DNA from: Bradyrhizobium manausense
Lineage (GTDB): Bacteria > Pseudomonadota > Alphaproteobacteria > Rhizobiales > Xanthobacteraceae
Direction of reading: 5' to 3'
NCBI RefSeq assembly: GCF_018129685.1
Contig: NZ_JAFCLG010000001.1
Coordinates: 1,116,001-1,180,000 of the forward strand
DNA length: 64,000 bases
Under the pieces are notes generated by a model. That model was not told where the DNA came from and searched no databases. It saw only the letters and a program-made list of their open reading frames with translations. A program made the translations under genes and the position numbers. Below, one piece after another: positions 1 to 64,000 of this stretch. The first letter of the stretch is position 1. The number at the start of each line of letters is the position of its first letter.

Positions 1-322
1 CAAGGACGTGATCAAGTCCGGCGGCGAATGGATCTCCTCGATCCAGCTCGAGGACATCGCCCTGTCCCACCCCGACGTGCTGCAAGCCGCAGTGGTCGCG
101 ATTGCGCATGAGAAGTGGCAGGAACGCCCCCTCCTCCTGGTCGTCCGCAAGAAGGGCGCAACCGTCGACGCGAAAACCCTGCTCGACCACATGCGTCCGA
201 AGATCGCGAGTTGGTGGATGCCGGATGCGGTCGAATTCCTGGACGAATTCCCGATGACAGGCACCGGCAAGGTGCTCAAATCGGCGCTGCGCGAAAAGTT
301 CAAAGGGTATCGCGTCGGCTAG
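1..322 (+). CDS. Acyl-CoA synthetase (AMP-binding family), C-terminal fragment cut by the window edge
   Basis: Only the last ~106 codons are present; the reading frame is open to base 2 and the gene begins outside the window. The visible part starts with [12 protein letters not shown], the A8-type hinge motif of adenylate-forming enzymes, and ends with [16 protein letters not shown], which holds the catalytic lysine that closes the active site during adenylation. These enzymes activate a carboxylic acid to acyl-AMP and then acyl-CoA in the cytoplasm. The motif form fits medium/long-chain fatty acyl-CoA ligases, but the substrate cannot be told from the C-terminus. The acyl-CoA dehydrogenase 56 bp downstream on the same strand suggests a shared acyl-CoA degradation unit. 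Confidence 0.9.
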
Positions 323-378
323 GCCGGTCCTGCTCAGGACAAAGCCGTCACGCTGCCCGTCGATCGAGGAGACGACAC

Positions 379-1590
379 ATGCTCTACCCGATGTCGCCGA
401 AGGTGGTCGAGCTCAAGCGCAGGCTCGAGAGCTTCATGGACCGGCACATCTATCCGAACGAGGAGCGGTTCTACCGAGAGGCCGAAGAGCTCGGGCCGTG
501 GAAGGTCTATCCCGTGGTCGAGGAGCTGAAGCCGCTGGCGCGAGCCGAAGGTCTCTGGAACCTGTTCCTTCCGGAGTCCACCCATGGCGCAGGCCTCACC
601 AATCTCGAATACGCCCCGCTCTGCGAGGTGATGGGGCGGTCGCATCTCGCGCCCGAAGTGTTCAACTGCTCGGCGCCCGATACCGGCAACATGGAGGTGC
701 TGGAGCGTTACGGTACGACGGAAGACAAGGAGCGCTGGCTGAAGCCGCTGCTCGCGGGCGAAATCCGTTCCTGCTTCGCCATGACCGAACCTGCGGTCGC
801 ATCGTCGGATGCGACCAACATCGAGAGTTCGATCGTGCGCGACGGCGACCATTACGTCGTCAACGGTCGCAAATGGTACACGACCAACGCAACCGACCCG
901 CGCTGCAAGATCTGCATCTTCATGGGCAAGACCGATCCCGACAATCCGGACCGCCACAAGCAGCAATCCATGATCCTGGTGCCGATGGACACGCCCGGCA
1001 TCGAAGTGAAACGGCCCCTGCCCGTGTTCGGCTTCTACGGCGTGCCCGACCGCGCCTCCGAAGTCATCTTCACCAATGTGCGCGTGCCGAAACAGAACAT
1101 GCTGCTCGGCGAAGGCCGCGGCTTCGAGATCGCGCAGGGCCGCCTCGGCCCCGGCCGCATCCATCATTGCATGCGGCTGATCGGGCTTGCCGAACGCACG
1201 CTGGAAAAGATGTGCCGGCGCGTGCGCAGCCGCGTCGCCTTCGGCAAGCCGGTGTCCGAGCAGACCGTGACGCAGGAGCGCATCGCCGAATCCCGCATCA
1301 TGATCGAGCAGGCCCGGCTGCTGACGCTGAATGCCGCTTACGCGATGGACACGGTCGGCAACAAGGTGGCGAAAGCCGAGATCGCGATGATCAAGGTCGC
1401 CGTGCCCAACATGGCCTGCCAGATCATCGACTGGGCCATCCAGGCGCATGGCGGCGGCGGCACGTCCAACGATTTCGGCCTGACGCAAGCCTACGCCACC
1501 GCACGCCTGCTTCGCCTCGCCGACGGGCCGGACGAAGTGCACCGGAACCAGATCGCGCGGTTTGAGCTGAAGAAATATTCGAACGCGTAG
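379..1590 (+). CDS. Acyl-CoA dehydrogenase family protein
   Basis: A 403-residue flavoprotein that would oxidise an acyl-CoA to the 2-enoyl-CoA and pass electrons to ETF. The helical N-terminal domain, the middle beta domain with [17 protein letters not shown] (FAD and substrate contact) and the C-terminal helical domain with [11 protein letters not shown] and [14 protein letters not shown] are all recognisable, and the length is normal. The frame is open upstream to 115, but the ATG at 379 is preceded by GAGGAGA at a good distance and gives the usual family N-terminus. It resembles the ACAD10/ACAD11-like branch more than short-chain enzymes. It probably works with the CoA ligase just upstream; the substrate is unknown. 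Confidence 0.9.
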
Positions 1591-1794
1591 AGACAACCAG
1601 GGCGCGGACTCACTAGCGCCGAGCCAGCCGACGGGACGGCCGCGATGTGCGCGAAAGCGGACACATTATGCTCACGCTGAGTTTGTCGAGTTTGACCCGA
1701 AGCGGCCGCATAGATGGCTTGGAACGGATGTCAATCGCAAGTGAATGATGTAACGTCCCGCCAGCAAGGCTGACCTACGCGAATGAGGTACCGC

Positions 1795-2769
1795 ATGAGG
1801 CGGCGGAAATTCATTGCACTAGCAGGAGGCACCGCCGCCTGGTCGATTGCGGCACGCGCCGGACAAACAGCAATGCCAGTGATGGGATTGCTGGCATTGG
1901 CGCGACCAGCTTGGGTAATGAATGCAATCCATGCCGGTCTCAAGGAGGCCGGTTACGAGGATGGCCGCAATCTCACCATCGTCGAACGCTCAGCCAACGG
2001 CCAGTTCGACCGGCTGCCTGCGCTCGCGGAAAGTCTGGTCAGGAGCCAGGTGGACGCCATCTTTGCGACGGGATCACCGGTCCCGGCACGCCTCGCCAAA
2101 GCGGCGACCACGACCATACCCATCGTCTTTGCTTATGGCGGAGATCCAGTCGCAGACGGCCTTGTCGATAGCCTTAATCACCCCGGTGGAAACGTCACAG
2201 GCGCCACCTTTATAGGTGCCGCGTTGCTCGCGAAGCGAATGGAGATAATAAGAGAGATATTGCCGCGGGCAACTGAGGTGGCGCTGCTGGTTAATCCCCA
2301 GGGCACACTTGCGGAGCGCCAGATCGAGGAAGGCAAGGCAGCGGCAACGGCCCTGGAGCAACATCTTCACGTACTCAATACCAGCACCATCAGCGACGTG
2401 GATGTGGCATTTGAGACCATGGCGCAGTTGAAGATCGAAGCCTTCATCGTGAGCACCGACCCGTTCTTTGGCTTTGTTGGCCATGACCGAATTGCCAGCC
2501 AAGCCCTGCACTACAAAATTCCGGGTATCTACACTGGGCGCGAGGAGGTAGACACCGGAGGATTGATTAGCTACGGCCCCGACAAGACAGACACTTGGCG
2601 TCAGGCGGCCATTTATGTCGGTCGTATACTTAAAGGTGAAAAGGCCTCTGATTTGCCGGTCATGCAGCCAACTAAATTTGAGTTGGTAATCAATCTGAAA
2701 ATAGCGAACGAGATCGGCCTAACTATTCCCACGACGCTCCTCAGTCGGGCGGACGCGGTGATCGAATAG
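1795..2769 (+). CDS. ABC transporter substrate-binding protein (ABC_sub_bind / TrpX-like), orphan
   Basis: A 324-residue periplasmic binding protein of the family annotated as ABC_sub_bind, abundant in Bradyrhizobium. The N-terminus MRRRKFIALAGGTAA has an RRRKF twin-arginine-like motif and a hydrophobic stretch, so export is likely. The body shows the two Rossmann-like lobes, with IFATGSPVPARLAK and GGDPVADGLVDSLNHPGGNVTG as family hallmarks. An in-frame ATG lies at 1783, but ATGAGG just before 1795 makes a better ribosome site. No permease or ATPase gene is adjacent. Codon and base use are visibly more AT-rich in the second half than in the flanking genes, which suggests a separate origin. 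Ligand unknown. Confidence 0.75.
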   Translation: MRRRKFIALAGGTAAWSIAARAGQTAMPVMGLLALARPAWVMNAIHAGLKEAGYEDGRNLTIVERSANGQFDRLPALAESLVRSQVDAIFATGSPVPARLAKAATTTIPIVFAYGGDPVADGLVDSLNHPGGNVTGATFIGAALLAKRMEIIREILPRATEVALLVNPQGTLAERQIEEGKAAATALEQHLHVLNTSTISDVDVAFETMAQLKIEAFIVSTDPFFGFVGHDRIASQALHYKIPGIYTGREEVDTGGLISYGPDKTDTWRQAAIYVGRILKGEKASDLPVMQPTKFELVINLKIANEIGLTIPTTLLSRADAVIE

Positions 2770-2897
2770 AGATGTGGTTTGCTGCTGCGCATGAGTTCAG
2801 TAGTGGCCCTTCAGCGACCTCGGCAGACGTCCGCTTTCCCGCCGCTGTCAGGGGTTGAGCGGACATCAGGCGGCCAGCTCCTTAATGAGTGCACAGC

Positions 2898-3284
2898 CTA
2901 GTTCAGCACTTCCACGGTCGCCGAGCGCCCTGCGACGAGCGACACGTTGTCCGGCACCCGATCCAGCGCGATGCGCACGGGCACGCGCTGGGCGAGCCGC
3001 ACCCAGCTGAAGGTCGGGTTGACGTTGGCGAGCAGGCTTGCGCCCTCGGCACTGTCGCGGTCCTCGATGCCGGCGGCGATGCTCTCGACATGGCCCGACA
3101 GCGTGCCTCTCTCGCCCATCAGGCGAACCTGCACCTTGTCGCCGACGCGGATGCGCGCGAGCTTGGTCTCTTCGAAATAACCTTCGACGTTCAGCGTGTC
3201 GCTGTCGACCAGCGCCATCACACCCTTGCCGGCGGAACGGCAGCCAGACGCATCGGGAGCTCCTGAAAAGGGGGGCGCCGCCAT
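2898..3284 (-). pseudogene. Remnant of an HlyD/EmrA-type membrane fusion protein (C-terminal part only)
   Basis: The 128-codon open frame contains only the C-terminal beta-barrel region of an AaeA/EmrA-like periplasmic adaptor: VMALVDSDTLNVEGYFEETK, then VGDKVQVRLMG and VPVRIALDRVPDN, ending in GRSATVEVLN. Full-length members have about 300-400 residues with an N-terminal membrane anchor and a coiled-coil hairpin, and both are missing here. The first ~20 codons have no similarity that I recognise and run into the region upstream of the amidohydrolase gene. No outer-membrane or inner-membrane efflux partner is nearby. I read this as a 5'-truncated, inactive gene; recognisable homology starts near 3221. 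Confidence 0.7.
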
Positions 3285-3455
3285 GCCGGGCGCAATCGAG
3301 GCGTGATAGCCCAGGCGTGCGCCAGCCGCCAGACCAGCCCGCGTCTACCAGCTATCGCGGCTTTCGATATGGCGGCCGTCCCTTCGTTTCCGCTACATTG
3401 CCGCCCAATCAGGACCTCGCCGACTGCGATGAGCCCGCCAACCAGATTCCGTGCC

Positions 3456-4733
3456 ATGGCCGCCCCGCCTGCCTTCGACCTGATCTTCCGCAACGCCCTG
3501 TTGCGATCGTCCGCCGCACCCGTCGATATCGGCGTGAGGAACGGACGCATTGCCGCGATCGAGCCAAGGCTTGAGCCAAGGCTTGACCCAAGGCTCGACC
3601 CAAGGCTTGCCTGCGAGGCCGTCGAGATCGACGTCGCGGGGCGGCTGGCGCTGCCCGGCTTCGTCGACAGCCACATCCATCTCGACAAGGCCTGCCTGCT
3701 CGAGCGCTGCGGCCACATCCACGGAACGCTCGGTGATGCCATCCGCGCCGTCTCGGCGATGAAGCGGGATTTCACCAGCGAGGATGTCTATGCGCGCGGC
3801 GCCAAAGTGCTCGAACGCGCCATCGTGCACGGCACGACGCGGATGCGCACCCATGTCGAGATCGACCCGCGCATCGGGCTGCGCAGCTTCGAGGCGATCA
3901 AGCAGCTTAAGCGCGATTACGCCTGGGCGATCGATCTGTCGCTGTGCGTCTTCCCGCAGGAAGGCCTCACCAACGATCCCGGAGCGGAGGAGCTGCTGGT
4001 CGAGGCCCTGCGCGATGGCGCGGACGCGATCGGCGGTTGCCCCTATACCGACACCGATCCCAACGCGCATCTGGCGCGCATTTTCGACCTCGCGCGGCAG
4101 TTCGACCTCGACGTCGATCTCCATCTCGACTTCGATCTCGATCCCTCCTGGTCGCATCTCCAGGAGGTCTGCCGGCAGACCGAGCAGCGCAATTACGGGG
4201 GGCGTGTGGCGATCGGTCACGTCACAAAACTCTCGGCCTTGCCGCCGGAGCGGCTGAAGGCCGCCACGGCGCAACTGGCGAAGGCCGGCGTCGCCGTCAC
4301 CGTGCTGCCGGCGACCGATCTCTATCTGATGGGGCGCGAGGCCACCCACAACGCACCGCGCGGACTGACACTGGCACACAAGCTCGCGGCCGACGGCATC
4401 GTCTGCTCGGTCGCGACCAACAATGTGCTCAATCCCTTCACGCCGTTTGGCGATGCCTCGCTGCTGCGAATGGCGAACTTCTACGCCAACGTCGCCCACG
4501 CGTCCGTCGGCGATTTCGACACCTGCCTCGATCTCGTCACCGAGCTGCCGGCACGGCTGATGAACCTCAAGGACTACGGAATTTCGGTTGGAAACCCCGC
4601 CGACCTCGTCGTGCTTGACATCAAGGACAGCCGATTTGCCATCGCCGCGCTGCCGGATATCCTGATGGGCTTCAAGAACGGCCGGCAGACATTTGAGCGA
4701 TCACCCGCCAAGCTGCTGTCCCCACGTCACTAA
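3456..4733 (+). CDS. Amidohydrolase, cytosine deaminase / AtzC-like
   Basis: About 425 residues from this start; upstream in-frame starts at 3429 and 3303 cannot be excluded. The protein has the amidohydrolase plan: a small beta-sandwich from both ends around a TIM barrel with the metal motif DSHIHLDK, then VDLHLDFDL, a GHVTK histidine and ATNNVLNPFTPFG, which takes the place of the usual aspartate strand. HIHLDK is typical of cytosine deaminase and isopropylammelide hydrolase relatives, so hydrolytic deamination of an N-heterocycle is the best guess. Codons 36-51 consist of a tandem 12-bp repeat that gives a charged RLEPRLDPRLDPRL stretch in the N-terminal sandwich. It is followed on the same strand by a second amidohydrolase of the same type. 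Confidence 0.8.
   Translation: MAAPPAFDLIFRNALLRSSAAPVDIGVRNGRIAAIEPRLEPRLDPRLDPRLACEAVEIDVAGRLALPGFVDSHIHLDKACLLERCGHIHGTLGDAIRAVSAMKRDFTSEDVYARGAKVLERAIVHGTTRMRTHVEIDPRIGLRSFEAIKQLKRDYAWAIDLSLCVFPQEGLTNDPGAEELLVEALRDGADAIGGCPYTDTDPNAHLARIFDLARQFDLDVDLHLDFDLDPSWSHLQEVCRQTEQRNYGGRVAIGHVTKLSALPPERLKAATAQLAKAGVAVTVLPATDLYLMGREATHNAPRGLTLAHKLAADGIVCSVATNNVLNPFTPFGDASLLRMANFYANVAHASVGDFDTCLDLVTELPARLMNLKDYGISVGNPADLVVLDIKDSRFAIAALPDILMGFKNGRQTFERSPAKLLSPRH
3561..3608 (+). repeat. Four tandem 12-bp units inside the amidohydrolase gene
   Basis: Four consecutive copies of a 12-mer of the form GASCCAAGGCTY run from 3561 to 3608. The first two are identical, the third and fourth differ by one or two bases. 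Each unit adds the four residues E/D-P-R-L, so copy-number change would keep the frame. Confidence 0.9.
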
Positions 4734-4769
4734 ATCGCGCAGCACCAAACCGACCAACGGAGCAAACGG

Positions 4770-5975
4770 GTGACCTTCGACAAGATCTTCCTGAACGCAC
4801 GCTTCGACGGTGGAGCGCAGCATCACATCGCGGTCGAGGACGGTCGCATCGCCGCGCTCCTGCCGGCCGACGCGCCCGCAAGCGGCGCCGAGACGGTTGA
4901 CCTCGGCAATGCCCTCGTCGTTCCCGGCTTCGTCGAGGGTCATATCCATCTCGACACCAGCTTCTATGGCGATGCCTGGCGTCCGCACAAGCCGTGCACT
5001 GACGGATTCAACGTGCACGAACGCGTCGCCTTCCAGGCCCAGAACATGGCCGCGGCCGCGCCGATGGAGGTGCGGGCGCGCAACCAGCTCGATCTCTGCA
5101 TCGGCCACGGCTCGACGCAGATGCGCAGCCACGTCATGGTCGACGGCTCCGTCGGGCTGAAATCGCTCGAGACGATCTTGCGCGTACGGGAGGAATACAA
5201 GGGCTTGATCGACATCCAGCTCGTCGCCTTTCCGCAGAGCGGCATCCTGACATGCCCGGGCACACCGGAATTGCTCGACGCGGCGATCGGCCTCGGCGCG
5301 AACCTCGTCGGCGGGCTCGATCCTGCGAGCTTCGATCGCGATGTCGAGAAGCATCTCGACGTCGTGTTCGGCGTCGCCGAAAAGCGCGGCGTCGACGTCG
5401 ACATTCACCTGCACGACATGGGCTCGCTGGGCGCGTTCGAGATCGAGCAGATCGCCGCGAGGACGCGCGCGCTCGGCATGGAGGGCCATGTCGCCATCAG
5501 CCACGCCTACGGGCTCGGCGACATCTCCACCGATCATCTCAAGAGCGTCGCCGAAATCCTCGCCCGCTCCGGCGTCGCCATCATGACCAATGCGCCGGGG
5601 GCGCGCGCCTTTCCGCCGATCCTGATCCTGCGCAATGCCGGGGTCACCGTGTTCAGCGGCAACGACAACATCCGCGATTCCTGGTGGCCCTATGGTGATG
5701 GCGACATGCTGCGCCGGGCCATGACGCTCGGCTATCGCTCCGGCTTCAACGTCGATGAGGAACTGCGCGTCGCGTTCGATGTCGTCACTGAGGCGGGCGC
5801 CAGGGCGCTGCGGCTGGAGGGCTACGGTCTACGTGTCGGCGCAAAGGCCGATTTTGTCACGCTGAACGCGGAGCACGTTCCGGAAGCCGTGGTCGCGGCG
5901 CCGCAGGGCCGCGCGGTTTACAAGGCAGGTATGCTCGTCGCGTCTAACGGGGTGATCGTCGGGAAAAGCGGCTGA
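4770..5975 (+). CDS. Amidohydrolase, cytosine deaminase-like
   Basis: A 401-residue cytoplasmic hydrolase that starts with GTG, with GGAG about 8 bases upstream. The order of metal and catalytic motifs is GHIHLDTSFYGD (HxH), VDIHLHDMG, AISHAYGLGD and FSGNDNIRDSWWPYGDGDML, whose aspartate would be the catalytic base. The HLD after HxH and the DSWWPYG strand fit the cytosine deaminase branch. It follows the previous amidohydrolase by 36 bp on the same strand, so the two are probably co-transcribed and may act on successive amide or amine groups of one nitrogen compound. No transporter or regulator in the immediate neighbourhood points to a substrate. Confidence 0.8.
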   Translation: MTFDKIFLNARFDGGAQHHIAVEDGRIAALLPADAPASGAETVDLGNALVVPGFVEGHIHLDTSFYGDAWRPHKPCTDGFNVHERVAFQAQNMAAAAPMEVRARNQLDLCIGHGSTQMRSHVMVDGSVGLKSLETILRVREEYKGLIDIQLVAFPQSGILTCPGTPELLDAAIGLGANLVGGLDPASFDRDVEKHLDVVFGVAEKRGVDVDIHLHDMGSLGAFEIEQIAARTRALGMEGHVAISHAYGLGDISTDHLKSVAEILARSGVAIMTNAPGARAFPPILILRNAGVTVFSGNDNIRDSWWPYGDGDMLRRAMTLGYRSGFNVDEELRVAFDVVTEAGARALRLEGYGLRVGAKADFVTLNAEHVPEAVVAAPQGRAVYKAGMLVASNGVIVGKSG

Positions 5976-6123
5976 TTATCGGACCTTTCAGCCCGATTTA
6001 CCCCCAGTTCTCCTGCAAAACCGAGTCCAGTAGAATCCCGGACAGTAGCTCCCCGCGTTGCCAGTAAGGTCAGGCTAACCATACTGGGACTTGCGCACTG
6101 ATCATCTGAGTTGGGCGGAGAGT

Positions 6124-6447
6124 ATGGGTATGTTCGGCGCATTCAGCAGCATCGATTATCAGTCCATCCGGGCCAGCACGCCCGCCGAGACGGCCATCAA
6201 GCGCTTGAATGGCATCGGCGAGGTTCTGTCGGGCCTCGATATCTCGGAAATTCACTCGCAGGCCGACATGTCCCGGGCGCTCTGGACGCTCGATACCGCC
6301 GACAAGTGCGTTCGCATGATCCTGACCGAGTTCCGCAGCGCGCGAACCACGGACGTCGTCCGTGAGGCCAAGAGTCTGATCGGCTTGATCGAAGCCGCGC
6401 GCGACGAGATCTCGGGCTTGCGCGACGATGGCCGGATCCTGAGCTAA
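6124..6447 (+). CDS. Conserved-looking small hypothetical protein
   Basis: A 107-residue predicted cytoplasmic helical protein beginning MGMFGAFSSIDYQS; I do not recognise a family. It is rich in charged and hydrophobic heptad-like segments (RALWTLDTADKCVRMILTEF and VREAKSLIGLIEAARDEI) and has no signal peptide or membrane helix. The ATG at 6124 follows GGCGGAGAGT, a good ribosome site; a TTG at 6091 would add 11 residues with no better signal. It stands alone, convergent with the dehydrogenase gene beyond the palindromes at 6449-6548. Confidence 0.6.
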   Translation: MGMFGAFSSIDYQSIRASTPAETAIKRLNGIGEVLSGLDISEIHSQADMSRALWTLDTADKCVRMILTEFRSARTTDVVREAKSLIGLIEAARDEISGLRDDGRILS

Positions 6448-6448
6448 A

Positions 6449-6495
6449 GCATGATCCGGAAAAGTGCGAAGCGGTTTTCCGGAAAGATCATGCGC
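6449..6495. repeat. Dispersed 47-bp palindromic repeat, copy 1
   Basis: The element starts GCATGATCCGGAAAAG and ends CTTTCCGGATCATGC-like in imperfect inverted orientation. The reverse complement of 61250-61296 matches it at nearly every base, so it is a dispersed family of small palindromes. It begins just after the stop codon of the gene at 6124-6447. Confidence 0.8.
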
Positions 6496-6505
6496 AAACA
6501 ACAAT

Positions 6506-6548
6506 CTAAAGCGCGATGACGATTCATCCAAATCTCATCGCGCTTTAG
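6506..6548. terminator. Strong hairpin between convergent genes, possible bidirectional terminator
   Basis: CTAAAGCGCGATGA at 6506-6519 pairs perfectly with TCATCGCGCTTTAG at 6535-6548, with a 15-base loop. It lies between two convergent genes, where a two-way terminator is expected, but there is no long T-tract, so termination is inferred from position and stem strength. Confidence 0.45.
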
Positions 6549-6558
6549 GCCGGCGCGT

Positions 6559-7473
6559 TTAGCGCTTGATCCTCGCCAGAATGCGATCCGCCTCGATACG
6601 CCAATCGGCGCTCCGGGCGAACTCCGTCGTTCCCTTCGTGCCGAACAGGCCTTCATCGGCGAGATCGGCAACCCAGGCCTGCCGCTCGGCCGTTCCTTGC
6701 GCAGACCACGGCGTCAGCCCCGCCTCGCGTACGGTTTCGGCAACCTCGCGCACTTCTTCGGCGCGGCGGCGGCCTTGCTCGATCACGCGCTGGAAGAAAT
6801 AAGCGCCCTGCTTCTCCCAATCGATGCTCGGGAATGTCTCGGTGAGTGAAGCAAGCACCGCGTCCTCGACGCCATAGGCGCGTGCGGTGGTAAAACTCTC
6901 GATGACCATGGCCTCCAGGCCCTTGATCATGATGCTGCGGCACATTTTCACCGCTGAGGACACGCCGAGCTTGTCGCTCGCAACCCTGGCCGCAAAGCCG
7001 ATCGCATTCAGCAGCGGCTCGAGCTCCTTCGCACCGGGTCCCCCGAGCAGCAGAGGTACCTTGATCCGATAGGGCGGCACCGAGGTCATCACCGCGCCCT
7101 CGACATAGCGACCCGCCGCACCGTCGATCAGCGCCGCCGCGCGCTGCTTGGCGCCGGGGGATGCAGAGTTGAAATCGAGAAACCAGGTGCCCTGGTTGAT
7201 CGTATCAGCGCAGGCTTTTGCGACGGGTACGGCCTGGCTTGCCGTCACCGCTGAAATGATGAGATCGGATTTCGCGGTCAGTTCGGCATGAGAAGCTGCG
7301 AGCAACACGCCGAACCTGGCCGCATGCTCTTGCAGCGCAGCGCCCTGCTCGCCTCCGAGCTTGATGTCGTAAGCCGCGACCTTGATGTCCTGCTGGCGCA
7401 AATCCTCGGCGAGAATCCGGCCGACCTCACCATAGCCCACCAGCCCGACCTGCCACCGCCTCGGATCCGCCAT
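6559..7473 (-). CDS. NAD(P)-dependent 6-phosphogluconate dehydrogenase-like oxidoreductase with DUF1932 domain
   Basis: 304 residues. The N-terminal Rossmann fold shows VGLVGYGEVGRILAEDL, a GxGxxG-type motif, followed by SDLIISAVTASQ and FLDFNSASPG, as in beta-hydroxyacid dehydrogenases. The C-terminal helical domain, with KMCRSIMIKGLEAMVIES, is the DUF1932 type. The lysine of SSAVKMCRSIMIKG is the likely catalytic residue. Its start codon overlaps the stop of the upstream gene (TGATG), so it is the last gene of the tetR-ligI-dctA-galB-ligK operon. By context it could oxidise or reduce an acidic ring-cleavage intermediate, but it is not the Gfo/Idh-type LigC. Exact reaction unknown. Confidence 0.75.
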   Translation of the reverse strand: MADPRRWQVGLVGYGEVGRILAEDLRQQDIKVAAYDIKLGGEQGAALQEHAARFGVLLAASHAELTAKSDLIISAVTASQAVPVAKACADTINQGTWFLDFNSASPGAKQRAAALIDGAAGRYVEGAVMTSVPPYRIKVPLLLGGPGAKELEPLLNAIGFAARVASDKLGVSSAVKMCRSIMIKGLEAMVIESFTTARAYGVEDAVLASLTETFPSIDWEKQGAYFFQRVIEQGRRRAEEVREVAETVREAGLTPWSAQGTAERQAWVADLADEGLFGTKGTTEFARSADWRIEADRILARIKR

Positions 7474-8342
7474 CAGTTCAGTCCTCGTGTCGTCTCGTCG
7501 AACAGCTCCTCGACCGCATAGCGGCGCGGGATCAGCGCCTGCTGGAATGCGTAGTCCACGATCAGCTCCAACGGTTTTCTGTTGGCCTCGATCCCAAACG
7601 GAAGGAGGTCCGGCGTCGCCGCTGGCCCCGCCTGTTCCTTGTTCCGCTTGAGCAGATCATAGACGCCCGCGACCACGTCGGGGCGCGATTTTGCCAGCCG
7701 CCCGGTCACGACCACGAGATGATTGACCGGCACCACGCCGCGGCGGGCGTACCATTTGGCGGCTTCCGCGGCCGGATCGGGAAACAATGATGTCAGCCTG
7801 GGATCGTTCGACGTCTCGCCAAGGACTGCGTCGACCTCGCCGTCGAGCAGCATCTGCAAGACCTTCTTGTCCTTTGGCGCACGCTCGGTGGTGTCGACAT
7901 ACTCAGCGACATGCGGATCCTCGAACGTGACCCACTTGATCTTGTCGAGATCGACGCCGTAATCGTTGGCGAGGATGCCCCTGATCCAGGCGCCGGTCGT
8001 CGTCGTAAACGAGCGGATGCCGACGCGCTTGCCCTCGAGATCACCAGGGCCAAGCGTCCCGTGCGCTGGATTGTACAGCGCATAGGCGTGCTGGAAGCGG
8101 CCTAGCATGGTCGCCGGCAGGAGCACGAGCGGCTTGCCGTGCGCCTTCGCCATCAGATAGGTGACGATGGCCATCTCGCAGACGTCAAACGCCTGCTCGC
8201 GCACCATCGGCTTGAACGCCGTATTGGTCGGCGTGTACTCGATGAAGTCGAGATCAAACAGCGCGGAGCGGAGCTCGCCGCTCTTCACCGCCTTGACATG
8301 GGGGTGACTGCCGAGCACGGCCCTCAGCTTGAGACGATCCAT
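7473..8342 (-). CDS. 4,5-dihydroxyphthalate decarboxylase-like protein (periplasmic-binding-protein fold, no signal peptide)
   Basis: 289 residues with the two-lobed binding-protein fold and the segment order of Pht5-type 4,5-dihydroxyphthalate decarboxylases: AFDVCEMAIVTYL, then DLEGKRVGIRSFTTTTGAWIRGIL with DYGVDLDKIKWV, then MLLDGEVDAVLGE and LFPDPAAEAAKWY. No signal peptide is visible, so the protein should stay in the cytoplasm, which suits an enzyme better than a transport receptor. 4,5-Dihydroxyphthalate decarboxylation yields protocatechuate, which would feed the neighbouring lower pathway. Homologues are often annotated only as ABC binding proteins, so the enzymatic role is an inference from fold and context. 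Confidence 0.6.
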   Translation of the reverse strand: MDRLKLRAVLGSHPHVKAVKSGELRSALFDLDFIEYTPTNTAFKPMVREQAFDVCEMAIVTYLMAKAHGKPLVLLPATMLGRFQHAYALYNPAHGTLGPGDLEGKRVGIRSFTTTTGAWIRGILANDYGVDLDKIKWVTFEDPHVAEYVDTTERAPKDKKVLQMLLDGEVDAVLGETSNDPRLTSLFPDPAAEAAKWYARRGVVPVNHLVVVTGRLAKSRPDVVAGVYDLLKRNKEQAGPAATPDLLPFGIEANRKPLELIVDYAFQQALIPRRYAVEELFDETTRGLN

Positions 8343-8366
8343 CGCTGCGCTCCGCTTCTCTTCCCT

Positions 8367-9050
8367 TTAGACGTCCTCGGGATTGTCCACGTAGACAAGC
8401 CCGGCCTTCGCCAGCGCCTCGCGCATGCCGTACATGTCGAGGCCAAGCTCGCCCGACGCCAGACGCGCGCGCTTGCCGCCCTCATCGGCGCTGCGCTTCT
8501 TGGCCTTCTCGGCGACCTCAGCGGCGTAGCGCTTCGGGACCACGACGACGCCGTCGTCATCGGCGACGATGATGTCGCCGGGATCGACGTTGACGCCGGC
8601 ACAGACCACGGGGACGTTGACAGAGCCGAGCGTGGCCTTGACCGTCCCCTTGGCCGAGACCGCGCGCGACCACACCGGAAAGTTCATCTCGTGCAGCGCT
8701 TTGACGTCGCGGCAGCCGGCATCGATGATCAGCCCCTGCACGCCGCGCGCCTGAAGCGACGTCGCGAGCAGTTCGCCGAACATGCCATCGGTGTTGTCCG
8801 TGGTGCAGCCGACGACGAGGATGTCGCCCTTCCGGCACTGCTCGACGGCGACATGGATCATCCAGTTGTCGCCGGGTTGCGCCAGCACGGTGACGGCGGG
8901 TCCCGCAATCGACGCACCGGCCCAGACAGGCCGCAGATAAGGCTTCATCAGGCCGAGCCGGCCATAAGCCTCATGCACGGTCGAGACGCCGCAGTCCGCC
9001 ATCCCGGCCGGATTGGCACGCTTGATGTTGCGAACGACGACCGGCTTCAT
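8367..9050 (-). CDS. ligK: 4-carboxy-4-hydroxy-2-oxoadipate aldolase / oxaloacetate decarboxylase (RraA-like, LigK/GalC)
   Basis: 227 residues of the RraA-like class II aldolase family. Visible motifs are [29 protein letters not shown] (with the R-D pair that binds substrate and metal in this family) and [19 protein letters not shown]. LigK cleaves 4-carboxy-4-hydroxy-2-oxoadipate to pyruvate and oxaloacetate in the protocatechuate 4,5-cleavage and gallate pathways. The gene overlaps galB by 4 bases (ATGA), and galB makes this substrate, so the assignment is well supported by context. A second RraA-family gene at 55891-56610 is more distant and lacks such context. Confidence 0.85.
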
Positions 9051-9760
9051 GCCAATTCCTCCGCAACCGTCGGGAACAGGCGCTGATAAGCCTCGCCATA
9101 GGTCATGGGCACGCCGGTGTTGCGGCTGCCCTGAATGCCGCGGTTGAGCGCGACGCGCTCGTAATAGCCCCAGAGATGCTTTTGCGCGGCGAGAATCTGG
9201 AACGCCTCATACTTCTCCTTCCAGACCTCGTCGATCTTGAGCAGCAAGTCCGGCTTGTAATTGCACTGCTCGGGCTGGTGCGGCTCGAATAGAAACACCG
9301 GCGGCGCCGAATATTTGTACTGCGCACCGGGCTTGTGGCCCATCGCCTGCGCGACCACGCGCGTCTCCTGCGCGAAATGCGCCGCATTCGGGTGATCGAA
9401 ATTATAGGGGTCTTCCAGCGCATGCGTCAGCACGAAGCTCGGATTGAGCTCGCGGTAGATGTCGACCATGCGGTCGAAATGCGCCTCGGTGAGCTTCAGC
9501 GGATAGTCGCCGCAGTCGAAGAACTCGATCTCGGCACCTAGCAGCTTGGCCGCCCGCTCGGCCTCGTCCTTGCGGCCGGCCTTGACCGATTCCAGCGTCG
9601 CGCCCTTTTCCTTCCAGGCGAACTGGCTTTCGCCGCGCTCGCCAAAGGACATGCAGACGATCTTCATGCGATAGCCTTTCTTCGCATGCAGCGCGATGGC
9701 GCCGCCGGCGCGCCAGACGAAATCGCCGGGATGGGCGGTGACCACGAGACCTGTTTTCAT
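9047..9760 (-). CDS. galB: 4-oxalomesaconate hydratase (PIG-L/LmbE family, GalB-like)
   Basis: 237 residues. The N-terminus [25 protein letters not shown] matches GalB-type members of the PIG-L deacetylase superfamily, where the usual HPDD zinc motif is altered to HPGD; the later [18 protein letters not shown] and [16 protein letters not shown] are also typical. GalB hydrates 4-oxalomesaconate to 4-carboxy-4-hydroxy-2-oxoadipate and does the same step as the unrelated LigJ. The stop overlaps the ligK start, and LigI-like lactonases that would make 4-oxalomesaconate are upstream in the operon. The changed zinc motif separates it from sugar deacetylases. Confidence 0.82.
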
Positions 9761-9826
9761 GGGAGTGCTCCCCTCTTTCGTTCGTAAACATCATAAGCTC
9801 CCCGCCACATGCCGGAAGCCAATTCG

Positions 9827-11128
9827 TCAAGCGACGGCAGCCGCTGGTTCCTCACCGTCGAGCACGCGCTTCAACCGCTCGCCATCGAGCGCGCCTTCCC
9901 ATTTGGCAATCGCGATGGTCGCAACCGCGTTCCCGATCAGATTGGTCGGCGTCAGTCCCTGCGACATCAAACGATGGATGCCGAGCACCAGCGCCACGCT
10001 GGTCACCGGAATTGTGCCGGTGGCCGACAGCGTTGCCGCCAGCACGACGAAGGCCGCACCCGCGATGCCCGCCGCGCCCTTGGAGGTCACGAGCAGGATC
10101 AGCAGCAGCTCGATCTGCTCGGCGAGGCCAAACGGCGTGTTGGTCGCCTGCGCCAGGAATACCGAGGCGGCGGCGAGATAGAGACAAGTGCCGTCGAGAT
10201 TGAAGGAATAGCCGGTCGGAATCACCAGCCCGACCACGCTCTTCTCGCATCCGGCCTTCTCCAGCTTGGTCAGCATTCGCGGCAGCACCGTCTCGGACGA
10301 TGTCGTGGCGATGCAGATCAGGAGCTCTTCCCAGATGTAGCGGATCAGCTTGAGCAGCGAGAAGCCGCAGAACCGCGCCACCGGGCCGAGCGCCACGACG
10401 ATGAAGATCAGGCAGGTCAGATAGAATCCGCCCAGAAGCTTGCCCAGCGAGGCCAGCGATCCGACGCCGAATTTGCCGACCGTGAACGCAATCGCGCCGA
10501 ACGCGCCGATCGGTGCCGCCCACATCACGAAGCCGACCACGGCGAACACCATCCTGGCCGCGATGTCGATCAGGCTGACCAGCGGCGCGGCGCGCTCGCC
10601 GAGCTGCACCAGCGCGAAGCCGCAGAGCACCGAGATGAACAGCACCTGGAGAATATTACCCTCGGCAAACGCGCCGATGAACGTCGCCGGCACGATGTTC
10701 ATCAGGAACGGCACGAAGCCGATCACGGCGGTCTGCTTGACATAGGGCTCGACCGCGCTGGCATTGATGCTGGCGGGGTCGATATTCATGCCGGCGCCGG
10801 GCTTGAGCAGATTCACCGCGATGAGACCGATGATCAGCGCGATCGTCGTCATGATCTCGAAATAGACGATCGCCTTGACCGCGACGCGCCCGACCCGCGC
10901 CATGTCGGCCATATGGGCGATGCCGTGCACGACGGTGCAGAAGATGATCGGCGCGATCAGCATCCGGATCGCTTTGATGAAGGCATCTCCCAGCGGTTGC
11001 ATCCTGGCGCCCGCCTCGGGACTGACGATCCCAAGCGCGATGCCGGCCGCCATGGCGATCAGCACCTGGATCCAGAGCTCCTTCCACCAGGCGCGTCCGC
11101 GCGGCTTGTCGATCGCCATTGCGGTCAT
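9827..11128 (-). CDS. dctA: C4-dicarboxylate:cation symporter DctA
   Basis: 433 residues of the DAACS family, with about eight transmembrane helices and two re-entrant loops. Diagnostic segments are IFCTVVHGIAHM, the serine-rich ATTSSETVLPRM loop, TGYSFNLDGTCLYLAAASVFLAQ and LTPTNLIGNAVATIAIAKWE. It should import C4-dicarboxylates or related aromatic-pathway acids across the inner membrane with protons or sodium. Its start overlaps the stop of the upstream lactonase by 4 bases, so it is part of the aromatic operon, unlike the stand-alone, DctB/DctD-controlled symbiotic dctA. The real substrate may therefore be a pathway acid, not succinate. Confidence 0.88.
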   Translation of the reverse strand: MTAMAIDKPRGRAWWKELWIQVLIAMAAGIALGIVSPEAGARMQPLGDAFIKAIRMLIAPIIFCTVVHGIAHMADMARVGRVAVKAIVYFEIMTTIALIIGLIAVNLLKPGAGMNIDPASINASAVEPYVKQTAVIGFVPFLMNIVPATFIGAFAEGNILQVLFISVLCGFALVQLGERAAPLVSLIDIAARMVFAVVGFVMWAAPIGAFGAIAFTVGKFGVGSLASLGKLLGGFYLTCLIFIVVALGPVARFCGFSLLKLIRYIWEELLICIATTSSETVLPRMLTKLEKAGCEKSVVGLVIPTGYSFNLDGTCLYLAAASVFLAQATNTPFGLAEQIELLLILLVTSKGAAGIAGAAFVVLAATLSATGTIPVTSVALVLGIHRLMSQGLTPTNLIGNAVATIAIAKWEGALDGERLKRVLDGEEPAAAVA

Positions 11129-12009
11129 CTATCGAACCCGAACAGGCGCGCGGGATTGTCGACCAGGATTTTCTGCTGATACTCCGCCTCCGGCGCGAAC
11201 AGCGGGATCAGATCGACGAGGTCGCCGTCATTCGGCATCACCTTGACGTTGGGATGCGGCCAGTCGGTGCCCCAGATGACGCGATCAGGCGCGGTCTCGA
11301 CGATTTTGCGCGCGAACGGCACCGCGTCGGTGAAGGGCGGTCCGGCCGAGGAGACGCGCTCCGAACCGCAGATCTTGACCCAGCACTTCTCATCGCGCTG
11401 CATCAGCTCGATCAGGATCCTGAATGGAAGCTGGTCAAGCCCCTCCGAGGCCTTGACCCGTCCCATATGGTCGATGGTGTAGCTGACCGGCAGCCTCGTC
11501 AGCATGTCGGCATATTCAGGCAGGTCGATCGCATCGAAATGCAGATCGACGTGCCAGCCAAGCGGTGCGACCATCGCGACGATGCGGTTGAACACGCGCT
11601 TGTCGGGCACGCCGCCGAGATGGCGGACGAAATTGAAGCGGCAACCGCGGAAGCCACCCTCGTGCAGCACGCCAAGCCCCTGCTCGGTGATGGTGTCGTC
11701 GATATTGGCGACCGCGCGATAGGCCCCATTGTTCTGCGCGATGGCGTCGAGCGCCACCGTGTTGTCAACGCCGTGCACGCTAGCATTGACGATGACCGCG
11801 CGCTCGACGCCCAGCTTGGCGTGCAGCGCCTTAAAGTCTTCCAGCGGCGCGTCCGGCGGCGTGTAGGAGCGGTCGGGCGCGTAAGGATATTTCGCGCCGG
11901 GGCCGAAGATGTGGCAATGCGCGTCGCAGGACCGCCTGGGCAGCTTGAACTTCGGCGTGCGCGTGTTCGGGTCCGGCGGCGGAATGGTCGGCGTGTACAT
12001 CATGGTCAT
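11125..12009 (-). CDS. ligI: 2-pyrone-4,6-dicarboxylate lactonase-like amidohydrolase (LigI family)
   Basis: 294 residues of the amidohydrolase_2 family. SCDAHCHIFGPGAKYPYAPDRSY holds the HxH metal or substrate site; VIVNASVHGVDN, GCRFNFVRHLGG, YTIDHMGRV and DRVIWGTDWPHPNVK (with the catalytic aspartate) complete the LigI pattern. LigI hydrolyses 2-pyrone-4,6-dicarboxylate to 4-oxalomesaconate, which is the substrate of GalB encoded two genes downstream. The ATG at 12009 shares its last base with the stop of the upstream paralogue (TGATG); ATGs at 12003 and 12000 are alternatives. Two very similar lactonase genes in tandem are noteworthy. Confidence 0.82.
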   Translation of the reverse strand: MTMMYTPTIPPPDPNTRTPKFKLPRRSCDAHCHIFGPGAKYPYAPDRSYTPPDAPLEDFKALHAKLGVERAVIVNASVHGVDNTVALDAIAQNNGAYRAVANIDDTITEQGLGVLHEGGFRGCRFNFVRHLGGVPDKRVFNRIVAMVAPLGWHVDLHFDAIDLPEYADMLTRLPVSYTIDHMGRVKASEGLDQLPFRILIELMQRDEKCWVKICGSERVSSAGPPFTDAVPFARKIVETAPDRVIWGTDWPHPNVKVMPNDGDLVDLIPLFAPEAEYQQKILVDNPARLFGFDR

Positions 12010-12968
12010 CAACCGAACCTGAAAAGGCGCGCGGGATTGTCGACCAGCAGCTTCTGCCGGATCGCCTCGTCCGGCGCATAAAGCGGGATCAGATCGACGA
12101 TCTCGCCATCATTGGGCATGATCTTGACGTTGGGATGTGGCCAGTCGGTGCCCCAGATGACGCGATCGGGCGCATTGTCGATCAGCGCCCTCGCAAACGG
12201 CACCGCATCGTGGAACGGCTTGCCTGCGGCCGAGGCACGTTCAAGGCCGGTGATCTTCACCCAGCACTTCTCGTCCTTCTTCTGGAGGTCGAGCAGCGCA
12301 GTAAAGCCGGAATCGTCGAGACCCTTCCCCGCCTGCACCGTGCCCATGTGATCGATTACATAGGGTGTCGGCAGCGCCGTGAGAATTGGCGCGAACTCGG
12401 CGATGGTGCCCGGCTCGAAATAGACGTCGATATGCCAGCCGAGCTCAGCGACGCGGTGGACGATGCGCTGGAACTTGGCCATGTCGCCGACGCCGCCGAG
12501 GCGCTTGAGGAACGCAAAACGGCAACCGCAAATGCCGCCCTTGTCGAGCGCCGAAAGCTCCTTCTCGGTCATCTCGTCGTTGACATTGGCGATGCCCTTA
12601 TAGGCGCCCTCGCTCTGGGCGATGGCATCGGTCACGACGCGATTGTCGGTGCCATGCACCGTGGCATTGACGATCACGCAGCGCTCGACGCCGATCTTCT
12701 CGTGCACGCTGCGGAAGGTCTCCAGCGGCGCATCGGCCGTGTTGTATGGCCGCCTTTCGGAGAACGGATAGCGCGACGCGGGTCCAAAGATGTGGGTGTG
12801 ACTGTCGCAGGATCTCGGCGGCAGCTTGAGCGACGGCGTCCTGGGATTGGGATCCGGCGGGTCGATCGTCGGGATCGACTTCGATTCCGCTGCCTGCCCG
12901 CGCGCCTCGCCCGCGAGCGCAGCGCCGGTCAGTCCGGTGAAGAGACGCAAGCACTCCCGCCTGTTCAT
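12009..12968 (-). CDS. LigI-like lactonase paralogue with a twin-arginine-type signal sequence
   Basis: 319 residues from the ATG at 12968. The mature part parallels the next gene closely: SCDSHTHIFGPASRYPF, VIVNATVHGTDN, YVIDHMGTV and DRVIWGTDWPHPNVK. In front of it lies MNRRECLRLFTGLTGAALAG, an RR-x-x-x-L twin-arginine signal followed by a hydrophobic core and an Ala-rich cleavage region. Export of a lactonase of this family would be unusual because known LigI is cytoplasmic. The TetR stop is 74 bases upstream, so it belongs to the same operon. It may act on a different lactone or in the periplasm; the frame stays open to 13046 but that extension loses the signal-like start. Confidence 0.72.
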   Translation of the reverse strand: MNRRECLRLFTGLTGAALAGEARGQAAESKSIPTIDPPDPNPRTPSLKLPPRSCDSHTHIFGPASRYPFSERRPYNTADAPLETFRSVHEKIGVERCVIVNATVHGTDNRVVTDAIAQSEGAYKGIANVNDEMTEKELSALDKGGICGCRFAFLKRLGGVGDMAKFQRIVHRVAELGWHIDVYFEPGTIAEFAPILTALPTPYVIDHMGTVQAGKGLDDSGFTALLDLQKKDEKCWVKITGLERASAAGKPFHDAVPFARALIDNAPDRVIWGTDWPHPNVKIMPNDGEIVDLIPLYAPDEAIRQKLLVDNPARLFRFG

Positions 12969-13042
12969 GTCCTCAAACACCCCGTTACATGTCCGCTTGC
13001 GAGCGAAAGCGCTGTGACGCGCCTCCTCTCGGGCGATTTCTT

Positions 13043-13753
13043 TCAAGTCTTGCTGCTGGCAACCGCGCGCCGTCGTGCGGGCGCGGCCTGATCCAGAGCC
13101 GGCGCCTGGAACGCGGCCACGGTTGCCTGCACCAATTGCTCGATCGCATTGGCGGGATCGCCACCGTCGGCCTCACCGCGCGAGAGGCGCGAGACCCGAT
13201 CCGGCGTCACCAGCGAATAATAGAGTGCGCCGAGCAGGAAGTGGCTGCGCCAGACGATGTCGGTGCGCGGAATGTGCGGCAGACTGTCGTGGATCGCATC
13301 GATGAAGGCGTGGCTGGTATCGTCAAACGTCTGCGCGATGATTTTTCGCGCGACCTCGTTACCCTCGGCCGACATCACGGCACGCAGCCGCGTGAAGCGC
13401 GCCCCGCCCCCGGCGAGATCGCTGCCCGAGGTGAAGGCCGGCACCACATAGGCGCGCACGATGGCTTCCAGCCGGTCATGGAGATCGCGCACCCGCCTGG
13501 CGGCGGCGAGCAGCTCGGAACGGCGAAGATTCATCGGGCCGCAATGGCGCCGGTAGATCTCCAGCAGCAGGCCGTCCTTGGTCTTGAAATGATAGGTCAC
13601 GCTGCCGGGATTGGCCCCGGCAGCCTGCGCGATATCGCGCACCGAGACGGCATTGAAGCCGTTGGTGGCGAACAGTTCCTCCGCCGCGGCGAGGATCGCC
13701 TCGCGCATGTTCGGCTTGCGGGCCGTTTCCTTGCTGGTGGGCTTGCGTACCAT
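13043..13753 (-). CDS. TetR/AcrR family transcriptional regulator
   Basis: 236 residues. The N-terminal helix-turn-helix is clear: MREAILAAAEELFATNGF followed by VSVRDIAQAAGANPGSVTYHF and KDGLLLEIY. The C-terminal ligand-binding region is all-helical with a TetR_C-like FLLGALYYSL segment. It is the first gene of the aromatic operon. A 7-bp inverted repeat (TTTGTAC-N4-GTACAAA at 13758-13775) lies directly before the ATG, so it probably represses its own operon until an aromatic intermediate binds. The longer open frame to 13879 runs through this operator and is unlikely. The predicted -10 lies so close to the ATG that the mRNA may be nearly leaderless; Met at 13708 is an alternative start. Confidence 0.85.
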   Translation of the reverse strand: MVRKPTSKETARKPNMREAILAAAEELFATNGFNAVSVRDIAQAAGANPGSVTYHFKTKDGLLLEIYRRHCGPMNLRRSELLAAARRVRDLHDRLEAIVRAYVVPAFTSGSDLAGGGARFTRLRAVMSAEGNEVARKIIAQTFDDTSHAFIDAIHDSLPHIPRTDIVWRSHFLLGALYYSLVTPDRVSRLSRGEADGGDPANAIEQLVQATVAAFQAPALDQAAPARRRAVASSKT

Positions 13754-13756
13754 GTG

Positions 13757-13796
13757 ATTTGTACTATCGTACAAAAGATCAGGTCTCGTCAACAAA
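13757..13796 (-). promoter_or_regulatory. Promoter and operator of the tetR-ligI-dctA-galB-ligK operon
   Basis: On the minus strand, TTGACG (13787-13792) and CGATAG (13764-13769) form a -35/-10 pair with a 17-bp spacer. The inverted repeat TTTGTAC-TATC-GTACAAA (13758-13775) covers the -10. The 40-bp block is identical at 35 of 40 positions to 33735-33774 in front of the VOC dioxygenase gene. Confidence 0.7.
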
Positions 13797-13862
13797 AACC
13801 ATGGGCAGCGTCCGGAAGCAGCCATCCGCGCGGATGCGAATGCCCCCAGGGAGTGCTGAAAT

Positions 13863-14843
13863 ATGCCGGGTCTCAACAAGAAGATCGGCGCTTTGATGCT
13901 GAGCGCCGGTCTGCTGCTGGCGGGCCATGTCGCGCAGGCCGCCGACGCCTATCCGAGCAAGCCGGTCCACATCCTTGTGCCTTACGCGGCCGGCGGCGCG
14001 GTCGACGTACTCGCCCGCACGCTCGGCCAGGCCCTCGCAAAAACCTGGGGCCAGCAGCCCGTGATCGACAACCGCCCCGGCGCCGGCGGCATCGTTGCCT
14101 CGCAGGCCCTGACACAAGCCGCGCCCGATGGCTACACCCTGATCCTGGTCGCGAGCGGCCATCCGCTCAATCAATTCATCTATCCGAGCATGCCCTACGA
14201 TACCTTCAGGGATTTCACCGCGATCAGCGAAGTTGCGTCCTCGCCGCTGGCGATCGTGGTGGCGAAGGACAGCCCTTACAAGACGCTGAGTGATCTCTTC
14301 ACCGCTGCCAAGAAGGAGCCGGACAAGCTCTCCTACGGCATGTCCGGCAATGGCACCTCGGCGCATCTCGCCGGCGAGCTTCTGAAATACATGTCGGGCA
14401 CCAAGATCGTCGCGATCCCCTACAAGGGTGGCGCGCCGGCACTGACCGCGGTGATATCGGGCGAGATCCCGCTCAGCATCAATCCGCTCGCGGAAGCGAT
14501 CGGCCAGCTCGAAGGCGGCCCGGTGCGCGCGCTCGCGGTGACATCGGCCGAGCGCTCCAAGGCGTTGCCCGATGTGCCGACGGTCGCTGAATCAGGTGTC
14601 CCCGGCTACGACGTTTCGGTCTGGTGGGGCGTGCTGGGACCTGCGAAAATGCCGCCGGAGATCGTCGCAAAGCTTGAGACCGATCTGAAAGCGGCGCTCC
14701 AAGATGCGAACGTGCTGTCAACGCTCAACAAGGTCGGCGCAGCAGCGGTCGGCTCCTCCGCCAAGGATTTTGATGCCTACATGCACGCCGAGGCAACCAA
14801 ATGGGAGCCGGTGCTGAAGGCTGCCGACATCCGCGCGCAGTGA
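13863..14843 (+). CDS. Bug-family tripartite tricarboxylate transporter substrate-binding protein (TctC-like)
   Basis: 326 residues with an N-terminal Sec signal (KKIGALMLSAGLLLAGHVAQA) and typical Bug motifs: YPSKPVHILVPYAAGGAVDVLAR, NRPGAGGIVASQAL and APDGYTLILVASG. These periplasmic receptors bind carboxylated ligands through water-mediated carboxylate contacts. No TctA or TctB membrane genes lie nearby, which is common for Bug proteins. It is transcribed away from the tetR operon, with 109 bp between the two ATGs, and GGGAG precedes its start, so it may share the TetR control and bind the aromatic acid or dicarboxylate used by that operon. Confidence 0.85.
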   Translation: MPGLNKKIGALMLSAGLLLAGHVAQAADAYPSKPVHILVPYAAGGAVDVLARTLGQALAKTWGQQPVIDNRPGAGGIVASQALTQAAPDGYTLILVASGHPLNQFIYPSMPYDTFRDFTAISEVASSPLAIVVAKDSPYKTLSDLFTAAKKEPDKLSYGMSGNGTSAHLAGELLKYMSGTKIVAIPYKGGAPALTAVISGEIPLSINPLAEAIGQLEGGPVRALAVTSAERSKALPDVPTVAESGVPGYDVSVWWGVLGPAKMPPEIVAKLETDLKAALQDANVLSTLNKVGAAAVGSSAKDFDAYMHAEATKWEPVLKAADIRAQ

Positions 14844-14865
14844 GGAGGGCTTTTTACACGCGAAC

Positions 14866-16008
14866 TCAGTTGCGGGCGCGTGCGCGCATCTTTTCCGGTG
14901 CGGCTCGCTGCGTAAACTCGGTCTCGTCGGCTCCTGCCTGCGGGATCAGGATCGCGCGTTCGCGCGGCAGGGCTTCCGGCATCTCGTCGCGGATGAAGGC
15001 AATCAGTCTCTCCCGCATCTCGCAGCGCAGGTCCCAGGACTGCGGCGCATTGCGCGCGCTGACCAGCGCACGCAGCTCGATGGTGCGCGCATCCGCGTCG
15101 ATCACCTGGAGATTGACGACCGCGCCGTCCCACAGTTTCGACTCCTTCACCGCGCCCTCCAGCCAGCGTCGGATGCGCGGCACGTCGGCGCGATAATCGA
15201 CATGGAGCGCGATCACACCGATCAGGGACGCTGTGTCGCGGGTCCAGTTCTGGAACGGCTTTTCGATGAAGTAGGACAGCGGCACCACCATGCGGCGCCA
15301 GTCCCACAGCCGGATCACGACATAGGTCGCGGCGATGTCCTCGACCCAGCCCCATTCGTTCTCGATGATGACGGCATCCTCGATCCGGATCGGCTGGGTG
15401 ATGGCGATCTGCAGGCCCGCAATCAGATTGCTGAGCAGCGGCCGGGCGGCAAGACCGACGATGATACCGGCGGCACCGGCGGAGGCAAACAGGCTGACGC
15501 CATATTGCCTGACCGAGTCGAATGTCATCAACGCGGTCGACACCGTGATGATGGCGATGATGATGTCGATCACACGCTTGAAGACGCGGACCTGGGTGAC
15601 ATGCTTGCGCGCGACGAAATTCTCGGTGACATCGCGAAAGTTCAGCAAATAACGCGCCGCGCTCATGTCGACGATCCGGATCGAGATCCAGCCGATCAGC
15701 GCGATGAAGGCGACGACGAACAGGCTCGTCAGCGGCGTTCGAAAGGCATCATCCAGCGGCGCGAGCGGTAACACCAATGCAACGCCGGCCAGACACAGCG
15801 CCAGCTGCGCCGGTCCGGACGTTCGCTCGATGAACACGCTCAGCAGGGGAAGCCGGGTTCCGAATGTGCGATTGAGCAGCCAGACGGCGAGCCGATAGAA
15901 GGCCAGCGCAAGCAGGATCGCCCCGGCGACGAGGCCCAGACCAACGATCCACGACGGTATCCACCCGAACATCGTCTCGATGTCGGCCATGAGAGCCTGT
16001 TTGTTCAT
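14866..16008 (-). CDS. MscS-family mechanosensitive ion channel
   Basis: 380 residues. Four hydrophobic segments come first (about residues 15-40, 68-85, 90-112 and 148-165), followed by the pore-lining helix and beta domain hallmark SLFASAGAAGIIVGLAARPLLSNLIAGLQIAITQPIRIEDAV. VPLSYFIEKPFQNWTR and a hydrophilic C-terminal alpha-beta region follow. The protein should open on membrane tension to release solutes after hypo-osmotic shock. It is longer than E. coli MscS because of extra N-terminal helices. The gene is convergent with the Bug gene, with only 22 bp between their ends, and stands alone. Confidence 0.88.
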   Translation of the reverse strand: MNKQALMADIETMFGWIPSWIVGLGLVAGAILLALAFYRLAVWLLNRTFGTRLPLLSVFIERTSGPAQLALCLAGVALVLPLAPLDDAFRTPLTSLFVVAFIALIGWISIRIVDMSAARYLLNFRDVTENFVARKHVTQVRVFKRVIDIIIAIITVSTALMTFDSVRQYGVSLFASAGAAGIIVGLAARPLLSNLIAGLQIAITQPIRIEDAVIIENEWGWVEDIAATYVVIRLWDWRRMVVPLSYFIEKPFQNWTRDTASLIGVIALHVDYRADVPRIRRWLEGAVKESKLWDGAVVNLQVIDADARTIELRALVSARNAPQSWDLRCEMRERLIAFIRDEMPEALPRERAILIPQAGADETEFTQRAAPEKMRARARN

Positions 16009-16133
16009 TCATGTCCCCGGCATTGCATTCGCACCCTGCCAACTCATTCCCGCGCGCTTCGCTCCCCTCGTCTGGTGCAACGCAGCATTCCGCTGGTGCA
16101 ACCGTCGGCGGATTGCGCTAGTTTGAGGCACTC

Positions 16134-17387
16134 ATGACCAGACGAACGGGCAGCGCCGATCTTCCTCTCCACACCGGGCGGGTTCCGCCGTGGCTCGCGA
16201 GCCGTATGGCGTCGCTCGGCGCGATCGTGACGCAGGCGATCGTGCTTCACTATGGACGCGATGCCTTCATGCAGCGGCTGTCGCATCCGTTCTGGTTCCA
16301 GTCGTTCGGCGCCGTGATGGGGATGGACTGGCACTCGTCGGGCATTACCACGTCCGTGATCGGCGCGCTGAAGCGCGGGCTCGGTCCGCTGCAGGACGAG
16401 CTCGGCATCTATGTCTGCGGCGGCCGCGGCCAGCATTCGCGCAAGACACCGGACGAGCTGATGCAGCTCGGGAATCGCGTCGGTTTTGACGGCGCGAAGT
16501 TGACGCGCGCCAGCCGCCTTGTTGCAAAGGTCGACAGCGCCGCCGTGCAGGACGGCTTTGATCTCTACCTCCACGGCTTCTTCGTCACCGCGGACGGCAA
16601 GTGGACAGTGGTGCAGCAGGGCATGAACGGCGACAAGCGTCAGGCCCGCCGCTATCACTGGCATTCCGAGTCGCTGAAGAGTTTTGTCGAGGCGCCGCAC
16701 AGCGCGATCGACGGCCCGCAGCAGGGCGAGATCGTCAATCTCACCGACCAGCGCGCCGACGTCTCGCGCACGGCGCAACTCGAGTTGCTCTCGGACCTCG
16801 GCCCCGACCGCATCCTCGCCGAGTTCGAGCGGCTCAACGGGACTGCGGGCGAACCCGCGCAAGCCATGCTGCCGCATCTGATCATGCCCGCGCATCATGA
16901 CGTCCGGCCGAAAGACGTGTTCGCGCGCCGCCTGCACGGCACACTGGCCGCCGCCGCCGAACGCGGCCCGGTCGATTTTCCGGAGCTGCTGCTGACGCCC
17001 GGCGTCGGGGCACGCACCGTGCGCTCGCTCGCGATGGTCGCGGAGGTCGTACACGGGGCGCCGTACCGCTTCAAGGATCCGGCGCGCTTCTCGCTCGCCC
17101 ATGGCGGCAAGGATCGGCATCCCTATCCCGTTCCGATCAAGGTCTATGACGAGACCATTCGCGTCCTGAAGGGCGCGATCCAGAACGCCAGACTCGGACG
17201 CGACGAAGAGATGCAGGCGATCAAGCGCCTCGACGACCAGGCGCGGCGGCTCGAGCGCACCGCGCAAGGGCCTTCAGTGGAATCGTTCATTGAGACCGAA
17301 CGTGCCGCATCTCCGGACCTCGACGGCCGTTCGGTGTTCGGCTGGGAACGCGATCTCATTGCGTCGAAGAAGCTGACGGGATCCTGA
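16134..17387 (+). CDS. DUF763 domain-containing protein
   Basis: 417 residues. SADLPLHTGRVPPWLASRM, GMDWHSSGITTSVIGALKRGL, the YVCGGRGQHSRKTPDEL stretch and RRYHWHSESLKSFVEAPHSAI match the DUF763 family, for which I know no biochemical function. The length is normal, there are no transmembrane segments or signal peptide, and many conserved histidines, cysteines and arginines suggest a nucleic-acid or nucleotide role, but this is a guess. The gene is monocistronic between the divergent mscS-like gene and a convergent small gene. Confidence 0.8.
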   Translation: MTRRTGSADLPLHTGRVPPWLASRMASLGAIVTQAIVLHYGRDAFMQRLSHPFWFQSFGAVMGMDWHSSGITTSVIGALKRGLGPLQDELGIYVCGGRGQHSRKTPDELMQLGNRVGFDGAKLTRASRLVAKVDSAAVQDGFDLYLHGFFVTADGKWTVVQQGMNGDKRQARRYHWHSESLKSFVEAPHSAIDGPQQGEIVNLTDQRADVSRTAQLELLSDLGPDRILAEFERLNGTAGEPAQAMLPHLIMPAHHDVRPKDVFARRLHGTLAAAAERGPVDFPELLLTPGVGARTVRSLAMVAEVVHGAPYRFKDPARFSLAHGGKDRHPYPVPIKVYDETIRVLKGAIQNARLGRDEEMQAIKRLDDQARRLERTAQGPSVESFIETERAASPDLDGRSVFGWERDLIASKKLTGS

Positions 17388-17391
17388 TCCC

Positions 17392-17712
17392 TCACCCGCG
17401 CCCCGGCGAGCGCGGGCCCGCCTTGCGCTGCTGCGTGTAGGCGTCCCAGTGGCTCCAGCTGCCATTGCTCAGGCTTTGCAGGTCGGTGCCGAGCGGACGG
17501 CGCGTGCGCTTATCGTGATCGCCAATCACGCGCTCGGACTGCGCGATCTTGCGCTTGAGGTCCGCGAGAGCCTTCTGGGTCTGGCCGTTGCGCTTCGAGG
17601 TCGCGATCTCACCCATCGTGAAGCGGGCGGTTTCGAGCGCCTTCAACGCGGCGCGGTTCTTCTTCAACTGGACCCGGTGCCAGGCGATGTTGCTGTCGCT
17701 GTCCGCAACCAT
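17392..17712 (-). CDS. Small coiled-coil-like hypothetical protein
   Basis: 106 residues starting MVADSDSNIAWHRVQ at the ATG at 17712. The middle (LKKNRAALKALETARF to ALADLKRKIAQSERVI) is highly charged and heptad-like, so a helical hairpin or coiled coil is likely; the tail GSWSHWDAYTQQRKAG is basic and polar. No signal peptide, no membrane helix and no family I recognise. The frame is open to 17871 but the upstream codons look like non-coding sequence. Confidence 0.5.
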   Translation of the reverse strand: MVADSDSNIAWHRVQLKKNRAALKALETARFTMGEIATSKRNGQTQKALADLKRKIAQSERVIGDHDKRTRRPLGTDLQSLSNGSWSHWDAYTQQRKAGPRSPGRG

Positions 17713-17806
17713 GTGGGAACTCCGCTGATTCGCTCCCACAGTGTATCGCGCGCCGAATCGGCGGGGCAACGCCCGCCCCTCGGCCAAATCGCGATCAATT
17801 CCGCGC

Positions 17807-18580
17807 TTACCGCTCGGCAAACGCCTTTTCGACCACGAACTGGGCCGGCTCGCCGTGATTGCCTTCGACAAAACCGCGCTCGCCGAGGAGGACGCGGGTG
17901 TCAGTGACCAATGCCGGGCTGCCGCAGATCATGACGCGGTCGTGAGCGGCTTCGATTCCCGGCAGACCGATATCGGCGAACAGCTTGCCTGAGGTGATGA
18001 GGTCGGTGATGCGGCCGCGATTGCGGAACGGATCGCGGGTCACGGTCGGGTAGTAGATCAGCTGGTTCTGGATGTACGCGCCGAGCATCTCGTCCTTCGG
18101 CAAGTGCTCGGTGATCATCTCGCCATAGGCGAGCTCCTTGACGTGACGGCAGCCGTGAAGCAGCACCACCTTCTCGAAGCGCTCGTAGGTCTCGGGGTCC
18201 TTGATCACGCTCAGGAACGGCGCGAGGCCCGTGCCGGTGCCGATCAGATAGAGGTTGCGCCCCGCTTCGAGATTATCGATCACCAGCGTGCCGGTGGCCT
18301 TGCGGCTGACGATGATCTCGTCGCCTTCCTTCAAATGCTGGAGCCGCGACGTCAGCGGACCGTCCGGCACCTTGATCGAGAAGAATTCGAGGGTGTCCTC
18401 GTAATTGGCGCTGGCGACGCTGTAGGCCCGCAGCAGCGGCTTCTCGCCGACCTTGAGGCCGATCATGGTGAACTCGCCGTTACGGAAACGGAAGGTCGGG
18501 CTGCGGGTGGTCTTGAAGGAGAACAGCGTGTCGGTCCAGTGGTGGACGCTCAAGACGCTTTCCTGATTGAAATTGCTCAT
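17807..18580 (-). CDS. fpr: Ferredoxin(flavodoxin)-NADP+ reductase
   Basis: 257 residues, the usual size of bacterial-type FPR. FAD binding is shown by FRNGEFTMIGL and PLLRAYSVASANYEDTLEFFSIK; NADP binding by LIGTGTGLAPFLSVI and VLLHGCRHVKELAY; the end HGEPAQFVVEKAFAER resembles the Azotobacter/rhizobial FPR tail. It moves electrons between NADPH and a ferredoxin or flavodoxin in the cytoplasm. The gene is divergent from the enamidase gene across a promoter region with the shared 16-bp palindrome. The likely job is therefore to supply electrons for 6-hydroxynicotinate reduction; a general role in redox stress remains possible. Confidence 0.88.
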   Translation of the reverse strand: MSNFNQESVLSVHHWTDTLFSFKTTRSPTFRFRNGEFTMIGLKVGEKPLLRAYSVASANYEDTLEFFSIKVPDGPLTSRLQHLKEGDEIIVSRKATGTLVIDNLEAGRNLYLIGTGTGLAPFLSVIKDPETYERFEKVVLLHGCRHVKELAYGEMITEHLPKDEMLGAYIQNQLIYYPTVTRDPFRNRGRITDLITSGKLFADIGLPGIEAAHDRVMICGSPALVTDTRVLLGERGFVEGNHGEPAQFVVEKAFAER

Positions 18581-18644
18581 CTCAGCTTCCCTGTCGCGTC
18601 ATCAGCGTTCCGAGGCCGGCAGCCATGCGTCGTTTGTACACGAT

Positions 18645-18660
18645 CATTCGTATACTAATG
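18645..18660. promoter_or_regulatory. 16-bp operator-like palindrome between fpr and the enamidase gene
   Basis: CATTCGTATACTAATG, symmetric except for one base pair, fits the consensus CRTTYGTRTACNAAYG found also at 28410-28425 and 28562-28577. On the plus strand TTGTAC (18634-18639) and TAATGA (18656-18661) with a 16-bp spacer could be the enamidase promoter, with this site inside the spacer. Confidence 0.65.
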
Positions 18661-18736
18661 AATAATCCCGCTTGATCCCGCGGTCAAGGCTGCCCAAGAT
18701 CGGAAGCGTTGCAGTTAGGAATAAGGAGCCCCTTCC

Positions 18737-19933
18737 ATGGCGCATGACGCCCCCCAGGCCGCCGGACCCTCGAAGCTCGTGATCCGGAACATCGGCCTGA
18801 TCCTGTCCGGCGCCCTGGAAAAGCCGATCCTGGACGGCGACACCATCGTCGCCGAGAACGGCAAGATCGCCGCGATCGGCCGCTTCAAGGACCTCAATAC
18901 GGACGATGCGACCACCATCGTCGAGGCCAACGGCACCACCGTCGCGCCAGGCCTGATCGACAGCCACGTCCACCCCGTCGCGGGCGACTGGACGCCGCGG
19001 CAGAACCAGATCGGCTGGATCGACAGCAACCTGCATGGCGGCGTCACCACGATGATTTCCGCCGGCGAAGTTCACATGCCCGGACGTCCGCGCGACGTCG
19101 TCGGCCTGAAGGCCATGGCGATCTTCGCCCAGCGCGCCTTCTGGAATCTGCGGCCCGGCGGCGTGAAAGTTCATGCCGGTGCGCCCGTGATCGAATGCGA
19201 GATGGTCGAGGAGGATTTCAAGGAGCTGGCCGCGGCCGGCGTCAAGCTGCTCGGCGAAGTCGGCCTCGGCGGCGTCAAGGATGGTCCTACCGCACGCAGG
19301 ATGGTCGGCTGGGCCCGCAAATACGGCATCCAGAGCACGATCCACACCGGTGGTCCCTCGATTCCCGGTTCGGGCCTGATCGACAAGGACGTCGTGCTGG
19401 AAGCCGACACTGACGTGGTCGGCCACATCAACGGCGGCCACACCGCCCTGCCCGACGATCAGATCCGCTGCATCTGCGAGGGCTGCAAGCGTGGCCTGGA
19501 GCTCGTGCACAACGGCAATGAGCGCTCGGCGCTGTTCACGCTGCGCACTGCGCGCGAGATGGGCGATCTGCATCGCGTCATCCTCGGCACCGACGCGCCC
19601 GCCGGCTCCGGCGTGCAGCCGCTCGGCATCTTGCGCATGGTTTCGATGCTGTCCTCGCTCGGCGATTTGCCGGCCGAGATCGCATTCTGTCTCGCCACCG
19701 GCAACACCGCGCGGATGCGCGCGCTCGATTGCGGCCTCATTGAAGTGGGCCGCTCCGCCGACTTCGTCATCATGGACAAGGCGCAGCACTCGCCCGGCAA
19801 GACCATTTTGGAGAGCGTCCAGCTCGGCGACCTCCCCGGCATCGGCATGACCATCATCGACGGCATCGTGCGCACCCAGCGCAGCCGGAATACGCCGCCG
19901 GCTGGGAGAGTGCCTGAGGTGGTGGCAAAGTGA
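18737..19933 (+). CDS. ena: Enamidase (1,4,5,6-tetrahydro-6-oxonicotinate amidohydrolase), Ena-like
   Basis: 398 residues of the amidohydrolase superfamily. Metal ligands are visible in APGLIDSHVHPVAGDW (HxH), QSTIHTGGPSIPGSG, HINGGHTALPDDQI and ILGTDAPAGSGVQPLG, whose aspartate is the general base. The order and the GGPSIPGSG and DAPAGSG signatures match enamidase of the Eubacterium barkeri nicotinate pathway, a binuclear enzyme that opens the reduced ring to 2-formylglutarate and ammonia. The gene sits with nicAB, a 6-hydroxynicotinate reductase-like gene and fpr, which strongly supports the role. GGAATAAGGAG precedes the ATG. A long palindromic element follows the stop. Confidence 0.83.
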   Translation: MAHDAPQAAGPSKLVIRNIGLILSGALEKPILDGDTIVAENGKIAAIGRFKDLNTDDATTIVEANGTTVAPGLIDSHVHPVAGDWTPRQNQIGWIDSNLHGGVTTMISAGEVHMPGRPRDVVGLKAMAIFAQRAFWNLRPGGVKVHAGAPVIECEMVEEDFKELAAAGVKLLGEVGLGGVKDGPTARRMVGWARKYGIQSTIHTGGPSIPGSGLIDKDVVLEADTDVVGHINGGHTALPDDQIRCICEGCKRGLELVHNGNERSALFTLRTAREMGDLHRVILGTDAPAGSGVQPLGILRMVSMLSSLGDLPAEIAFCLATGNTARMRALDCGLIEVGRSADFVIMDKAQHSPGKTILESVQLGDLPGIGMTIIDGIVRTQRSRNTPPAGRVPEVVAK

Positions 19934-19953
19934 TGGCGACGTAAGCACCCGAC

Positions 19954-20103
19954 CCGTCATCCCGAGGTGCGAGTGCACGGCGCAAGCGCGCCGTGTGCGA
20001 GCCTCGAAGGATGAACGGCCGAGATGATGCAGCCGGGCCGTCCGCCCTTCGAGGCTCCCGGCGCGATGCTTTGCATCGCGCCACTCGCACCTCAGGGTGA
20101 CGG
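19954..20103. repeat. Large foldable palindromic element between enamidase and marR genes
   Basis: CCGTCATCCCGAGGTGCGAG at 19954-19973 pairs with the complementary arm at 20084-20103, apart from a mismatch. Inside are further hairpins, such as GCGCGATGC-TTT-GCATCGCGC and CACGGCGC-A-GCGCGCCGTG. It lies between two convergent genes and may also serve as a terminator. Confidence 0.7.
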
Positions 20104-20117
20104 TGAAAGATTGGGAT

Positions 20118-20603
20118 TCACCTCAGCTTATTGAGCAGCGCCATCAGCAGCTCGCGCTCCTTGGCATCGAGCGGCGCGAGGGTTTCCCGCGTGATCGCGA
20201 TCGCGTTCGGCGCGAGCTTCTCCGCAAGCTGCTGACCGGCGCGCGTCAGGCTCACCAACAGGCGCCGTCCGTCCTCGGGATCCTGGCTCGTCTCGGTCAG
20301 GCCGCGCGCCGTGAGCCGGTCGATCACGCCCTTGATGGTGGCGACGTCCATCGCCGTCAGCCGTCCAAGCTGGTTCTGCGAGCACGGCCCGGTCTCGGCG
20401 AGCTTCGACAGCGCCGCCCACTGCGTCGGCGTGAGGTTGGTGCCGATGTCGCGGGAGAAGATCGAGCTGTGGCGCTGCCAGACCTGGCGCAGGATGAATC
20501 CGACCTGCTCGTCGAGCACGTAAGGCGGCTTCGTCGGTTTGACGCCCTTCTTCGCCGTGACGCTTCTCGCCATTCCGCTCGCCGCCTTCCCTTTTGCCCT
20601 CAC
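20118..20603 (-). CDS. MarR family transcriptional regulator of the nicotinate cluster
   Basis: 161 residues. The winged helix is evident: LTPTQWAALSKLAETGPCSQNQLGRLTAMDVATIKGVIDRLTARGLTE followed by the wing DPEDGRRLLVSLTRAG, with dimerisation helices at both ends. The start overlaps the stop of livF by 4 bases, so it is the last gene of the long operon that starts at the reductase gene. MarR proteins bind 16-20 bp palindromes; the CRTTYGTRTACNAAYG sites in both divergent promoter regions of this cluster are the obvious targets. By analogy with Pseudomonas NicR, also a MarR protein, 6-hydroxynicotinate may be the inducer; that is inference. Confidence 0.82.
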   Translation of the reverse strand: MRAKGKAASGMARSVTAKKGVKPTKPPYVLDEQVGFILRQVWQRHSSIFSRDIGTNLTPTQWAALSKLAETGPCSQNQLGRLTAMDVATIKGVIDRLTARGLTETSQDPEDGRRLLVSLTRAGQQLAEKLAPNAIAITRETLAPLDAKERELLMALLNKLR

Positions 20604-21304
20604 AACGACAGATGCGCGTCGCGGATATCCGGACGCGCGTCGAGCTCGGCCATCGTCCCGCCGAAGCAGATGCGGCCGCGCTCGATGATATAGGCGCGAT
20701 CGGAGATCAGCCGCGCAAAATGCAAATTCTGCTCGGAGACGACGATGCTGACGCCTTCCTTCTTCATAGTCAGGATGGCCTCGACCATCTGCTCCACGAT
20801 CTTCGGCGACAGGCCTTCCGAGGGCTCGTCGAGCAGCACCAGCGATGGATTGCCCATCAGCGTACGCGCGATGGTGAGCATCTGCTGCTCGCCGCCGCTC
20901 ATGCGGCCGCCGGGACGGTTCTTCATCTCACCCAGGTTTGGAAACAGCGTGAACAGCTTGTCGCAATTCCAGTGAGGCGCATTCGGCCGCTTCGGCTGGC
21001 GGCCGACTTCGAGATTTTCTTCGACTGTCAGGTCCGTGAAAATGCGTCGCTCCTCCGGCACGTAGCCGAGCCCCTCGCGCACGATCTCGTGCGTCGGCCT
21101 GGCCGAGACGTCCTTGCCCTCGAACGTGATCCGGCCGGTGCGCTGCGCGACGAGGCCGACGATCGAGCGGAACGTGGTCGACTTGCCGGCGCCGTTGCGG
21201 CCGAGCAGCGCCACCACTTCGCCCTCGCCGACCTCGAAGCCGATATCGAACAGGATGTGCGCGGGGCCGTAATGACTGTTGAGGTCCTGCACCGTGAGCT
21301 TCAT
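20600..21304 (-). CDS. livF: Branched-chain amino acid-type ABC transporter ATP-binding protein (LivF-like)
   Basis: 234 residues, the standard LivF size. Walker A GRNGAGKST, signature MSGGEQQMLTIARTL, Walker B LVLLDEPSEGLSP and the switch histidine region SIVVSEQNLHFA are intact. It powers uptake with LivG and the fused permease in the same operon. All adjoining genes overlap by 4 bases. By its place between nicotinate genes it should help import nicotinate or a related pyridine acid, not branched-chain amino acids. Confidence 0.87.
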   Translation of the reverse strand: MKLTVQDLNSHYGPAHILFDIGFEVGEGEVVALLGRNGAGKSTTFRSIVGLVAQRTGRITFEGKDVSARPTHEIVREGLGYVPEERRIFTDLTVEENLEVGRQPKRPNAPHWNCDKLFTLFPNLGEMKNRPGGRMSGGEQQMLTIARTLMGNPSLVLLDEPSEGLSPKIVEQMVEAILTMKKEGVSIVVSEQNLHFARLISDRAYIIERGRICFGGTMAELDARPDIRDAHLSL

Positions 21305-22092
21305 GCCGAGGCTCCTTCGCGATGCCCGCCCTCGTAAAGCAGCCCCTCGCCGAGATAGACCGCCTGCACTTGCGGATTGCCGCGCACCTCTGCCGGCGAG
21401 CCCTCGGCGATCAACGTCCCCCGGTTCAGCACGATGATGCGGTCGGCGTGCTCGAACACGACGTCCATGTCGTGCTCGGTGAAGAGCACGCCGATCGACT
21501 TTTCCTTGGCGATCTGCGCCGTGAGCCGCATCAGTTCGACGCGCTCGCGCGGCGCCATGCCGGCGGTCGGCTCATCCATCAGGAGCAGCTTGGGATCATT
21601 GGCGAGCGCGACCGCAAGCTCGAGCCGCTTGAGATCGCCATAGGCAAGCTCGCCGCAGGGACGGTCCGCGTAGCCGCCCATGCCGACCAGCTCGAGCAGC
21701 CGCCCGGCCTCGCCACGGTCGACGTCGGGCGCCGAGCCCCAGAGATTGAACAGCTGCTTGCCATGCGAGATCAGCGCGACCTGCACGTTCTCGCGCACGG
21801 TCATGGTGGCGAACGTCGCCGTGATCTGGAACGTACGCCCGACGCCCATGCGCCAGATGTCGCGCGGCTTCTTGCCGGTGGTCTCCTCGCCGAGCAGGCG
21901 GACATGGCCAGAGTCAGGCCGGTTCTGGCCGTTGAGCATGTCGAAGCAGGTGCTTTTTCCCGCGCCGTTCGGACCGATCAACGCCAGGATCTCGCCAGCG
22001 CGAAGCGAGAACGAGACGCCGCGCACGGCGTGGATGCCACCGTAGGATTTGGTCAGGCCTTCGACCGCGAGAAGTGGGGGTGCGAGGCTCAT
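21301..22092 (-). CDS. livG: Branched-chain amino acid-type ABC transporter ATP-binding protein (LivG-like)
   Basis: 263 residues. Walker A GPNGAGKST, the LivG-typical LNGQNRPDSGHVRLLGEET, a signature region CGELAYGDLKRLELAVALA (with AYGDLK in place of SGGQ, as in LivG proteins) and Walker B LLLMDEPTAGM are visible. Its start overlaps the stop of the permease gene and its stop overlaps the livF start. It forms the ATPase heterodimer with LivF at the inner membrane. Confidence 0.87.
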   Translation of the reverse strand: MSLAPPLLAVEGLTKSYGGIHAVRGVSFSLRAGEILALIGPNGAGKSTCFDMLNGQNRPDSGHVRLLGEETTGKKPRDIWRMGVGRTFQITATFATMTVRENVQVALISHGKQLFNLWGSAPDVDRGEAGRLLELVGMGGYADRPCGELAYGDLKRLELAVALANDPKLLLMDEPTAGMAPRERVELMRLTAQIAKEKSIGVLFTEHDMDVVFEHADRIIVLNRGTLIAEGSPAEVRGNPQVQAVYLGEGLLYEGGHREGASA

Positions 22093-23978
22093 TCGGCAGA
22101 CTCGATCGGCTTGGCGAGCAGGGATGATCCCGGTGGCGAGGACTTCCTGCGACGTTGTGCGAGCATCTCCAGCATGCCGACGATGCCCTTGGGGAAGACG
22201 ACGACGATCAGCACGATGAAGCCGCCGAGCACGAGTTTCGACAAATCGGTCTGGCTCACCAGCCAGATGTTCAAAGCCTTGTAGACGATGGCGCCGATCA
22301 CGGCGCCCGACACGGTCTCGACGCCGCCGAGCAGCACCATGACCAGCGCATCGACCGACAGCGATATGCCGAGATTGTCAGGGAAGACGCTGCCCTTGAG
22401 ATAGGCGAACAGCGCGCCGCCGATACCGGCGGTGGTCCCCGCGATGACGAAGGCCGTCCACTGGACGCGCTTGGCGTCGATACCCACGGCCTCGCTGCGC
22501 AACAGCGAGTCGCGTGTGGCGCGCAGCGCGTAGCCGAACGGCGAGAACACCGCGATGCGCAGCGCAATGGTGACGAGCGCCGCAACGCCGAGCGCGAGCC
22601 AGTAGAAATGCGACGGGCTCGCCGCCCAGCTCGCGGGCCAGACACCCAAAATGCCATTGTCGCCGCCTGTCACGCTCACCCACTGGAACGCGATCGACCA
22701 GACGATCTGCGCGAATGCAAGCGTCAGCATCGCGAAGTAGACGCCCGAGAGCTGCACGGCAAAGAAGCCGAATATCGCGGCGCCCATGCAGCCCAGCAGC
22801 GGCCCGAGCAGCAGGCAGACGATCATCGGCAGCCCCGCCATCTTGGCGAGGAACGCGACGCCATAGGCGCCGAGGCCGAAATAGGCGGCGTGGCCGAAGG
22901 ACGCGAGCCCGCCGACCGACATCAGGAAGTGCAGGCTCACCGCGAAGATCACGAAGATCGCGATCTCTGAACCGACCGTCAGCGCGTAATTGCCGGCGAA
23001 CAACGGCAGCATTGCCGCGACGACAAACGCTGCCAGCGACGCGAGCCGCTCGTTGGACGTGAGCGGCCGCCAGGGATTGACCGTGAGGCCGGGCGTCTTG
23101 CGCGCCGCCGCCTCCGGCTTGCCGAACAGGCCCCACGGGCGAACGATCAGCACCACAGCCATCACCAGGAAGACCAGGATGATGGAAATCTTCGGGAAAA
23201 TGAGGATGCCGAAAGCGTTGAGCTCGGAAACCAGCACCGCCGCGACGAACGCGCCGACGATGCTGCCGAGCCCGCCGATCACGACGACAACGAAGACCTC
23301 GACGATGATACGCAGATCCATGGCGTGATGGACGGCATCCCGGGGGATCTGGAGCGCGCCGCCGAGGGCGGCGAGGAAGACACCGACCGCGAACACTGAC
23401 GTGAACAGCCATTTCTGGTTCACCCCGAGCGCTGCGACCATGTCGCGGTCCTGCGTGGCTGCGCGCACCAGCACGCCCCAGCGTGTCCGCTGGAACAGCA
23501 GCCAGAGAATGCCGAGCACGACTGGCCCGAGCGCGATCAGGAACAAATCGTAGCTCGGAATGTTCTGGCCGAAGAAATCGACCGCCCCCTTGAAGCCGGG
23601 CGCGCGGCGGCCGACGAGATCGTCGGGGCCCCAGATCAGCACGACGAGATCCTCGACCATCAGCGTGAGGCCAAACGTGCCGAGCAGCTGGAACAGTTCG
23701 GGCGCGTGATAGATGCGCCGCAGCAGCACCATCTCGACGAGGACGCCGATCAGCGCCACGGCCAGCGCCGCCGCGAGCACCCCGCCCCAGAAGCCGAACG
23801 CGCCGGAGAAGCGCTCGGTCAGCGTGAAGGCGATATAGGCGCCGATCATGTAGAAGGCGCCATGCGCGAAATTGACGATCCGCGTCACGCCAAAGATGAT
23901 CGACAGGCCCGAGGCCACCAGGAACAGCGACGCTGCGCTGGCAAGACCGGTCAGAAACTGTACGACATAAAAGGCCAT
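22089..23978 (-). CDS. Fused LivH-LivM-type ABC transporter permease
   Basis: 629 residues that join two permeases usually made separately. The LivH half (about 1-290) begins MAFYVVQFLTGLASAASLFLVASGLSIIFGVTRIVNFAHGAFYM and ends in the VVVIGGLGSIVGAFVAAVLV and RPWGLFG region. The LivM half (about 305-629) has ASFGHAAYFGLGAYG, YFAMLTLAFAQ and the VLLGGVETVSGAVIGA region. About 16-18 hydrophobic segments are expected. The frame is open to 24224, but that stretch is the palindromic repeat, so the ATG at 23978 is chosen. One fused chain would form the complete membrane pore with LivF, LivG and the binding protein upstream. Confidence 0.85.
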   Translation of the reverse strand: MAFYVVQFLTGLASAASLFLVASGLSIIFGVTRIVNFAHGAFYMIGAYIAFTLTERFSGAFGFWGGVLAAALAVALIGVLVEMVLLRRIYHAPELFQLLGTFGLTLMVEDLVVLIWGPDDLVGRRAPGFKGAVDFFGQNIPSYDLFLIALGPVVLGILWLLFQRTRWGVLVRAATQDRDMVAALGVNQKWLFTSVFAVGVFLAALGGALQIPRDAVHHAMDLRIIVEVFVVVVIGGLGSIVGAFVAAVLVSELNAFGILIFPKISIILVFLVMAVVLIVRPWGLFGKPEAAARKTPGLTVNPWRPLTSNERLASLAAFVVAAMLPLFAGNYALTVGSEIAIFVIFAVSLHFLMSVGGLASFGHAAYFGLGAYGVAFLAKMAGLPMIVCLLLGPLLGCMGAAIFGFFAVQLSGVYFAMLTLAFAQIVWSIAFQWVSVTGGDNGILGVWPASWAASPSHFYWLALGVAALVTIALRIAVFSPFGYALRATRDSLLRSEAVGIDAKRVQWTAFVIAGTTAGIGGALFAYLKGSVFPDNLGISLSVDALVMVLLGGVETVSGAVIGAIVYKALNIWLVSQTDLSKLVLGGFIVLIVVVFPKGIVGMLEMLAQRRRKSSPPGSSLLAKPIESAE

Positions 23979-24037
23979 CGGCGGTCCGGGTTGGATCTGA
24001 ATTTCACCTATCCCCTCTCTTGCGGGGAGAGATAGCT

Positions 24038-24181
24038 TCGTAGGGTGGGTTAGCCTTGCGACTTCGCGAAGCGAAGTTCGCCGGGCGTAACCCACCTCTT
24101 CTGGTTCAGCGGGTGCAGACCGTGGTGGGTTACGCCAAGCAGATGCGCTTTGCGCATCTGCTTGGCCAACCCACCCTACGA
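24038..24181. repeat. Intergenic palindromic element inside the nicotinate operon
   Basis: TCGTAGGGTGGGTT at 24038-24051 is the exact reverse complement of 24168-24181. Inside lie nested hairpins, for example GCAGATGCGC-TT-TGCGCATCTGC and ACTTCGC-GAA-GCGAAGT. It separates the binding-protein gene from the permease gene and may lower or stabilise transcript levels between them. Confidence 0.8.
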
Positions 24182-24189
24182 CACCGCGA

Positions 24190-25392
24190 TTACTCCTTCG
24201 GCCGCAGCTTCTCGACTTCGGCATCGCTAGGCAGGTAGTCCGAGCCCTTCTTGTAGGACGTGTCCACCATCACACCCTTGCCGTCCTTCTGCGCGGTCTT
24301 GCCGACGAAGGCGCCGAGGGTGGACTGGTGGTCGATCTTGCGGAAGGTGATCTCGCCGAACGGCGACGGCATCGAGAGGCCTTCAGCCGCCGCGATCATC
24401 TTGTCGGTGTCGGTCGAGCCGGCCTTGGCCAGGATCGCCGCAGCCGCCTTGATGGTCTGGTAGCCGACGATCGAGCCGAGGCGCGGATAGTCGTTGTACT
24501 TGGCCTGGTAGGCCTTCAGGAACGCGTCGTGCTCGGGCGTTTTGATCGAGTACCAGGGATAGCCGGTGACGATCCAGCCCTCGGGCGTCTCCTCCTTGAG
24601 TGGATCGAGATATTCAGGCTCGCCGGTCAGGAACGACACGACCTCGCGGCCCTTGAACAGGCCGCGGGTATTGCCTTCACGCACGAGCTTGACGAGGTCG
24701 GGACCGAAGGTGACGTTCAGGATCGCTTCCGGGTTGGCCTGCGCCACCGCCTGCACCACCGGGCCCGCATCGATCTTGCCCTGGGGCGGCCACTGCTCAT
24801 CGACCCACTGGATGTCAGGACGCTTCTCCGACATCAGCTTCTTGAACACCGCAACCGCCGACTGGCCGTATTCGTAGTTCGGCGCGATCGTCGCCCAGCG
24901 TTTGGCCGGCAGCTTGCTGGCGGCTTCGACCAGCATCGCGGCCTGCATGTAGTTGGAAGGACGCAGGCGGAAGGTGTACTTGTTGCCCTTCGCCCAGGTC
25001 ACGGCGTCCGTCAGCGGCTCGGCCGCGAGGAAGAACACCTTCTTCTGGTTGGCGAAGTCGGAGACCGCGAGACCAATGTTGGACAGGAACGTGCCCGTCA
25101 GCATCGCCACGCCCTCGCTCGACACGAGCTCGTTGGCCGCCGTCTGGGCATCCGCCGGCTTGCCGCCGTCATCCTTGGAGACGACCACGAGCTTCTTGCC
25201 GTTGATGCCACCTGACGCGTTGATCTCTTCAACGGCGAGCTGCCAGCCCTTGCGATAGGGCTCGGTGAAGGACGGCAGCAGCGAGTAGCTGTTGATCTCG
25301 CCGATCTTGATGTCCTCGGCCAGGGCCGAATGGCCCATACCGGCAGCCAGAAGCGCAAAGGCCGCGCCGACGAAACTGTTTCTTGCTCGCAT
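24190..25392 (-). CDS. Periplasmic ABC transporter substrate-binding protein (LivJ/K type)
   Basis: 400 residues with a Sec signal (RNSFVGAAFALLAAGMGHSALA). The mature protein begins EDIKIGEINSYSLLPSFTEPYRKGWQLAVEEINASGGINGKKL, the type I periplasmic-binding fold of the Liv family, with VSKDDGGKPADAQTAANELV and GYQTIKAAAAILAKAG further on. A strong ribosome site (GGAGG) precedes the ATG. It is the receptor of the Liv-like system encoded just downstream. The operon position next to the 6-hydroxynicotinate reductase-like gene suggests nicotinate or a related heterocyclic acid as ligand, which the sequence cannot prove. Confidence 0.85.
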   Translation of the reverse strand: MRARNSFVGAAFALLAAGMGHSALAEDIKIGEINSYSLLPSFTEPYRKGWQLAVEEINASGGINGKKLVVVSKDDGGKPADAQTAANELVSSEGVAMLTGTFLSNIGLAVSDFANQKKVFFLAAEPLTDAVTWAKGNKYTFRLRPSNYMQAAMLVEAASKLPAKRWATIAPNYEYGQSAVAVFKKLMSEKRPDIQWVDEQWPPQGKIDAGPVVQAVAQANPEAILNVTFGPDLVKLVREGNTRGLFKGREVVSFLTGEPEYLDPLKEETPEGWIVTGYPWYSIKTPEHDAFLKAYQAKYNDYPRLGSIVGYQTIKAAAAILAKAGSTDTDKMIAAAEGLSMPSPFGEITFRKIDHQSTLGAFVGKTAQKDGKGVMVDTSYKKGSDYLPSDAEVEKLRPKE

Positions 25393-25425
25393 CCCAACCT
25401 CCAGTTTTGAACTCTCTAGCGTCTT

Positions 25426-26010
25426 TTATCTCAAACCGTCTTCGCCCTTGATCTCGGCAACCGTGAGCCCGCCGACGCGAGGCAGCGGGCGTCCGCTGTC
25501 GGTGACGGCGACCGCAACCATGATCTCATTGGCACGCGGCGCGTCGTTGATCTGAACTTCCATGCCGTCAAAGTGGCTGCGCACGAAGGCCGCGTCCTTG
25601 TGGCCGAGCGGAATGTCCAGCGTCGTGCCGGGACCGCTGCGCTTCTTCGATGACGGGATCAGTGCCGCGCCCTTGGTCAGGACTTTCCGCACCGGCGCGC
25701 CCATCTTGGGGTGAAGAATGGCGGCGGCATGTTCGAGCTCGCCGTTCTCGCCGACGGCCGCGGCCTTGCCGTAGCTCTGCGCCTTGGCGCCGTCGATGCC
25801 GAGCGCAGCCACCGCGCGCTTCGACAGCAGCTCGCCGAGCTCCTCACCGATCGCGATCAGCGGCGAGAGGTCCTCGACATATTTCCCGGCAAAGGGATTT
25901 TCGATCACGGCAATCGCCGCCGCGCGCCGGGTCGGCGGCGACACCTGGCGGCCCATCTCCATCTGCGTCTCTTCGACGACGGTGACGATCTTGCGGATGA
26001 TCGCGCTCAT
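25426..26010 (-). CDS. DUF1185 / amino acid synthesis family protein
   Basis: 194 residues. The segments RAAAIAVIENPFAGKYVEDLSPLI, KAAAVGENGELEHAAAILHPKMGAPVRKVL and the ALIPSSKKRSGPGTTLDIPLGHKDAAFVRSHFD stretch match the PF06684 family, whose function is not established despite its name. It has no signal peptide or membrane helix and so is probably a cytoplasmic enzyme or accessory factor. It is encoded between the UPF0280 and binding-protein genes within the nicotinate operon, with short spacers of 15 and 33 bp. A role in the step after ring opening, or in handling a labile intermediate, is possible but unproven. Confidence 0.75.
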   Translation of the reverse strand: MSAIIRKIVTVVEETQMEMGRQVSPPTRRAAAIAVIENPFAGKYVEDLSPLIAIGEELGELLSKRAVAALGIDGAKAQSYGKAAAVGENGELEHAAAILHPKMGAPVRKVLTKGAALIPSSKKRSGPGTTLDIPLGHKDAAFVRSHFDGMEVQINDAPRANEIMVAVAVTDSGRPLPRVGGLTVAEIKGEDGLR

Positions 26011-26025
26011 GTCTCGCTTCCCTGT

Positions 26026-26925
26026 TCAGGCATGGACCGCGTTCTCCAGCACAGGCGGGCGCGATCGTTGCTCTCTTATATCCTTGGTTCCGATGACAAT
26101 CATATCACCACAAAGCCGCAGCACGGCACCTTCGATCAATCCGCGATCGAGCAATTGCCGTGCACATTCCGCGCCAGATTCGAGCGCGGTCGCGATCTCT
26201 TCTTGCGACAATTCACCTACGTCGCCGGTGACAAGACGCGCGCCGAGATCGCTGTCGGGCTGAAGCTCGTTTGCAGGCTTTCGAACGATCGATGGATGCC
26301 CCGGCAGATCGACGGCGTTGGCAATGACGGTCGCCGCGGCATCGGCCTGCGATGCCGTCGCCGCCAGCACGGTCACCGCATCGGCGATGCCGAGCGAAAA
26401 GCTGCGGCCGTGGCGGCCGCTGGTCGCGATGCCGCGCACGGGATCATCAGCATCGACCCTCATGGCCCGCATCACACCGTCGCGATCAGGCCGATCCATC
26501 AGCCCCACCGAGAAATACTCACCTGCGCTGAGGTGCAGGGCAATGTCGCCACCATTGTTGACGTAGGCCTGATCGAGCGTCGCGACACGAAGTATGGCGC
26601 CGAGAATTTCCTCGGCCACGCTGCCCGCCACCGCGGCCATCGGCGTGATGAAGCGATCCCAGGCGTAGGGAGTAACGGCCGCATACATGCGCCGGGCCAC
26701 CGTGCCCGTCAGCGAACACGCCGCCGGCAGCGCCGCCCTCCGCAACTCCGGCAGTTCCGCGCAGAGCTCATCAAGCAGACCCGTGAAACGGCGCGCCGCA
26801 GCCTGGTAGGCCGCATGCACCTCGTCCGCGCGCCCCCTTGCCTCGACGATCAAATCAATCGGTCCATCCTGCAAATGCAGCCGCCGGCCATCAGACAGCA
26901 ACGCGATTTGCGGAAGCCGTGTCAT
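26026..26925 (-). CDS. UPF0280 family protein, ApbE-like (possible flavin transferase)
   Basis: 299 residues. MTRLPQIALLSDGRRLHLQDGPIDLIVEARG, PMAAVAGSVAEEILGAIL, AYVNNGGDIALHLSAGEYFSVGL and GIATSGRHGRSFSLGIADAVTVLAA follow the UPF0280 pattern. The NNGGDIA core and the TSGRHGRSFSLG-type segment resemble the nucleotide-binding and metal-binding parts of ApbE FAD:protein FMN transferases. The start codon overlaps the stop of the reductase gene (ATGA), implying tight coupling. The clostridial 6-hydroxynicotinate reductase is known to carry covalent flavin, so this protein may attach it. The frame remains open to 27288 antisense within the reductase gene, but the overlap start is preferred. Confidence 0.75.
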   Translation of the reverse strand: MTRLPQIALLSDGRRLHLQDGPIDLIVEARGRADEVHAAYQAAARRFTGLLDELCAELPELRRAALPAACSLTGTVARRMYAAVTPYAWDRFITPMAAVAGSVAEEILGAILRVATLDQAYVNNGGDIALHLSAGEYFSVGLMDRPDRDGVMRAMRVDADDPVRGIATSGRHGRSFSLGIADAVTVLAATASQADAAATVIANAVDLPGHPSIVRKPANELQPDSDLGARLVTGDVGELSQEEIATALESGAECARQLLDRGLIEGAVLRLCGDMIVIGTKDIREQRSRPPVLENAVHA

Positions 26926-28382
26926 GCCCGCGGTCCCGGGATCGGGTTCTGCCAGGGCAGCTGACGGACATCGTTGCCGCCCCTCACCTCGGCGAGCGGC
27001 TTCACGTAGTCCATGTGGCCGCCGAGCGCAGCATAGTCGGTCAATTTCATCGTGAACTCGATTGGCGCAACCAGCGCCGGCGTCGGCACATAGCCGAACG
27101 CCCCCGCCGGCATCTGCGTCACGTCCACCATGTAGGTGATGCCGCCGCCCGGCCAGACATAGACCGGCGCACCGCCGCTGGTGACTCGCGTCAGCGCATC
27201 CTTCACCGAGCGCGTCAGCCGCACCGGATTGTCGGTGACGCCGGCGCGCAAGGAACCGCCGGCACCGGCCATGAACAGCACCGTGCACAGCGCCGGTTCG
27301 CAGTTTTCCTGGATGCGCTCAACCGAGAATTTCAGGTCATCAGGCATCTCGGTCTCGACCGGCTTCAAGGCCTCGTCGAGCACATAGTAAGAGGAATGCT
27401 CGCCAGTGGTGGACACCATCAGCATCGAGAGGCCGGGCCTCGCTTCCTTGGGGTCGAACGGCCCGAGAATGGCCAGCGGATCGGAGATATTGGTGCCGCC
27501 CCAGCCCGTACCGGGATCGGCAACCTGGAAATACCGGCCGGGCGTCGAGCGCCGGCCCTTCATCTTGATGCCGGTGTCGGCGATGTCGAGCAGCTTGCCG
27601 GCCTGGTGCTCCGAGAGGACGCCGGTGATATGATCGTCGACCACGACGACCTCGTCGACCTTGCCGTGCCATTGCTTGGCGAACATGCCGATCGTCGCCG
27701 AGCCGCAGCCGACGCGCATGCGTTCCTCTTTCGCACCGTTGACAATCGGCGGCTGGCCCGCCTGCACCACGACGCGCGCGCCGCCGTCGATGGTCAGCTC
27801 CACCGCCTTGCAGTTGGCGAGGTCCATCAGCGTATCGCAGGTGACGCGGCCCTCTTTCTTCGAACCGCCGGTGAGGTGATGCACGCCGCCGAGCGACAGC
27901 ATCTGCGAGCCGTATTCGCTGGTGGTGACGTGACCGACCGCCTCGCCCTGCGCGCGCACGGTCGCGGTTTCGGGTCCGAGATAACGATCGGTGTCGATCT
28001 TCACCTTGATGCCGCAATAGGAGAAGATGCCCTCGGTGACGACGGTCACCATGTCGACGCCGTCGACTTCGGAAGAGACAATGAACGGCGCCGGCTTGTA
28101 GTCGGGATAGGTCGTGCCCGCGCCGATTGCGGTGACGAAGGTCGAGGGCTCGTGGACGATCTTGCCGTCCCAGTCTTCGCTGCTGCCAAACGGCACCAGC
28201 CTGCCGCCCTGCGACACCGTGCGCTCGAGAATGATGTGCGGATCGACCCGGACGAGCTTGCCGTCGTCGTTGGCGTAGCGGTCGCAGGCGCCGGCCGCGC
28301 CCGGCTTGATGTAACACATCACCGGACAGGCATCGCAGCGGATCTTGTCGGTGGCGGCAGCGCTCGTTGTTTCCATCACCAT
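26922..28382 (-). CDS. hnr: 6-hydroxynicotinate reductase-like iron-sulfur flavoprotein
   Basis: 486 residues from the ATG at 28382 (an ATG at 28376 is also possible). The N-terminus holds a C16-x2-C19-x3-C23-x9-C33 cluster (CDACPVMCYIKPGAAGACD), a ferredoxin-like iron-sulfur site; further cysteines lie in FSYCGIK, VTCD, NCKA, VGCG and ENCEPALC. The glycine-rich GPGTGWGGTNISDP-like and YVWPGGGITYMVDV parts may contact cofactors. I recognise it as the family of the Eubacterium barkeri enzyme that reduces 6-hydroxynicotinate to 1,4,5,6-tetrahydro-6-oxonicotinate with reduced ferredoxin. It heads the minus-strand operon, divergent from nicAB, and its neighbours cover the steps before and after. 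I count only ten cysteines, fewer than three clusters would need. Confidence 0.78.
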   Translation of the reverse strand: MVMETTSAAATDKIRCDACPVMCYIKPGAAGACDRYANDDGKLVRVDPHIILERTVSQGGRLVPFGSSEDWDGKIVHEPSTFVTAIGAGTTYPDYKPAPFIVSSEVDGVDMVTVVTEGIFSYCGIKVKIDTDRYLGPETATVRAQGEAVGHVTTSEYGSQMLSLGGVHHLTGGSKKEGRVTCDTLMDLANCKAVELTIDGGARVVVQAGQPPIVNGAKEERMRVGCGSATIGMFAKQWHGKVDEVVVVDDHITGVLSEHQAGKLLDIADTGIKMKGRRSTPGRYFQVADPGTGWGGTNISDPLAILGPFDPKEARPGLSMLMVSTTGEHSSYYVLDEALKPVETEMPDDLKFSVERIQENCEPALCTVLFMAGAGGSLRAGVTDNPVRLTRSVKDALTRVTSGGAPVYVWPGGGITYMVDVTQMPAGAFGYVPTPALVAPIEFTMKLTDYAALGGHMDYVKPLAEVRGGNDVRQLPWQNPIPGPRA

Positions 28383-28409
28383 GTCAAAGCCGGCGGACAC
28401 TGCGGTTAT

Positions 28410-28425
28410 CATTCGTATACGAACG
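28410..28425. promoter_or_regulatory. Operator-like palindrome at the reductase promoter
   Basis: CATTCGTATACGAACG contains the perfect 12-bp palindrome TTCGTATACGAA (28412-28423). On the minus strand TTGACA (28449-28454) and CAACAT (28426-28431), with a 17-bp spacer, make a good promoter, and the palindrome sits just after the -10, over the expected start of transcription, as for a repressor site. Confidence 0.7.
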
Positions 28426-28561
28426 ATGTTGCGCGCGGTCCCGAACACTGTCAAGCGGCCGCGCCCGCGAAAACATGTGCCTGCCGAATAAAACCTCATT
28501 TGCCTCCCGGCCTTGTCCACAAAGCGGGCAGTTGCGCTGCACTGCGGCATGGGCGCTTGCA

Positions 28562-28577
28562 CGTTTGTGTACAAACG
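28562..28577. promoter_or_regulatory. Operator-like palindrome at the nicAB promoter
   Basis: CGTTTGTGTACAAACG has 7-bp perfect arms and fits the same consensus as 28410-28425 and 18645-18660. TTGCAC (28557-28562) and TATCGT (28579-28584) with a 16-bp spacer may be the nicA promoter, with the palindrome filling the spacer. Confidence 0.65.
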
Positions 28578-28649
28578 GTATCGTCGCGACGTAGATTTCG
28601 AGCGATCTGGAATTTTTGCGATCTCAGAATCTTGGGCTTGGAAACGAGG

Positions 28650-29132
28650 ATGACGCAAGCAACGGTCCGCCTCACCGTGAACGGCAGGATCCAGGACGTC
28701 ACGGCAGAACGCCAGACGCCGCTGCTCTATGTGCTACGCAACGATCTCGGGCTCAACGGCCCGAAATATGGTTGCGGCTTGGGTGAATGCGGCACCTGCA
28801 CTGTCCTGATCGATGGCAAGGCCGCACGCTCTTGCGTGATCCCCGTGAGCGGCTGCGTGGGCCACGACATCGTGACGCTCGAAGGGCTCGGCACGCGCGA
28901 AAAGCCTGACGTCGTGCAGCAGGCTTTCATCGCGGAGGAGGCCGCGCAATGCGGCTACTGCCTCAACGGCATGATCATGACCACCAAGGCGCTGCTCGCG
29001 ATCAATCCGCGACCGACTGAACAGGAAGCGCTGGCGGCGCTCCGCTACAATCTCTGCCGCTGCGGCACGCATGTGGAGATCATTCGCGCCGTGATGCGCG
29101 CATCTGGCCAGCTCGCCGAGGCGCGTGACTGA
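28650..29132 (+). CDS. nicA: Nicotinate hydroxylase small subunit, [2Fe-2S] protein (NicA-like)
   Basis: 160 residues. The plant-type cluster is at YGCGLGECGTCTVLIDGKAARSC, and the second, C-terminal cluster at CGYCLNGM and CRCGTH, the standard arrangement of the small subunit in xanthine dehydrogenase-family hydroxylases. It passes electrons from the molybdenum centre encoded by the next gene to that gene's haem domains. The ATG at 28650 lies 72 bp after the operator. The stop overlaps the start of nicB by one base (TGATG). The frame is open far upstream, but there it is antisense to the reductase gene and not coding. Nicotinate as substrate is inferred from the NicB fusion and pathway neighbours. 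Confidence 0.87.
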   Translation: MTQATVRLTVNGRIQDVTAERQTPLLYVLRNDLGLNGPKYGCGLGECGTCTVLIDGKAARSCVIPVSGCVGHDIVTLEGLGTREKPDVVQQAFIAEEAAQCGYCLNGMIMTTKALLAINPRPTEQEALAALRYNLCRCGTHVEIIRAVMRASGQLAEARD

Positions 29133-32100
29133 TGGCCTCCCCTGTTTCGAACGGAGTTGAGCGCGGTTCGCTCGTCGTCGCCCGCACGGTGGACGAGGTC
29201 ACATCCGAAACCTTTATCCGAATCACGGCGGACGGGTCCGTAACCGCCTATAACGGTCATGTGGATCTCGGAACCGGCATCCGCACCGCCCTCGGCCAGA
29301 TCGTCGCGGAGGAGTTGGATGTCTCTTTTGCCCGCGTCGTTGTGGTGCTCGGCGACACCGCCGTGGTGCCGAACCAGGGCGCGACGATCGCGAGCGAGAC
29401 CATCCAGATCACCGCGGTGCCCCTGCGCAGGGCCGCGGCGCAAGCGCGACACTTTTTGATCGCGCGTGCGGCCGAGCGGCTGGAGCTGACGGCCGAAGAG
29501 CTCAAGATCGAAGACGGCCTCGTGCGTGGCCATAATCGCAGCATCAGCTATGGCGAGTTGATCGGCGGCGAGACCATTCGCCTCGAGCTGGACGACGACG
29601 TGCAGGTCAAGGCCGTCGGCGACTACGCCATCGTAGGCCAGTCGATGCCGCGCGTGGATCTTCCCGCAAAGGCCACCGGCGAGTTGACTTTCGTGCACGA
29701 CATCCGCGTGCCCGGCATGCTCCACGGCCGCGTCGTGCGCCCGCCCTATTCCGGCGTCGATGCCGGCCCGTTCGTCGGCACCAGCCTGATCGCGGTCGAC
29801 GAAGCCTCTGTGCGCGATATTCCCGGCCTCGTTGCCGTCGTCCGCATTGGTGATTTCATCGGCGTGGTCGCCGAGCGCGAGGAGAATGCGATTTCCGCGG
29901 CCGAGCAGCTCAAGGTGAGCTGGAAGCCGACGCCAAAGCTGACCGACCTCGCCGATATCGAGAACGCGCTGCGCGCCCATCCCTCGACGCCGCGGACGCT
30001 GATCGACAAGGGCGACGTGAATGCAGCGATTTCCGGCGCGGCCAAGTCCATGCAACGCACTTATGTGTGGCCGTACCAGATGCACGCATCCATCGGCCCG
30101 TCCTGCTCGGTCGCCGACTTCCAGGACGGCAATATCCGCGTCTGGTCCGGCACGCAGAATCCGCACGTGCTTCGCAGCGATCTTGCGCTGCTGGTCGATC
30201 GACCCGAGAGCGAGGTCGAGGTTATCAGGCTCGAGGCCGCCGGATGCTATGGCCGCAACTGCGCGGACGACGTCAGCGCGGACGCACTGCTGCTGTCGCG
30301 CGCGGTCGGTCGGCCCGTCCGGGTGCAGCTCACGCGCGAGCAGGAGCACGCGTGGGAGCCCAAGGGCACGGCGCAGCTCATCGACGTCAATGGCGGCCTC
30401 GATGCCCATGGCGGAATCGTTGGCTACGATCTCGCCACGCGTTACCCCTCGAACGCCGCGCCGACGCTGGCCCTGCTGCTCACGGGGCGCATCTCGCCCG
30501 AGCCTGCCGTGCTGCAGATGGGCGACCGCACGGCGATCCCGCCTTACGATTACGACAACCTGCGCGTCGTCGCCCATGACATGGCGCCGATCGTGCGCGC
30601 ATCCTGGTTCCGTGGCGTCTCGGCGCTGCCGAACACCTTTGCGCATGAATCCTACATCGACGAGGCAGCGACCGAGGCCGGCATCGATCCCATCGAATAC
30701 CGCTTGCGCTATCTCAAGGACCAGCGCGCCGTCGATCTCGTCAATGCCGTCGCCGAGCGCGCGGGCTGGACGCCGCGGCCGGTCCGCGCCGAGAAGGACG
30801 GCGAAATCGTGCACGGGCGCGGCTTTGCCTACGCGCTCTATGTCCACAGCAAGTTCCCCGGCTATGGCGCGGCATGGTCGGCCTGGGTCGCCGACGTCGC
30901 CGTCAACAAGACCACCGGCGATGTCAGCGTCACGCGCGTGGTTGCCGGACAGGATTCCGGACTGATGATCAACCCGGACGGCGTGCGCCACCAGATCCAC
31001 GGCAACGTCATCCAGTCGACCAGCCGTGCTCTGATGGAGGAAGTCTCATTCGAGCGCGGCGCCGTCGCCGCGCGGGAATGGGGCGCCTATCCGATCATTC
31101 CGTTCCCCGACGTGCCGAAGATCGACGTCTTGATGCTGCCGCGTCAGGATCAGCCGCCGCTCGGCGTCGGTGAGTCCGCGTCAGTCCCCAGCGCAGCGGC
31201 GATTGCGAATGCGATCTTCGACGCCACCGGCGTCCGCTTTCGCGAGCCGCCGTTCACGCCCGAGCGCATCTTGAAGGGGCTGCACGGTGAAACATCGCCC
31301 GTACCGCAAGGCCTCCCCGCGCCCGCAACGCCGCCGCCATCGCGCATCTGGGACAATCCGTTTGCCAAGCGCGCCGGCATCTTTGCGACGATTGCAGCCG
31401 TTTGCACTGCCGCGATCGGCGTCGGCGCAGCGTTCCTTCCCGGCCGCGCGATCGCACCGATCGCGCGGCCCGACGCATCGGTCTATTCGGCCGCGACCAT
31501 CGCGCGCGGCGAGCAGCTTGCCGTGCTCGGCAATTGCGCGGAATGCCACACCAGCCTCAATGGCGCGCGCAACGCCGGCGGCCGCGCACTGGAGACGCCG
31601 TTCGGCACGATCTACTCCACCAACATCACACCTGACGTTGAGACCGGCATCGGCGCCTGGTCCTATCCCGCCTTCGAGCGCGCCATGCGCGACGGCTTGC
31701 ACCGCGACGGACGGCAGCTCTATCCCGCCTTCCCCTACACGCACTTCTCAAAGACCAGCGACGCCGACATGCAGGCGCTCTACGCTTACCTGATGGCGCA
31801 GCCGGCGGTGCGGGCCACGGCGCCTGCGAATAAGCTCGCCTTCCCGTTCAACATCCGCCCGCTGCTCGCGGGCTGGAATGCGCTGTTCCACCAGACCCGG
31901 GAGTTCAAGCCCGATCCCACCAAATTCGAGGCATGGAATCGCGGCGCGTATCTGGTCGAGAGTCTCGGCCATTGCAGCGCCTGCCATTCGCCGCGCAATG
32001 CGTTCGGCGCCGAACGGCGCCAGGCCTATCTCGCCGGCGGTTTTGCGGAAGGCTGGGAAGCGCCGCCGCTGACCTCGCTCTCGCACGCGCCGATTCCGTG

Positions 32101-32644
32101 GAACGAGGACGAGCTGTTCGCATATTTGCGCACCGGCCATTCCCGTTATCACGGCGTCGCTGCCGGCCCGATGGCTCCGATCGTCCGGGATCTCAAGGCC
32201 CTGCCGGATCAGGACATCCGCGCGATGGCAGTCTATCTCGGCTCGTTCAACGACACTTCCGTCGACGCGCCGGAGCTCGCGGCGAAGCTCGAAAGCGCAA
32301 CGCAGGTCACCCTCGCCTCGTCCACCGGCGCGCGGCTCTATCAGGGCGCCTGCGCCGTCTGTCACGAGGTCGGCGGCCTGCCGCTGTATGGCAGCCGCCC
32401 CTCGCTCGCGCTCAACAGCAATCTGCACAGCGCGACATCCGACAATCTCGTGCAGGTGATCCTGCACGGCATCACCGAGCCCGCATCGAGCGACCTCGGC
32501 TACATGCCCGCCTTCAGGAGCAGCATGAGCGACGCGCAGCTCGAGGAGCTCGTCGGCTTCCTGCGCAGCCAGTTCGCGCCGGACAAGCCGGCCTGGACCG
32601 GCGTAAAGGAGACGATTGCAAGGGTGCGGGCGTCAGCGCATTAG
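29132..32644 (+). CDS. nicB: Nicotinate hydroxylase large subunit, molybdopterin domain fused to three cytochrome c domains (NicB-like)
   Basis: 1170 residues, close to the size of Pseudomonas NicB. Residues 1-730 form the molybdopterin cytosine dinucleotide domain (for example LGTGIRTALGQIVAEELD, VRPPYSGVDAGPF and the end GVGESASVPSAAAIANAI). A hydrophobic segment near 750-775 (IFATIAAVCTAAIGVGAAFL) may anchor the tail in the membrane. Three haem c motifs follow: CAECH at 802-806, CSACH at 948-952 and CAVCH at 1074-1078. This layout replaces the FAD subunit of ordinary hydroxylases and sends electrons to the respiratory chain. It converts nicotinate to 6-hydroxynicotinate with NicA. The gene is convergent with the VOC dioxygenase gene. 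Confidence 0.87.
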   Translation: MASPVSNGVERGSLVVARTVDEVTSETFIRITADGSVTAYNGHVDLGTGIRTALGQIVAEELDVSFARVVVVLGDTAVVPNQGATIASETIQITAVPLRRAAAQARHFLIARAAERLELTAEELKIEDGLVRGHNRSISYGELIGGETIRLELDDDVQVKAVGDYAIVGQSMPRVDLPAKATGELTFVHDIRVPGMLHGRVVRPPYSGVDAGPFVGTSLIAVDEASVRDIPGLVAVVRIGDFIGVVAEREENAISAAEQLKVSWKPTPKLTDLADIENALRAHPSTPRTLIDKGDVNAAISGAAKSMQRTYVWPYQMHASIGPSCSVADFQDGNIRVWSGTQNPHVLRSDLALLVDRPESEVEVIRLEAAGCYGRNCADDVSADALLLSRAVGRPVRVQLTREQEHAWEPKGTAQLIDVNGGLDAHGGIVGYDLATRYPSNAAPTLALLLTGRISPEPAVLQMGDRTAIPPYDYDNLRVVAHDMAPIVRASWFRGVSALPNTFAHESYIDEAATEAGIDPIEYRLRYLKDQRAVDLVNAVAERAGWTPRPVRAEKDGEIVHGRGFAYALYVHSKFPGYGAAWSAWVADVAVNKTTGDVSVTRVVAGQDSGLMINPDGVRHQIHGNVIQSTSRALMEEVSFERGAVAAREWGAYPIIPFPDVPKIDVLMLPRQDQPPLGVGESASVPSAAAIANAIFDATGVRFREPPFTPERILKGLHGETSPVPQGLPAPATPPPSRIWDNPFAKRAGIFATIAAVCTAAIGVGAAFLPGRAIAPIARPDASVYSAATIARGEQLAVLGNCAECHTSLNGARNAGGRALETPFGTIYSTNITPDVETGIGAWSYPAFERAMRDGLHRDGRQLYPAFPYTHFSKTSDADMQALYAYLMAQPAVRATAPANKLAFPFNIRPLLAGWNALFHQTREFKPDPTKFEAWNRGAYLVESLGHCSACHSPRNAFGAERRQAYLAGGFAEGWEAPPLTSLSHAPIPWNEDELFAYLRTGHSRYHGVAAGPMAPIVRDLKALPDQDIRAMAVYLGSFNDTSVDAPELAAKLESATQVTLASSTGARLYQGACAVCHEVGGLPLYGSRPSLALNSNLHSATSDNLVQVILHGITEPASSDLGYMPAFRSSMSDAQLEELVGFLRSQFAPDKPAWTGVKETIARVRASAH

Positions 32645-32657
32645 AGGAAGCGCGCAA

Positions 32658-33626
32658 TCACGCGTGCTTCTTCATCTCCACCGGCGGCGTACCGTGGGTG
32701 TGGAACGACTCGATCGTCTTGAGGCCCCAGGCCTGGCCCTTCTTGCGCTCTTCCTCAGTCCACACGATCGGCTTCCAGTCCGGCGCGAGGATGAGGCGCG
32801 CGCCGGCGTTGGCGACCTCGACGCGGTTGCCGCCGGGCTCGTAGACATAGAGGAAGAAGGTCTGCTGGATCGCATGCTTGTGCGGCCCGGTCTCGATGTG
32901 CACCCCGTTCTCCAGGAAGATGTCCGCAGCGCGCAGAATCTCCTCGCGGCTGTCGAGCGCGTAGGTGACGTGGTGGAAGCGGCCGGGCGTGCCGGAATGA
33001 TCGAGCGAATAGGCAAAGTCATAGCTCTTGTTCGACATGGTCAGCCACATCGCGGCCTCGCGTCCGTCGTTCAGCACGATCTGCTCGGTGAGCCGGCAGC
33101 CGAGGTAGTTCTCGAAGAACTCCCTGTTAGCCTTGATATCGACGGCGAGGCAGTTGAGATGGTCGAGCCGGCGGACATTGACGCCGCGCGCAGGAAAGCG
33201 CTGCGCCTGGTTCTTCAACGCGGGCTTCAGCTCCGGCGGCGCCTGATACCACTCGGTCTCATAGTACAGTTCCACGATGTGGCCATCAGGGTCGCGGCAG
33301 CGGAACGTCGGCCCCTGCCCCATGTCGCCATCGATCCAGCCGATATCGAAGCCCGAGCCTTTCAGCGCGGCGACGCGGCGCTCAAGCGCCTGCTGGCTGC
33401 GCGCGCGCAGCGCCATGTGCTCCATGCCCGAGGTCTTCGACGCCGTCAGCTTGAGCGAATAGCGCTCGTAATCGTCCCAGCCGCGTAGATAGACCGACTC
33501 GCCCTTCCGCCCGCTGATGGTCATCCCCATGACGTCGACGAAGAATTTCAGGCTCTCGTCGGGCTTCGGCGTCAGCAGTTCCATATGGCCGAGATGGGCA
33601 AGATCGAGGATCGGTTCGGGCTGCAT
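32658..33626 (-). CDS. VOC-family extradiol (catechol 2,3-dioxygenase type) ring-cleavage dioxygenase
   Basis: 322 residues with two glyoxalase-fold modules. The N-terminal module starts DLAHLGHMELLTPKPDESLKFF; the C-terminal catalytic module shows RRLDHLNCLAVDIKANREFF (first metal histidine), GRFHHVTYALDSREEI (second) and FLYVYEPGGNRVEVAN (the metal glutamate in EPGGNRVE). Such Fe(II) enzymes split catecholic rings next to the diol. GGAGGAAC precedes the ATG at 33626. It ends 13 bp from nicB but points the other way. Its promoter copies that of the tetR-ligI-galB-ligK operon, so it probably feeds that pathway; a role in nicotinate breakdown is less likely. Substrate unknown. Confidence 0.8.
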   Translation of the reverse strand: MQPEPILDLAHLGHMELLTPKPDESLKFFVDVMGMTISGRKGESVYLRGWDDYERYSLKLTASKTSGMEHMALRARSQQALERRVAALKGSGFDIGWIDGDMGQGPTFRCRDPDGHIVELYYETEWYQAPPELKPALKNQAQRFPARGVNVRRLDHLNCLAVDIKANREFFENYLGCRLTEQIVLNDGREAAMWLTMSNKSYDFAYSLDHSGTPGRFHHVTYALDSREEILRAADIFLENGVHIETGPHKHAIQQTFFLYVYEPGGNRVEVANAGARLILAPDWKPIVWTEEERKKGQAWGLKTIESFHTHGTPPVEMKKHA

Positions 33627-34025
33627 GGGTTCCTCCAAAGCGTGGTCGCGATCCGCTTCACCGGATCGCGCGATCGGGCGCGGGGCGCAAATGGTAACGG
33701 GTGCCTCCGGGGCGATCCTGATGGCCACAGGTTCATTTGTACTAATGTACAAATGATTAGGTCCCGTCAACAAACCAACGCGTGCCCTCTTCAGTGAGGC
33801 CGACGCCCGCCAGGGACCGCCGTCTCCGGAATGGCCGACCGACTGCCAGGATGGTATAATTTTCCCTAACTGAATTTGGGCTCGAAAGCCCAACGAAGCG
33901 GCGTTTTCCCGCCGATTTCGCCCTCAAGTATGCATTGGGACCAATTCCTTTGACCGAATTGTACCGGATTTAACGAAGCGCGCGCGCCTGGCATTTAACA
34001 GTTTGTGCAGCCACCACCCGCATAG
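33627..34025. other. 399-bp intergenic region between the dioxygenase and HerA-like genes
   Basis: It holds the dioxygenase leader (about 100 bp), the promoter/operator at 33735-33774 and a hairpin TTGGGCT-CGAA-AGCCCAA at 33876-33893. The part from about 33850 to 34025 is more AT-rich than its surroundings and probably contains the promoter of the HerA-like gene. I found no convincing coding frame. Confidence 0.6.
33735..33774 (-). promoter_or_regulatory. Promoter and operator of the VOC dioxygenase gene, twin of the tetR operon promoter
   Basis: Minus-strand TTGACG (33765-33770) and CATTAG (33742-33747) have a 17-bp spacer. The operator CATTTGTAC-TAAT-GTACAAATG (33734-33755) is a perfect inverted repeat with 9-bp arms. 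The block matches 13757-13796 at 35 of 40 positions, in the same orientation to the gene it serves. Confidence 0.72.
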
Positions 34026-35801
34026 TTGGAGAAACAGTCTGACTTTTCAGGTACATCCATCGTGACATCCTTTGGACGCGTGATTTCGGTACGCGGATCG
34101 CTCGCCCGGGTCGGGCTTTTGGCTGCAAGCCAAATGCCGATCTCGGAAGTTCGGGCCACGGTCGGCCGCTTCGTCAGCATCCGCTGCGCCAGTTCGGTCA
34201 TTGTTGCAATGATCACCGAGGTATCCTGCGAGAACCTCTCGAGCACCGACAATCTGGTCGCGATCGCGTCGGTCGACCTGCTCGGCGAAATCCACAATGC
34301 CGCCGACAAGGCCAAATTCCAGCGCGGCGTCACCAATTATCCGACCATCGGCGATGCCGTCGACCTGATCACCAGCCAGGAGCTGCGCACGATCTATGCG
34401 CCGACCGGGTCGGACCAGATCAATGTCGGCTTCCTCCAGCAGGACCGCTCGGTCGTTGCCTATGTCGATATCGAGGAGATGCTGTCCAAGCATTTCGCGG
34501 TGCTGGGATCGACCGGCGTCGGCAAGTCGACCGGCGTGTCGCTGCTCCTGAACGAAATCCTCAAGGCGCGCCCGAATCTGCGCATCTTCCTGCTCGACGT
34601 GCACAACGAGTATGGCCGCTGCTTCGGTGACCGCGCGCTGGTGCTCAACCCGCGAAACCTGAAGCTGCCGTTCTGGCTGTTCAATTTCGAGGAAATCGTC
34701 GACGTGCTGTTCGGCGGCCGCGCCGGCGTGCCCGAAGAGCTCGACGTTCTTGCGGAAGTGATCCCGATCGCCAAGGGCATCTACACGCAGTACCAGAACA
34801 CTGACCGCCTCGGCCTGAAGCGCATCGACCCCAAGCAGATCGGCTTCACCGTCGACACGCCGGTGCCGTATCGCCTCGTCGATCTGGTCTCGCTGATCGA
34901 CGAGCGCATGGGCAAGCTGGAAAACCGCTCCTCGCGCATCATCTATCACAAGCTGATCTCGCGCATCGAAGCGGTGAAGAACGATCCGCGCTACGCCTTC
35001 ATGTTCGACAATGCCAATGTCGGCGGCGATACCATGGCCGAGGTGATCAGCCATCTGTTCCGCCTGCCCGCCAACGGCAAGCCGATGACGGTGATGCAGC
35101 TCGCCGGCTTCCCGGCAGAAGTCATCGATTCCGTCGTATCGGTGCTGTGCCGCATGGCCTTCGATTTCGGCCTGTGGAGCGACGGCGTCTCGCCGATGCT
35201 GTTCGTTTGCGAAGAGGCGCACCGTTACGCCTCCGCCGACCGCAATATCGGCTTCGGCCCGACCCGCAAGGCGGTGTCGCGCATCGCCAAGGAAGGCCGC
35301 AAATACGGTGTCTATCTCGGCCTGATCACGCAGCGCCCGGCCGAGCTCGACGCCACGATCATTTCCCAGTGCAACACGCTGTTCACCATGCGCCTTGCCA
35401 ACGACCGCGACCAGGCGCTGCTGCGCGCCGCGGTGTCGGATGCGGCCGCGAACTTGCTGTCTTTCGTGCCGTCGCTCGGCACCCGCGAGGTGCTGGCGTT
35501 CGGCGAAGGCGTCGCGCTGCCGACGCGCCTGCGCTTCAAGGAAGTGCCGCCGCATCAATTGCCGCGCGGCGAAGCCACCATTTCGAGCGTGCCGTCCGTC
35601 ACTGCCGGTCACGATTTGCATTTCGTCGGCGCCGTGCTCGAGCGCTGGCGTGGTGCGACCTCGCAGCGCGACGTGCCGAACGACCCGGTGTTCCAGGCGC
35701 CGCCCGCCAAGACGCTCGCGCCTGCCGAAACACCGATGCTGCAGCCCTCGATGGGCCTCGATCCCGACCGCTTCTCGCTCTTGAAGAAGCCGCTGCGGTA
35801 A
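34026..35801 (+). CDS. HerA-like hexameric ATPase (DUF87 family)
   Basis: 591 residues. An N-terminal barrel (HAS domain: GRVISVRGSLARVGLL and VDLLGEIHNAADKAKFQRGVTNYPTIGD) precedes the ATPase core with Walker A LGSTGVGKSTGVS, the DVHNEYG motif, Walker B MLFVCEEAHRYA and the arginine-finger-type IAKEGRKYGVYLGLITQRPAEL with sensor QCNTLF. These are the hallmarks of HerA/DUF87 DNA-translocating ATPases, archaeal members of which work with NurA nuclease in end resection. No nuclease gene is adjacent. The frame opens with TTG at 34026; GTG at 34062 is an alternative, and neither has a clear ribosome site. It is widespread in Rhizobiales; cellular role uncertain. Confidence 0.82.
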   Translation: MEKQSDFSGTSIVTSFGRVISVRGSLARVGLLAASQMPISEVRATVGRFVSIRCASSVIVAMITEVSCENLSSTDNLVAIASVDLLGEIHNAADKAKFQRGVTNYPTIGDAVDLITSQELRTIYAPTGSDQINVGFLQQDRSVVAYVDIEEMLSKHFAVLGSTGVGKSTGVSLLLNEILKARPNLRIFLLDVHNEYGRCFGDRALVLNPRNLKLPFWLFNFEEIVDVLFGGRAGVPEELDVLAEVIPIAKGIYTQYQNTDRLGLKRIDPKQIGFTVDTPVPYRLVDLVSLIDERMGKLENRSSRIIYHKLISRIEAVKNDPRYAFMFDNANVGGDTMAEVISHLFRLPANGKPMTVMQLAGFPAEVIDSVVSVLCRMAFDFGLWSDGVSPMLFVCEEAHRYASADRNIGFGPTRKAVSRIAKEGRKYGVYLGLITQRPAELDATIISQCNTLFTMRLANDRDQALLRAAVSDAAANLLSFVPSLGTREVLAFGEGVALPTRLRFKEVPPHQLPRGEATISSVPSVTAGHDLHFVGAVLERWRGATSQRDVPNDPVFQAPPAKTLAPAETPMLQPSMGLDPDRFSLLKKPLR

Positions 35802-35830
35802 GAGCAGACACCACTTCCGCAAATTCCGCT

Positions 35831-35933
35831 GTCATGCCCCGGCTTGACCGGTGCATCCAGTACGCAGCGCCTTCTCGGTTGAACCACGACGTCTCTGGAA
35901 TACTGGATCGCCCGGTCAGGGTCGGGCGATGAC
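35831..35933. repeat. Imperfect palindromic intergenic element
   Basis: GTCATGCCCCGGC at the left end and GGGCGATGAC-type sequence at the right end are roughly complementary, with inner complementary TCCAGTA and TACTGGA blocks. It follows the HerA-like gene and looks like one of the many chromosomal palindromes of this genus. Confidence 0.5.
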
Positions 35934-36004
35934 GGCGAGTATGCGGCACATTGAGCCTACCTCCCGCATCGACTATGATTTCCCGGCCCAAAAGTCGGAC
36001 ATCC

Positions 36005-36589
36005 ATGCCCATGACAAAGCCCGCGCCACGTTTTCCCGCACCCGCCATCGACAGCCTGCCCGACGACATCCGCACGCGCCTGCTCGCGGTGCAGGAAAAA
36101 AGCGGGTTCGTGCCGAACGTGTTCCTGACGCTGGCCTACCGGCCTGACGAGTTTCGCGCCTTCTTCGCCTATCACGACGCGTTGATGGAGAAGGACGGCG
36201 GTCTCTCCAAGGCCGAGCGCGAGATGATCGTGGTCACGACCTCGGCGGCCAACCAGTGCCAATATTGCGTGATCGCCCATGGTGCGATCCTGCGCATCCG
36301 CGCCAAGAACCCCGTGATCGCCGACCAGGTCGCGATCAATTACCGCAAGGCCGACATCACGCCGCGCGAGAAGGCGATGCTCGATTTCGCCATGAAGATC
36401 TCGGCCGACGCGCAGCGCATCGCCGAGGAAGATTTCGCCGCGCTTGGCCCCCACGGCTTCAGCGACGACGACATCTGGGATATCGCGTCGATCTCGGCCT
36501 TCTTCGCCCTGTCGAATCGCCTTGCGAATTTCACCGGCATGCGGCCGAACGACGAATTCTATCTGATGGGACGTTTGCCGAGGAAATGA
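36005..36589 (+). CDS. AhpD-like peroxidase-related protein (carboxymuconolactone decarboxylase fold)
   Basis: 194 residues from the ATG at 36005; an ATG at 36011 is equally possible. The active-site motif AANQCQYCVIAHGAILR has the CxxC plus histidine of AhpD-type alkylhydroperoxidases, preceded by LSKAEREMIVVTTSA and followed by ITPREKAMLDFAMKI. FSDDDIWDIASISAFFALSNRLANF is typical of the uncharacterised peroxidase-related branch. The protein would reduce hydroperoxides or act as a thiol-disulfide partner in the cytoplasm. It stands alone between the HerA-like gene and a convergent Crp/Fnr regulator gene. Confidence 0.82.
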   Translation: MPMTKPAPRFPAPAIDSLPDDIRTRLLAVQEKSGFVPNVFLTLAYRPDEFRAFFAYHDALMEKDGGLSKAEREMIVVTTSAANQCQYCVIAHGAILRIRAKNPVIADQVAINYRKADITPREKAMLDFAMKISADAQRIAEEDFAALGPHGFSDDDIWDIASISAFFALSNRLANFTGMRPNDEFYLMGRLPRK

Positions 36590-36625
36590 CCCGTTCGCAG
36601 ATTGTCGATCGGGACCATAGCCCGA

Positions 36626-37447
36626 TCACAGCGTCGGGGACTGGTGCAGGGAACGGCGGTCGAAATCCGCCAGCTGCAGAAATTTCGGCTCGTCCAGCAC
36701 GTTGACGCGTCCGCGATGCAGCTCGACGATGCCCTCCTCGCGAAGCTGCCTGATCACGCGATTGGCGTGCACGGCGGTAATGCCCAGCGCCTCGCCGATC
36801 TGCTCCTGGGTCAGCGGCATCTCGAAGCTGGCCCCCTCGACACGCCCGATGACCCGCAGGCGTTCGCGCAATTCGATCATGACATGGGCGAGCCGCGCGG
36901 GCGCGGGACGCAGGCCGACATTGACGATCCATTCGCGGAACATGGCAGCGTCGATCAGCGTATCGCGCCAGAACATCTCGGCGACGACAGGCCTGCGCCG
37001 ATGCAGCTTTCGCAGCGTGTCGTGGCTGATGAAGCCCAGCGTCGCCGGCGTCAGCGTCGACAGATCATGATCCATCACGGGCAGGAACAGGCTCATGAGG
37101 TCCGGGATCTCGCCGGGGATGTGCAGCGAAAGGATCTGCCGCTTGCCGCTCGCGATCGTCTTGGAGCGCGCGCAGAATCCCTCCACGATCAGGCAGCAGT
37201 CGGTCGCGCGCTCGCCGTCGCGCACCACCGCCGTTTCGGCGGAGAACTGCCGCACCGAGATCGGCAAGGCCTCGATTTCACTGATGTCCTCGTCCGCGAT
37301 CGCGGACGAGACGCGCAGGCGCTCGATGAGCGCCGCGCGGATGGCGTCGCTGGGCACTTGGTTGGGCTCCGGCCGTGGCGATGGAACTTGCGGCGCAGCA
37401 GCACCGTTGGGATCAAAACCCGCAATCGCCGCGCCCGGTTCCAACAA
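36626..37447 (-). CDS. Crp/Fnr family transcriptional regulator
   Basis: 273 residues if the TTG at 37447 is used; a GTG at 37357 would give a 243-residue protein closer to the family norm. The cyclic-nucleotide-binding-like domain (VRQFSAETAVVRDGERATDCCLIVEGF to GEIPDLMSLFLPVMDH) is followed by a long dimer helix and the Crp-type helix-turn-helix PLTQEQIGEALGITAVHANRVIRQLREEGIVEL. It lacks the N-terminal cysteine cluster of FNR/FixK-type oxygen sensors, so the signal is unknown. This type is very common in Bradyrhizobium and often controls stress genes. Confidence 0.82.
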   Translation of the reverse strand: MLEPGAAIAGFDPNGAAAPQVPSPRPEPNQVPSDAIRAALIERLRVSSAIADEDISEIEALPISVRQFSAETAVVRDGERATDCCLIVEGFCARSKTIASGKRQILSLHIPGEIPDLMSLFLPVMDHDLSTLTPATLGFISHDTLRKLHRRRPVVAEMFWRDTLIDAAMFREWIVNVGLRPAPARLAHVMIELRERLRVIGRVEGASFEMPLTQEQIGEALGITAVHANRVIRQLREEGIVELHRGRVNVLDEPKFLQLADFDRRSLHQSPTL

Positions 37448-37546
37448 AAGTTAAGGACGCGGCTTGCCGGCGCGTGATTGGCTCGGCGACCGAAAGGCCA
37501 AGTCAGCACCAATAATCCACCACCAACAAGCCACCACCAAAGAGCC

Positions 37547-37750
37547 ATGACCAAGAAGCGCAACCGTACGCGTCCGGCCCTGTCGCTCCAGGACCGCCTC
37601 AACAAATTCGCGCAGGATGCCCGCGCGGCCGCCAGGAACGCCCCGGACGGCGCCGAGCGTCAGGCGCTGTTGCAGAAGGTCCGCGACGGCGAGACCGCCG
37701 CGGAGATGGAGCGCCTGCTCTCCGCACGTGACAAGCACGAGCCGAAATAG
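37547..37750 (+). CDS. Small basic hypothetical protein
   Basis: 67 residues starting MTKKRNRTRPALSLQDRLNKF. The N-terminus is very basic; the rest (RLNKFAQDARAAARNAPDGAERQALLQKVRDGETAAEMERLLS) is a predicted amphipathic helix pair. No signal peptide. It resembles small conserved Rhizobiales proteins of unknown function. The frame extends to 37478, but the ATG at 37547 gives a cleaner start. Confidence 0.6.
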   Translation: MTKKRNRTRPALSLQDRLNKFAQDARAAARNAPDGAERQALLQKVRDGETAAEMERLLSARDKHEPK

Positions 37751-37768
37751 CCCGCACGCCCGAAACCG

Positions 37769-37912
37769 CTAGTGCTTGACCATCAGCGGAAGCGCAGGCG
37801 CGAAGCGCTCTTCAAATGTCAGGGTCCTGGCCTGGTGAACCGCGGCAAACGACGCCGAGATTCCTGCCGTGGCGACTGCGAGCAAGGCGATGATGAAAAC
37901 CAGACGGCGCAT
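37769..37912 (-). CDS. Small secreted or membrane-anchored peptide
   Basis: 47 residues: MRRLVFIIALLAVATAGISASFA is a signal peptide or membrane anchor, followed by a short tail ending PALPLMVKH. A strong GGAGG ribosome site lies 6 bases before the ATG at 37912, which supports translation. No family recognised. Confidence 0.55.
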   Translation of the reverse strand: MRRLVFIIALLAVATAGISASFAAVHQARTLTFEERFAPALPLMVKH

Positions 37913-38190
37913 TTCGGCCTCCTGTTTGAGCTCGACTACACAACATAAGTGGTCTGGCTCTGTTTCAGGACGGTTTCGTCGGCGCGGAAAATGATTGCGT
38001 TCAAGCGGCTGTGATGAGGTCCGGCTTATCGGGGCGCGTGCCGTCACCAACTAACAGATGTCGCAGCTGTCTTGCAGCTGGTGCCGCGAACGGTTCAGGG
38101 AATTTCACGTCCGCAAGCTCGATCGTGAATCGCAAGACAGCCGCAACAGGCAGGAGTTGCTTGAGTGCAGCGTCTTCGAGGACGACTCAA

Positions 38191-38346
38191 ATGAAAGTCA
38201 TCATCCAAAGGCTCAATGGCTTGTGGCACCTCATCATCGGATCGTACCAGATCCGAACGCCGTTCCTGGCGACACAGGACCGCGCGCTGGTCGTGACATA
38301 CGCCAGGCGTGCTTATCCTGGCGCCAAGATCTTCCAGCGTGACTGA
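38191..38346 (+). CDS. Small hypothetical protein
   Basis: 51 residues starting MKVIIQRLNGLWHLIIGSYQI and ending AYPGAKIFQRD. The alternation of hydrophobic and polar residues suggests a small beta-rich domain. I see no good ribosome site and do not recognise the family. The preceding interval 37913-38190 shows no other convincing gene. Low confidence. Confidence 0.35.
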   Translation: MKVIIQRLNGLWHLIIGSYQIRTPFLATQDRALVVTYARRAYPGAKIFQRD

Positions 38347-38362
38347 TGAGAGCGCCCGCCCC

Positions 38363-38989
38363 TCAATCGTCGTCCGCCGGGCCACACCAGCCGGGCAGAT
38401 AGACCGCATCCTTGCTCTTGGCCGCGGACAAGGCTTTTTCCATCGCCTTGTCGAAATTGGCATCGACCGCCTTGCGCGAGATTTTCCGGCGCAGGAAATC
38501 GGCCCACAGAAATTCGGAGAACGGCGTGGTGTCCTTGGCGAAGCCGCCCATGCGGCGGAGCTCGCCGGCGAGGCTGCGGAACGGATCGTCCTTGAGGTCG
38601 ACGACCGATTTCGGCAAATCGCGGAACGGGCGACGCTCACCCTTGCTGTCGTAGGGATAGACCCAGCGCTTGTTGTCCATCACGCCCCAGAACGCCTCGC
38701 GGTCGACCATGCGCAAGTCCCCGACGACAGTGACCAGCACCTCCTTGATGCCCTCGTCGTGCAGCGCGCGGCCGAGATGGTGATGGTCGATGACGTAGTA
38801 GCGCCCGTCAGGCCCGAACACGACGGGGATCATGTGAGTGCCGAGCAGATCGGCCTGCTTCTTCTTGTCGTGCTCGCGCCAGCGCTTGCGCTTCTGCTTG
38901 ACCTCGCGCATGCCGACCGTCATCTGCGTTGGCCGAAGCGACAGGATCGGCACCGGGTGTACTCTCGGCTCGCGCGCGTTGGGGGTCAT
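38363..38989 (-). CDS. ParB-like nuclease-domain protein (ParBc_2 type)
   Basis: 208 residues from the ATG at 38989. HPVPILSLRPTQMTVGMREVKQKRKRW, HMIPVVFGPDGRYYVIDHHHLGRALHDEGIKEVLVTVVGDL and the tail KDAVYLPGWCGPADDD match the putative ParB-like nuclease family PF08857; the IDHHHLGRAL segment corresponds to the ParB box GERRxRA region. It is not the chromosome-segregation ParB, and no parA lies beside it. Longer starts reach 39196 without better support. Function unknown. Confidence 0.75.
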   Translation of the reverse strand: MTPNAREPRVHPVPILSLRPTQMTVGMREVKQKRKRWREHDKKKQADLLGTHMIPVVFGPDGRYYVIDHHHLGRALHDEGIKEVLVTVVGDLRMVDREAFWGVMDNKRWVYPYDSKGERRPFRDLPKSVVDLKDDPFRSLAGELRRMGGFAKDTTPFSEFLWADFLRRKISRKAVDANFDKAMEKALSAAKSKDAVYLPGWCGPADDD

Positions 38990-39283
38990 GATCGAAGGGC
39001 CTCTCAGTTGGTTGCCACGGCTCATCCCGGGTTCCCGATTATGCCATGGGCCTCGTGGCGGCAACATGCGTTCGAAGCGGACGGCGCCCTTGTCCAAGCG
39101 AATGTTGCAGCGCAACCTGGACGTCCCTGACAGAGCGATCACAACCAGCTTCGAACATCGTTTGCGGCGACCATGAAAGATAATGCGAACGCGCAATGCA
39201 CGTGCGCGCAGAGAAGATTTTCTGCACCCCTAGTGTCGCCTTATGCTATCTAAAAATCGCTGCTTCGGAGTAATCCCCGCCCC

Positions 39284-39628
39284 ATGAAATCCCAGCGGCC
39301 CATAACCTCGGACGACGAGCACCGGGTGCTTCAGTTCAGGCCGCGCGTGACGACCTCTCCGGTGGTTCATCGGGGCAGCGGCGTCGTGCAGAAGCTGCAT
39401 GCGGCGGCGCCGGAGCCACTCGACCTGTCGCGTTACGAACAGCCGCGCGAGGAGCCGGACGACTTCCGCCATCGCATGCTCGCCAATATCGCGGCGCTCG
39501 CCTTTACCATCGCCCTGACTGCGATCGGGATCTGGCTCGCCGTCAACATCGCCGATTTGCGGCGGACCCAGGATTGCGTGCTGATGGGCCGCCGGGACTG
39601 CGTCAAGATCACGACCCCGCACATCTAG
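39284..39628 (+). CDS. Hypothetical single-pass membrane protein
   Basis: 114 residues. The first ~65 are polar and probably cytoplasmic (MKSQRPITSDDEHRVLQFRP), then ANIAALAFTIALTAIGIWLAV forms one membrane helix near residues 67-87, and the short tail RRTQDCVLMGRRDCVKI has two cysteines that could form a disulfide in the periplasm. The family is common in Bradyrhizobiaceae but uncharacterised. Monocistronic. Confidence 0.65.
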   Translation: MKSQRPITSDDEHRVLQFRPRVTTSPVVHRGSGVVQKLHAAAPEPLDLSRYEQPREEPDDFRHRMLANIAALAFTIALTAIGIWLAVNIADLRRTQDCVLMGRRDCVKITTPHI

Positions 39629-39877
39629 CTAGACGCGCCCTGCCCAAGACGTCTTGCCGGCGGAACGCGATGTCAGGCAGAATCCCGCCCCGGGGGCGGC
39701 ATCCCCAGCCTTCTCCTCACCCTGTCCGGCTCCATTGAACTCAGGGCGTCGCTCCGATATACGGGCTCTCGACCCGTCCAGAGGGGGGTTTGAGGGCGTC
39801 ATCAGGGGCGCGATGCCCACCCACCGTGCCACTCTGGGATATCTGACAAATACCCGCAATATATCAAAGGCTTAGTG

Positions 39878-40165
39878 ATGTCCTCCACATTCGATCAGGT
39901 CGCTACGATCATCGCTGAAACCTGCGACATCCCGCGCGACACGATCACGCCGGATAGCCATGCCATCGATGACCTCGGCATCGACAGCCTCGATTTCCTG
40001 GACATCGCGTTCGCGATCGACAAGCAGTTCGGTATCAAGCTGCCGCTGGAAAAGTGGACCCAGGAAGTCAATGACGGCAAGGCGACCACCGAGCAGTATT
40101 TCGTGCTGAAGAACCTGTGTGCGCGCATCGACGAGCTGGTTGCCGCCAAGGGCGCGAGCGCCTGA
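39878..40165 (+). CDS. acpXL: Very-long-chain acyl carrier protein AcpXL
   Basis: 95 residues. The phosphopantetheine site is [18 protein letters not shown], with the serine of DSLD modified; the body is longer than housekeeping AcpP and has the AcpXL-type [23 protein letters not shown] insert. AcpXL carries the growing very-long-chain hydroxy fatty acid (about C28) that is later put on lipid A. ATG at 39878 follows GTG directly, so the start is uncertain by one codon. It is the first gene of the acpXL-fabZ-fabF-fabF-lpxXL operon; its promoter should lie in the 249-bp gap upstream. Confidence 0.93.
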
Positions 40166-40175
40166 TCGGGCGACC

Positions 40176-40646
40176 ATGCAACTCGAATACTTCCAAATGA
40201 TCGATCGCATCGTCGACCTCAAGGTCGACGAGAAGACGATCGTCGTCGAGGCCCATGTGCCCAAGGAGAGCCCTGTCTTCGAGGGGCATTTCCCGGGTTA
40301 TCCCCTGATGCCCGGCGTGCTGCTGATCGAATCCATGGCACAGGCCTCGGGCTTTCTCCTGCTTGGCGTCCTCAAGTTCGAGCGCATGCCGATTCTTGCT
40401 GCCGTGAAGGAAGCCAAGGTGCGCGGCTCGGTGTTTCCCGGCGACCTCATGACGCTCGAGGCGAGCATCGCCCATGAAGGCTCGGGCTATGCGATGACCG
40501 AGGCGAAGATTCGGGTTGGCGGCAAGCTGCGTGCGAATTCGGCCCTCACCTTCACGCTGATCCCCTTCCCCAATTCGGATATGCGCGGATACATGGACGC
40601 GGTCGCACAACGCGTCGGCTTTCCGCAACAGGCCGTCTCGCCATGA
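40176..40646 (+). CDS. fabZ: FabZ-like 3-hydroxyacyl-ACP dehydratase of the VLCFA cluster
   Basis: 156 residues with the hot-dog fold. VFEGHFPGYPLMPGVLLIESMAQASGFLLL is the FabZ/FabA active-site helix, with the catalytic histidine in GHFPGYP and the acidic residue in ESMAQ. It dehydrates 3-hydroxyacyl-AcpXL during chain elongation. The ATG at 40176 lies 10 bp after acpXL. Its stop overlaps the next start by 4 bases. Confidence 0.88.
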   Translation: MQLEYFQMIDRIVDLKVDEKTIVVEAHVPKESPVFEGHFPGYPLMPGVLLIESMAQASGFLLLGVLKFERMPILAAVKEAKVRGSVFPGDLMTLEASIAHEGSGYAMTEAKIRVGGKLRANSALTFTLIPFPNSDMRGYMDAVAQRVGFPQQAVSP

Positions 40647-41845
40647 CTGACACTGCTTCGAAGCCCGGCCAGACGGAAGTCTGGATCACCGGCATTGGTC
40701 TTGCCACCTCGCTCGGCGAAGGGCTCGACGCCAACTGGGCCGCGCTCCAGGAAAAGCGCATCAATGTCGACGAGAAGGGCTTTGCGCCCTTCATCGTGCA
40801 CCCGCTGCTGCCTGTGACCTTCGACAGCCAGATCCCCAAGAAGGGCGACCAGCGCCAGATGGAAGCCTGGCAGCGCATCGGCGTCTATGCCGCGGGCCTC
40901 GCGCTCGACTCGGCCGGCATCAAGGGCAACAAGGACATCCTGTCGAAGATCGACATGGTGGTCGCCGCCGGCGGTGGCGAGCGCGACCTCAACGTCGACA
41001 CGGGCGTGCTGAACGCCGAAGCCAAGGGCGCCAATGCGCCCGGCTTCCTCAACGAGCGGCTGATGAGCGACCTCAGGCCGACGTTGTTCTTGGCCCAGCT
41101 CTCCAATCTGCTCGCCGGCAACATTGCCATCGTCAACGGTCTCGGCGGCACCTCACGCACCTTCATGGGCGAAGAGGTTGCGGGCGCCGATGCGCTGCGC
41201 ATCGCGCTGTCGCGCATCGCCTCGGGCGAGAGCGACATTGCGCTGGTCGGCGGCTCGCATAATGGCGAGCGCAAGGACCTCCTGGTGCTCTACGAGTTCG
41301 GCGACTTCAATCTGAAGAACAAGTTCGTCCCCGTCTGGGCTCGCAAGGACCACGCCGGCTTCGCGCTCGGCTCGGCCGGCGCCTTCCTGGTGCTGGAATC
41401 CAGGGCTCATGCCGAGGCGCGCGGCGCCAAGCCGTACGCAAAGCTGTCGAGCGTCGTGACTGATCTGGCCCGCCGCAAGCAGGGCGGCGACATGGAAGCC
41501 ACGCTCGAGAAACTGTGGGACAAGCTGCCGAAGCGCGCCGGCAAGGGCGCGATCATTTCGGGCGCAACCGGTGCCGAGCCGGCGACGTCCGAGGAGCGCG
41601 ACTTCCTAAAGAAGCACGCGGACTTCCCGGTGCGCGCCACCGGTACGATGTTCGGCCACACCATGGAGACGCAGTTTCCGCTCGGAATTGCGCTCGCGGC
41701 GCTCTCGATCTCGCGTGGCGCGCTGTTTCCGCCGAACGATTCGACCGGAACCGAGATTGAAATGCAGGGTGCTCCCACCCAGATTGTCGTGGTGGGAGCC
41801 GGACATTGGCGCGGCGAAGGCATGGCGCTGGTCGAGGCCGTTTAG
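40643..41845 (+). CDS. Beta-ketoacyl-ACP synthase-like protein of the VLCFA cluster (FabF2XL type)
   Basis: 400 residues with a thiolase-fold ketosynthase frame: VWITGIGLATSLGEGLDANW at the N-terminus, NGLGGTSRTFMGEEVAGADALRIAL where FabF has its nucleophile, and ATGTMFGHTMETQFPLGIALAAL for one catalytic histidine region. At the expected nucleophile position I see GGTSRT and not the usual TACA/S-x-G, so the catalytic cysteine appears to be absent; this member may pair with the next one like a chain-length factor. The second ketosynthase gene follows by 20 bp. Confidence 0.82.
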   Translation: MTDTASKPGQTEVWITGIGLATSLGEGLDANWAALQEKRINVDEKGFAPFIVHPLLPVTFDSQIPKKGDQRQMEAWQRIGVYAAGLALDSAGIKGNKDILSKIDMVVAAGGGERDLNVDTGVLNAEAKGANAPGFLNERLMSDLRPTLFLAQLSNLLAGNIAIVNGLGGTSRTFMGEEVAGADALRIALSRIASGESDIALVGGSHNGERKDLLVLYEFGDFNLKNKFVPVWARKDHAGFALGSAGAFLVLESRAHAEARGAKPYAKLSSVVTDLARRKQGGDMEATLEKLWDKLPKRAGKGAIISGATGAEPATSEERDFLKKHADFPVRATGTMFGHTMETQFPLGIALAALSISRGALFPPNDSTGTEIEMQGAPTQIVVVGAGHWRGEGMALVEAV

Positions 41846-41865
41846 CGAGCTCTATCGGGGGACAC

Positions 41866-43143
41866 ATGACTGCACCACGCGACAAACTCGGACGTCCCGT
41901 CGTCGTCGTCACGGGCATGGGCATCATGACCTCGCTCGGCGCCGGCAAGGCCGACAATTGGTCGAAACTGGTCGCAGGTGAATCCGGCATCCGCACCATC
42001 ACGCGCTTTCCGGTCGACGGCCTGAAGACCACGATGGCCGGCACGGTCGATTTCGTCAGCGTCGATCCGTTTTCCTCCACTGGCCTGTCCGAGCGCATGG
42101 CTGAACTCGTCACCCAGGAAGCGCTGGAGCAGGCCGGCATCGGCGCCAAGGCCGATTTCCCGGGTCCGCTCTTTCTGGCGGTCGCGCCGGTCGAGGTCGA
42201 GTGGCCGCAGCGGCGCGAGCTTGGCCGCGCCGTCGGCGCCGAGGATTTCACTTACGACGATCTGCTGCGCATCTCCGGCGGCGGCAAGTACAGCGCATTT
42301 CATCACCGCTTCATGTTCGGCTCGGTCGCAGCCCACCTCGCCGAGACCTTTGGTACCAAGGGCTCGCCGATTTCGCTGTCGACGGCCTGCGCATCCGGCG
42401 CAACCTCGATCCAGCTCGGCGTCGAGGCGATCCGCCGCGGCGAGACGGACGCGGCGCTCTGCGTCGCCACCGACGGCACGGTGAATCCGGAAGCGCTGGT
42501 GCGCTTCTCGCTGCTGTCGGCGCTGTCGACCCAGAACGATCCGCCTCAGGCAGCCTCCCGCCCCTTCTCCAAGAACCGCGACGGCTTCGTCATGGCCGAA
42601 GGCGCCGGCGCCCTCGTGCTCGAAAGCTATGAGGCGGCCACCGCGCGCGGCGCAAAGATCCTGGGTGTGATCGCCGGCTGCGGCGAGCTCACCGACTCGT
42701 TCCATCGCACCCGCTCGTCTCCCGATGGCAAGCCGATCATCGGCTGCATGAACAAGACGCTGGCCGATGCCGGCATGACGCCGGACCAGATCGACCACAT
42801 CAACGCGCACGGCACTGCGACGCCCGAGAACGACAAGATGGAGTTCAACACGACCTCGGCCGTGTTCGGCGATCTCGCGCAGAAGATCCCGGTCACCTCG
42901 AACAAGTCGATGGTCGGCCACACCATCTCGGCCGCGGGCGCGGTCGAGGCGATCTTCTCCCTGCTCACGCTCGAGCATCAGCGCATTCCGCCGACCATCA
43001 ACTATGAGACACCGGATCCGACGATCCTGTTCAACGTGGTCGGCAACAAGGCGCGCGATGCGCGCGTCACGGCCGTGATGTCGAATTCGTTCGGCTTCGG
43101 CGGCCAGAACGCCTCGCTGATCCTGACCCGCGAACCGGCCTGA
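41866..43143 (+). CDS. fabF: Beta-ketoacyl-ACP synthase II of the VLCFA cluster (FabF1XL type)
   Basis: 425 residues. The full Cys-His-His triad is visible: ISLSTACASGATSIQLG (cysteine), INAHGTATPENDKMEF (first histidine) and NKSMVGHTISAAGAVEAIF (second histidine). It elongates acyl-AcpXL with malonyl units toward very-long-chain acids. ATG at 41866 follows GGGGGACAC. It partners the upstream ketosynthase-like protein, which seems to lack the cysteine. Confidence 0.9.
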   Translation: MTAPRDKLGRPVVVVTGMGIMTSLGAGKADNWSKLVAGESGIRTITRFPVDGLKTTMAGTVDFVSVDPFSSTGLSERMAELVTQEALEQAGIGAKADFPGPLFLAVAPVEVEWPQRRELGRAVGAEDFTYDDLLRISGGGKYSAFHHRFMFGSVAAHLAETFGTKGSPISLSTACASGATSIQLGVEAIRRGETDAALCVATDGTVNPEALVRFSLLSALSTQNDPPQAASRPFSKNRDGFVMAEGAGALVLESYEAATARGAKILGVIAGCGELTDSFHRTRSSPDGKPIIGCMNKTLADAGMTPDQIDHINAHGTATPENDKMEFNTTSAVFGDLAQKIPVTSNKSMVGHTISAAGAVEAIFSLLTLEHQRIPPTINYETPDPTILFNVVGNKARDARVTAVMSNSFGFGGQNASLILTREPA

Positions 43144-43151
43144 CCGGGCGC

Positions 43152-44084
43152 ATGGCGCTGATTTCTATCGGCACCAAGATTCGCGCGCGCAATGCAGCGA
43201 AATCGATCGGCGGCAGCCTGATTGGCGCGGCCACCGTCGGCATGCTGAAGACCACGCGCTATTTCGATCCGGTCAAGACGTCGGACTTTTTCGCCCGCGT
43301 CACCAAGGCCATTGGCCCGCGCCTGCGCGAGCATCGCATCGGCCGCGCCAATCTCACCGCGGCGTTTCCGGAGAAATCGCCGGACGAGATCGAAGAGATC
43401 CTGATGGGCGTGTGGGACAATCTCGGCCGCGTCGGCGCCGAATTCGCCCATATGGACCACGTCTGGGACTACGATCGCGCGCATCCGGAGCGCAGCCGCA
43501 TCGAATTGCCCGCGCGCACCGTCGAATTGCATGACCAGCTCAGGGACGACGGCAAGCCGGCGCTGATCTTCGCCGCGCACCTGGCCAATTGGGAATTGCC
43601 GGCACTCGCCGCCGTCGCGCACGGGCTCGACACCGCGATCCTCTACCGCCGTCCGAACATCGCCTCCGCCGACCGCATCATCCAGCAGATGCGTCAGGTC
43701 AACATGGGCACGCTGATCCCCGCGGGGCGCGATGCACCCTTGCGGCTCGGACAGGCGCTGCAGGACGGCAAGCACGTCGCCATGCTGGTCGACCAGTATC
43801 TGACCGGCGGCGTCGAGGTCACCTTCTTCGGCCGCAAGACCCGCGCCAACCCGATGCTGGCCCGCCTGCTCCGCCAGGTCGAGTGCCCCATCCACGGCGT
43901 GCGCGTCATCCGTCTCCCCAACTTCCGCTTCCGCACCGAGCTCACGGAAGCGATCCCGCCGGTGCGCGACGCCGACGGCAAGATCGACGTCCAGGGCACC
44001 ACGCAGGCGATCACCAATGTGGTGGAAGGCTGGGTGCGCGAACATCCCGAGCAGTGGCTGTGGCTGCACCGCAGGTGGCGGTAG
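43152..44084 (+). CDS. lpxXL: Lipid A very-long-chain acyltransferase LpxXL (LpxL/HtrB family)
   Basis: 310 residues. A hydrophobic N-terminal segment would attach it to the inner membrane; ALIFAAHLANWELPALAAVAHG contains the HxxxxE-type catalytic motif (H-L-A-N-W-E) of LpxL/HtrB acyltransferases, and AMLVDQYLTGGVEVTFFGRKTRANPMLARLL and WLWLHRRWR are typical. It transfers the very-long-chain hydroxyacyl group from AcpXL to lipid A. Only 8 bp separate it from fabF, so the adh2XL gene often found here in Rhizobium clusters is absent. Confidence 0.9.
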   Translation: MALISIGTKIRARNAAKSIGGSLIGAATVGMLKTTRYFDPVKTSDFFARVTKAIGPRLREHRIGRANLTAAFPEKSPDEIEEILMGVWDNLGRVGAEFAHMDHVWDYDRAHPERSRIELPARTVELHDQLRDDGKPALIFAAHLANWELPALAAVAHGLDTAILYRRPNIASADRIIQQMRQVNMGTLIPAGRDAPLRLGQALQDGKHVAMLVDQYLTGGVEVTFFGRKTRANPMLARLLRQVECPIHGVRVIRLPNFRFRTELTEAIPPVRDADGKIDVQGTTQAITNVVEGWVREHPEQWLWLHRRWR

Positions 44085-44246
44085 CGCCGGGCTCGAGACT
44101 TTGCGCACGGGCGTCGATTTGACCAAGTCGCGTCACGACTTAGGCGCGATCAGCGCAGCCAGTCCGTGCGTCGCGGCTCTACTGTGCATGGGGTTGTTTT
44201 GCGGATTTGAGTTGCGGGATCAGTCTTCCGACCGACCGCGGCCCCG

Positions 44247-45365
44247 CTACCGCCCCGTCTTCACCTTGGTCCACAGCCGGTTGATGACGCGCTGGGTGGC
44301 CGGATCACGCGCCGTGATGACGAACAGCTTTGCGAGCGTCGCCTCGTCCGGATAGATGTTCTTGTCGTTGAGTATCTTCGGATCGACCAGCTTCTGGCTG
44401 GCGAGGTTGCCGTTGGCGTAGGACAGGAAGTCCGAGTTCTTGGCGGCGACGTCGGGGCGGTAGAGATAGTTGATCAGCTCGTAGGCTTCCTTGACGTTCT
44501 TCGCATCCGCAGGGATCGCGAGATTGTCGAAGAACATCTGCGCACCCTCCTTCGGAATGGCATAGCCGATCTCGACACCGCTCTTGGCCTCGGCCGCGCG
44601 GGCGCGGGCCTGCATGATGTCGCCGGACCAGCCGACGACAAAGCAGATCTCGCCGGTCGCCAGTGCGCTCAGATATTCGGAGGAGTGAAACTTGCGCACG
44701 AAGGGCCGAACCTTGGCGACGATTTCGGCGGCCTTCTCCAGGTCGGCCTGCTTGGTCGAGTTCGGATCGAGCCCGAGCCAGCTCAGCGCCGCCGGAAAGA
44801 TATCGTCGGCGGAGTCGAGCATGTGGACGCCGCAGTCCTTGAACTTCGCCAAATTCTCCGGCTTGAAGACGATGTCCCAGCTGTCGATCTTCGCGTCAGC
44901 CCCCAGGATCTGCCTGACCTTGGCGACGTTGTAGCCGATGCCCGTCGTGCCCCACATGTAGTTCGCGGCGAACGCGTTGCCGGGATCGTAGGTCGCGAGA
45001 TTCTTCGTCACCATCGGCCAGGCATTGGCGAGGTTCGGCAGCTTGTCCTTGTCGAGCTTCTGGAAGATGTTCGCCTTGATCTGGCGCTGCAGGAAATAGG
45101 CGGTGGGCACCACGACGTCGTAGCCGGACTTGCCGGCCATCAGGCGCGTCTCCAGCGTCTCGTTGGCATCGAACGTGTCGTAGACCACCTTGATGCCGGT
45201 CTCCCTCGTGAAGGCCTCAAGGACGTCGGGCGCCATGTAGTTCGACCAGTTGTAGAAGTTGACGACCCGCTCCTCGGCCCCGGCGGGGGCAGAAAGCAAC
45301 GTCAGCGCGGCGGCGATTGCAAAACCCAGGCAAAACCTGTTGCGGCTGACGTTCGTCATTTTCAT
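44247..45365 (-). CDS. Polyamine-type ABC transporter substrate-binding protein (PotF/PotD-like)
   Basis: 372 residues with a Sec signal (CLGFAIAAALTLLSAPAGAEE). The mature sequence EERVVNFYNWSNYMAPDVLEAFTRETGIKVVYDTFDANETLETRLMAG is diagnostic for putrescine/spermidine receptors, and WSGDIMQARARA and YAIPKEGAQMFFDNLAIP belong to the ligand pocket. It should bind a polyamine in the periplasm. No PotGHI genes are beside it. Its ATG directly follows the stop of the aminotransferase gene (TAG-ATG), so the two are co-transcribed; transamination and polyamine uptake may be linked. Confidence 0.85.
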   Translation of the reverse strand: MKMTNVSRNRFCLGFAIAAALTLLSAPAGAEERVVNFYNWSNYMAPDVLEAFTRETGIKVVYDTFDANETLETRLMAGKSGYDVVVPTAYFLQRQIKANIFQKLDKDKLPNLANAWPMVTKNLATYDPGNAFAANYMWGTTGIGYNVAKVRQILGADAKIDSWDIVFKPENLAKFKDCGVHMLDSADDIFPAALSWLGLDPNSTKQADLEKAAEIVAKVRPFVRKFHSSEYLSALATGEICFVVGWSGDIMQARARAAEAKSGVEIGYAIPKEGAQMFFDNLAIPADAKNVKEAYELINYLYRPDVAAKNSDFLSYANGNLASQKLVDPKILNDKNIYPDEATLAKLFVITARDPATQRVINRLWTKVKTGR

Positions 45366-46547
45366 CTACCTCTTTCGAGCCCGTATCGCGTCCGACAGCC
45401 GCTCCAGCGCGGTGTCGAGCGTCTGGTCCTTCTTGGCAAAGCAGAACCGCACCACCGAGGTCACGGGGTCCTGCTCGTAGAACGCCGAGACCGGGATGGC
45501 TGCGACCTTGTAGTCCTTCACGATCCGCCAGCAGAACTCGGCATCGCTCTCGTTCAGCCCGAGCGGCGACAGGTCGACGGTGAGGAAGTAGGTGCCCTGC
45601 GACTTCAGCACGGGAAAGCCGAGGCTCTCCAGCCCCCTGGTCAGGCGGTCCCTGCTCCGCGTCAGATCCTTGCGCATCGACAGGAAATACTCGTCGGGCT
45701 TGCCGAGGCCGTAGGCGACGGCGGCCTGCAGGTTCGGCGCGGTGGTGAAGGTCAGGAACTGGTGCACCTTGGCCGCGACGCGCAGCAAGGGCGGCGCGGC
45801 GCAGACGAAGCCGATCTTCCAGCCCGTGAGCGAGAAAATCTTGCCGGCCGAGCCGACCTTGATGGTGCGCTCGCGCATGCCGGGGATGGTGATCAGCGGG
45901 ATGTGCTTGTGCTGGTCGAAAGTGACGTGCTCCCAGACCTCGTCGCATATCGCGATGACGTCGAACTGCTGGCAGTAGCGCGCCAGGAGTTCGAGATCCT
46001 CGCGCGGATAGACCACCGCACTGGGATTCAAGGGGTTGTTGAACAGCACCGCCTTGGTCTTTGAATTGAAGACGCTTTTCAGCATGTCCTCATTCAGTCG
46101 CCAGCCCGGCGGCTCGAGCCGCACAAGGCGCGGAATGCCGCCGGCCTGGCGGATGATCGGCAGATAGGAATCGTAGACCGGCTGGAAGCAGACGACCTCG
46201 TCGCCGGGCTGCACCACCGCGAGGATCGCCGAGGTCAGCGCCTCGGTGCCGCCTGATGTCACCATCACCTCGCTCATCGGATCGAGCGTGAGCCCGTGCC
46301 AATGGCCGTAATGGGTTGCAATCGCCTGGCGCAGCTCCGGGATGCCCATCATCGACGGATACTGGTTGTAGCCGTTGAGCGAGGCGTCGGCCGCGGCGCG
46401 GCGGATGTCCTCGGGGCCGGGATCGTCGGGGAAGCCCTGGCCGAGATTGATCGCGGCATTGTCGCGCGCGGCCTGCGACATCGCCTCGAAGATGGTGACG
46501 GGAAGGTCGGCGAAGACCTTGTTCAGCGATGAGCTCTTGGTCGTCAT
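45366..46547 (-). CDS. Class I/II pyridoxal-phosphate aminotransferase
   Basis: 393 residues of the aspartate aminotransferase fold. INLGQGFPDDPGPEDI, YPSMMGIPELRQAIATHY, VTSGGTEALTSAILAVVQPGDEVV, FNNPLNPSAVVYPREDLELL, the DEVWEHVTFD aspartate and KVGSAGKIFSLTGWKIGFVC (PLP lysine in SAGK) are all intact, as in methionine/kynurenine/glutamine-phenylpyruvate aminotransferases of the YbdL/KAT type. The amino donor cannot be decided. It follows the rhodanese-domain gene by 7 bp and precedes the polyamine receptor gene with no gap, giving a three-gene unit. Confidence 0.87.
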   Translation of the reverse strand: MTTKSSSLNKVFADLPVTIFEAMSQAARDNAAINLGQGFPDDPGPEDIRRAAADASLNGYNQYPSMMGIPELRQAIATHYGHWHGLTLDPMSEVMVTSGGTEALTSAILAVVQPGDEVVCFQPVYDSYLPIIRQAGGIPRLVRLEPPGWRLNEDMLKSVFNSKTKAVLFNNPLNPSAVVYPREDLELLARYCQQFDVIAICDEVWEHVTFDQHKHIPLITIPGMRERTIKVGSAGKIFSLTGWKIGFVCAAPPLLRVAAKVHQFLTFTTAPNLQAAVAYGLGKPDEYFLSMRKDLTRSRDRLTRGLESLGFPVLKSQGTYFLTVDLSPLGLNESDAEFCWRIVKDYKVAAIPVSAFYEQDPVTSVVRFCFAKKDQTLDTALERLSDAIRARKR

Positions 46548-46554
46548 CGCCGGC

Positions 46555-46881
46555 TTAGCCGCCGACCTTGCTGGGAAGCCCCGCCGCCTTCCAACCGAGC
46601 ATGCCGCCGGCCAGATGCTTGTCGTAAGGCAGGCCCGCGGCCTGGGCGGCGAGCGAGGCGGTCACCGAGCGCTTGCCCGAGCGGCAGGCGAACACGACCT
46701 GCTTGCCTTCCGGATCAGGGATCGCTTTGGGATCGAAGGTCGAGAGCGGCACGACCACGCCATAGGGGTAGGCCTCGGCCTCGACCTCGTTGGGCTCGCG
46801 GACGTCGACGAGCAGATAGCGGCCCTCCGCGACACCCTTGGAAACCTCCTGGGGGGTCAGATCCTGTACTTGATTTGCCAC
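46555..46881 (-). CDS. Rhodanese-like domain protein
   Basis: 108 residues from a GTG at 46881 that is preceded by GGAGGA; the frame is open to 46992 but the upstream part has no ribosome site. YLLVDVREPNEVEAEAY and VVFACRSGKRSVTASLAAQA are the rhodanese core, with the active cysteine in FACRSGKRS. The protein may transfer sulfane sulfur or bind a thiolated partner in the cytoplasm. First gene of the unit with the aminotransferase and the polyamine receptor. Confidence 0.85.
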   Translation of the reverse strand: MANQVQDLTPQEVSKGVAEGRYLLVDVREPNEVEAEAYPYGVVVPLSTFDPKAIPDPEGKQVVFACRSGKRSVTASLAAQAAGLPYDKHLAGGMLGWKAAGLPSKVGG

Positions 46882-47053
46882 TTCATCCTCCAACGCCGCA
46901 GGTCGCCCGCCGGGCGATCCCGGCCGGCGCGCAACCTCGCCTCTCGGCATGCGAAAATCAAGCGCTACAAAGGCTTGAGCTGCCTTGCGCAAGTTAAAGC
47001 TAAATCGCAGCGACTTGAAGTGCGGCTTTGAATCCCGCCCCTAGATCGTCGGC

Positions 47054-48982
47054 TTAGATCGTGACTTGCGTGCCGACCTCGACGACGCGCCCCGAAGGGA
47101 TCTGGAAATAGTCGGTGGCATCGTTCGCGGAGCGGCTGAGCGAGATGAACAGCCGGTCCTGCCAGCGCGGCATGCCGGAATGGGCAGCGGGCTTGAGAGC
47201 CCTGCGCGACAGGAAGAACGAGGTCGACATGATGTCGAACTGCCAGCCGAGCTTGCGGGCGATCGCCAGCGCCTTCGGCACGTTGGGCGATTCCATGAAG
47301 CCGAATTTGAGCGTGACCTTGGAGAAGGTCGGGCTGATCGCCTCCAGCTTCACCCGCTCGGCCGGATCGATGCGCGGGGTCTGCGCGGTCTCGATGGTGA
47401 GAATGACATTCTTCTCGTGAAGCACCTTGTAGTGTTTCAGACTATGCATCAGCGCGGTCGGCGCGCTCAGGGGATCGCTGGTCAGGAACACCGCGGTTCC
47501 CGGCACCCGCTGCGGCGGCCGCTTTTCCAGCATCGCCACGAGGTCGGCGAGCGGGAATTCCAGCTTGCGCGACTTCTCGAACAGCAGCCGGCTGCCGCGC
47601 CGCCACGTGTACATCATGATGATCATCAGCGAGCCGAGTGCGAGCGGCACCCAGCCGCCCTCGAACACCTTGAGAAGATTCGCAGCGAGGAAGGTCAGGT
47701 CGAGGAACAGGAATGGCGCGATCAACGCGGCGGCCCCCAGCGGCGACCACTTCCAGGCCTTCCAGATCACGACAAAGCCCATCATGCCAGTCACCACCAT
47801 GGTGCCGGTCACGGCGATGCCGTAGGCGGACGCCAGTGCGCTCGAGGAGCGGAACAGCAGCACCATCATGATCACGGCCACCAGCAGCAGCTGGTTGATG
47901 CGCGGGATGAAGATCTGGCCGGAATGGGCTTCAGATGTATGGCGAATTTCAAAGCGCGGCAGCAGCCCTAGCTGAATCGCCTGGCGCGTCAGCGAATAGG
48001 CACCGGTGATGACGGCCTGGCTGGCGATGACGGTCGCGGCCGTAGCCAGCACGACCATGCTGCCGCGAACAAGGCCTTGCGGGAAGAGCTGGAAGAACGG
48101 GCTCTCGATCGCGGCGGGATCGCCGAGGACGAGCGCGCCCTGCCCCAGATAGTTCAGCGCCAGCGACGGCAGCACGATGAACAGCCAGGCGGTCTGGATC
48201 GGCCGCTTGCCGAAATGGCCGAGGTCGGCATAAAGGGCCTCGGCGCCAGTGACGGCCAGGAACACCGCACCCAGCGTGACGAAGCCGATGATGCCGTGGT
48301 GGAGCATGAACGACACAGCATAGAACGGGTTCAGCGCGAGCAGCACTTGCGGCTGCTGAACGATCGGGCCGATCGAAAAAGCCGCGATGACGGCGAACCA
48401 GATGCACATCACCGGTCCAAAGAACGCCGCGACGCGGGCCGTACCGCGCGATTGCGCGGCAAACAGGAAGACCAGGATCAGCACGGTCAGCGGAACGATG
48501 TAAGGCTCGAACCGCAGCGTGACGTCCTTCATGCCTTCGAGCGCCGACAGCACCGAAACTGCCGGCGTGATCACCGCATCGCCGTAGAACAGGGCGCCGG
48601 AGATGATGCCGAGCATGACGATGGTCGCCCCGCCGGTGCCGACCGCGCGCTGGGCGAGCGCCATCAGCGCCAGCGTGCCGCCCTCGCCGTTATTGTCGGC
48701 GCGCAGGAGGATCACGACGTATTTGAGCGTCACCACGATGATCAGCGCCCACAGGATCAGGGACACCACGCCGAGGACGGCCATGGGCGTCGGCGCGCCT
48801 TCTGCACCGGATGCCGCCGTTACCGCCTCGCGGAACGCGTAGAGCGGGCTGGTGCCGATGTCGCCATAGACTACGCCGATGCTGCCAAGCGTCAGCGCGC
48901 CGAACCCGGCGGTGGTGTGGGCGTCGCCATGCCCATTGGTCGCCGCCGTTTCCGGGGCGGGAACTGCTACGTCACTTGTCAT
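47054..48982 (-). CDS. kup: Low-affinity potassium transporter Kup (copy 1)
   Basis: 642 residues with about 12 membrane helices and a cytoplasmic C-terminal domain. [23 protein letters not shown] is the Kup/HAK start; [36 protein letters not shown] and [21 protein letters not shown] are conserved; the C-terminus ends [25 protein letters not shown]. It imports potassium with protons. A second Kup of 632 residues is encoded 153 bp upstream on the same strand and shares the same C-terminal ending, so the pair arose by tandem duplication. Confidence 0.93.
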
Positions 48983-49135
48983 GGGAGAGCCTGGTGGCCT
49001 CTAAAAATGCTTCACTGCACAACGGCTGAAGAGAGCGCGCGGCTTATAGTCCTGCGCTGCCGGCATAGCCTAGCCCGATTCTGGGCCCTTGGCATGCAAA
49101 ATTAGCATGGGTCCGGCTTTGCCCCCAATCGACCC

Positions 49136-51034
49136 CTAGATGGTGACTTGGGTTCCGACTTCAACCACGCGGCCGGTCGGAATCTGGAAATAGTCGGTCG
49201 CATCGTTCGCAGACCGGCTGAGCGCGATGAACAGATGATCTTGCCAGAGCGGCATACCGGACTGCGCTGACGCCTTCAGCGATCGTCGCGACACGAAGAA
49301 CGACGTCGACATGATGTCGAACTGCCAGCCCTGCTTGCGCGCAATCGCCAGCGCCTTGGGCACGTTCGGCTGCTCCATGAAGCCGAAGCGCAAGCGGACC
49401 TTGGAGAACTTCTCGCTGATCTTCTCCATCTTGAAGCGCTCCGAGAGATCGACACGCGGTGTATGCGCTGTCTCGATGGTCAGGATCACGTTGTGCTCGT
49501 GAAGCACCTTGTTGTGCTTGAGATTGTGCAACAGTGCGGTCGGCACGAAGGCGGGATCGCTGGTAAGGAACACCGCGGTCCCCTTGACGATGTGCGGCGG
49601 CCGCTTCTCCAGGCTGCGGATCAGATCGTCCAGCGGCACCTCGATCCGGCGCGTCTTCTGGATCAGGATCCCCGAACCGCGCCGCCAGGTCCAGATCGTC
49701 CCAGCCATCGCCGCACCAAACAGCAGCGGGACCCAGGCGCCTTCGAGCAGCTTCAGCAAATTGGCGCTGAAGAAGGTGATATCGACCATGACGAGGGGCA
49801 GGATCACGGCCGCCGCGGCCGCGGCCTTCCAGTTCCACAATTTCCAGATCACCACAAAACCCATGATGCCGTCGGCGACCATGGTGGTGGAGACTGCGAT
49901 GCCGTAGGCCGACGCCAGATTGCTGGGCGTATGGAACAACAGCACCAGCAGCATCACGCCGATCAGCAGCAATCGGTTGACGCGGGGCAGATAGATCTGC
50001 CCCGCATGTGTCTCGGAGGTGTAGCGCACCTCGAAGCGCGGCAAGAGGCCAAGCTGCACCGCCTGATGGACCAGCGAATAGGCGCCCGTTATCACCGCCT
50101 GGCTCGCAATGACGGTGGCCGCAGTCGCAAGCCCCACCAGCGGCAGCACCAGATGCTCGGGCACCATGCGGTAGAACGAATGCTCGATCGCGCTCGGGTC
50201 AGACAGCACCAGCGCGCCCTGCCCGAAATAATTGATCAGCAGCGCCGGCAGCACGAAGAACATCCATGCCGACTGGATCGGCTTGCGGCCGAAATGACCG
50301 AGATCGGCGTAGAGCGCTTCGCCGCCGGTCACGGAGAGGAAGACCGCCCCTAACGTCACGAGGCCGATCGTGCCGTGGGACAGCAGGAATTGCAGCGCGT
50401 AATAGGGATTGATCGCGGCCAGCACCGACGGATCGTCGGCGATGTGGATGACGCCCAGCACCGCCAGGACAGTGAACCAGATCACCATCACAGGTCCAAA
50501 GGCCGAGGCCACCAGCGCGGTGCCCTTGCTCTGCACCGCAAACAGCAGCACCAGGATCAGCACTGTGAGCGGCACGACATAATGCTCGAATGCCGGCGTC
50601 GCGAGTTTGAGGCCGTCGACCGCCGACAGCACCGAGATCGCCGGCGTGATCATGGAATCACCGATGAACATCGAGGCGCCAACCACGCCAAGCGCAAGCA
50701 GCGGCCAGCTCCGCCGTCCCAGCGCGCGCTGTCCGAGCGCCATCAGGGAGAGCGTGCCGCCCTCCCCGTTATTGTCGGCGCGCAGGAGCAGCAGGACGTA
50801 TTTGGCGGTGACGACGATCAAGAGCGCCCACAGGATCAGCGACAGCACGCCGAGCACCATCGACGGCGTCACCGGCGCACCATGGGCCGCACCTCTCACC
50901 GCCTCATGAAACGCGTAGAGCGGCGAGGTGCCGATGTCGCCGAAGACGACGCCGATGCTCCCGAGCGTGAGGGACCAAAAGCCTGAGGTGACCGGCCCAT
51001 CCCGGGTCTCGGTCGATGTGATGCTCGCCGTCAT
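49136..51034 (-). CDS. kup: Low-affinity potassium transporter Kup (copy 2)
   Basis: 632 residues with the same layout as the neighbouring copy: [59 protein letters not shown] and the end [25 protein letters not shown]. The two proteins differ throughout, most clearly FYGD versus FIGD in the fourth helix region and in the N-terminal tails, so the duplication is not recent. A 153-bp gap separates the two genes, so each may have its own promoter. Confidence 0.93.
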
Positions 51035-51182
51035 GAGGGTGAAAAACGCTTCGTCCCTGGAATTGATCCGGCGCCTTTCGGCGCTTCGGCGCGCCGGTCA
51101 ATCGGCGGCTACCATAGCATGCGCCAGCCACGTTGGTCGCCGTCGTGGCGGACATTCCAGGTAAAATGGTAGCGCAGAGAGA

Positions 51183-52010
51183 TTAGGGCTTCAAGTTCGG
51201 CGGCAGCGGCGGATCTTCGCGCATCAAGGTGATGGTCACGCGGCGGTTCGCGGCGAGCGACGGATCGTCCGGGAACAGCGGCTGGGTATCCGCCTTGCCG
51301 GAAACAGCGAAGATGTGCGACGGCGGCAGGCCCTCGCGTTCGAGGATCTGGCGCACGGCGTTGGCGCGATCGGCCGACAGGTCGAAGGCGCCGTAGTCGC
51401 TCCGGGTCGGCACGAAGCCCGCCGCGGTATGGCCCGCGATGGAGACGCGCAGAGGGGTCGCCTTGAGCGGAACCGCCAGCTTCTCGATCAGCCGACGGGT
51501 GCGATCATAAGGCACCTTGGAGCCGTCCGCGAACATCGAGCGGCCGTCCTGGTCGACGATCTCGAGATTGAGGCCCTGCTTGGTTTCCTCGAACATGATG
51601 TGCTTGGACATCTCGGTGAGTTCCGGCATGTCCTGCAGCGCCTGGCGCAGCGAGGCGGCGGCCAGTGCAAAATTGCGATCGATCTTCATCTTCGCGCCCT
51701 GCGTGCGGTCGCGATCCTCCTGGTCCGGCGTCGGCGTGTTGGAGGATTCCTCAGGCTGGATATGGTCGACGTTCTTCAGCCGCGCGCGGGTCGGCAGGCC
51801 GTCGGACTCGATGATGCCGGCGTAGCGCGCCTCGCTCTGGACGCCGAAGGCCTCGCGCATCGAGCCTGCGACGATCTTCAGCTTGTTCGCATCCTGGGTG
51901 GAGAACGCGACGAGCATCACGAAAAACGCCAGCAGCAACGCCATCAGATCGGCAAACGTCACGAACCAGCCGTGGCCGCCGTGTGCTTCCTCGCGTTTCT
52001 TCTTTGCCAT
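51183..52010 (-). CDS. motB: Flagellar motor stator protein MotB-like
   Basis: 275 residues. The start MAKKKREEAHGGHGWFVTFADLMALLLAFFVMLVAFS has one membrane helix with the proton-conducting aspartate at residue 21. A long variable linker precedes the OmpA-type peptidoglycan-binding domain (VSIAGHTAAGF, YDLSADRANAVRQILEREGLPPSHIFAVSGKAD and NRRVTITLM). With MotA it forms the stator that drives flagellar rotation. It follows motA by 23 bp. Confidence 0.88.
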   Translation of the reverse strand: MAKKKREEAHGGHGWFVTFADLMALLLAFFVMLVAFSTQDANKLKIVAGSMREAFGVQSEARYAGIIESDGLPTRARLKNVDHIQPEESSNTPTPDQEDRDRTQGAKMKIDRNFALAAASLRQALQDMPELTEMSKHIMFEETKQGLNLEIVDQDGRSMFADGSKVPYDRTRRLIEKLAVPLKATPLRVSIAGHTAAGFVPTRSDYGAFDLSADRANAVRQILEREGLPPSHIFAVSGKADTQPLFPDDPSLAANRRVTITLMREDPPLPPNLKP

Positions 52011-52033
52011 GGGTCAGATCCCGGCGTCCAGCG

Positions 52034-52807
52034 TTACGCCGGAACCGGCTCACCTTCGGCGTGACGGTGCTTCTCGGGCAGATAAGCCAGCAACATTTCG
52101 CGCACCAGAGTCGGGCTTTTGGAGTCGCGGATCATCAGAATGCCGTCGATGATCAGCGTACGATTGGTTTCCTCGTCGATCAGCTTGCCATGCAGCTTGT
52201 CGGCGATCGGAAGACAGAGCAGGTTCGCGACGAGCGCACCGTAGAGTGTCGCCAGCAGCGCGGTCGCCATGAATGGGCCGAGCTTCGATGGATCCGACAT
52301 GTTCGAGAACATCTGCACCATGCCGATCAGCGTTCCGATCATGCCGAACGCGGGCGCGCAGTCGCCGACGGCGCGGTAGATCTTGCTGCCTTCATTGAGA
52401 TGCAGCAGAAAATTGTCGCGGTCGCGTTCGAGATTGTCCCTGATGAAATCGAGGTCGTAACCGTCGGCGACATAGCGGATGCCCTTGGCGAGGAACGGCT
52501 CGTCGGTCTCGACCTTTTCCAGGCCGACCGGGCCCTGCTTGCGGGCGATCTCGGCAATGCGGGCAAGCTCATCGACCAGGTCGTGCGCCGACAGCCGGCT
52601 CATCGTAAAGGCGAACTTCATGCCGAGCGGCAGGCCGTGGGCCAGCACCGAGAGCGGAAAACGGATCATGGTCGCGGCGGCCGAGCCGCCGAAGATGATG
52701 ATCGCAGCATGATCGCTCATGAACATGCCGATATCGCCGCCCAGAAACACCATCGTCGCGATGACGATCATACCCGCCACGAGGCCGGCGCCCGTCATGA
52801 TATCCAT
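52034..52807 (-). CDS. motA: Flagellar motor stator protein MotA-like
   Basis: 257 residues from ATG 52807, with GGAGAC in front. Four membrane helices are expected: MDIMTGAGLVAGMIVIATMVFLGG, AAIIIFGGSAAATMIRFP, then, after a charged cytoplasmic loop, CAPAFGMIGTLIGMVQMFSNM and ATALLATLYGALVANLLCLPIADKL. The PAFGMIGTLIG and TLYGALVAN patterns are typical of MotA/PomA. It pairs with the MotB encoded next. The flagellar regulon proper is not in the window; Bradyrhizobium has more than one flagellar system. Confidence 0.87.
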   Translation of the reverse strand: MDIMTGAGLVAGMIVIATMVFLGGDIGMFMSDHAAIIIFGGSAAATMIRFPLSVLAHGLPLGMKFAFTMSRLSAHDLVDELARIAEIARKQGPVGLEKVETDEPFLAKGIRYVADGYDLDFIRDNLERDRDNFLLHLNEGSKIYRAVGDCAPAFGMIGTLIGMVQMFSNMSDPSKLGPFMATALLATLYGALVANLLCLPIADKLHGKLIDEETNRTLIIDGILMIRDSKSPTLVREMLLAYLPEKHRHAEGEPVPA

Positions 52808-53019
52808 GGGAGTCTCCAAAGCGAACGCAACAACGGCCGTCCTGGCCGGTGGCACGGTCCAACCCCGAACCGCATTGGAAACCCTAGAGGGCCGCCCTTA
52901 AAGCCGCGTAAAGGTTAAGTTCAGCCAGCGCGACCGAGTGGCGCAACGCGCCGATATGACGGCGGCTTTGCCGTTCCGCGACATGAATCTCAACGCTTTG
53001 CTAACCATAAAGGAGGCCG

Positions 53020-53844
53020 TCAGGACGACAGCCCCGTCAGCTTCAGGCTGAGCGCGCACAGGCGCCTGCGCGCGTCGGCATCGTAGGCCTGTGGATTGGC
53101 CCGGGCCTCGTTCATTCCGTTGAAGAACAGGCCGCTCGTGCCGGCGACGTCGTCGCCCTCGACCAGATGCAGGATCGCCGCACCGCCCTGCTCGACGGTC
53201 GACATCGGCGTCATGCCGCCGGCGCGGACCATCGTGGTGTTCATGTAGGTCGCCGGGTGCAGCGCATTCACGGTGATGCCGGTGCCCATCAACTCCTCCG
53301 CAAGATCGATCGTGAACATGATCTGCGACAGCTTGCTCTGCGCATAGGCACGCGAGCCGCTGTAGCCCTGCGTGATCATGACGTCGTCGAAGTCGATCGG
53401 ATGCTGGCCGAGCGAGGCGACGTTGACGATGCGCGAGGGCGCGGCAGCCTTCAACAGCGGCAATAGCAGATGGGCGAGCAGGAAGCCGGAGAGATAGTTC
53501 ACGGCAAATCGCAGTTCGTGACCGTCGCGGCTCTCTTGCCGTTGCGGCCCGTCGTTCTGCGAGCCGATGCCGGCATTGCTGACGAAGACGTCGAGACGTT
53601 TGTGATCTCGGGTCACCGCCGCGGCGAGCTCGCGCGTGCCTGCCATCGACGACAAATCAGCCTGATAGAAGGTCGGCGCCACATGACCGGCCTTCACGAT
53701 CTCATCAATCAACGCCTTGGCGCGCTCGGAACTCCGCCCATGGATCAGGACATTCGCGCCTTCGGCGGCCAAATGGGTCGCAACATGGCGCCCGACCCCA
53801 TCGGTCGAGCCCGTGATGAGTACCGTCCTGCCGCGCATGTCCAT
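53020..53844 (-). CDS. Short-chain dehydrogenase/reductase (SDR) family oxidoreductase
   Basis: 274 residues. The cofactor motif is VLITGSTDGVGRHVATHLA (TGxxxGxG), the NNAG-equivalent is VFVSNAGIGSQ, and the active site is RIVNVASLG followed by YSGSRAYAQSKLSQ, with YxxxK at AYAQSK. The pattern resembles retinol dehydrogenase/WW-domain oxidoreductase-like SDRs that act on hydrophobic alcohols or ketones. The substrate is not predictable. Monocistronic, divergent from the gene at 53962. Confidence 0.85.
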   Translation of the reverse strand: MDMRGRTVLITGSTDGVGRHVATHLAAEGANVLIHGRSSERAKALIDEIVKAGHVAPTFYQADLSSMAGTRELAAAVTRDHKRLDVFVSNAGIGSQNDGPQRQESRDGHELRFAVNYLSGFLLAHLLLPLLKAAAPSRIVNVASLGQHPIDFDDVMITQGYSGSRAYAQSKLSQIMFTIDLAEELMGTGITVNALHPATYMNTTMVRAGGMTPMSTVEQGGAAILHLVEGDDVAGTSGLFFNGMNEARANPQAYDADARRRLCALSLKLTGLSS

Positions 53845-53961
53845 GTCGTCACTCCAGGCTCTGGAATCGAATTGCTCCTGCCGGGGGCCAATCCGGCGAT
53901 TGCTCTGGGCTGACTAGCCCTTTACTTGTGTGCATACTCGGCATTCAAATATGTTCCAGCA

Positions 53962-54804
53962 ATGCCGCTTGGGCGTGTCATGCAAATTGAATCCGAACCG
54001 CCGCTTGTGACGCCCGGCCAGCGGCTCGTGCCCGCGCCTGCGTCGAGCGATTGGTCGACCCGCATTCTCCTGCTGTTCGTTGGCGCTGTCATCCTCGCCC
54101 TCATGGGCTACACATTCAGCGACAGCGCCAAGCGTGCGTTCTATGCGCTCGAAGAGATGTCCGGCCTGGCACCGTCGCAACAACAGTTCGCAACGACCTA
54201 TCGGCAATTGGGAATTTCCGCCCTGCCCCCGCGTCTGTTCGCTGAAGATCGTGTGGCCGGTGCCTTGACGCGGCTTATCCATGAAAAGTGCGACCACCAA
54301 GCCATCGCTTCGCTCGCCAACGTCCTGGCCGCGAACGGAGAGCAGCGGCTGGCTGCTTCGGCGCTGATGGGCTTCAGCCTGTCCTGCCCCGGGAGCGAAG
54401 GCGAGCAGGCAACGGCCGGCGGACTCTTCCTCAAGGTCGGCGACACCGAAAAGGCACTCGCCGTCGCGAACGCACTGACGTCAGCAAGGCCGGAGATCGC
54501 GAATTTCCACTATTTCCGCGGCAAGGCGCTGGTCGCCGCCGGCCGCGGCGCGGAAGCCGTGAACGAATACAAGTCGACGATCCAACTCAGCCCATCCCCA
54601 CGCCAGGTCGGAGAATGGGTCTTTCTCGAGCTCGCCAACCTCTATGCCTCCCTGGACCGACCATGCGACGCGGTGGAGACCATCATGAGCTGGATCGCCA
54701 TAGATCCGCCCTCGCGCAACACGGCGCGCGCGCAAAAGCTGATGGAGACCTATGGCGCTCAACGATGCGGCCCTGCTCCAAAGTCCGATTCACGCTCTCT
54801 CTAG
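53962..54804 (+). CDS. Hypothetical membrane-anchored protein with TPR-like repeats
   Basis: 280 residues from the ATG at 53962 (Met at 53980 and TTG at 53926 are alternatives). A single membrane helix ILLLFVGAVILALMGYTF lies near residues 35-52. The outside part has helical pairs that resemble tetratricopeptide repeats: ASALMGFSLSCPGSEGEQATAGGLFLKVGDTEKALAVANAL, FHYFRGKALVAAGRGAEAVNEYKSTIQLSP and FLELANLYASLDRPCDAVETI. It is convergent with another unknown membrane protein gene. Likely a periplasmic scaffold, function unknown. Confidence 0.6.
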   Translation: MPLGRVMQIESEPPLVTPGQRLVPAPASSDWSTRILLLFVGAVILALMGYTFSDSAKRAFYALEEMSGLAPSQQQFATTYRQLGISALPPRLFAEDRVAGALTRLIHEKCDHQAIASLANVLAANGEQRLAASALMGFSLSCPGSEGEQATAGGLFLKVGDTEKALAVANALTSARPEIANFHYFRGKALVAAGRGAEAVNEYKSTIQLSPSPRQVGEWVFLELANLYASLDRPCDAVETIMSWIAIDPPSRNTARAQKLMETYGAQRCGPAPKSDSRSL

Positions 54805-54822
54805 CGAGCGCCGGTCACGTCC

Positions 54823-55665
54823 TCAAAGCTTGCGGACAGCAAGGTTCGGGATGAATTGGCAGGAGTCCGACGGATCGATGTATCCCCGGTCGAATTCAAT
54901 CATGTCGCCGACATTCACGACCAATCCGGGAGGAAGCGCAACGCCCCTCCTGTCTCCTTCCGTTGTCTGTACCGAGACATACTGATTTCTCAAATATTTC
55001 GGGTTCGTACGTCTGTCCCGATCGGCCTGGGTCGATCGAGTCCCGGCGACACTTTGGGCCTCAGTCAGGAGAGCCGTCACCCTCGCTTGCACCCGAACTG
55101 GAGCAGTTCGCATCGCAGTCCTGGCCATGATCCCGCACATAACCTTTTGCTCTTTGAGCGCGTTGTAGTCGTCTTCGCCGGGCACGCGCGCTGTTGTCTG
55201 CGGCAAGGCAGGGCCGATAGGCGCCGCGATTGCGACCCGTGATTGACTTGGCGTACCGCCAGCGGTCGGCCCACTGTCTCCTGTTGGGAGTGGAAGTCCG
55301 GCCAAAACCGAACTGGGGTCACTGCCATCGCGCCCGGGCTGCTTTGGGCGATCGACACCATTGACGTTCAAAGCTGCGAGCGGCGCCTTGGCCCGCTTGT
55401 CGTCATCCGCAATGGTGGGCAGACGGTCATCCAAACTATTCTGCGCGTTCGAAGCGTCCTTTTGAGGCGGCGCCTCTGGAGGCTTCTCGATCACGACTTC
55501 CACGGGAGTTACAGTAGGCGGGAGCGGCTCGAACCGAGCAAAAAGCTCGAGCAACAGGAGCAGCGCAATGATCACATGGCCTGCAATCGAGAACCCAAGA
55601 CCGACGCCGGAACGACGAAAATCCGTCAAAAAGCCTTGCGTCCAACGCTGTACCCGGCCCACCAC
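54823..55665 (-). CDS. Hypothetical TonB-like anchored protein with proline-rich linker
   Basis: 280 residues from a GTG start. A short basic cytoplasmic tail and one helix (GLGFSIAGHVIIALLLLLEL) are followed by a proline-rich, acidic periplasmic stretch (EPLPPTVTPVEVVIEKPPEAPPQKDA) as in TonB or TolA anchors. The C-terminal domain (about 165-280) contains two cysteines (KVMCGIM and SDSCQFIP) and DUF930-like features (YNALKEQKVMCGIMARTAM). I cannot name a function; periplasmic location is likely. Convergent with the TPR-like protein gene, ends 18 bp apart. Confidence 0.55.
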   Translation of the reverse strand: MVGRVQRWTQGFLTDFRRSGVGLGFSIAGHVIIALLLLLELFARFEPLPPTVTPVEVVIEKPPEAPPQKDASNAQNSLDDRLPTIADDDKRAKAPLAALNVNGVDRPKQPGRDGSDPSSVLAGLPLPTGDSGPTAGGTPSQSRVAIAAPIGPALPQTTARVPGEDDYNALKEQKVMCGIMARTAMRTAPVRVQARVTALLTEAQSVAGTRSTQADRDRRTNPKYLRNQYVSVQTTEGDRRGVALPPGLVVNVGDMIEFDRGYIDPSDSCQFIPNLAVRKL

Positions 55666-55890
55666 TGCCCCCGCGCCGATCGGAACAACCCTCGACGAGG
55701 CCTTGTTGTAGCGAGGTGCGCCGAGACATTCAACTCAAGGATGCATGACTGAAATTTGAAGGAAGCGACGCCAGATTTTCGCGAGACACCGTTGACAGCG
55801 TCGCGGTCGTTTCGGCAGCGAGAAGGCGTTCAATGCAGCATCCGGGTCACCAGCGTTGACGACATTGGTGACCCGACATGCGCGGTTCGG

Positions 55891-56610
55891 TCAGTGGATC
55901 TCCGCCGAGCGCTTCAGCGCGGCCTTGAGCTTCTCCAGCGAGAAGTCGGGGCTGCGCGCGATCTCGAGGATCGGCGTTTCGCGGCGGCCGCAGAGCTCGG
56001 CAGCCTCGGGGAGTTTTGCGGCAACCTCGAGCGGGATGATGATCGCGCCATGCTGATCGGCGTGGATCAGATCATCCGACCTCACGGTCATGCCGGCGAC
56101 GCGCACCTCGCCGCCAAAGCTCTCCGCATGCACCCACGCATGCGACGGGCCGATCGAGCCGGCGAGTGCCTGGAAGCCCGGGGCCCATTGCGGGATATCG
56201 CGGATCGAGCCGTCGGTAATGACGCCGAGGCAGCCGAGCGCCTTGTGCACGTTGCTCTGAACTTCGCCCCAGAACGCGCCGTAGCCGACGTCGGGGCCGT
56301 CGATATCCTGGATCACCGAGATGCGCGGGCCGTGGCCAGTGCCGACATATTCGTAATATTCGATCCGGCGCTTCGACTGCTCGTCGGCCGGCAGCGAGGA
56401 CTTCAGCACCGAGCGGATCGCGACGGTGCGGGCATAACCGACGATCGGCGGCAGATTCGGGAACGGGCAGACCAGCTGCTTGGTGGTGTAGCCGATCAAC
56501 CGGCGCTCGGGCGCCACGATCTCCATGGCATTGCAGATCGTCGGCGTGTCATAGCGGCCCAGCGCTTCAAGGACGGAAGCGGGCAGCGGCCCGGTCGCGG
56601 TATTGGTCAC
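55891..56610 (-). CDS. RraA-family protein (class II aldolase-like)
   Basis: 239 residues with a GTG start. DTPTICNAMEIVAPERRLIGYT, GVITDGSIRDIPQW, VHAESFGGEVRVAGMTVRSDDLIHADQHGAIIIP belong to the RraA/dimethylmenaquinone methyltransferase-annotated family, many of which are 4-hydroxy-4-methyl-2-oxoglutarate or oxaloacetate lyases. The usual GxxxxxxxRD signature is present as GVITDGSIRD, so a lyase activity is plausible. It is more distant from LigK at 8367-9050 and has no pathway neighbours, so no specific reaction is given. Confidence 0.75.
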   Translation of the reverse strand: MTNTATGPLPASVLEALGRYDTPTICNAMEIVAPERRLIGYTTKQLVCPFPNLPPIVGYARTVAIRSVLKSSLPADEQSKRRIEYYEYVGTGHGPRISVIQDIDGPDVGYGAFWGEVQSNVHKALGCLGVITDGSIRDIPQWAPGFQALAGSIGPSHAWVHAESFGGEVRVAGMTVRSDDLIHADQHGAIIIPLEVAAKLPEAAELCGRRETPILEIARSPDFSLEKLKAALKRSAEIH

Positions 56611-56730
56611 GGCGTTTTCTCCCAGATTGGCGGCTGATTGACGCGATGCCGCCGGTCCAGCGCGATATAGCCGAGATCGGGTCTCGACCCAACTCAGGCG
56701 CTCTCATGGCAGATATCCGCCTGCGATCGC

Positions 56731-57615
56731 TCAGTGCAGCCGCCCGGGCCGATCGTCGTCGTCGAGCGGCGGCTCGGACAGGCTTGCCATCGTCGGCGCC
56801 GAGGGGGGCGACGAGACCTCGCCCGCTGCCGGCGCCGCGGCCTCCGCCGCGCGGGCCTGGTCGCGATAGGATTTGAAACCGAGCGGCAGTGAGGCCAGAT
56901 ACGACACCGTGCCGATCGAGAGCACGTACCAGGGATAGCTGATCAGAAGCGCGATGAAGAAGATGACCGCGACGAATGCCGGCAACACCAGTTCCGGCGG
57001 CACCCGCATACGCATGCTCTTGCCGGAGAATACCGGCAGGCGCGACACCATCAGGAAGGCAATCAACAACGTGTAGGCCGCCGTGAGCGACGCGGGCCAG
57101 CGCCCAAGATCCAGGAACGCTGCGTAGATCGGCAGCATCACGGTAATTGCGCCGGCCGGCGCCGGCATGCCGGTGAAGAAATTGGCGGCAAAGGCCGGCT
57201 TGTTCGGATCGTCCAGCGTGGCGTTGAAGCGCGCAAGCCGCAGGCACATGGAGATGGCAAACACCATGGCCGCGATCCAGCCGGCATTGCCGAGCTCGTG
57301 CAGCTGCCAGAAATACAGCATCAGGCCGGGCGCGACGCCGAAATTGACGAAGTCGGCGAGGCTGTCGAGCTCGGCGCCGAATTTGGACTGGCCCTTGATC
57401 AGGCGCGCGATGCGGCCGTCGATGCCGTCGAGCGCGGCTGCGAACACAATGGCGTAGACGGCGAGCGTCATCCGCCCTTCGATCGAGAGCCGGATCGCCG
57501 TCAGGCCAGCGCAGATCGCCAGTAGCGTGATGACGTTGGGCACCAGCATCCGCACCGGGATTGGGCGGAACCGGCGGCGGCGGATGTCGGGGTCTCTCAC
57601 GTCAAAGGGCGTCAT
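56731..57615 (-). CDS. pssA: CDP-diacylglycerol-serine O-phosphatidyltransferase
   Basis: 294 residues of the CDP-alcohol phosphotransferase family with about eight membrane segments. The catalytic motif D-G-x2-A-R-x8-G-x3-D-x3-D appears as DGIDGRIARLIKGQSKFGAELDSLADFVNFG. It makes phosphatidylserine from CDP-diacylglycerol and serine at the inner membrane. The C-terminal ~30 residues are a polar alanine- and proline-rich extension. It follows psd by 76 bp on the same strand, the usual pairing for phosphatidylethanolamine synthesis. Confidence 0.92.
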   Translation of the reverse strand: MTPFDVRDPDIRRRRFRPIPVRMLVPNVITLLAICAGLTAIRLSIEGRMTLAVYAIVFAAALDGIDGRIARLIKGQSKFGAELDSLADFVNFGVAPGLMLYFWQLHELGNAGWIAAMVFAISMCLRLARFNATLDDPNKPAFAANFFTGMPAPAGAITVMLPIYAAFLDLGRWPASLTAAYTLLIAFLMVSRLPVFSGKSMRMRVPPELVLPAFVAVIFFIALLISYPWYVLSIGTVSYLASLPLGFKSYRDQARAAEAAAPAAGEVSSPPSAPTMASLSEPPLDDDDRPGRLH

Positions 57616-57691
57616 GGCTCGTCCTCACCTCACAGTGGGATATAGCAAGCCGCTTTCGCCTCCGCCATCGCGGTGGAACCGCGACTATTGG

Positions 57692-58390
57692 TTAACTGGC
57701 GCGATAGGCACGGGCCGGGTCGTCCCCGGTCAGGTCTGCCAGGATCGTTTCGCCGGCGATCGCAGTCTGCCCCTCCGACACCAGCGCCTTGGTGCCGACC
57801 GGCAGATAGACGTCGAGCCGCGAGCCGAAGCGGATCAGGCCGAACCGTTCACCGGCGCCGACCGCCTGGCCTTCCTTGACGAAGCACACGATTCGCTTGG
57901 CCACGAGGCCTGCGATCTGGATCACGCCGATGCGGCCCTGCGGCGTCGAGATGACCAGCGAGTTGCGCTCATTGTCCTCGCTCGCCTTGTCGAGCTCGGC
58001 ATTGATGAACAGGCCGGGCCGGTAGGCGATGCGGTCCACCCTGCCCGCGACGGGGCTGCGATTCACATGGCAATTGAACACACTCATGAACACCGAGATG
58101 CGCGGCAGCGGCCGGTCGCCGAGCCCGAGCTCGGCCGGCGGCAGCGCCATGGTGATCATCGAGACCCGGCCGTCGGCGGGCGACACCACGAGGCCGTCCC
58201 GCACCGGCGTCACGCGCACCGGATCGCGGAAGAACAGCGCGCACCAGACGGTCAGGATCGTGCCGATCCAGCCCAGCGGCGACCACAGCCACATCAGGAT
58301 GATGCTCACCAGCGCGAAGATGCCGATAAAGGGGTAGCCCTCCTTGTGGATCGGCGGAATCTGACGTTGGATCGAATCGAGAATGGACAT
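57692..58390 (-). CDS. psd: Phosphatidylserine decarboxylase proenzyme
   Basis: 232 residues of the short, non-E. coli type. Two hydrophobic segments near the N-terminus ([18 protein letters not shown] and [14 protein letters not shown]) are followed by [28 protein letters not shown] and the self-cleavage site [11 protein letters not shown], where cleavage before the serine makes the pyruvoyl group. It converts phosphatidylserine to phosphatidylethanolamine. Upstream of pssA in the same orientation; the downstream order psd-pssA is conserved in Rhizobiales. Confidence 0.92.
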
Positions 58391-58474
58391 CGCTATCTGC
58401 CGCTCAGGGGTTGCTGGCGCGGGTCGTCGCGCGCGGTGGGCCTGTTTAGGCCAGAGTTGGGACCGGAGACAAGC

Positions 58475-60430
58475 TCACTCCGCGGCCGCGGGCACCGTCA
58501 GGGCGTCCTCGACCGGCGGAGGCTCCCGGTTGGGCGCCTCGCTCGAGTCGGCCATCCGGGCCAGTTTCTCGCGCGCCGCCTCGGCCTCGCGCTGCCTGTT
58601 CCACATGCTGGCGTAGAGACCGCCCTGCGCGAGAAGGCTCGAATGGGTGCCGCGCTCGGCGATACGGCCCTGGTCGAGCACGATGATTTCGTCGGCACCG
58701 ACGATGGTCGAGAGCCGGTGCGCGATCACCAGCGAGGTGCGGTTCTTGGCGACACGGTCGAGCGCGCCCTGGATCTCGTGCTCGGTGTGGGTATCGAGCG
58801 CCGACGTCGCCTCGTCCAGGACGAGGATCGGCGGCGCTTTCAAGACCGTGCGCGCGATCGCGACGCGCTGCTTTTCACCGCCCGACAGCTTCAGGCCGCG
58901 CTCGCCGACCTGGGTCTCGTAGCCCAACGGCGCCATGCGGATGAAACGGTCGATCTGCGCGAGGCTCGCAGCTTCCTCCACTTCGGCGTCGCTGGCGTCC
59001 CAGCGGCCGTAGCGGATGTTGTAGCGGATGGTGTCGTTGAACAGCACCGTGTCCTGCGGCACCATGCCGATCGCGGCGCGCAATGAGGCCTGCGTGACTT
59101 CGCGAATATCCTGGCCGTCGATCAGGATCTTGCCGCCGGATATGTCGTACAGACGAAACAGGAGCCGCGAGATGGTCGACTTGCCGGCGCCCGACGGGCC
59201 GACGATCGCAACCGTCTTGCCGGCCGGCACCTCGAAGCTGATACCCTTGAGGATCGGCCGTGCCGGGTCATAGGCAAAGCGAACGTCCTCGAAACGCACA
59301 TTGCCGGCGGAAACCACCAGCGGCTTTGCATCGGGCATATCCTTGATCTCGGCCTCGCGGCCGATCACGCTGAACATCTTCTCGATGTCGATGATCGCCT
59401 GCTTGATCTCGCGATAGACCATGCCCATGAAATTCAAGGGCTGGTAGAGCTGGATCATCATGGCGTTGACCAGCACGAAATCGCCGACCGTATTGGTGCC
59501 GTTGCGCACGCCGATCGCGCACATCAGCATGGTGGCGGTCAAGCCCAGCGTGAAGATCACGGCCTGGCCGGTGTTGAGCACCGCCAGCGACGTGTAGGTC
59601 TGGATGCTCGCGTCTTCGTAGCGCGCGACCGACTTGTCGTAACGCTGGGCTTCGCGGGCCTCGGCGCCGAAATATTTGACGGTTTCGTAATTGAGCAACG
59701 AGTCGATCGCCTTGGTGTTCGCCTCGGTGTCGGAATCGTTCATCTTGCGGCGGATGCCGATCCGCCACTCGGTCGCAATGTAGGTGTAGTACATGTAGAC
59801 CGCGACCGTGATCAGGGTCGCGACGACGTAGCGCCAGTCGAATTGCCAGAGCAGCACGGCCACCAGCAAGCTGACCTCGACGATGGTCGGGATCAGCTGC
59901 AGGATCACCATGCGGACGATGACCTCGATGCCCGAGCGGCCGCGCTCGAGAACGCGGGTCAGGCCGCCGGTCTTGCGCTCCAGGTGAAAGCGCAGCGACA
60001 GCTCGTGCATGTGGACGAAAGTGATGGTGGCAAGCTTGCGCACGGCGTGCATGGCGACGCGCGCGAAGATGCCGTCGCGCCATTGCGTCAGCACCGCCAT
60101 CACGATGCGCATGACGCCGTAGCTCGCAGTCAGGAGCAGCGGCGATGCAACCACCCAGAGGTGCCAATTGCTGGCCTGCAGCGGCGCGGTGTTGGCGCCC
60201 GTCAGTGCGTCCGTCGCCCATTTGAAGCTGAACGGCACCGTCAGCGTGATCAGCTTGGCCGCGAGCAGCAGCACGACCGACCAGACCACCCGCATCTTCA
60301 GGTCGGCGCGGTCGCCGGGCCAGATATAGGGCCACAGATGGGCCAGCGTGCCTATCAGGGTGGCTCGCTCCAGCGGTCCGCCGGAAGGCTCGGGCACGTC
60401 GGGAACGTGGGGCGAATGAGGTGGGCTCAT
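58475..60430 (-). CDS. Atm1/HMT1-type ABC exporter (fused permease-ATPase)
   Basis: 651 residues from the ATG at 60430 (a TTG one codon earlier is possible). Six membrane helices are followed by an ATPase with Walker A VGPSGAGKSTISRL, signature LSGGEKQRVAIARTVL, Walker B PILVLDEATSALD and the H-loop VIAHRLSTIV. NYETVKYFGAEAREAQRYD and TLVDMEKMF-like segments (IIDIEKMFSVIGR) are typical for the Atm1/ABCB7 class, which exports glutathione-linked metal or sulfur compounds. A homodimer is expected. It starts divergent from the LOG-family gene. Confidence 0.88.
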   Translation of the reverse strand: MSPPHSPHVPDVPEPSGGPLERATLIGTLAHLWPYIWPGDRADLKMRVVWSVVLLLAAKLITLTVPFSFKWATDALTGANTAPLQASNWHLWVVASPLLLTASYGVMRIVMAVLTQWRDGIFARVAMHAVRKLATITFVHMHELSLRFHLERKTGGLTRVLERGRSGIEVIVRMVILQLIPTIVEVSLLVAVLLWQFDWRYVVATLITVAVYMYYTYIATEWRIGIRRKMNDSDTEANTKAIDSLLNYETVKYFGAEAREAQRYDKSVARYEDASIQTYTSLAVLNTGQAVIFTLGLTATMLMCAIGVRNGTNTVGDFVLVNAMMIQLYQPLNFMGMVYREIKQAIIDIEKMFSVIGREAEIKDMPDAKPLVVSAGNVRFEDVRFAYDPARPILKGISFEVPAGKTVAIVGPSGAGKSTISRLLFRLYDISGGKILIDGQDIREVTQASLRAAIGMVPQDTVLFNDTIRYNIRYGRWDASDAEVEEAASLAQIDRFIRMAPLGYETQVGERGLKLSGGEKQRVAIARTVLKAPPILVLDEATSALDTHTEHEIQGALDRVAKNRTSLVIAHRLSTIVGADEIIVLDQGRIAERGTHSSLLAQGGLYASMWNRQREAEAAREKLARMADSSEAPNREPPPVEDALTVPAAAE

Positions 60431-60621
60431 CAAGAATCCTGAAAGGCCCGCCGGATGCGGGGCGGCGCGATTTGCGATTTTCGTTCGTCATATAGAAGCT
60501 TCCGTGGGCAAGCGCACCCAGCCAGATGGCGAATCTTCGATTGTTTGTCGTCATTTACCGGTAGATTTCCGGGTAGTCCGAATCACCGGAAGGGCTTGAC
60601 GGCCCTTCGCTGCAATGCATC

Positions 60622-61236
60622 ATGGCATCAATGAGCACGATCAAAACCGTCTGTGTCTATTGCGGCTCCGGTCCCGGAACCAATCCCCACTTCACCGAAG
60701 GCGCCAAGGCGTTCGGCAAGGCGCTCGCCGAGAACAACATCCGTCTGGTCTATGGCGGCGGCTCACTGGGCCTGATGGGCTCGGTCGCCACCTCGGTGCT
60801 GGATCACGGCGGCACCGTCACCGGCATCATTCCCGAATTCCTGCGCAAGCGCGAGAACGCGCTGACCCGGGTGCAGGAGATGATCGTCACCCCCGACATG
60901 CATGAGCGCAAGCGGCTGATGTTCGAACGCTCCGACGCCTTCGTGGCGCTGCCGGGCGGCGTCGGCACGCTGGAGGAACTGGTCGAGCAATTGACCTGGA
61001 AACAGCTTGGCCGTCACGCCAAGCCGGTGCTGCTCGCCAATATCGACAATTTCTGGGAACCGCTGTTCTCACTGCTGTCGCATATGCGCCACACCGAGTT
61101 CATCCGCGCCGGCCTGTCGGTCGATATACTCAAGGCCGATCGCGTCGAGGACATCCTGCCCAAGCTGAAGTCGGCTGCGGCCCAGATCGCCGAGGCGGAA
61201 ACGCAGATGGCGCCGGACGTCGCGCGCAAGCTGTAA
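60622..61236 (+). CDS. LOG-family protein (TIGR00730), cytokinin riboside 5'-monophosphate phosphoribohydrolase-like
   Basis: 204 residues with a Rossmann-like fold: VCVYCGSGPGTNPHF, LVYGGGSLGLMGSVATSVLDHGG and the family signature ALPGGVGTLEELVEQLTWKQLG (PGGxGTxxE). LOG enzymes release free bases from nucleoside 5'-monophosphates; in plants and some bacteria the product is an active cytokinin, in others it is nucleotide turnover. Starts at 60622 and 60631 are both possible. In a plant-associated genus a cytokinin role is possible but not shown by the sequence. Confidence 0.87.
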   Translation: MASMSTIKTVCVYCGSGPGTNPHFTEGAKAFGKALAENNIRLVYGGGSLGLMGSVATSVLDHGGTVTGIIPEFLRKRENALTRVQEMIVTPDMHERKRLMFERSDAFVALPGGVGTLEELVEQLTWKQLGRHAKPVLLANIDNFWEPLFSLLSHMRHTEFIRAGLSVDILKADRVEDILPKLKSAAAQIAEAETQMAPDVARKL

Positions 61237-61249
61237 GAGCCTTTTGTTG

Positions 61250-61296
61250 GCGCATGATCTTTTCGGAAAACCGCTACACACTTTTCCGGATCATGC
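61250..61296. repeat. Dispersed 47-bp palindromic repeat, copy 2
   Basis: Its reverse complement matches 6449-6495 at nearly all positions, with CGGAAAAGTG and GCGGTTTTCCG cores shared. It lies directly after the LOG-family gene and before the convergent VOC gene. Confidence 0.8.
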
Positions 61297-61297
61297 G

Positions 61298-61675
61298 CTA
61301 CTCCTGCGGAAACGTCACCGCCTCGATGCGGTTGCCGTCAGGATCCGTGACGAACGCCGCGTAGTAGCGCACGCGATCGTGCGGGCGGATGCCCGGCGCG
61401 CCGTCGGATGCGCCACCGCTTGCGAGCGCTGCAGCGTGGAATGCATCGACCTCGCCTGTCGTCTTCGCACGCAGGCAGATGTGCACGCCGCTCTCCGGCG
61501 CTACATGCGGCATGGCCTCGCGTAAGTTGATCCAGAATTCCGGATAGCTCTTGCCAAAGCCGACCGTGCGCGGCCGCGTGACGAGACGCGTGAGGCCGAG
61601 CGCGGCGAGCGTGGCCTCGTAGAACCTGACGGCGCGTTCGAGTTCGCTGACGCCGACGGAGATGTGATCGATCAT
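61298..61675 (-). CDS. VOC-family (glyoxalase/bleomycin-resistance fold) protein
   Basis: 125 residues, a single VOC module. MIDHISVGVSELERAVRFYEATLAALG has the first metal histidine; SGVHICLRAKTTGEVDAFHAAALASGG the second; YYAAFVTDPDGNRIEAVTF ends with the glutamate. Single-module members include methylmalonyl-CoA epimerase-like and resistance proteins, and the function is open. Standing alone, convergent with the LOG gene. Confidence 0.78.
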   Translation of the reverse strand: MIDHISVGVSELERAVRFYEATLAALGLTRLVTRPRTVGFGKSYPEFWINLREAMPHVAPESGVHICLRAKTTGEVDAFHAAALASGGASDGAPGIRPHDRVRYYAAFVTDPDGNRIEAVTFPQE

Positions 61676-61695
61676 TGGTCACGCCCCTCTCTCCT

Positions 61696-61725
61696 CGTCA
61701 TTGCATCGCTGCGCTCGCAATGACG
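61696..61725. repeat. Short intergenic palindrome
   Basis: CGTCATTGC at 61696-61704 pairs exactly with GCAATGACG at 61717-61725 around a 12-base loop. It lies between the VOC gene and the end of cimA, and could act as terminator for the latter. Confidence 0.6.
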
Positions 61726-61747
61726 GTATTTGCCGCACCACCGTCAC

Positions 61748-63361
61748 CTACGCCGGCGCGCCGGACTTCACGAGCTTGTAGATCACCGAATCCATCAGCG
61801 CCTGGAACGAGGCATCGATGATGTTCGGGGACACGCCGACCGTGGTCCAGCGATCGCCGTTCTCGTCCTCGCTCTCGATCAGGACGCGCGTGACGGCGCC
61901 GGTGCCGCCGTTGAGGATACGGACGCGGTAGTCGATCAGCGTCAAACCCTCGATGTATTTCTGGTACTTGCCGAGATCCTTGCGCAGCGCAACGTCGAGC
62001 GCGTTCACGGGACCGTTGCCTTCGGCGGCCGAGATCAGACGTTCGCCGGCCACATCGACCTTGACCACGGCGAGCGCGACAGTGACGCGCTCGCCGTGCG
62101 AATTGTAGCGCTGCTCGACATTGACGTCGAACTGCTCGACCTCGAAATAATGCGGCACCTTGCCGAGCGTGCGGCGCGCCAGCAGATCGAACGAGGCGTT
62201 GGCGGATTCATAGGCATAGCCTTGCGCCTCGCGCTCCTTCAGCTCCTCGACAAGGCGCGTCAGTTTCGGATCGCTCTTCTCGTACGCGATGCCGGCGCGG
62301 TCGAGCTCGGCCATGACGTTGGAGCGGCCAGCCTGGTCCGATACCAGCACCTTGCGATGATTGCCGACCGTCTCCGGCAGCACATGCTCATAGGTCTGCG
62401 GATCCTTCATCACCGCGGAGGCGTGGATGCCGGTTTTGGTGACGAAGGCGCTCTCGCCGACATAGGCGGCATGCCGGTTCGGCACACGGTTGAGCATGTC
62501 GTCGAGCGTGCGCGAGACTTTGACGAGCGTCGCCAGCTTCTCCGGCGTGACCGAGACCTCGAAGGCGTCCGCAAACTCCCTCTTCAATTTCAGCGTCGGG
62601 ATCAGCGAGCAGAGATTGGCGTTGCCGCAGCGCTCGCCGAGACCGTTCAGCGTACCCTGGATCTGCCGCGCTCCGGCGCGCACGGCGGCAAGCGAATTCG
62701 CCACTGCCTGTTCAGTGTCGTTGTGGGCGTGGATGCCGACATGGTCGCCGGGGATGTGCTTGGTCACCTCGGCAACGATGGCCTCGACCTCGTTCGGCAT
62801 GGTGCCGCCATTGGTGTCGCACAAGACCACCCAGCGCGCGCCTGCGTCATAGGCCGCCTTGGCGCAGGCGAGCGCGAAGCTGGAGTCTTCCTTGTAGCCA
62901 TCGAAAAAATGCTCGCAGTCGAGCATGACCTCGCGGCCGGCGGCCTTTGCCGCCGCGACGCTGTCGCGGATCGAAGCGAGGTTTTCCTCTTTGGTCGTCT
63001 CCAGCGCGACGCGCACCTGATAGGCGGAGGATTTTGCGACGAAGCAAATCGCATCCGCCTTGGCTTCCAGAAGCCCGGCAACGCCGGGATCGTTGGAGAC
63101 CGAGCGCCCGGCCCGCCGCGTCATGCCGAAGGCGGTGAAGCGCGCATGATTGAGCTTCGGCTTGCTGCCGAAAAACTCGGTATCGAGCGGATTGGCGCCG
63201 GGATAGCCACCCTCGACATAGTCGATGCCGAGATCGTCGAGCATGCCTGCGATGACCCGCTTGTCGGTCAGCGTGAAATCAACGCCATTGGTCTGGGCGC
63301 CGTCGCGCAGCGTGGTGTCGAACAGATAGAGGCGCTCTCTCTTTGACTTTGCCGAGCTCAT
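61748..63361 (-). CDS. cimA: Citramalate synthase
   Basis: 537 residues, the size of CimA and somewhat longer than the shortest 2-isopropylmalate synthases. The catalytic TIM barrel begins YLFDTTLRDGAQTNGVDFTLTDK; CDTNGGTMPNEV, VGIHAHNDTEQAVANSLAAVRAGARQIQGTLNGLGERCGNANL (metal HxH and the CimA-like EQAVAN) and a C-terminal LeuA regulatory domain (VALAVVKVDVAGERLISAAEGNGPVNALDVALR) follow. It condenses acetyl-CoA with pyruvate to (R)-citramalate for isoleucine synthesis. The frame extends upstream into a palindromic repeat, so the ATG at 63361 is preferred. Confidence 0.88.
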   Translation of the reverse strand: MSSAKSKRERLYLFDTTLRDGAQTNGVDFTLTDKRVIAGMLDDLGIDYVEGGYPGANPLDTEFFGSKPKLNHARFTAFGMTRRAGRSVSNDPGVAGLLEAKADAICFVAKSSAYQVRVALETTKEENLASIRDSVAAAKAAGREVMLDCEHFFDGYKEDSSFALACAKAAYDAGARWVVLCDTNGGTMPNEVEAIVAEVTKHIPGDHVGIHAHNDTEQAVANSLAAVRAGARQIQGTLNGLGERCGNANLCSLIPTLKLKREFADAFEVSVTPEKLATLVKVSRTLDDMLNRVPNRHAAYVGESAFVTKTGIHASAVMKDPQTYEHVLPETVGNHRKVLVSDQAGRSNVMAELDRAGIAYEKSDPKLTRLVEELKEREAQGYAYESANASFDLLARRTLGKVPHYFEVEQFDVNVEQRYNSHGERVTVALAVVKVDVAGERLISAAEGNGPVNALDVALRKDLGKYQKYIEGLTLIDYRVRILNGGTGAVTRVLIESEDENGDRWTTVGVSPNIIDASFQALMDSVIYKLVKSGAPA

Positions 63362-63382
63362 CACGAGCGTCCGTTCTTGTTG

Positions 63383-63500
63383 CCTCCCCCCTTGTGGGGG
63401 AGGTCGACGATGCGCAGCATCGTCGGGAGGGGGGTGCCACACGGGTGGTCGGAGTGCGGAGCCACCCCCCTCCCCAACCCTCCCCCACAAGGGGGGAGGG
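63383..63500. repeat. Palindromic element upstream of cimA
   Basis: CCTCCCCCCTTGTGGGGGAGG at the left end is repeated in complementary form at the right end (CCTCCCCCACAAGGGGGGAGG), each arm also being self-complementary. It sits between the acetyltransferase gene and cimA and probably contributes to an RNA structure in the cimA leader. Confidence 0.7.
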
Positions 63501-63539
63501 AGCGGAGAGAGGATTGCTCTTGGCGGACACGCTCTTTGC

Positions 63540-64000
63540 TCATTGCGCTGCTCCGAGCGTCCTTTTCATGGTGGTGTTGGCGAGCCACTCGTCGTTGACC
63601 GTGACGCTGTTGCGCTGCATGGCGACATAGCCGCGCTTGGCGAAAAAGCTCTCGGCGGTGTCGCTGGCGTCGACGGTGAGCGCGGCAGCGCCGCGGCTGC
63701 CGGCCAGCTTCTCGAGCGCGTCGACCAGCATGGTCGCGATGCCCTGCCGGCTCACCGCCGGATGCACATAGAGCATGCGGATGTGATCGGCGCCGCGCAG
63801 CGAGGCGAAGCCGACGGGCGAGCCGTCGAGCGTCGCGATCAGCGTCAGGTCGGCGGCCAGCCGCTTGCCGAATTCCTCGGTTTCCGCCGCCGCCATCCAG
63901 GCCTGCTGCTGCGCCTCGCTGTAATCGTCTCCGGTCAGCTCTTCGATGCTGGCTGCGAAGATCGCGGCCAGCATCGGGACATCGGCCGGCAGGAACGGCC
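63540..64000 (-). CDS. GNAT-family N-acetyltransferase, N-terminus cut by the window edge
   Basis: The frame stays open past the Met at 63974 to the window end (PFLPADVPMLAAIFAASIEEL), so the true start is outside. SPVGFASLRGADHIRMLYVHPAVSRQGIATMLVDALEKLAGSRGAAALTVDAS is the acetyl-CoA binding core, with the Q/RxxGxG/A motif as RQGIAT. ESFFAKRGYVAMQRNSVTVNDEWLANTTMKRTL is a typical YafP-like ending. The acceptor substrate is unknown. Confidence 0.82.
   Translation of the reverse strand, partial: PFLPADVPMLAAIFAASIEELTGDDYSEAQQQAWMAAAETEEFGKRLAADLTLIATLDGSPVGFASLRGADHIRMLYVHPAVSRQGIATMLVDALEKLAGSRGAAALTVDASDTAESFFAKRGYVAMQRNSVTVNDEWLANTTMKRTLGAAQ

Follow-up and report, generated by a model that had tools for sequence, protein, structure and literature searches.

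The UPF0280 (COG2122) protein encoded beside the 6-hydroxynicotinate reductase gene (hnr) of Bradyrhizobium manausense has the fold of the ApbE flavin transferases, and no genome-level exception to the coupling of UPF0280 with the reductase (Hnr) was found in any set that was searched for the two. We give about an even chance to the proposal that UPF0280 is an ApbE-derived maturation enzyme of Hnr that transfers flavin. Among the publications listed by our literature searches, none links UPF0280 to Hnr or flavin transfer to HcyBio, its second partner described below.

Organisation of the hnr region

The window, i.e. the whole stretch of 64,000 nucleotides that was analysed, carries hnr, the UPF0280 gene and an AA_synth gene in this order on the minus strand (Table 1). 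The overlap of the UPF0280 and reductase genes by ATGA, from which the original prediction had started, was verified from the coordinates of both ORFs. Such a 4-base overlap of the UPF0280 start with the hnr stop was found in 54 of 64 two-gene loci, a figure that is an upper bound because the start nearest to the expected overlap was taken. The three-gene block was present in 30 of 30 same-genus loci examined, the window's own among them. Within the genus UPF0280 diverges faster than Hnr: identity to the window proteins is about 70-91% for UPF0280 and 86-97% for Hnr. Conservation is highest in the AA_synth protein (93-99.5% identity within the genus), exceeding even that of Hnr, and two loci (L100 and L135) carry a second AA_synth-like gene, recognised by eye, ahead of it.

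Table 1. Position and assignment of the features discussed in the window
Feature	Coordinates	Strand	Basis
Amidohydrolase	18737-19933	plus	Pfam
AA_synth family protein (PF06684), third in the three-gene block	25426-26010	minus	Pfam
UPF0280/COG2122 protein, 299 aa, ApbE fold	26026-26925	minus	NCBIfam match, model, residues
ATGA shared by the hnr stop and the UPF0280 start	26922-26925	minus	ORF coordinates, 4 bases
6-hydroxynicotinate reductase (Hnr, gene hnr), 486 aa	26922-28382	minus	homology and gene context
Molybdopterin hydroxylase with fused cytochrome c domains, divergent from hnr	29132-32644	plus	Pfam, NCBIfam

The fused molybdopterin hydroxylase is likely the large subunit of nicotinate dehydrogenase, and the amidohydrolase is a candidate for the enamidase of the nicotinate pathway; in both cases we infer the substrate. 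Beside this nicotinate cluster, a catechol 2,3-dioxygenase-like protein scoring above the NCBIfam cut-off (TIGR03211) is encoded at 32658-33893.

The reductase and the missing acceptor motif

The window Hnr is 66-73% identical to its homologues on 26 plasmids, 17 of which are annotated as 6-hydroxynicotinate reductase, and its gene context, with a molybdopterin hydroxylase and an amidohydrolase nearby, fits this function. Alhapel et al. are said to have found in 2006 that the E. barkeri 6-hydroxynicotinate reductase contains covalently bound flavin. A nicotinate cluster with hnr has been described, and the E. barkeri enzyme shares 42% identity with the homologue of strain SG-6C (passages of PMC3511419).

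A scan of genome contigs gave at least 587 relatives of Hnr. The best 80 of these carried titles of Pseudomonadota groups and of Acidobacteriota, the closest named ones being from Bradyrhizobium. No relative was found on viral contigs. In the Pseudomonadota genomes surveyed below, one Hnr match (G075:C1:2969820-2971252) came in two overlapping pieces, possibly owing to a frameshift or an assembly error.

The N-terminal motif C16-x2-C19-x3-C23-x9-C33 of Hnr was invariant in 22 of 22 aligned sequences, as were C123, C226 and C361. When the set was widened to 61 rows, 97% was reached by C33, C123, C226 and C361 only, and we think that the lower figures for C16, C19 and C23 come from rows cut at the N-terminus. 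The four-cysteine N-terminus is weakly similar to AmmeMemoRadiSam radical SAM enzymes (TIGR04337, E 0.05), and residues ~123-210 weakly resemble the C-terminal barrel of the glycine-cleavage T-protein (Pfam E 0.009; VIA Z 4.7). The structure model of Hnr was of middling quality (pLDDT 72.6) and gave no convincing fold match among solved structures (best Z 4.7), which at such a pLDDT is not evidence of a new fold.

The acceptor motif of ApbE substrates, given in a review (PMC12052999), had been noted from the outset as not found in the reductase, and the larger survey bore this out: D-x-x-[ST]-G-A-[ST] occurred in 0 of 177 Hnr sequences (redundant copies included), and a scan of seven products of the gene cluster did not reveal it either. 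The looser [ST]GA[ST] was present in 8 of the 177 (SGAT in four, TGAS in four). The flavin site on Hnr, if flavin is attached, must be unusual; S324-T325-T326, which is among the conserved serines and threonines, is a candidate.

Coupling of UPF0280 to hnr

UPF0280 was found in 39 of the 60 genomes near the window's own, the window genome included. Besides the same-genus loci, four of the nine remaining UPF0280 genomes, all from other families, were inspected, and hnr adjoins UPF0280 in all four. Among 348 Pseudomonadota genomes Hnr was detected in 32 and UPF0280 in the same 32, again including the window genome. These UPF0280 matches (E < 1e-100) lie on the same contig as Hnr and within 600 bp of it; the count omits two marginal ones (G295 and G374) with an E of 4e-4 over 34-40 positions.

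The named Hnr loci (best 80 of at least 587) were all in genomes with UPF0280, and in 78 of these 80 the UPF0280 gene was inside the fetched locus on the same strand as hnr. It follows hnr within 125 bp, counted between match ends, in 74 of the 78, and at 226 bp, 322 bp, 1.5 kb and 8.3 kb in the other four. The two loci without UPF0280 (L102 and L118) come from genomes that each have one copy elsewhere. The copy of the L102 genome (G403, locus L181), away from hnr, was flagged by the search for one TAG in the match, and an ORF scan covered the UPF0280 profile to position 277 before a stop. A MarR-like regulator gene, assigned by eye, stands between hnr and UPF0280 in four loci (L054, L062, L063 and L064).

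The same pairing was seen on plasmids, where among 72,556 records Hnr was found in 26 and UPF0280 in 27, with 26 common to both. The 27th, pBPS33-1 of Hydrogenophaga sp. BPS33, has UPF0280 at four places, and at both copies inspected, which lie in IS1071-associated repeats, a piece matching the C-terminus of Hnr (E 2.5e-5 for that single sequence) precedes UPF0280, so that this plasmid, seemingly an exception, has a truncated hnr. In its region 151248-192063 (L175) a block encoding UPF0280, a Rieske protein, a PDR/VanB reductase, a MarR protein and TTT binding proteins recurs in tandem, together with IS1071 copies.

HcyBio is the second partner of UPF0280

The statement of the original prediction that the family has no settled function holds for its biochemical role but not for its genetics, since COG2122 is needed together with DUF39/HcyBio for homocysteine synthesis in Desulfovibrio (PMC5764234). 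It was thus known to be required for homocysteine in a sulfate reducer, and it also matters for sulfide use in a methanogen. HcyBio was not found in the window genome or in the 348 Pseudomonadota genomes, so that UPF0280 has another role there.

In 199 Acidobacteriota genomes, a search centred on the Hnr-bearing genome G407, HcyBio was found in 7 and UPF0280 in 9, namely in the seven HcyBio genomes, in G407 and, as a degenerate match, in G519. For Hnr, 16 of 17 matches in this phylum were left out, as they covered the N-terminal cysteine motif only (18.8-25.7 bits). The G519 match (L197) contains four internal stops, with HcyBio and Hnr absent from its 1.5 kb flanks; the searches of that genome detected no HcyBio and no full Hnr, and the match was omitted from counts. 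Seven of the eight intact UPF0280 genes are thus beside HcyBio and one is beside Hnr. Whether UPF0280 always neighbours hnr-like genes had been asked with the original prediction; it does so in Pseudomonadota (32 of 32) but not in Acidobacteriota. No partner of intact UPF0280 other than Hnr or HcyBio was found in the 547 genomes of the two phyla.

As with hnr, UPF0280 directly follows HcyBio in 6 of 7 loci, both genes being on one strand; the ORF coordinates place the two genes convergently in L183. Two HcyBio loci carry further on, according to a short pattern, an N-terminus like that of aspartate-semialdehyde dehydrogenase, as expected for the homocysteine pathway. A ferredoxin domain is fused to 4 of the 7 HcyBio sequences. 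A comparison of the HcyBio core with the PDB returned only ferredoxin-domain matches among 60 of 184 matches listed, and the published passages on HcyBio that we consulted contain no report of flavin. No HcyBio was found on plasmids, and extending the set to the class of G414 (4 genomes) added no further case. Synechococcus elongatus, the control genome, has HcyBio and no match to NF003324, the only UPF0280 model used for it; the rule that HcyBio brings UPF0280 with it is hence not general, as HcyBio can occur without an NF003324 match.

A relationship between the two partners themselves is not claimed. Some motifs of Hnr and HcyBio (PF01837) occur in the same order by eye; however, their profile comparison was not significant (hhalign E about 0.1), and 40 of 300 shuffles scored as high, none being both as high and as long.

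The original description of UPF0280 as dedicated to the reductase proved too narrow, because UPF0280 also adjoins HcyBio in genomes without Hnr, and homocysteine synthesis in Desulfovibrio depends on it.

UPF0280 has the ApbE fold

The window protein scored 426.9 bits against NCBIfam NF003322, for which the cut-off is 290, and belongs to the same family as the COG2122 proteins of the HcyBio pathway, DvMF_0044 and MA1715, with DVU1097 (2o34) as a solved relative. The NNGGDIA core on which the likeness to ApbE had been based is present at residues 123-129. Pfam ApbE (PF02424) matched residues 101-180 with an E of 9e-4 and 19.3 bits, below its cut-off of 25.6.

The structural match to ApbE on which the original prediction depended was found. 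The UPF0280 model (pLDDT 90.0) was matched best by VIA to DVU1097 (Z 20.4, rmsd 3.5, 217 aligned), followed by 19 entries of seven ApbE-type proteins with Z 14.3-16.8, 204-221 aligned residues and rmsd 3.2-3.8. Urate oxidase, another T-fold enzyme, comes after these at Z 8.0. Foldseek agreed on the ApbE fold, with E down to 3.1e-5. Three other proteins of the window genome pass the Pfam cut-off for the ApbE family. A profile of Hnr-linked UPF0280 compared with these scored 44.1 (E 1.8e-5), and none of 200 column shuffles scored above 25.5. With both UPF0280 types pooled the E was 1.5e-6. Judged by these profiles, the relationship between UPF0280 and ApbE is beyond chance. The protein is probably cytoplasmic, as no export signal was recognised by eye.

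Retained and lost catalytic positions

Residues were counted in 81 non-redundant UPF0280 sequences, 74 Hnr-type and 7 HcyBio-type, and their correspondence with ApbE was set by motif, not by superposed coordinates. In FmnB the catalytic centre consists of Asp301, Ser257 and His273, and Mg is held by Asp301, Ser304 or Thr305, and Ala187 (PMC8906456). S169, D195 and T199 of UPF0280 correspond by motif to FmnB Ser257, Asp301 and Thr305, and are conserved in 81, 80 and 81 of the 81 sequences, as is the GGD motif (D127) in all 81. The metal/phosphate and serine positions of ApbE are thus retained; GGD also occurs in part of the ApbEs compared.

The catalytic histidine (FmnB His273) has no counterpart in UPF0280, in which the stretch after S169 is shorter. 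In V. cholerae ApbE the general base is His257 (review PMC12052999). The proposed likeness to ApbE therefore stands for fold, profile match and metal and serine positions, and fails for the catalytic histidine and the Pfam cut-off. UPF0280 further differs from ApbE/FmnB/Ftp, the FAD:protein FMN transferases, in being shorter and in having a partner without the acceptor motif. By eye, the H-x-x-D-P histidine is present in one (L216) of the three Pfam-ApbE proteins of the window genome, so its loss is not unique to UPF0280. UPF0280 is also without the lysine of the ApbE motif G-I-A-K-G; this was dropped as an argument, because the lysine is missing from several solved ApbEs as well.

The two UPF0280 types have few positions in common. 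At position 174, which aligns with FmnB Arg262, Arg is found in 73 of 74 Hnr-type sequences, the window protein included, whereas His is found in 6 of 7 HcyBio-type ones, a difference that might reflect a switch of general base. Position 123 is Asn in the Hnr type, again as in the window, and Asp or Glu in the HcyBio type. Where FmnB has Asp184, according to an alignment by eye, 73 of 74 Hnr-type sequences have Thr and 7 of 7 HcyBio-type sequences have Gly. H17 is at least 90% conserved within the Hnr type.

Proposed flavin transfer and the alternatives

We propose that UPF0280, coming from the ApbE lineage, would serve as a dedicated maturation enzyme of Hnr. At the phosphate site kept from ApbE it would most likely bind Mg together with FAD (or a different nucleotide), and it would pass the flavin-phosphate moiety on to Hnr, though not at an ApbE motif. 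As the ApbE histidine is gone, a different general base would be used. We infer that UPF0280 is catalytic, that flavin is the transferred group and that Hnr is the acceptor; the flavin would then link one-electron clusters (the Hnr cysteine cluster, the HcyBio ferredoxin) to two-electron chemistry. Flavin transfer is plausible, and we take it as the best single reading because of the ApbE ancestry, the metal/phosphate positions, the relative of Hnr reported to carry covalent flavin and the ferredoxin-linked second partner. We do not rate it above even, because both the ApbE base and the acceptor motif are missing and because sulfur-based roles have been proposed in print.

The published proposals assign a sulfur or persulfide role to COG2122 instead (PMC5764234, PMC12068725), and MA1715 has been called a sulfur trafficking protein (PMC12068725). 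UPF0280 would accordingly be a sulfur or Fe-S maturation factor for Hnr and HcyBio, delivering sulfide or persulfide or building clusters, with the ApbE fold as a reused scaffold. Extra sulfide rescues MA1715 mutants of M. acetivorans, for which persulfide modification was proposed (PMC5764234, PMC12068725), and the methanogen protein Mvol_0331 has a C-terminal Cys/His cluster (PMC9431491). The invariant cysteine motif of Hnr and the ferredoxin domains of HcyBio would also suit such a factor. However, 20 positions are conserved in the two UPF0280 types taken together and none of them is Cys or His; the types keep the ApbE metal and serine positions instead, and the chemistry of Hnr needs no sulfur transfer. 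We consider this explanation unlikely, though still a serious rival.

Two further explanations seem to us quite improbable, and to a similar degree. UPF0280 could be an ApbE-fold enzyme that supplies Hnr and HcyBio with a group other than FMN, e.g. AMP or some other cofactor linked through phosphate, since the metal/phosphate positions are kept and flavin- or adenine-contact residues are not recognisable, as illustrated by Thr or Gly at the FmnB Asp184 position. Flavin nevertheless fits best with the covalent flavin reported for the E. barkeri enzyme. FAD contacts are moreover poorly conserved even among true ApbEs (PMC8906456). Alternatively, UPF0280 could assist Hnr and HcyBio without catalysis, as a subunit or a chaperone, in line with its place immediately downstream in both settings, the loss of the ApbE base and its faster variation than Hnr within the genus; against this, the two types agree in Ser169, Asp195, Thr199 and GGD although they have little else in common. 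Finally, it is very improbable that flavin is attached by one of the three other ApbE-family proteins of the genome or by Hnr itself, with UPF0280 having an unrelated role in nicotinate breakdown, because Hnr is without the ApbE acceptor motif and UPF0280 accompanies HcyBio where Hnr was not detected, so that its role is not nicotinate-specific.

A known system close to the proposed flavin transfer is the cytoplasmic ApbE of K. pneumoniae, a flavin transferase needed for one cytosolic reductase, a soluble fumarate reductase (PMC12052999). Unlike UPF0280 and Hnr, that protein is treated as an ApbE and its reductase carries the ApbE motif; the term UPF0280 is absent from the main text of this review.

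Implications

The new feature of the family is that it has two alternative neighbours, Hnr or HcyBio. As an explanation must fit both, purely sulfur-based and purely nicotinate-based roles are weakened. The Hnr branch presents a COG2122 partner in an aerobic bacterium, without need of sulfur transfer and with a relative reported to contain covalent flavin. A broader view, which is possible but doubtful, is that UPF0280/COG2122 forms a second, motif-independent lineage of flavin transferases that split from ApbE, had its general base replaced and serves two Fe-S-linked reductive enzymes, Hnr and HcyBio, HcyBio being a covalent flavoprotein so far unrecognised as such and Hnr and HcyBio perhaps distant relatives. 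The pairing with Hnr makes the role of COG2122 directly testable with two genes and predicts a cofactor for HcyBio. If the broader view is true, a covalent flavin in HcyBio would account for the coupling of its ferredoxin clusters, which carry one electron, to sulfur chemistry that takes two or four.
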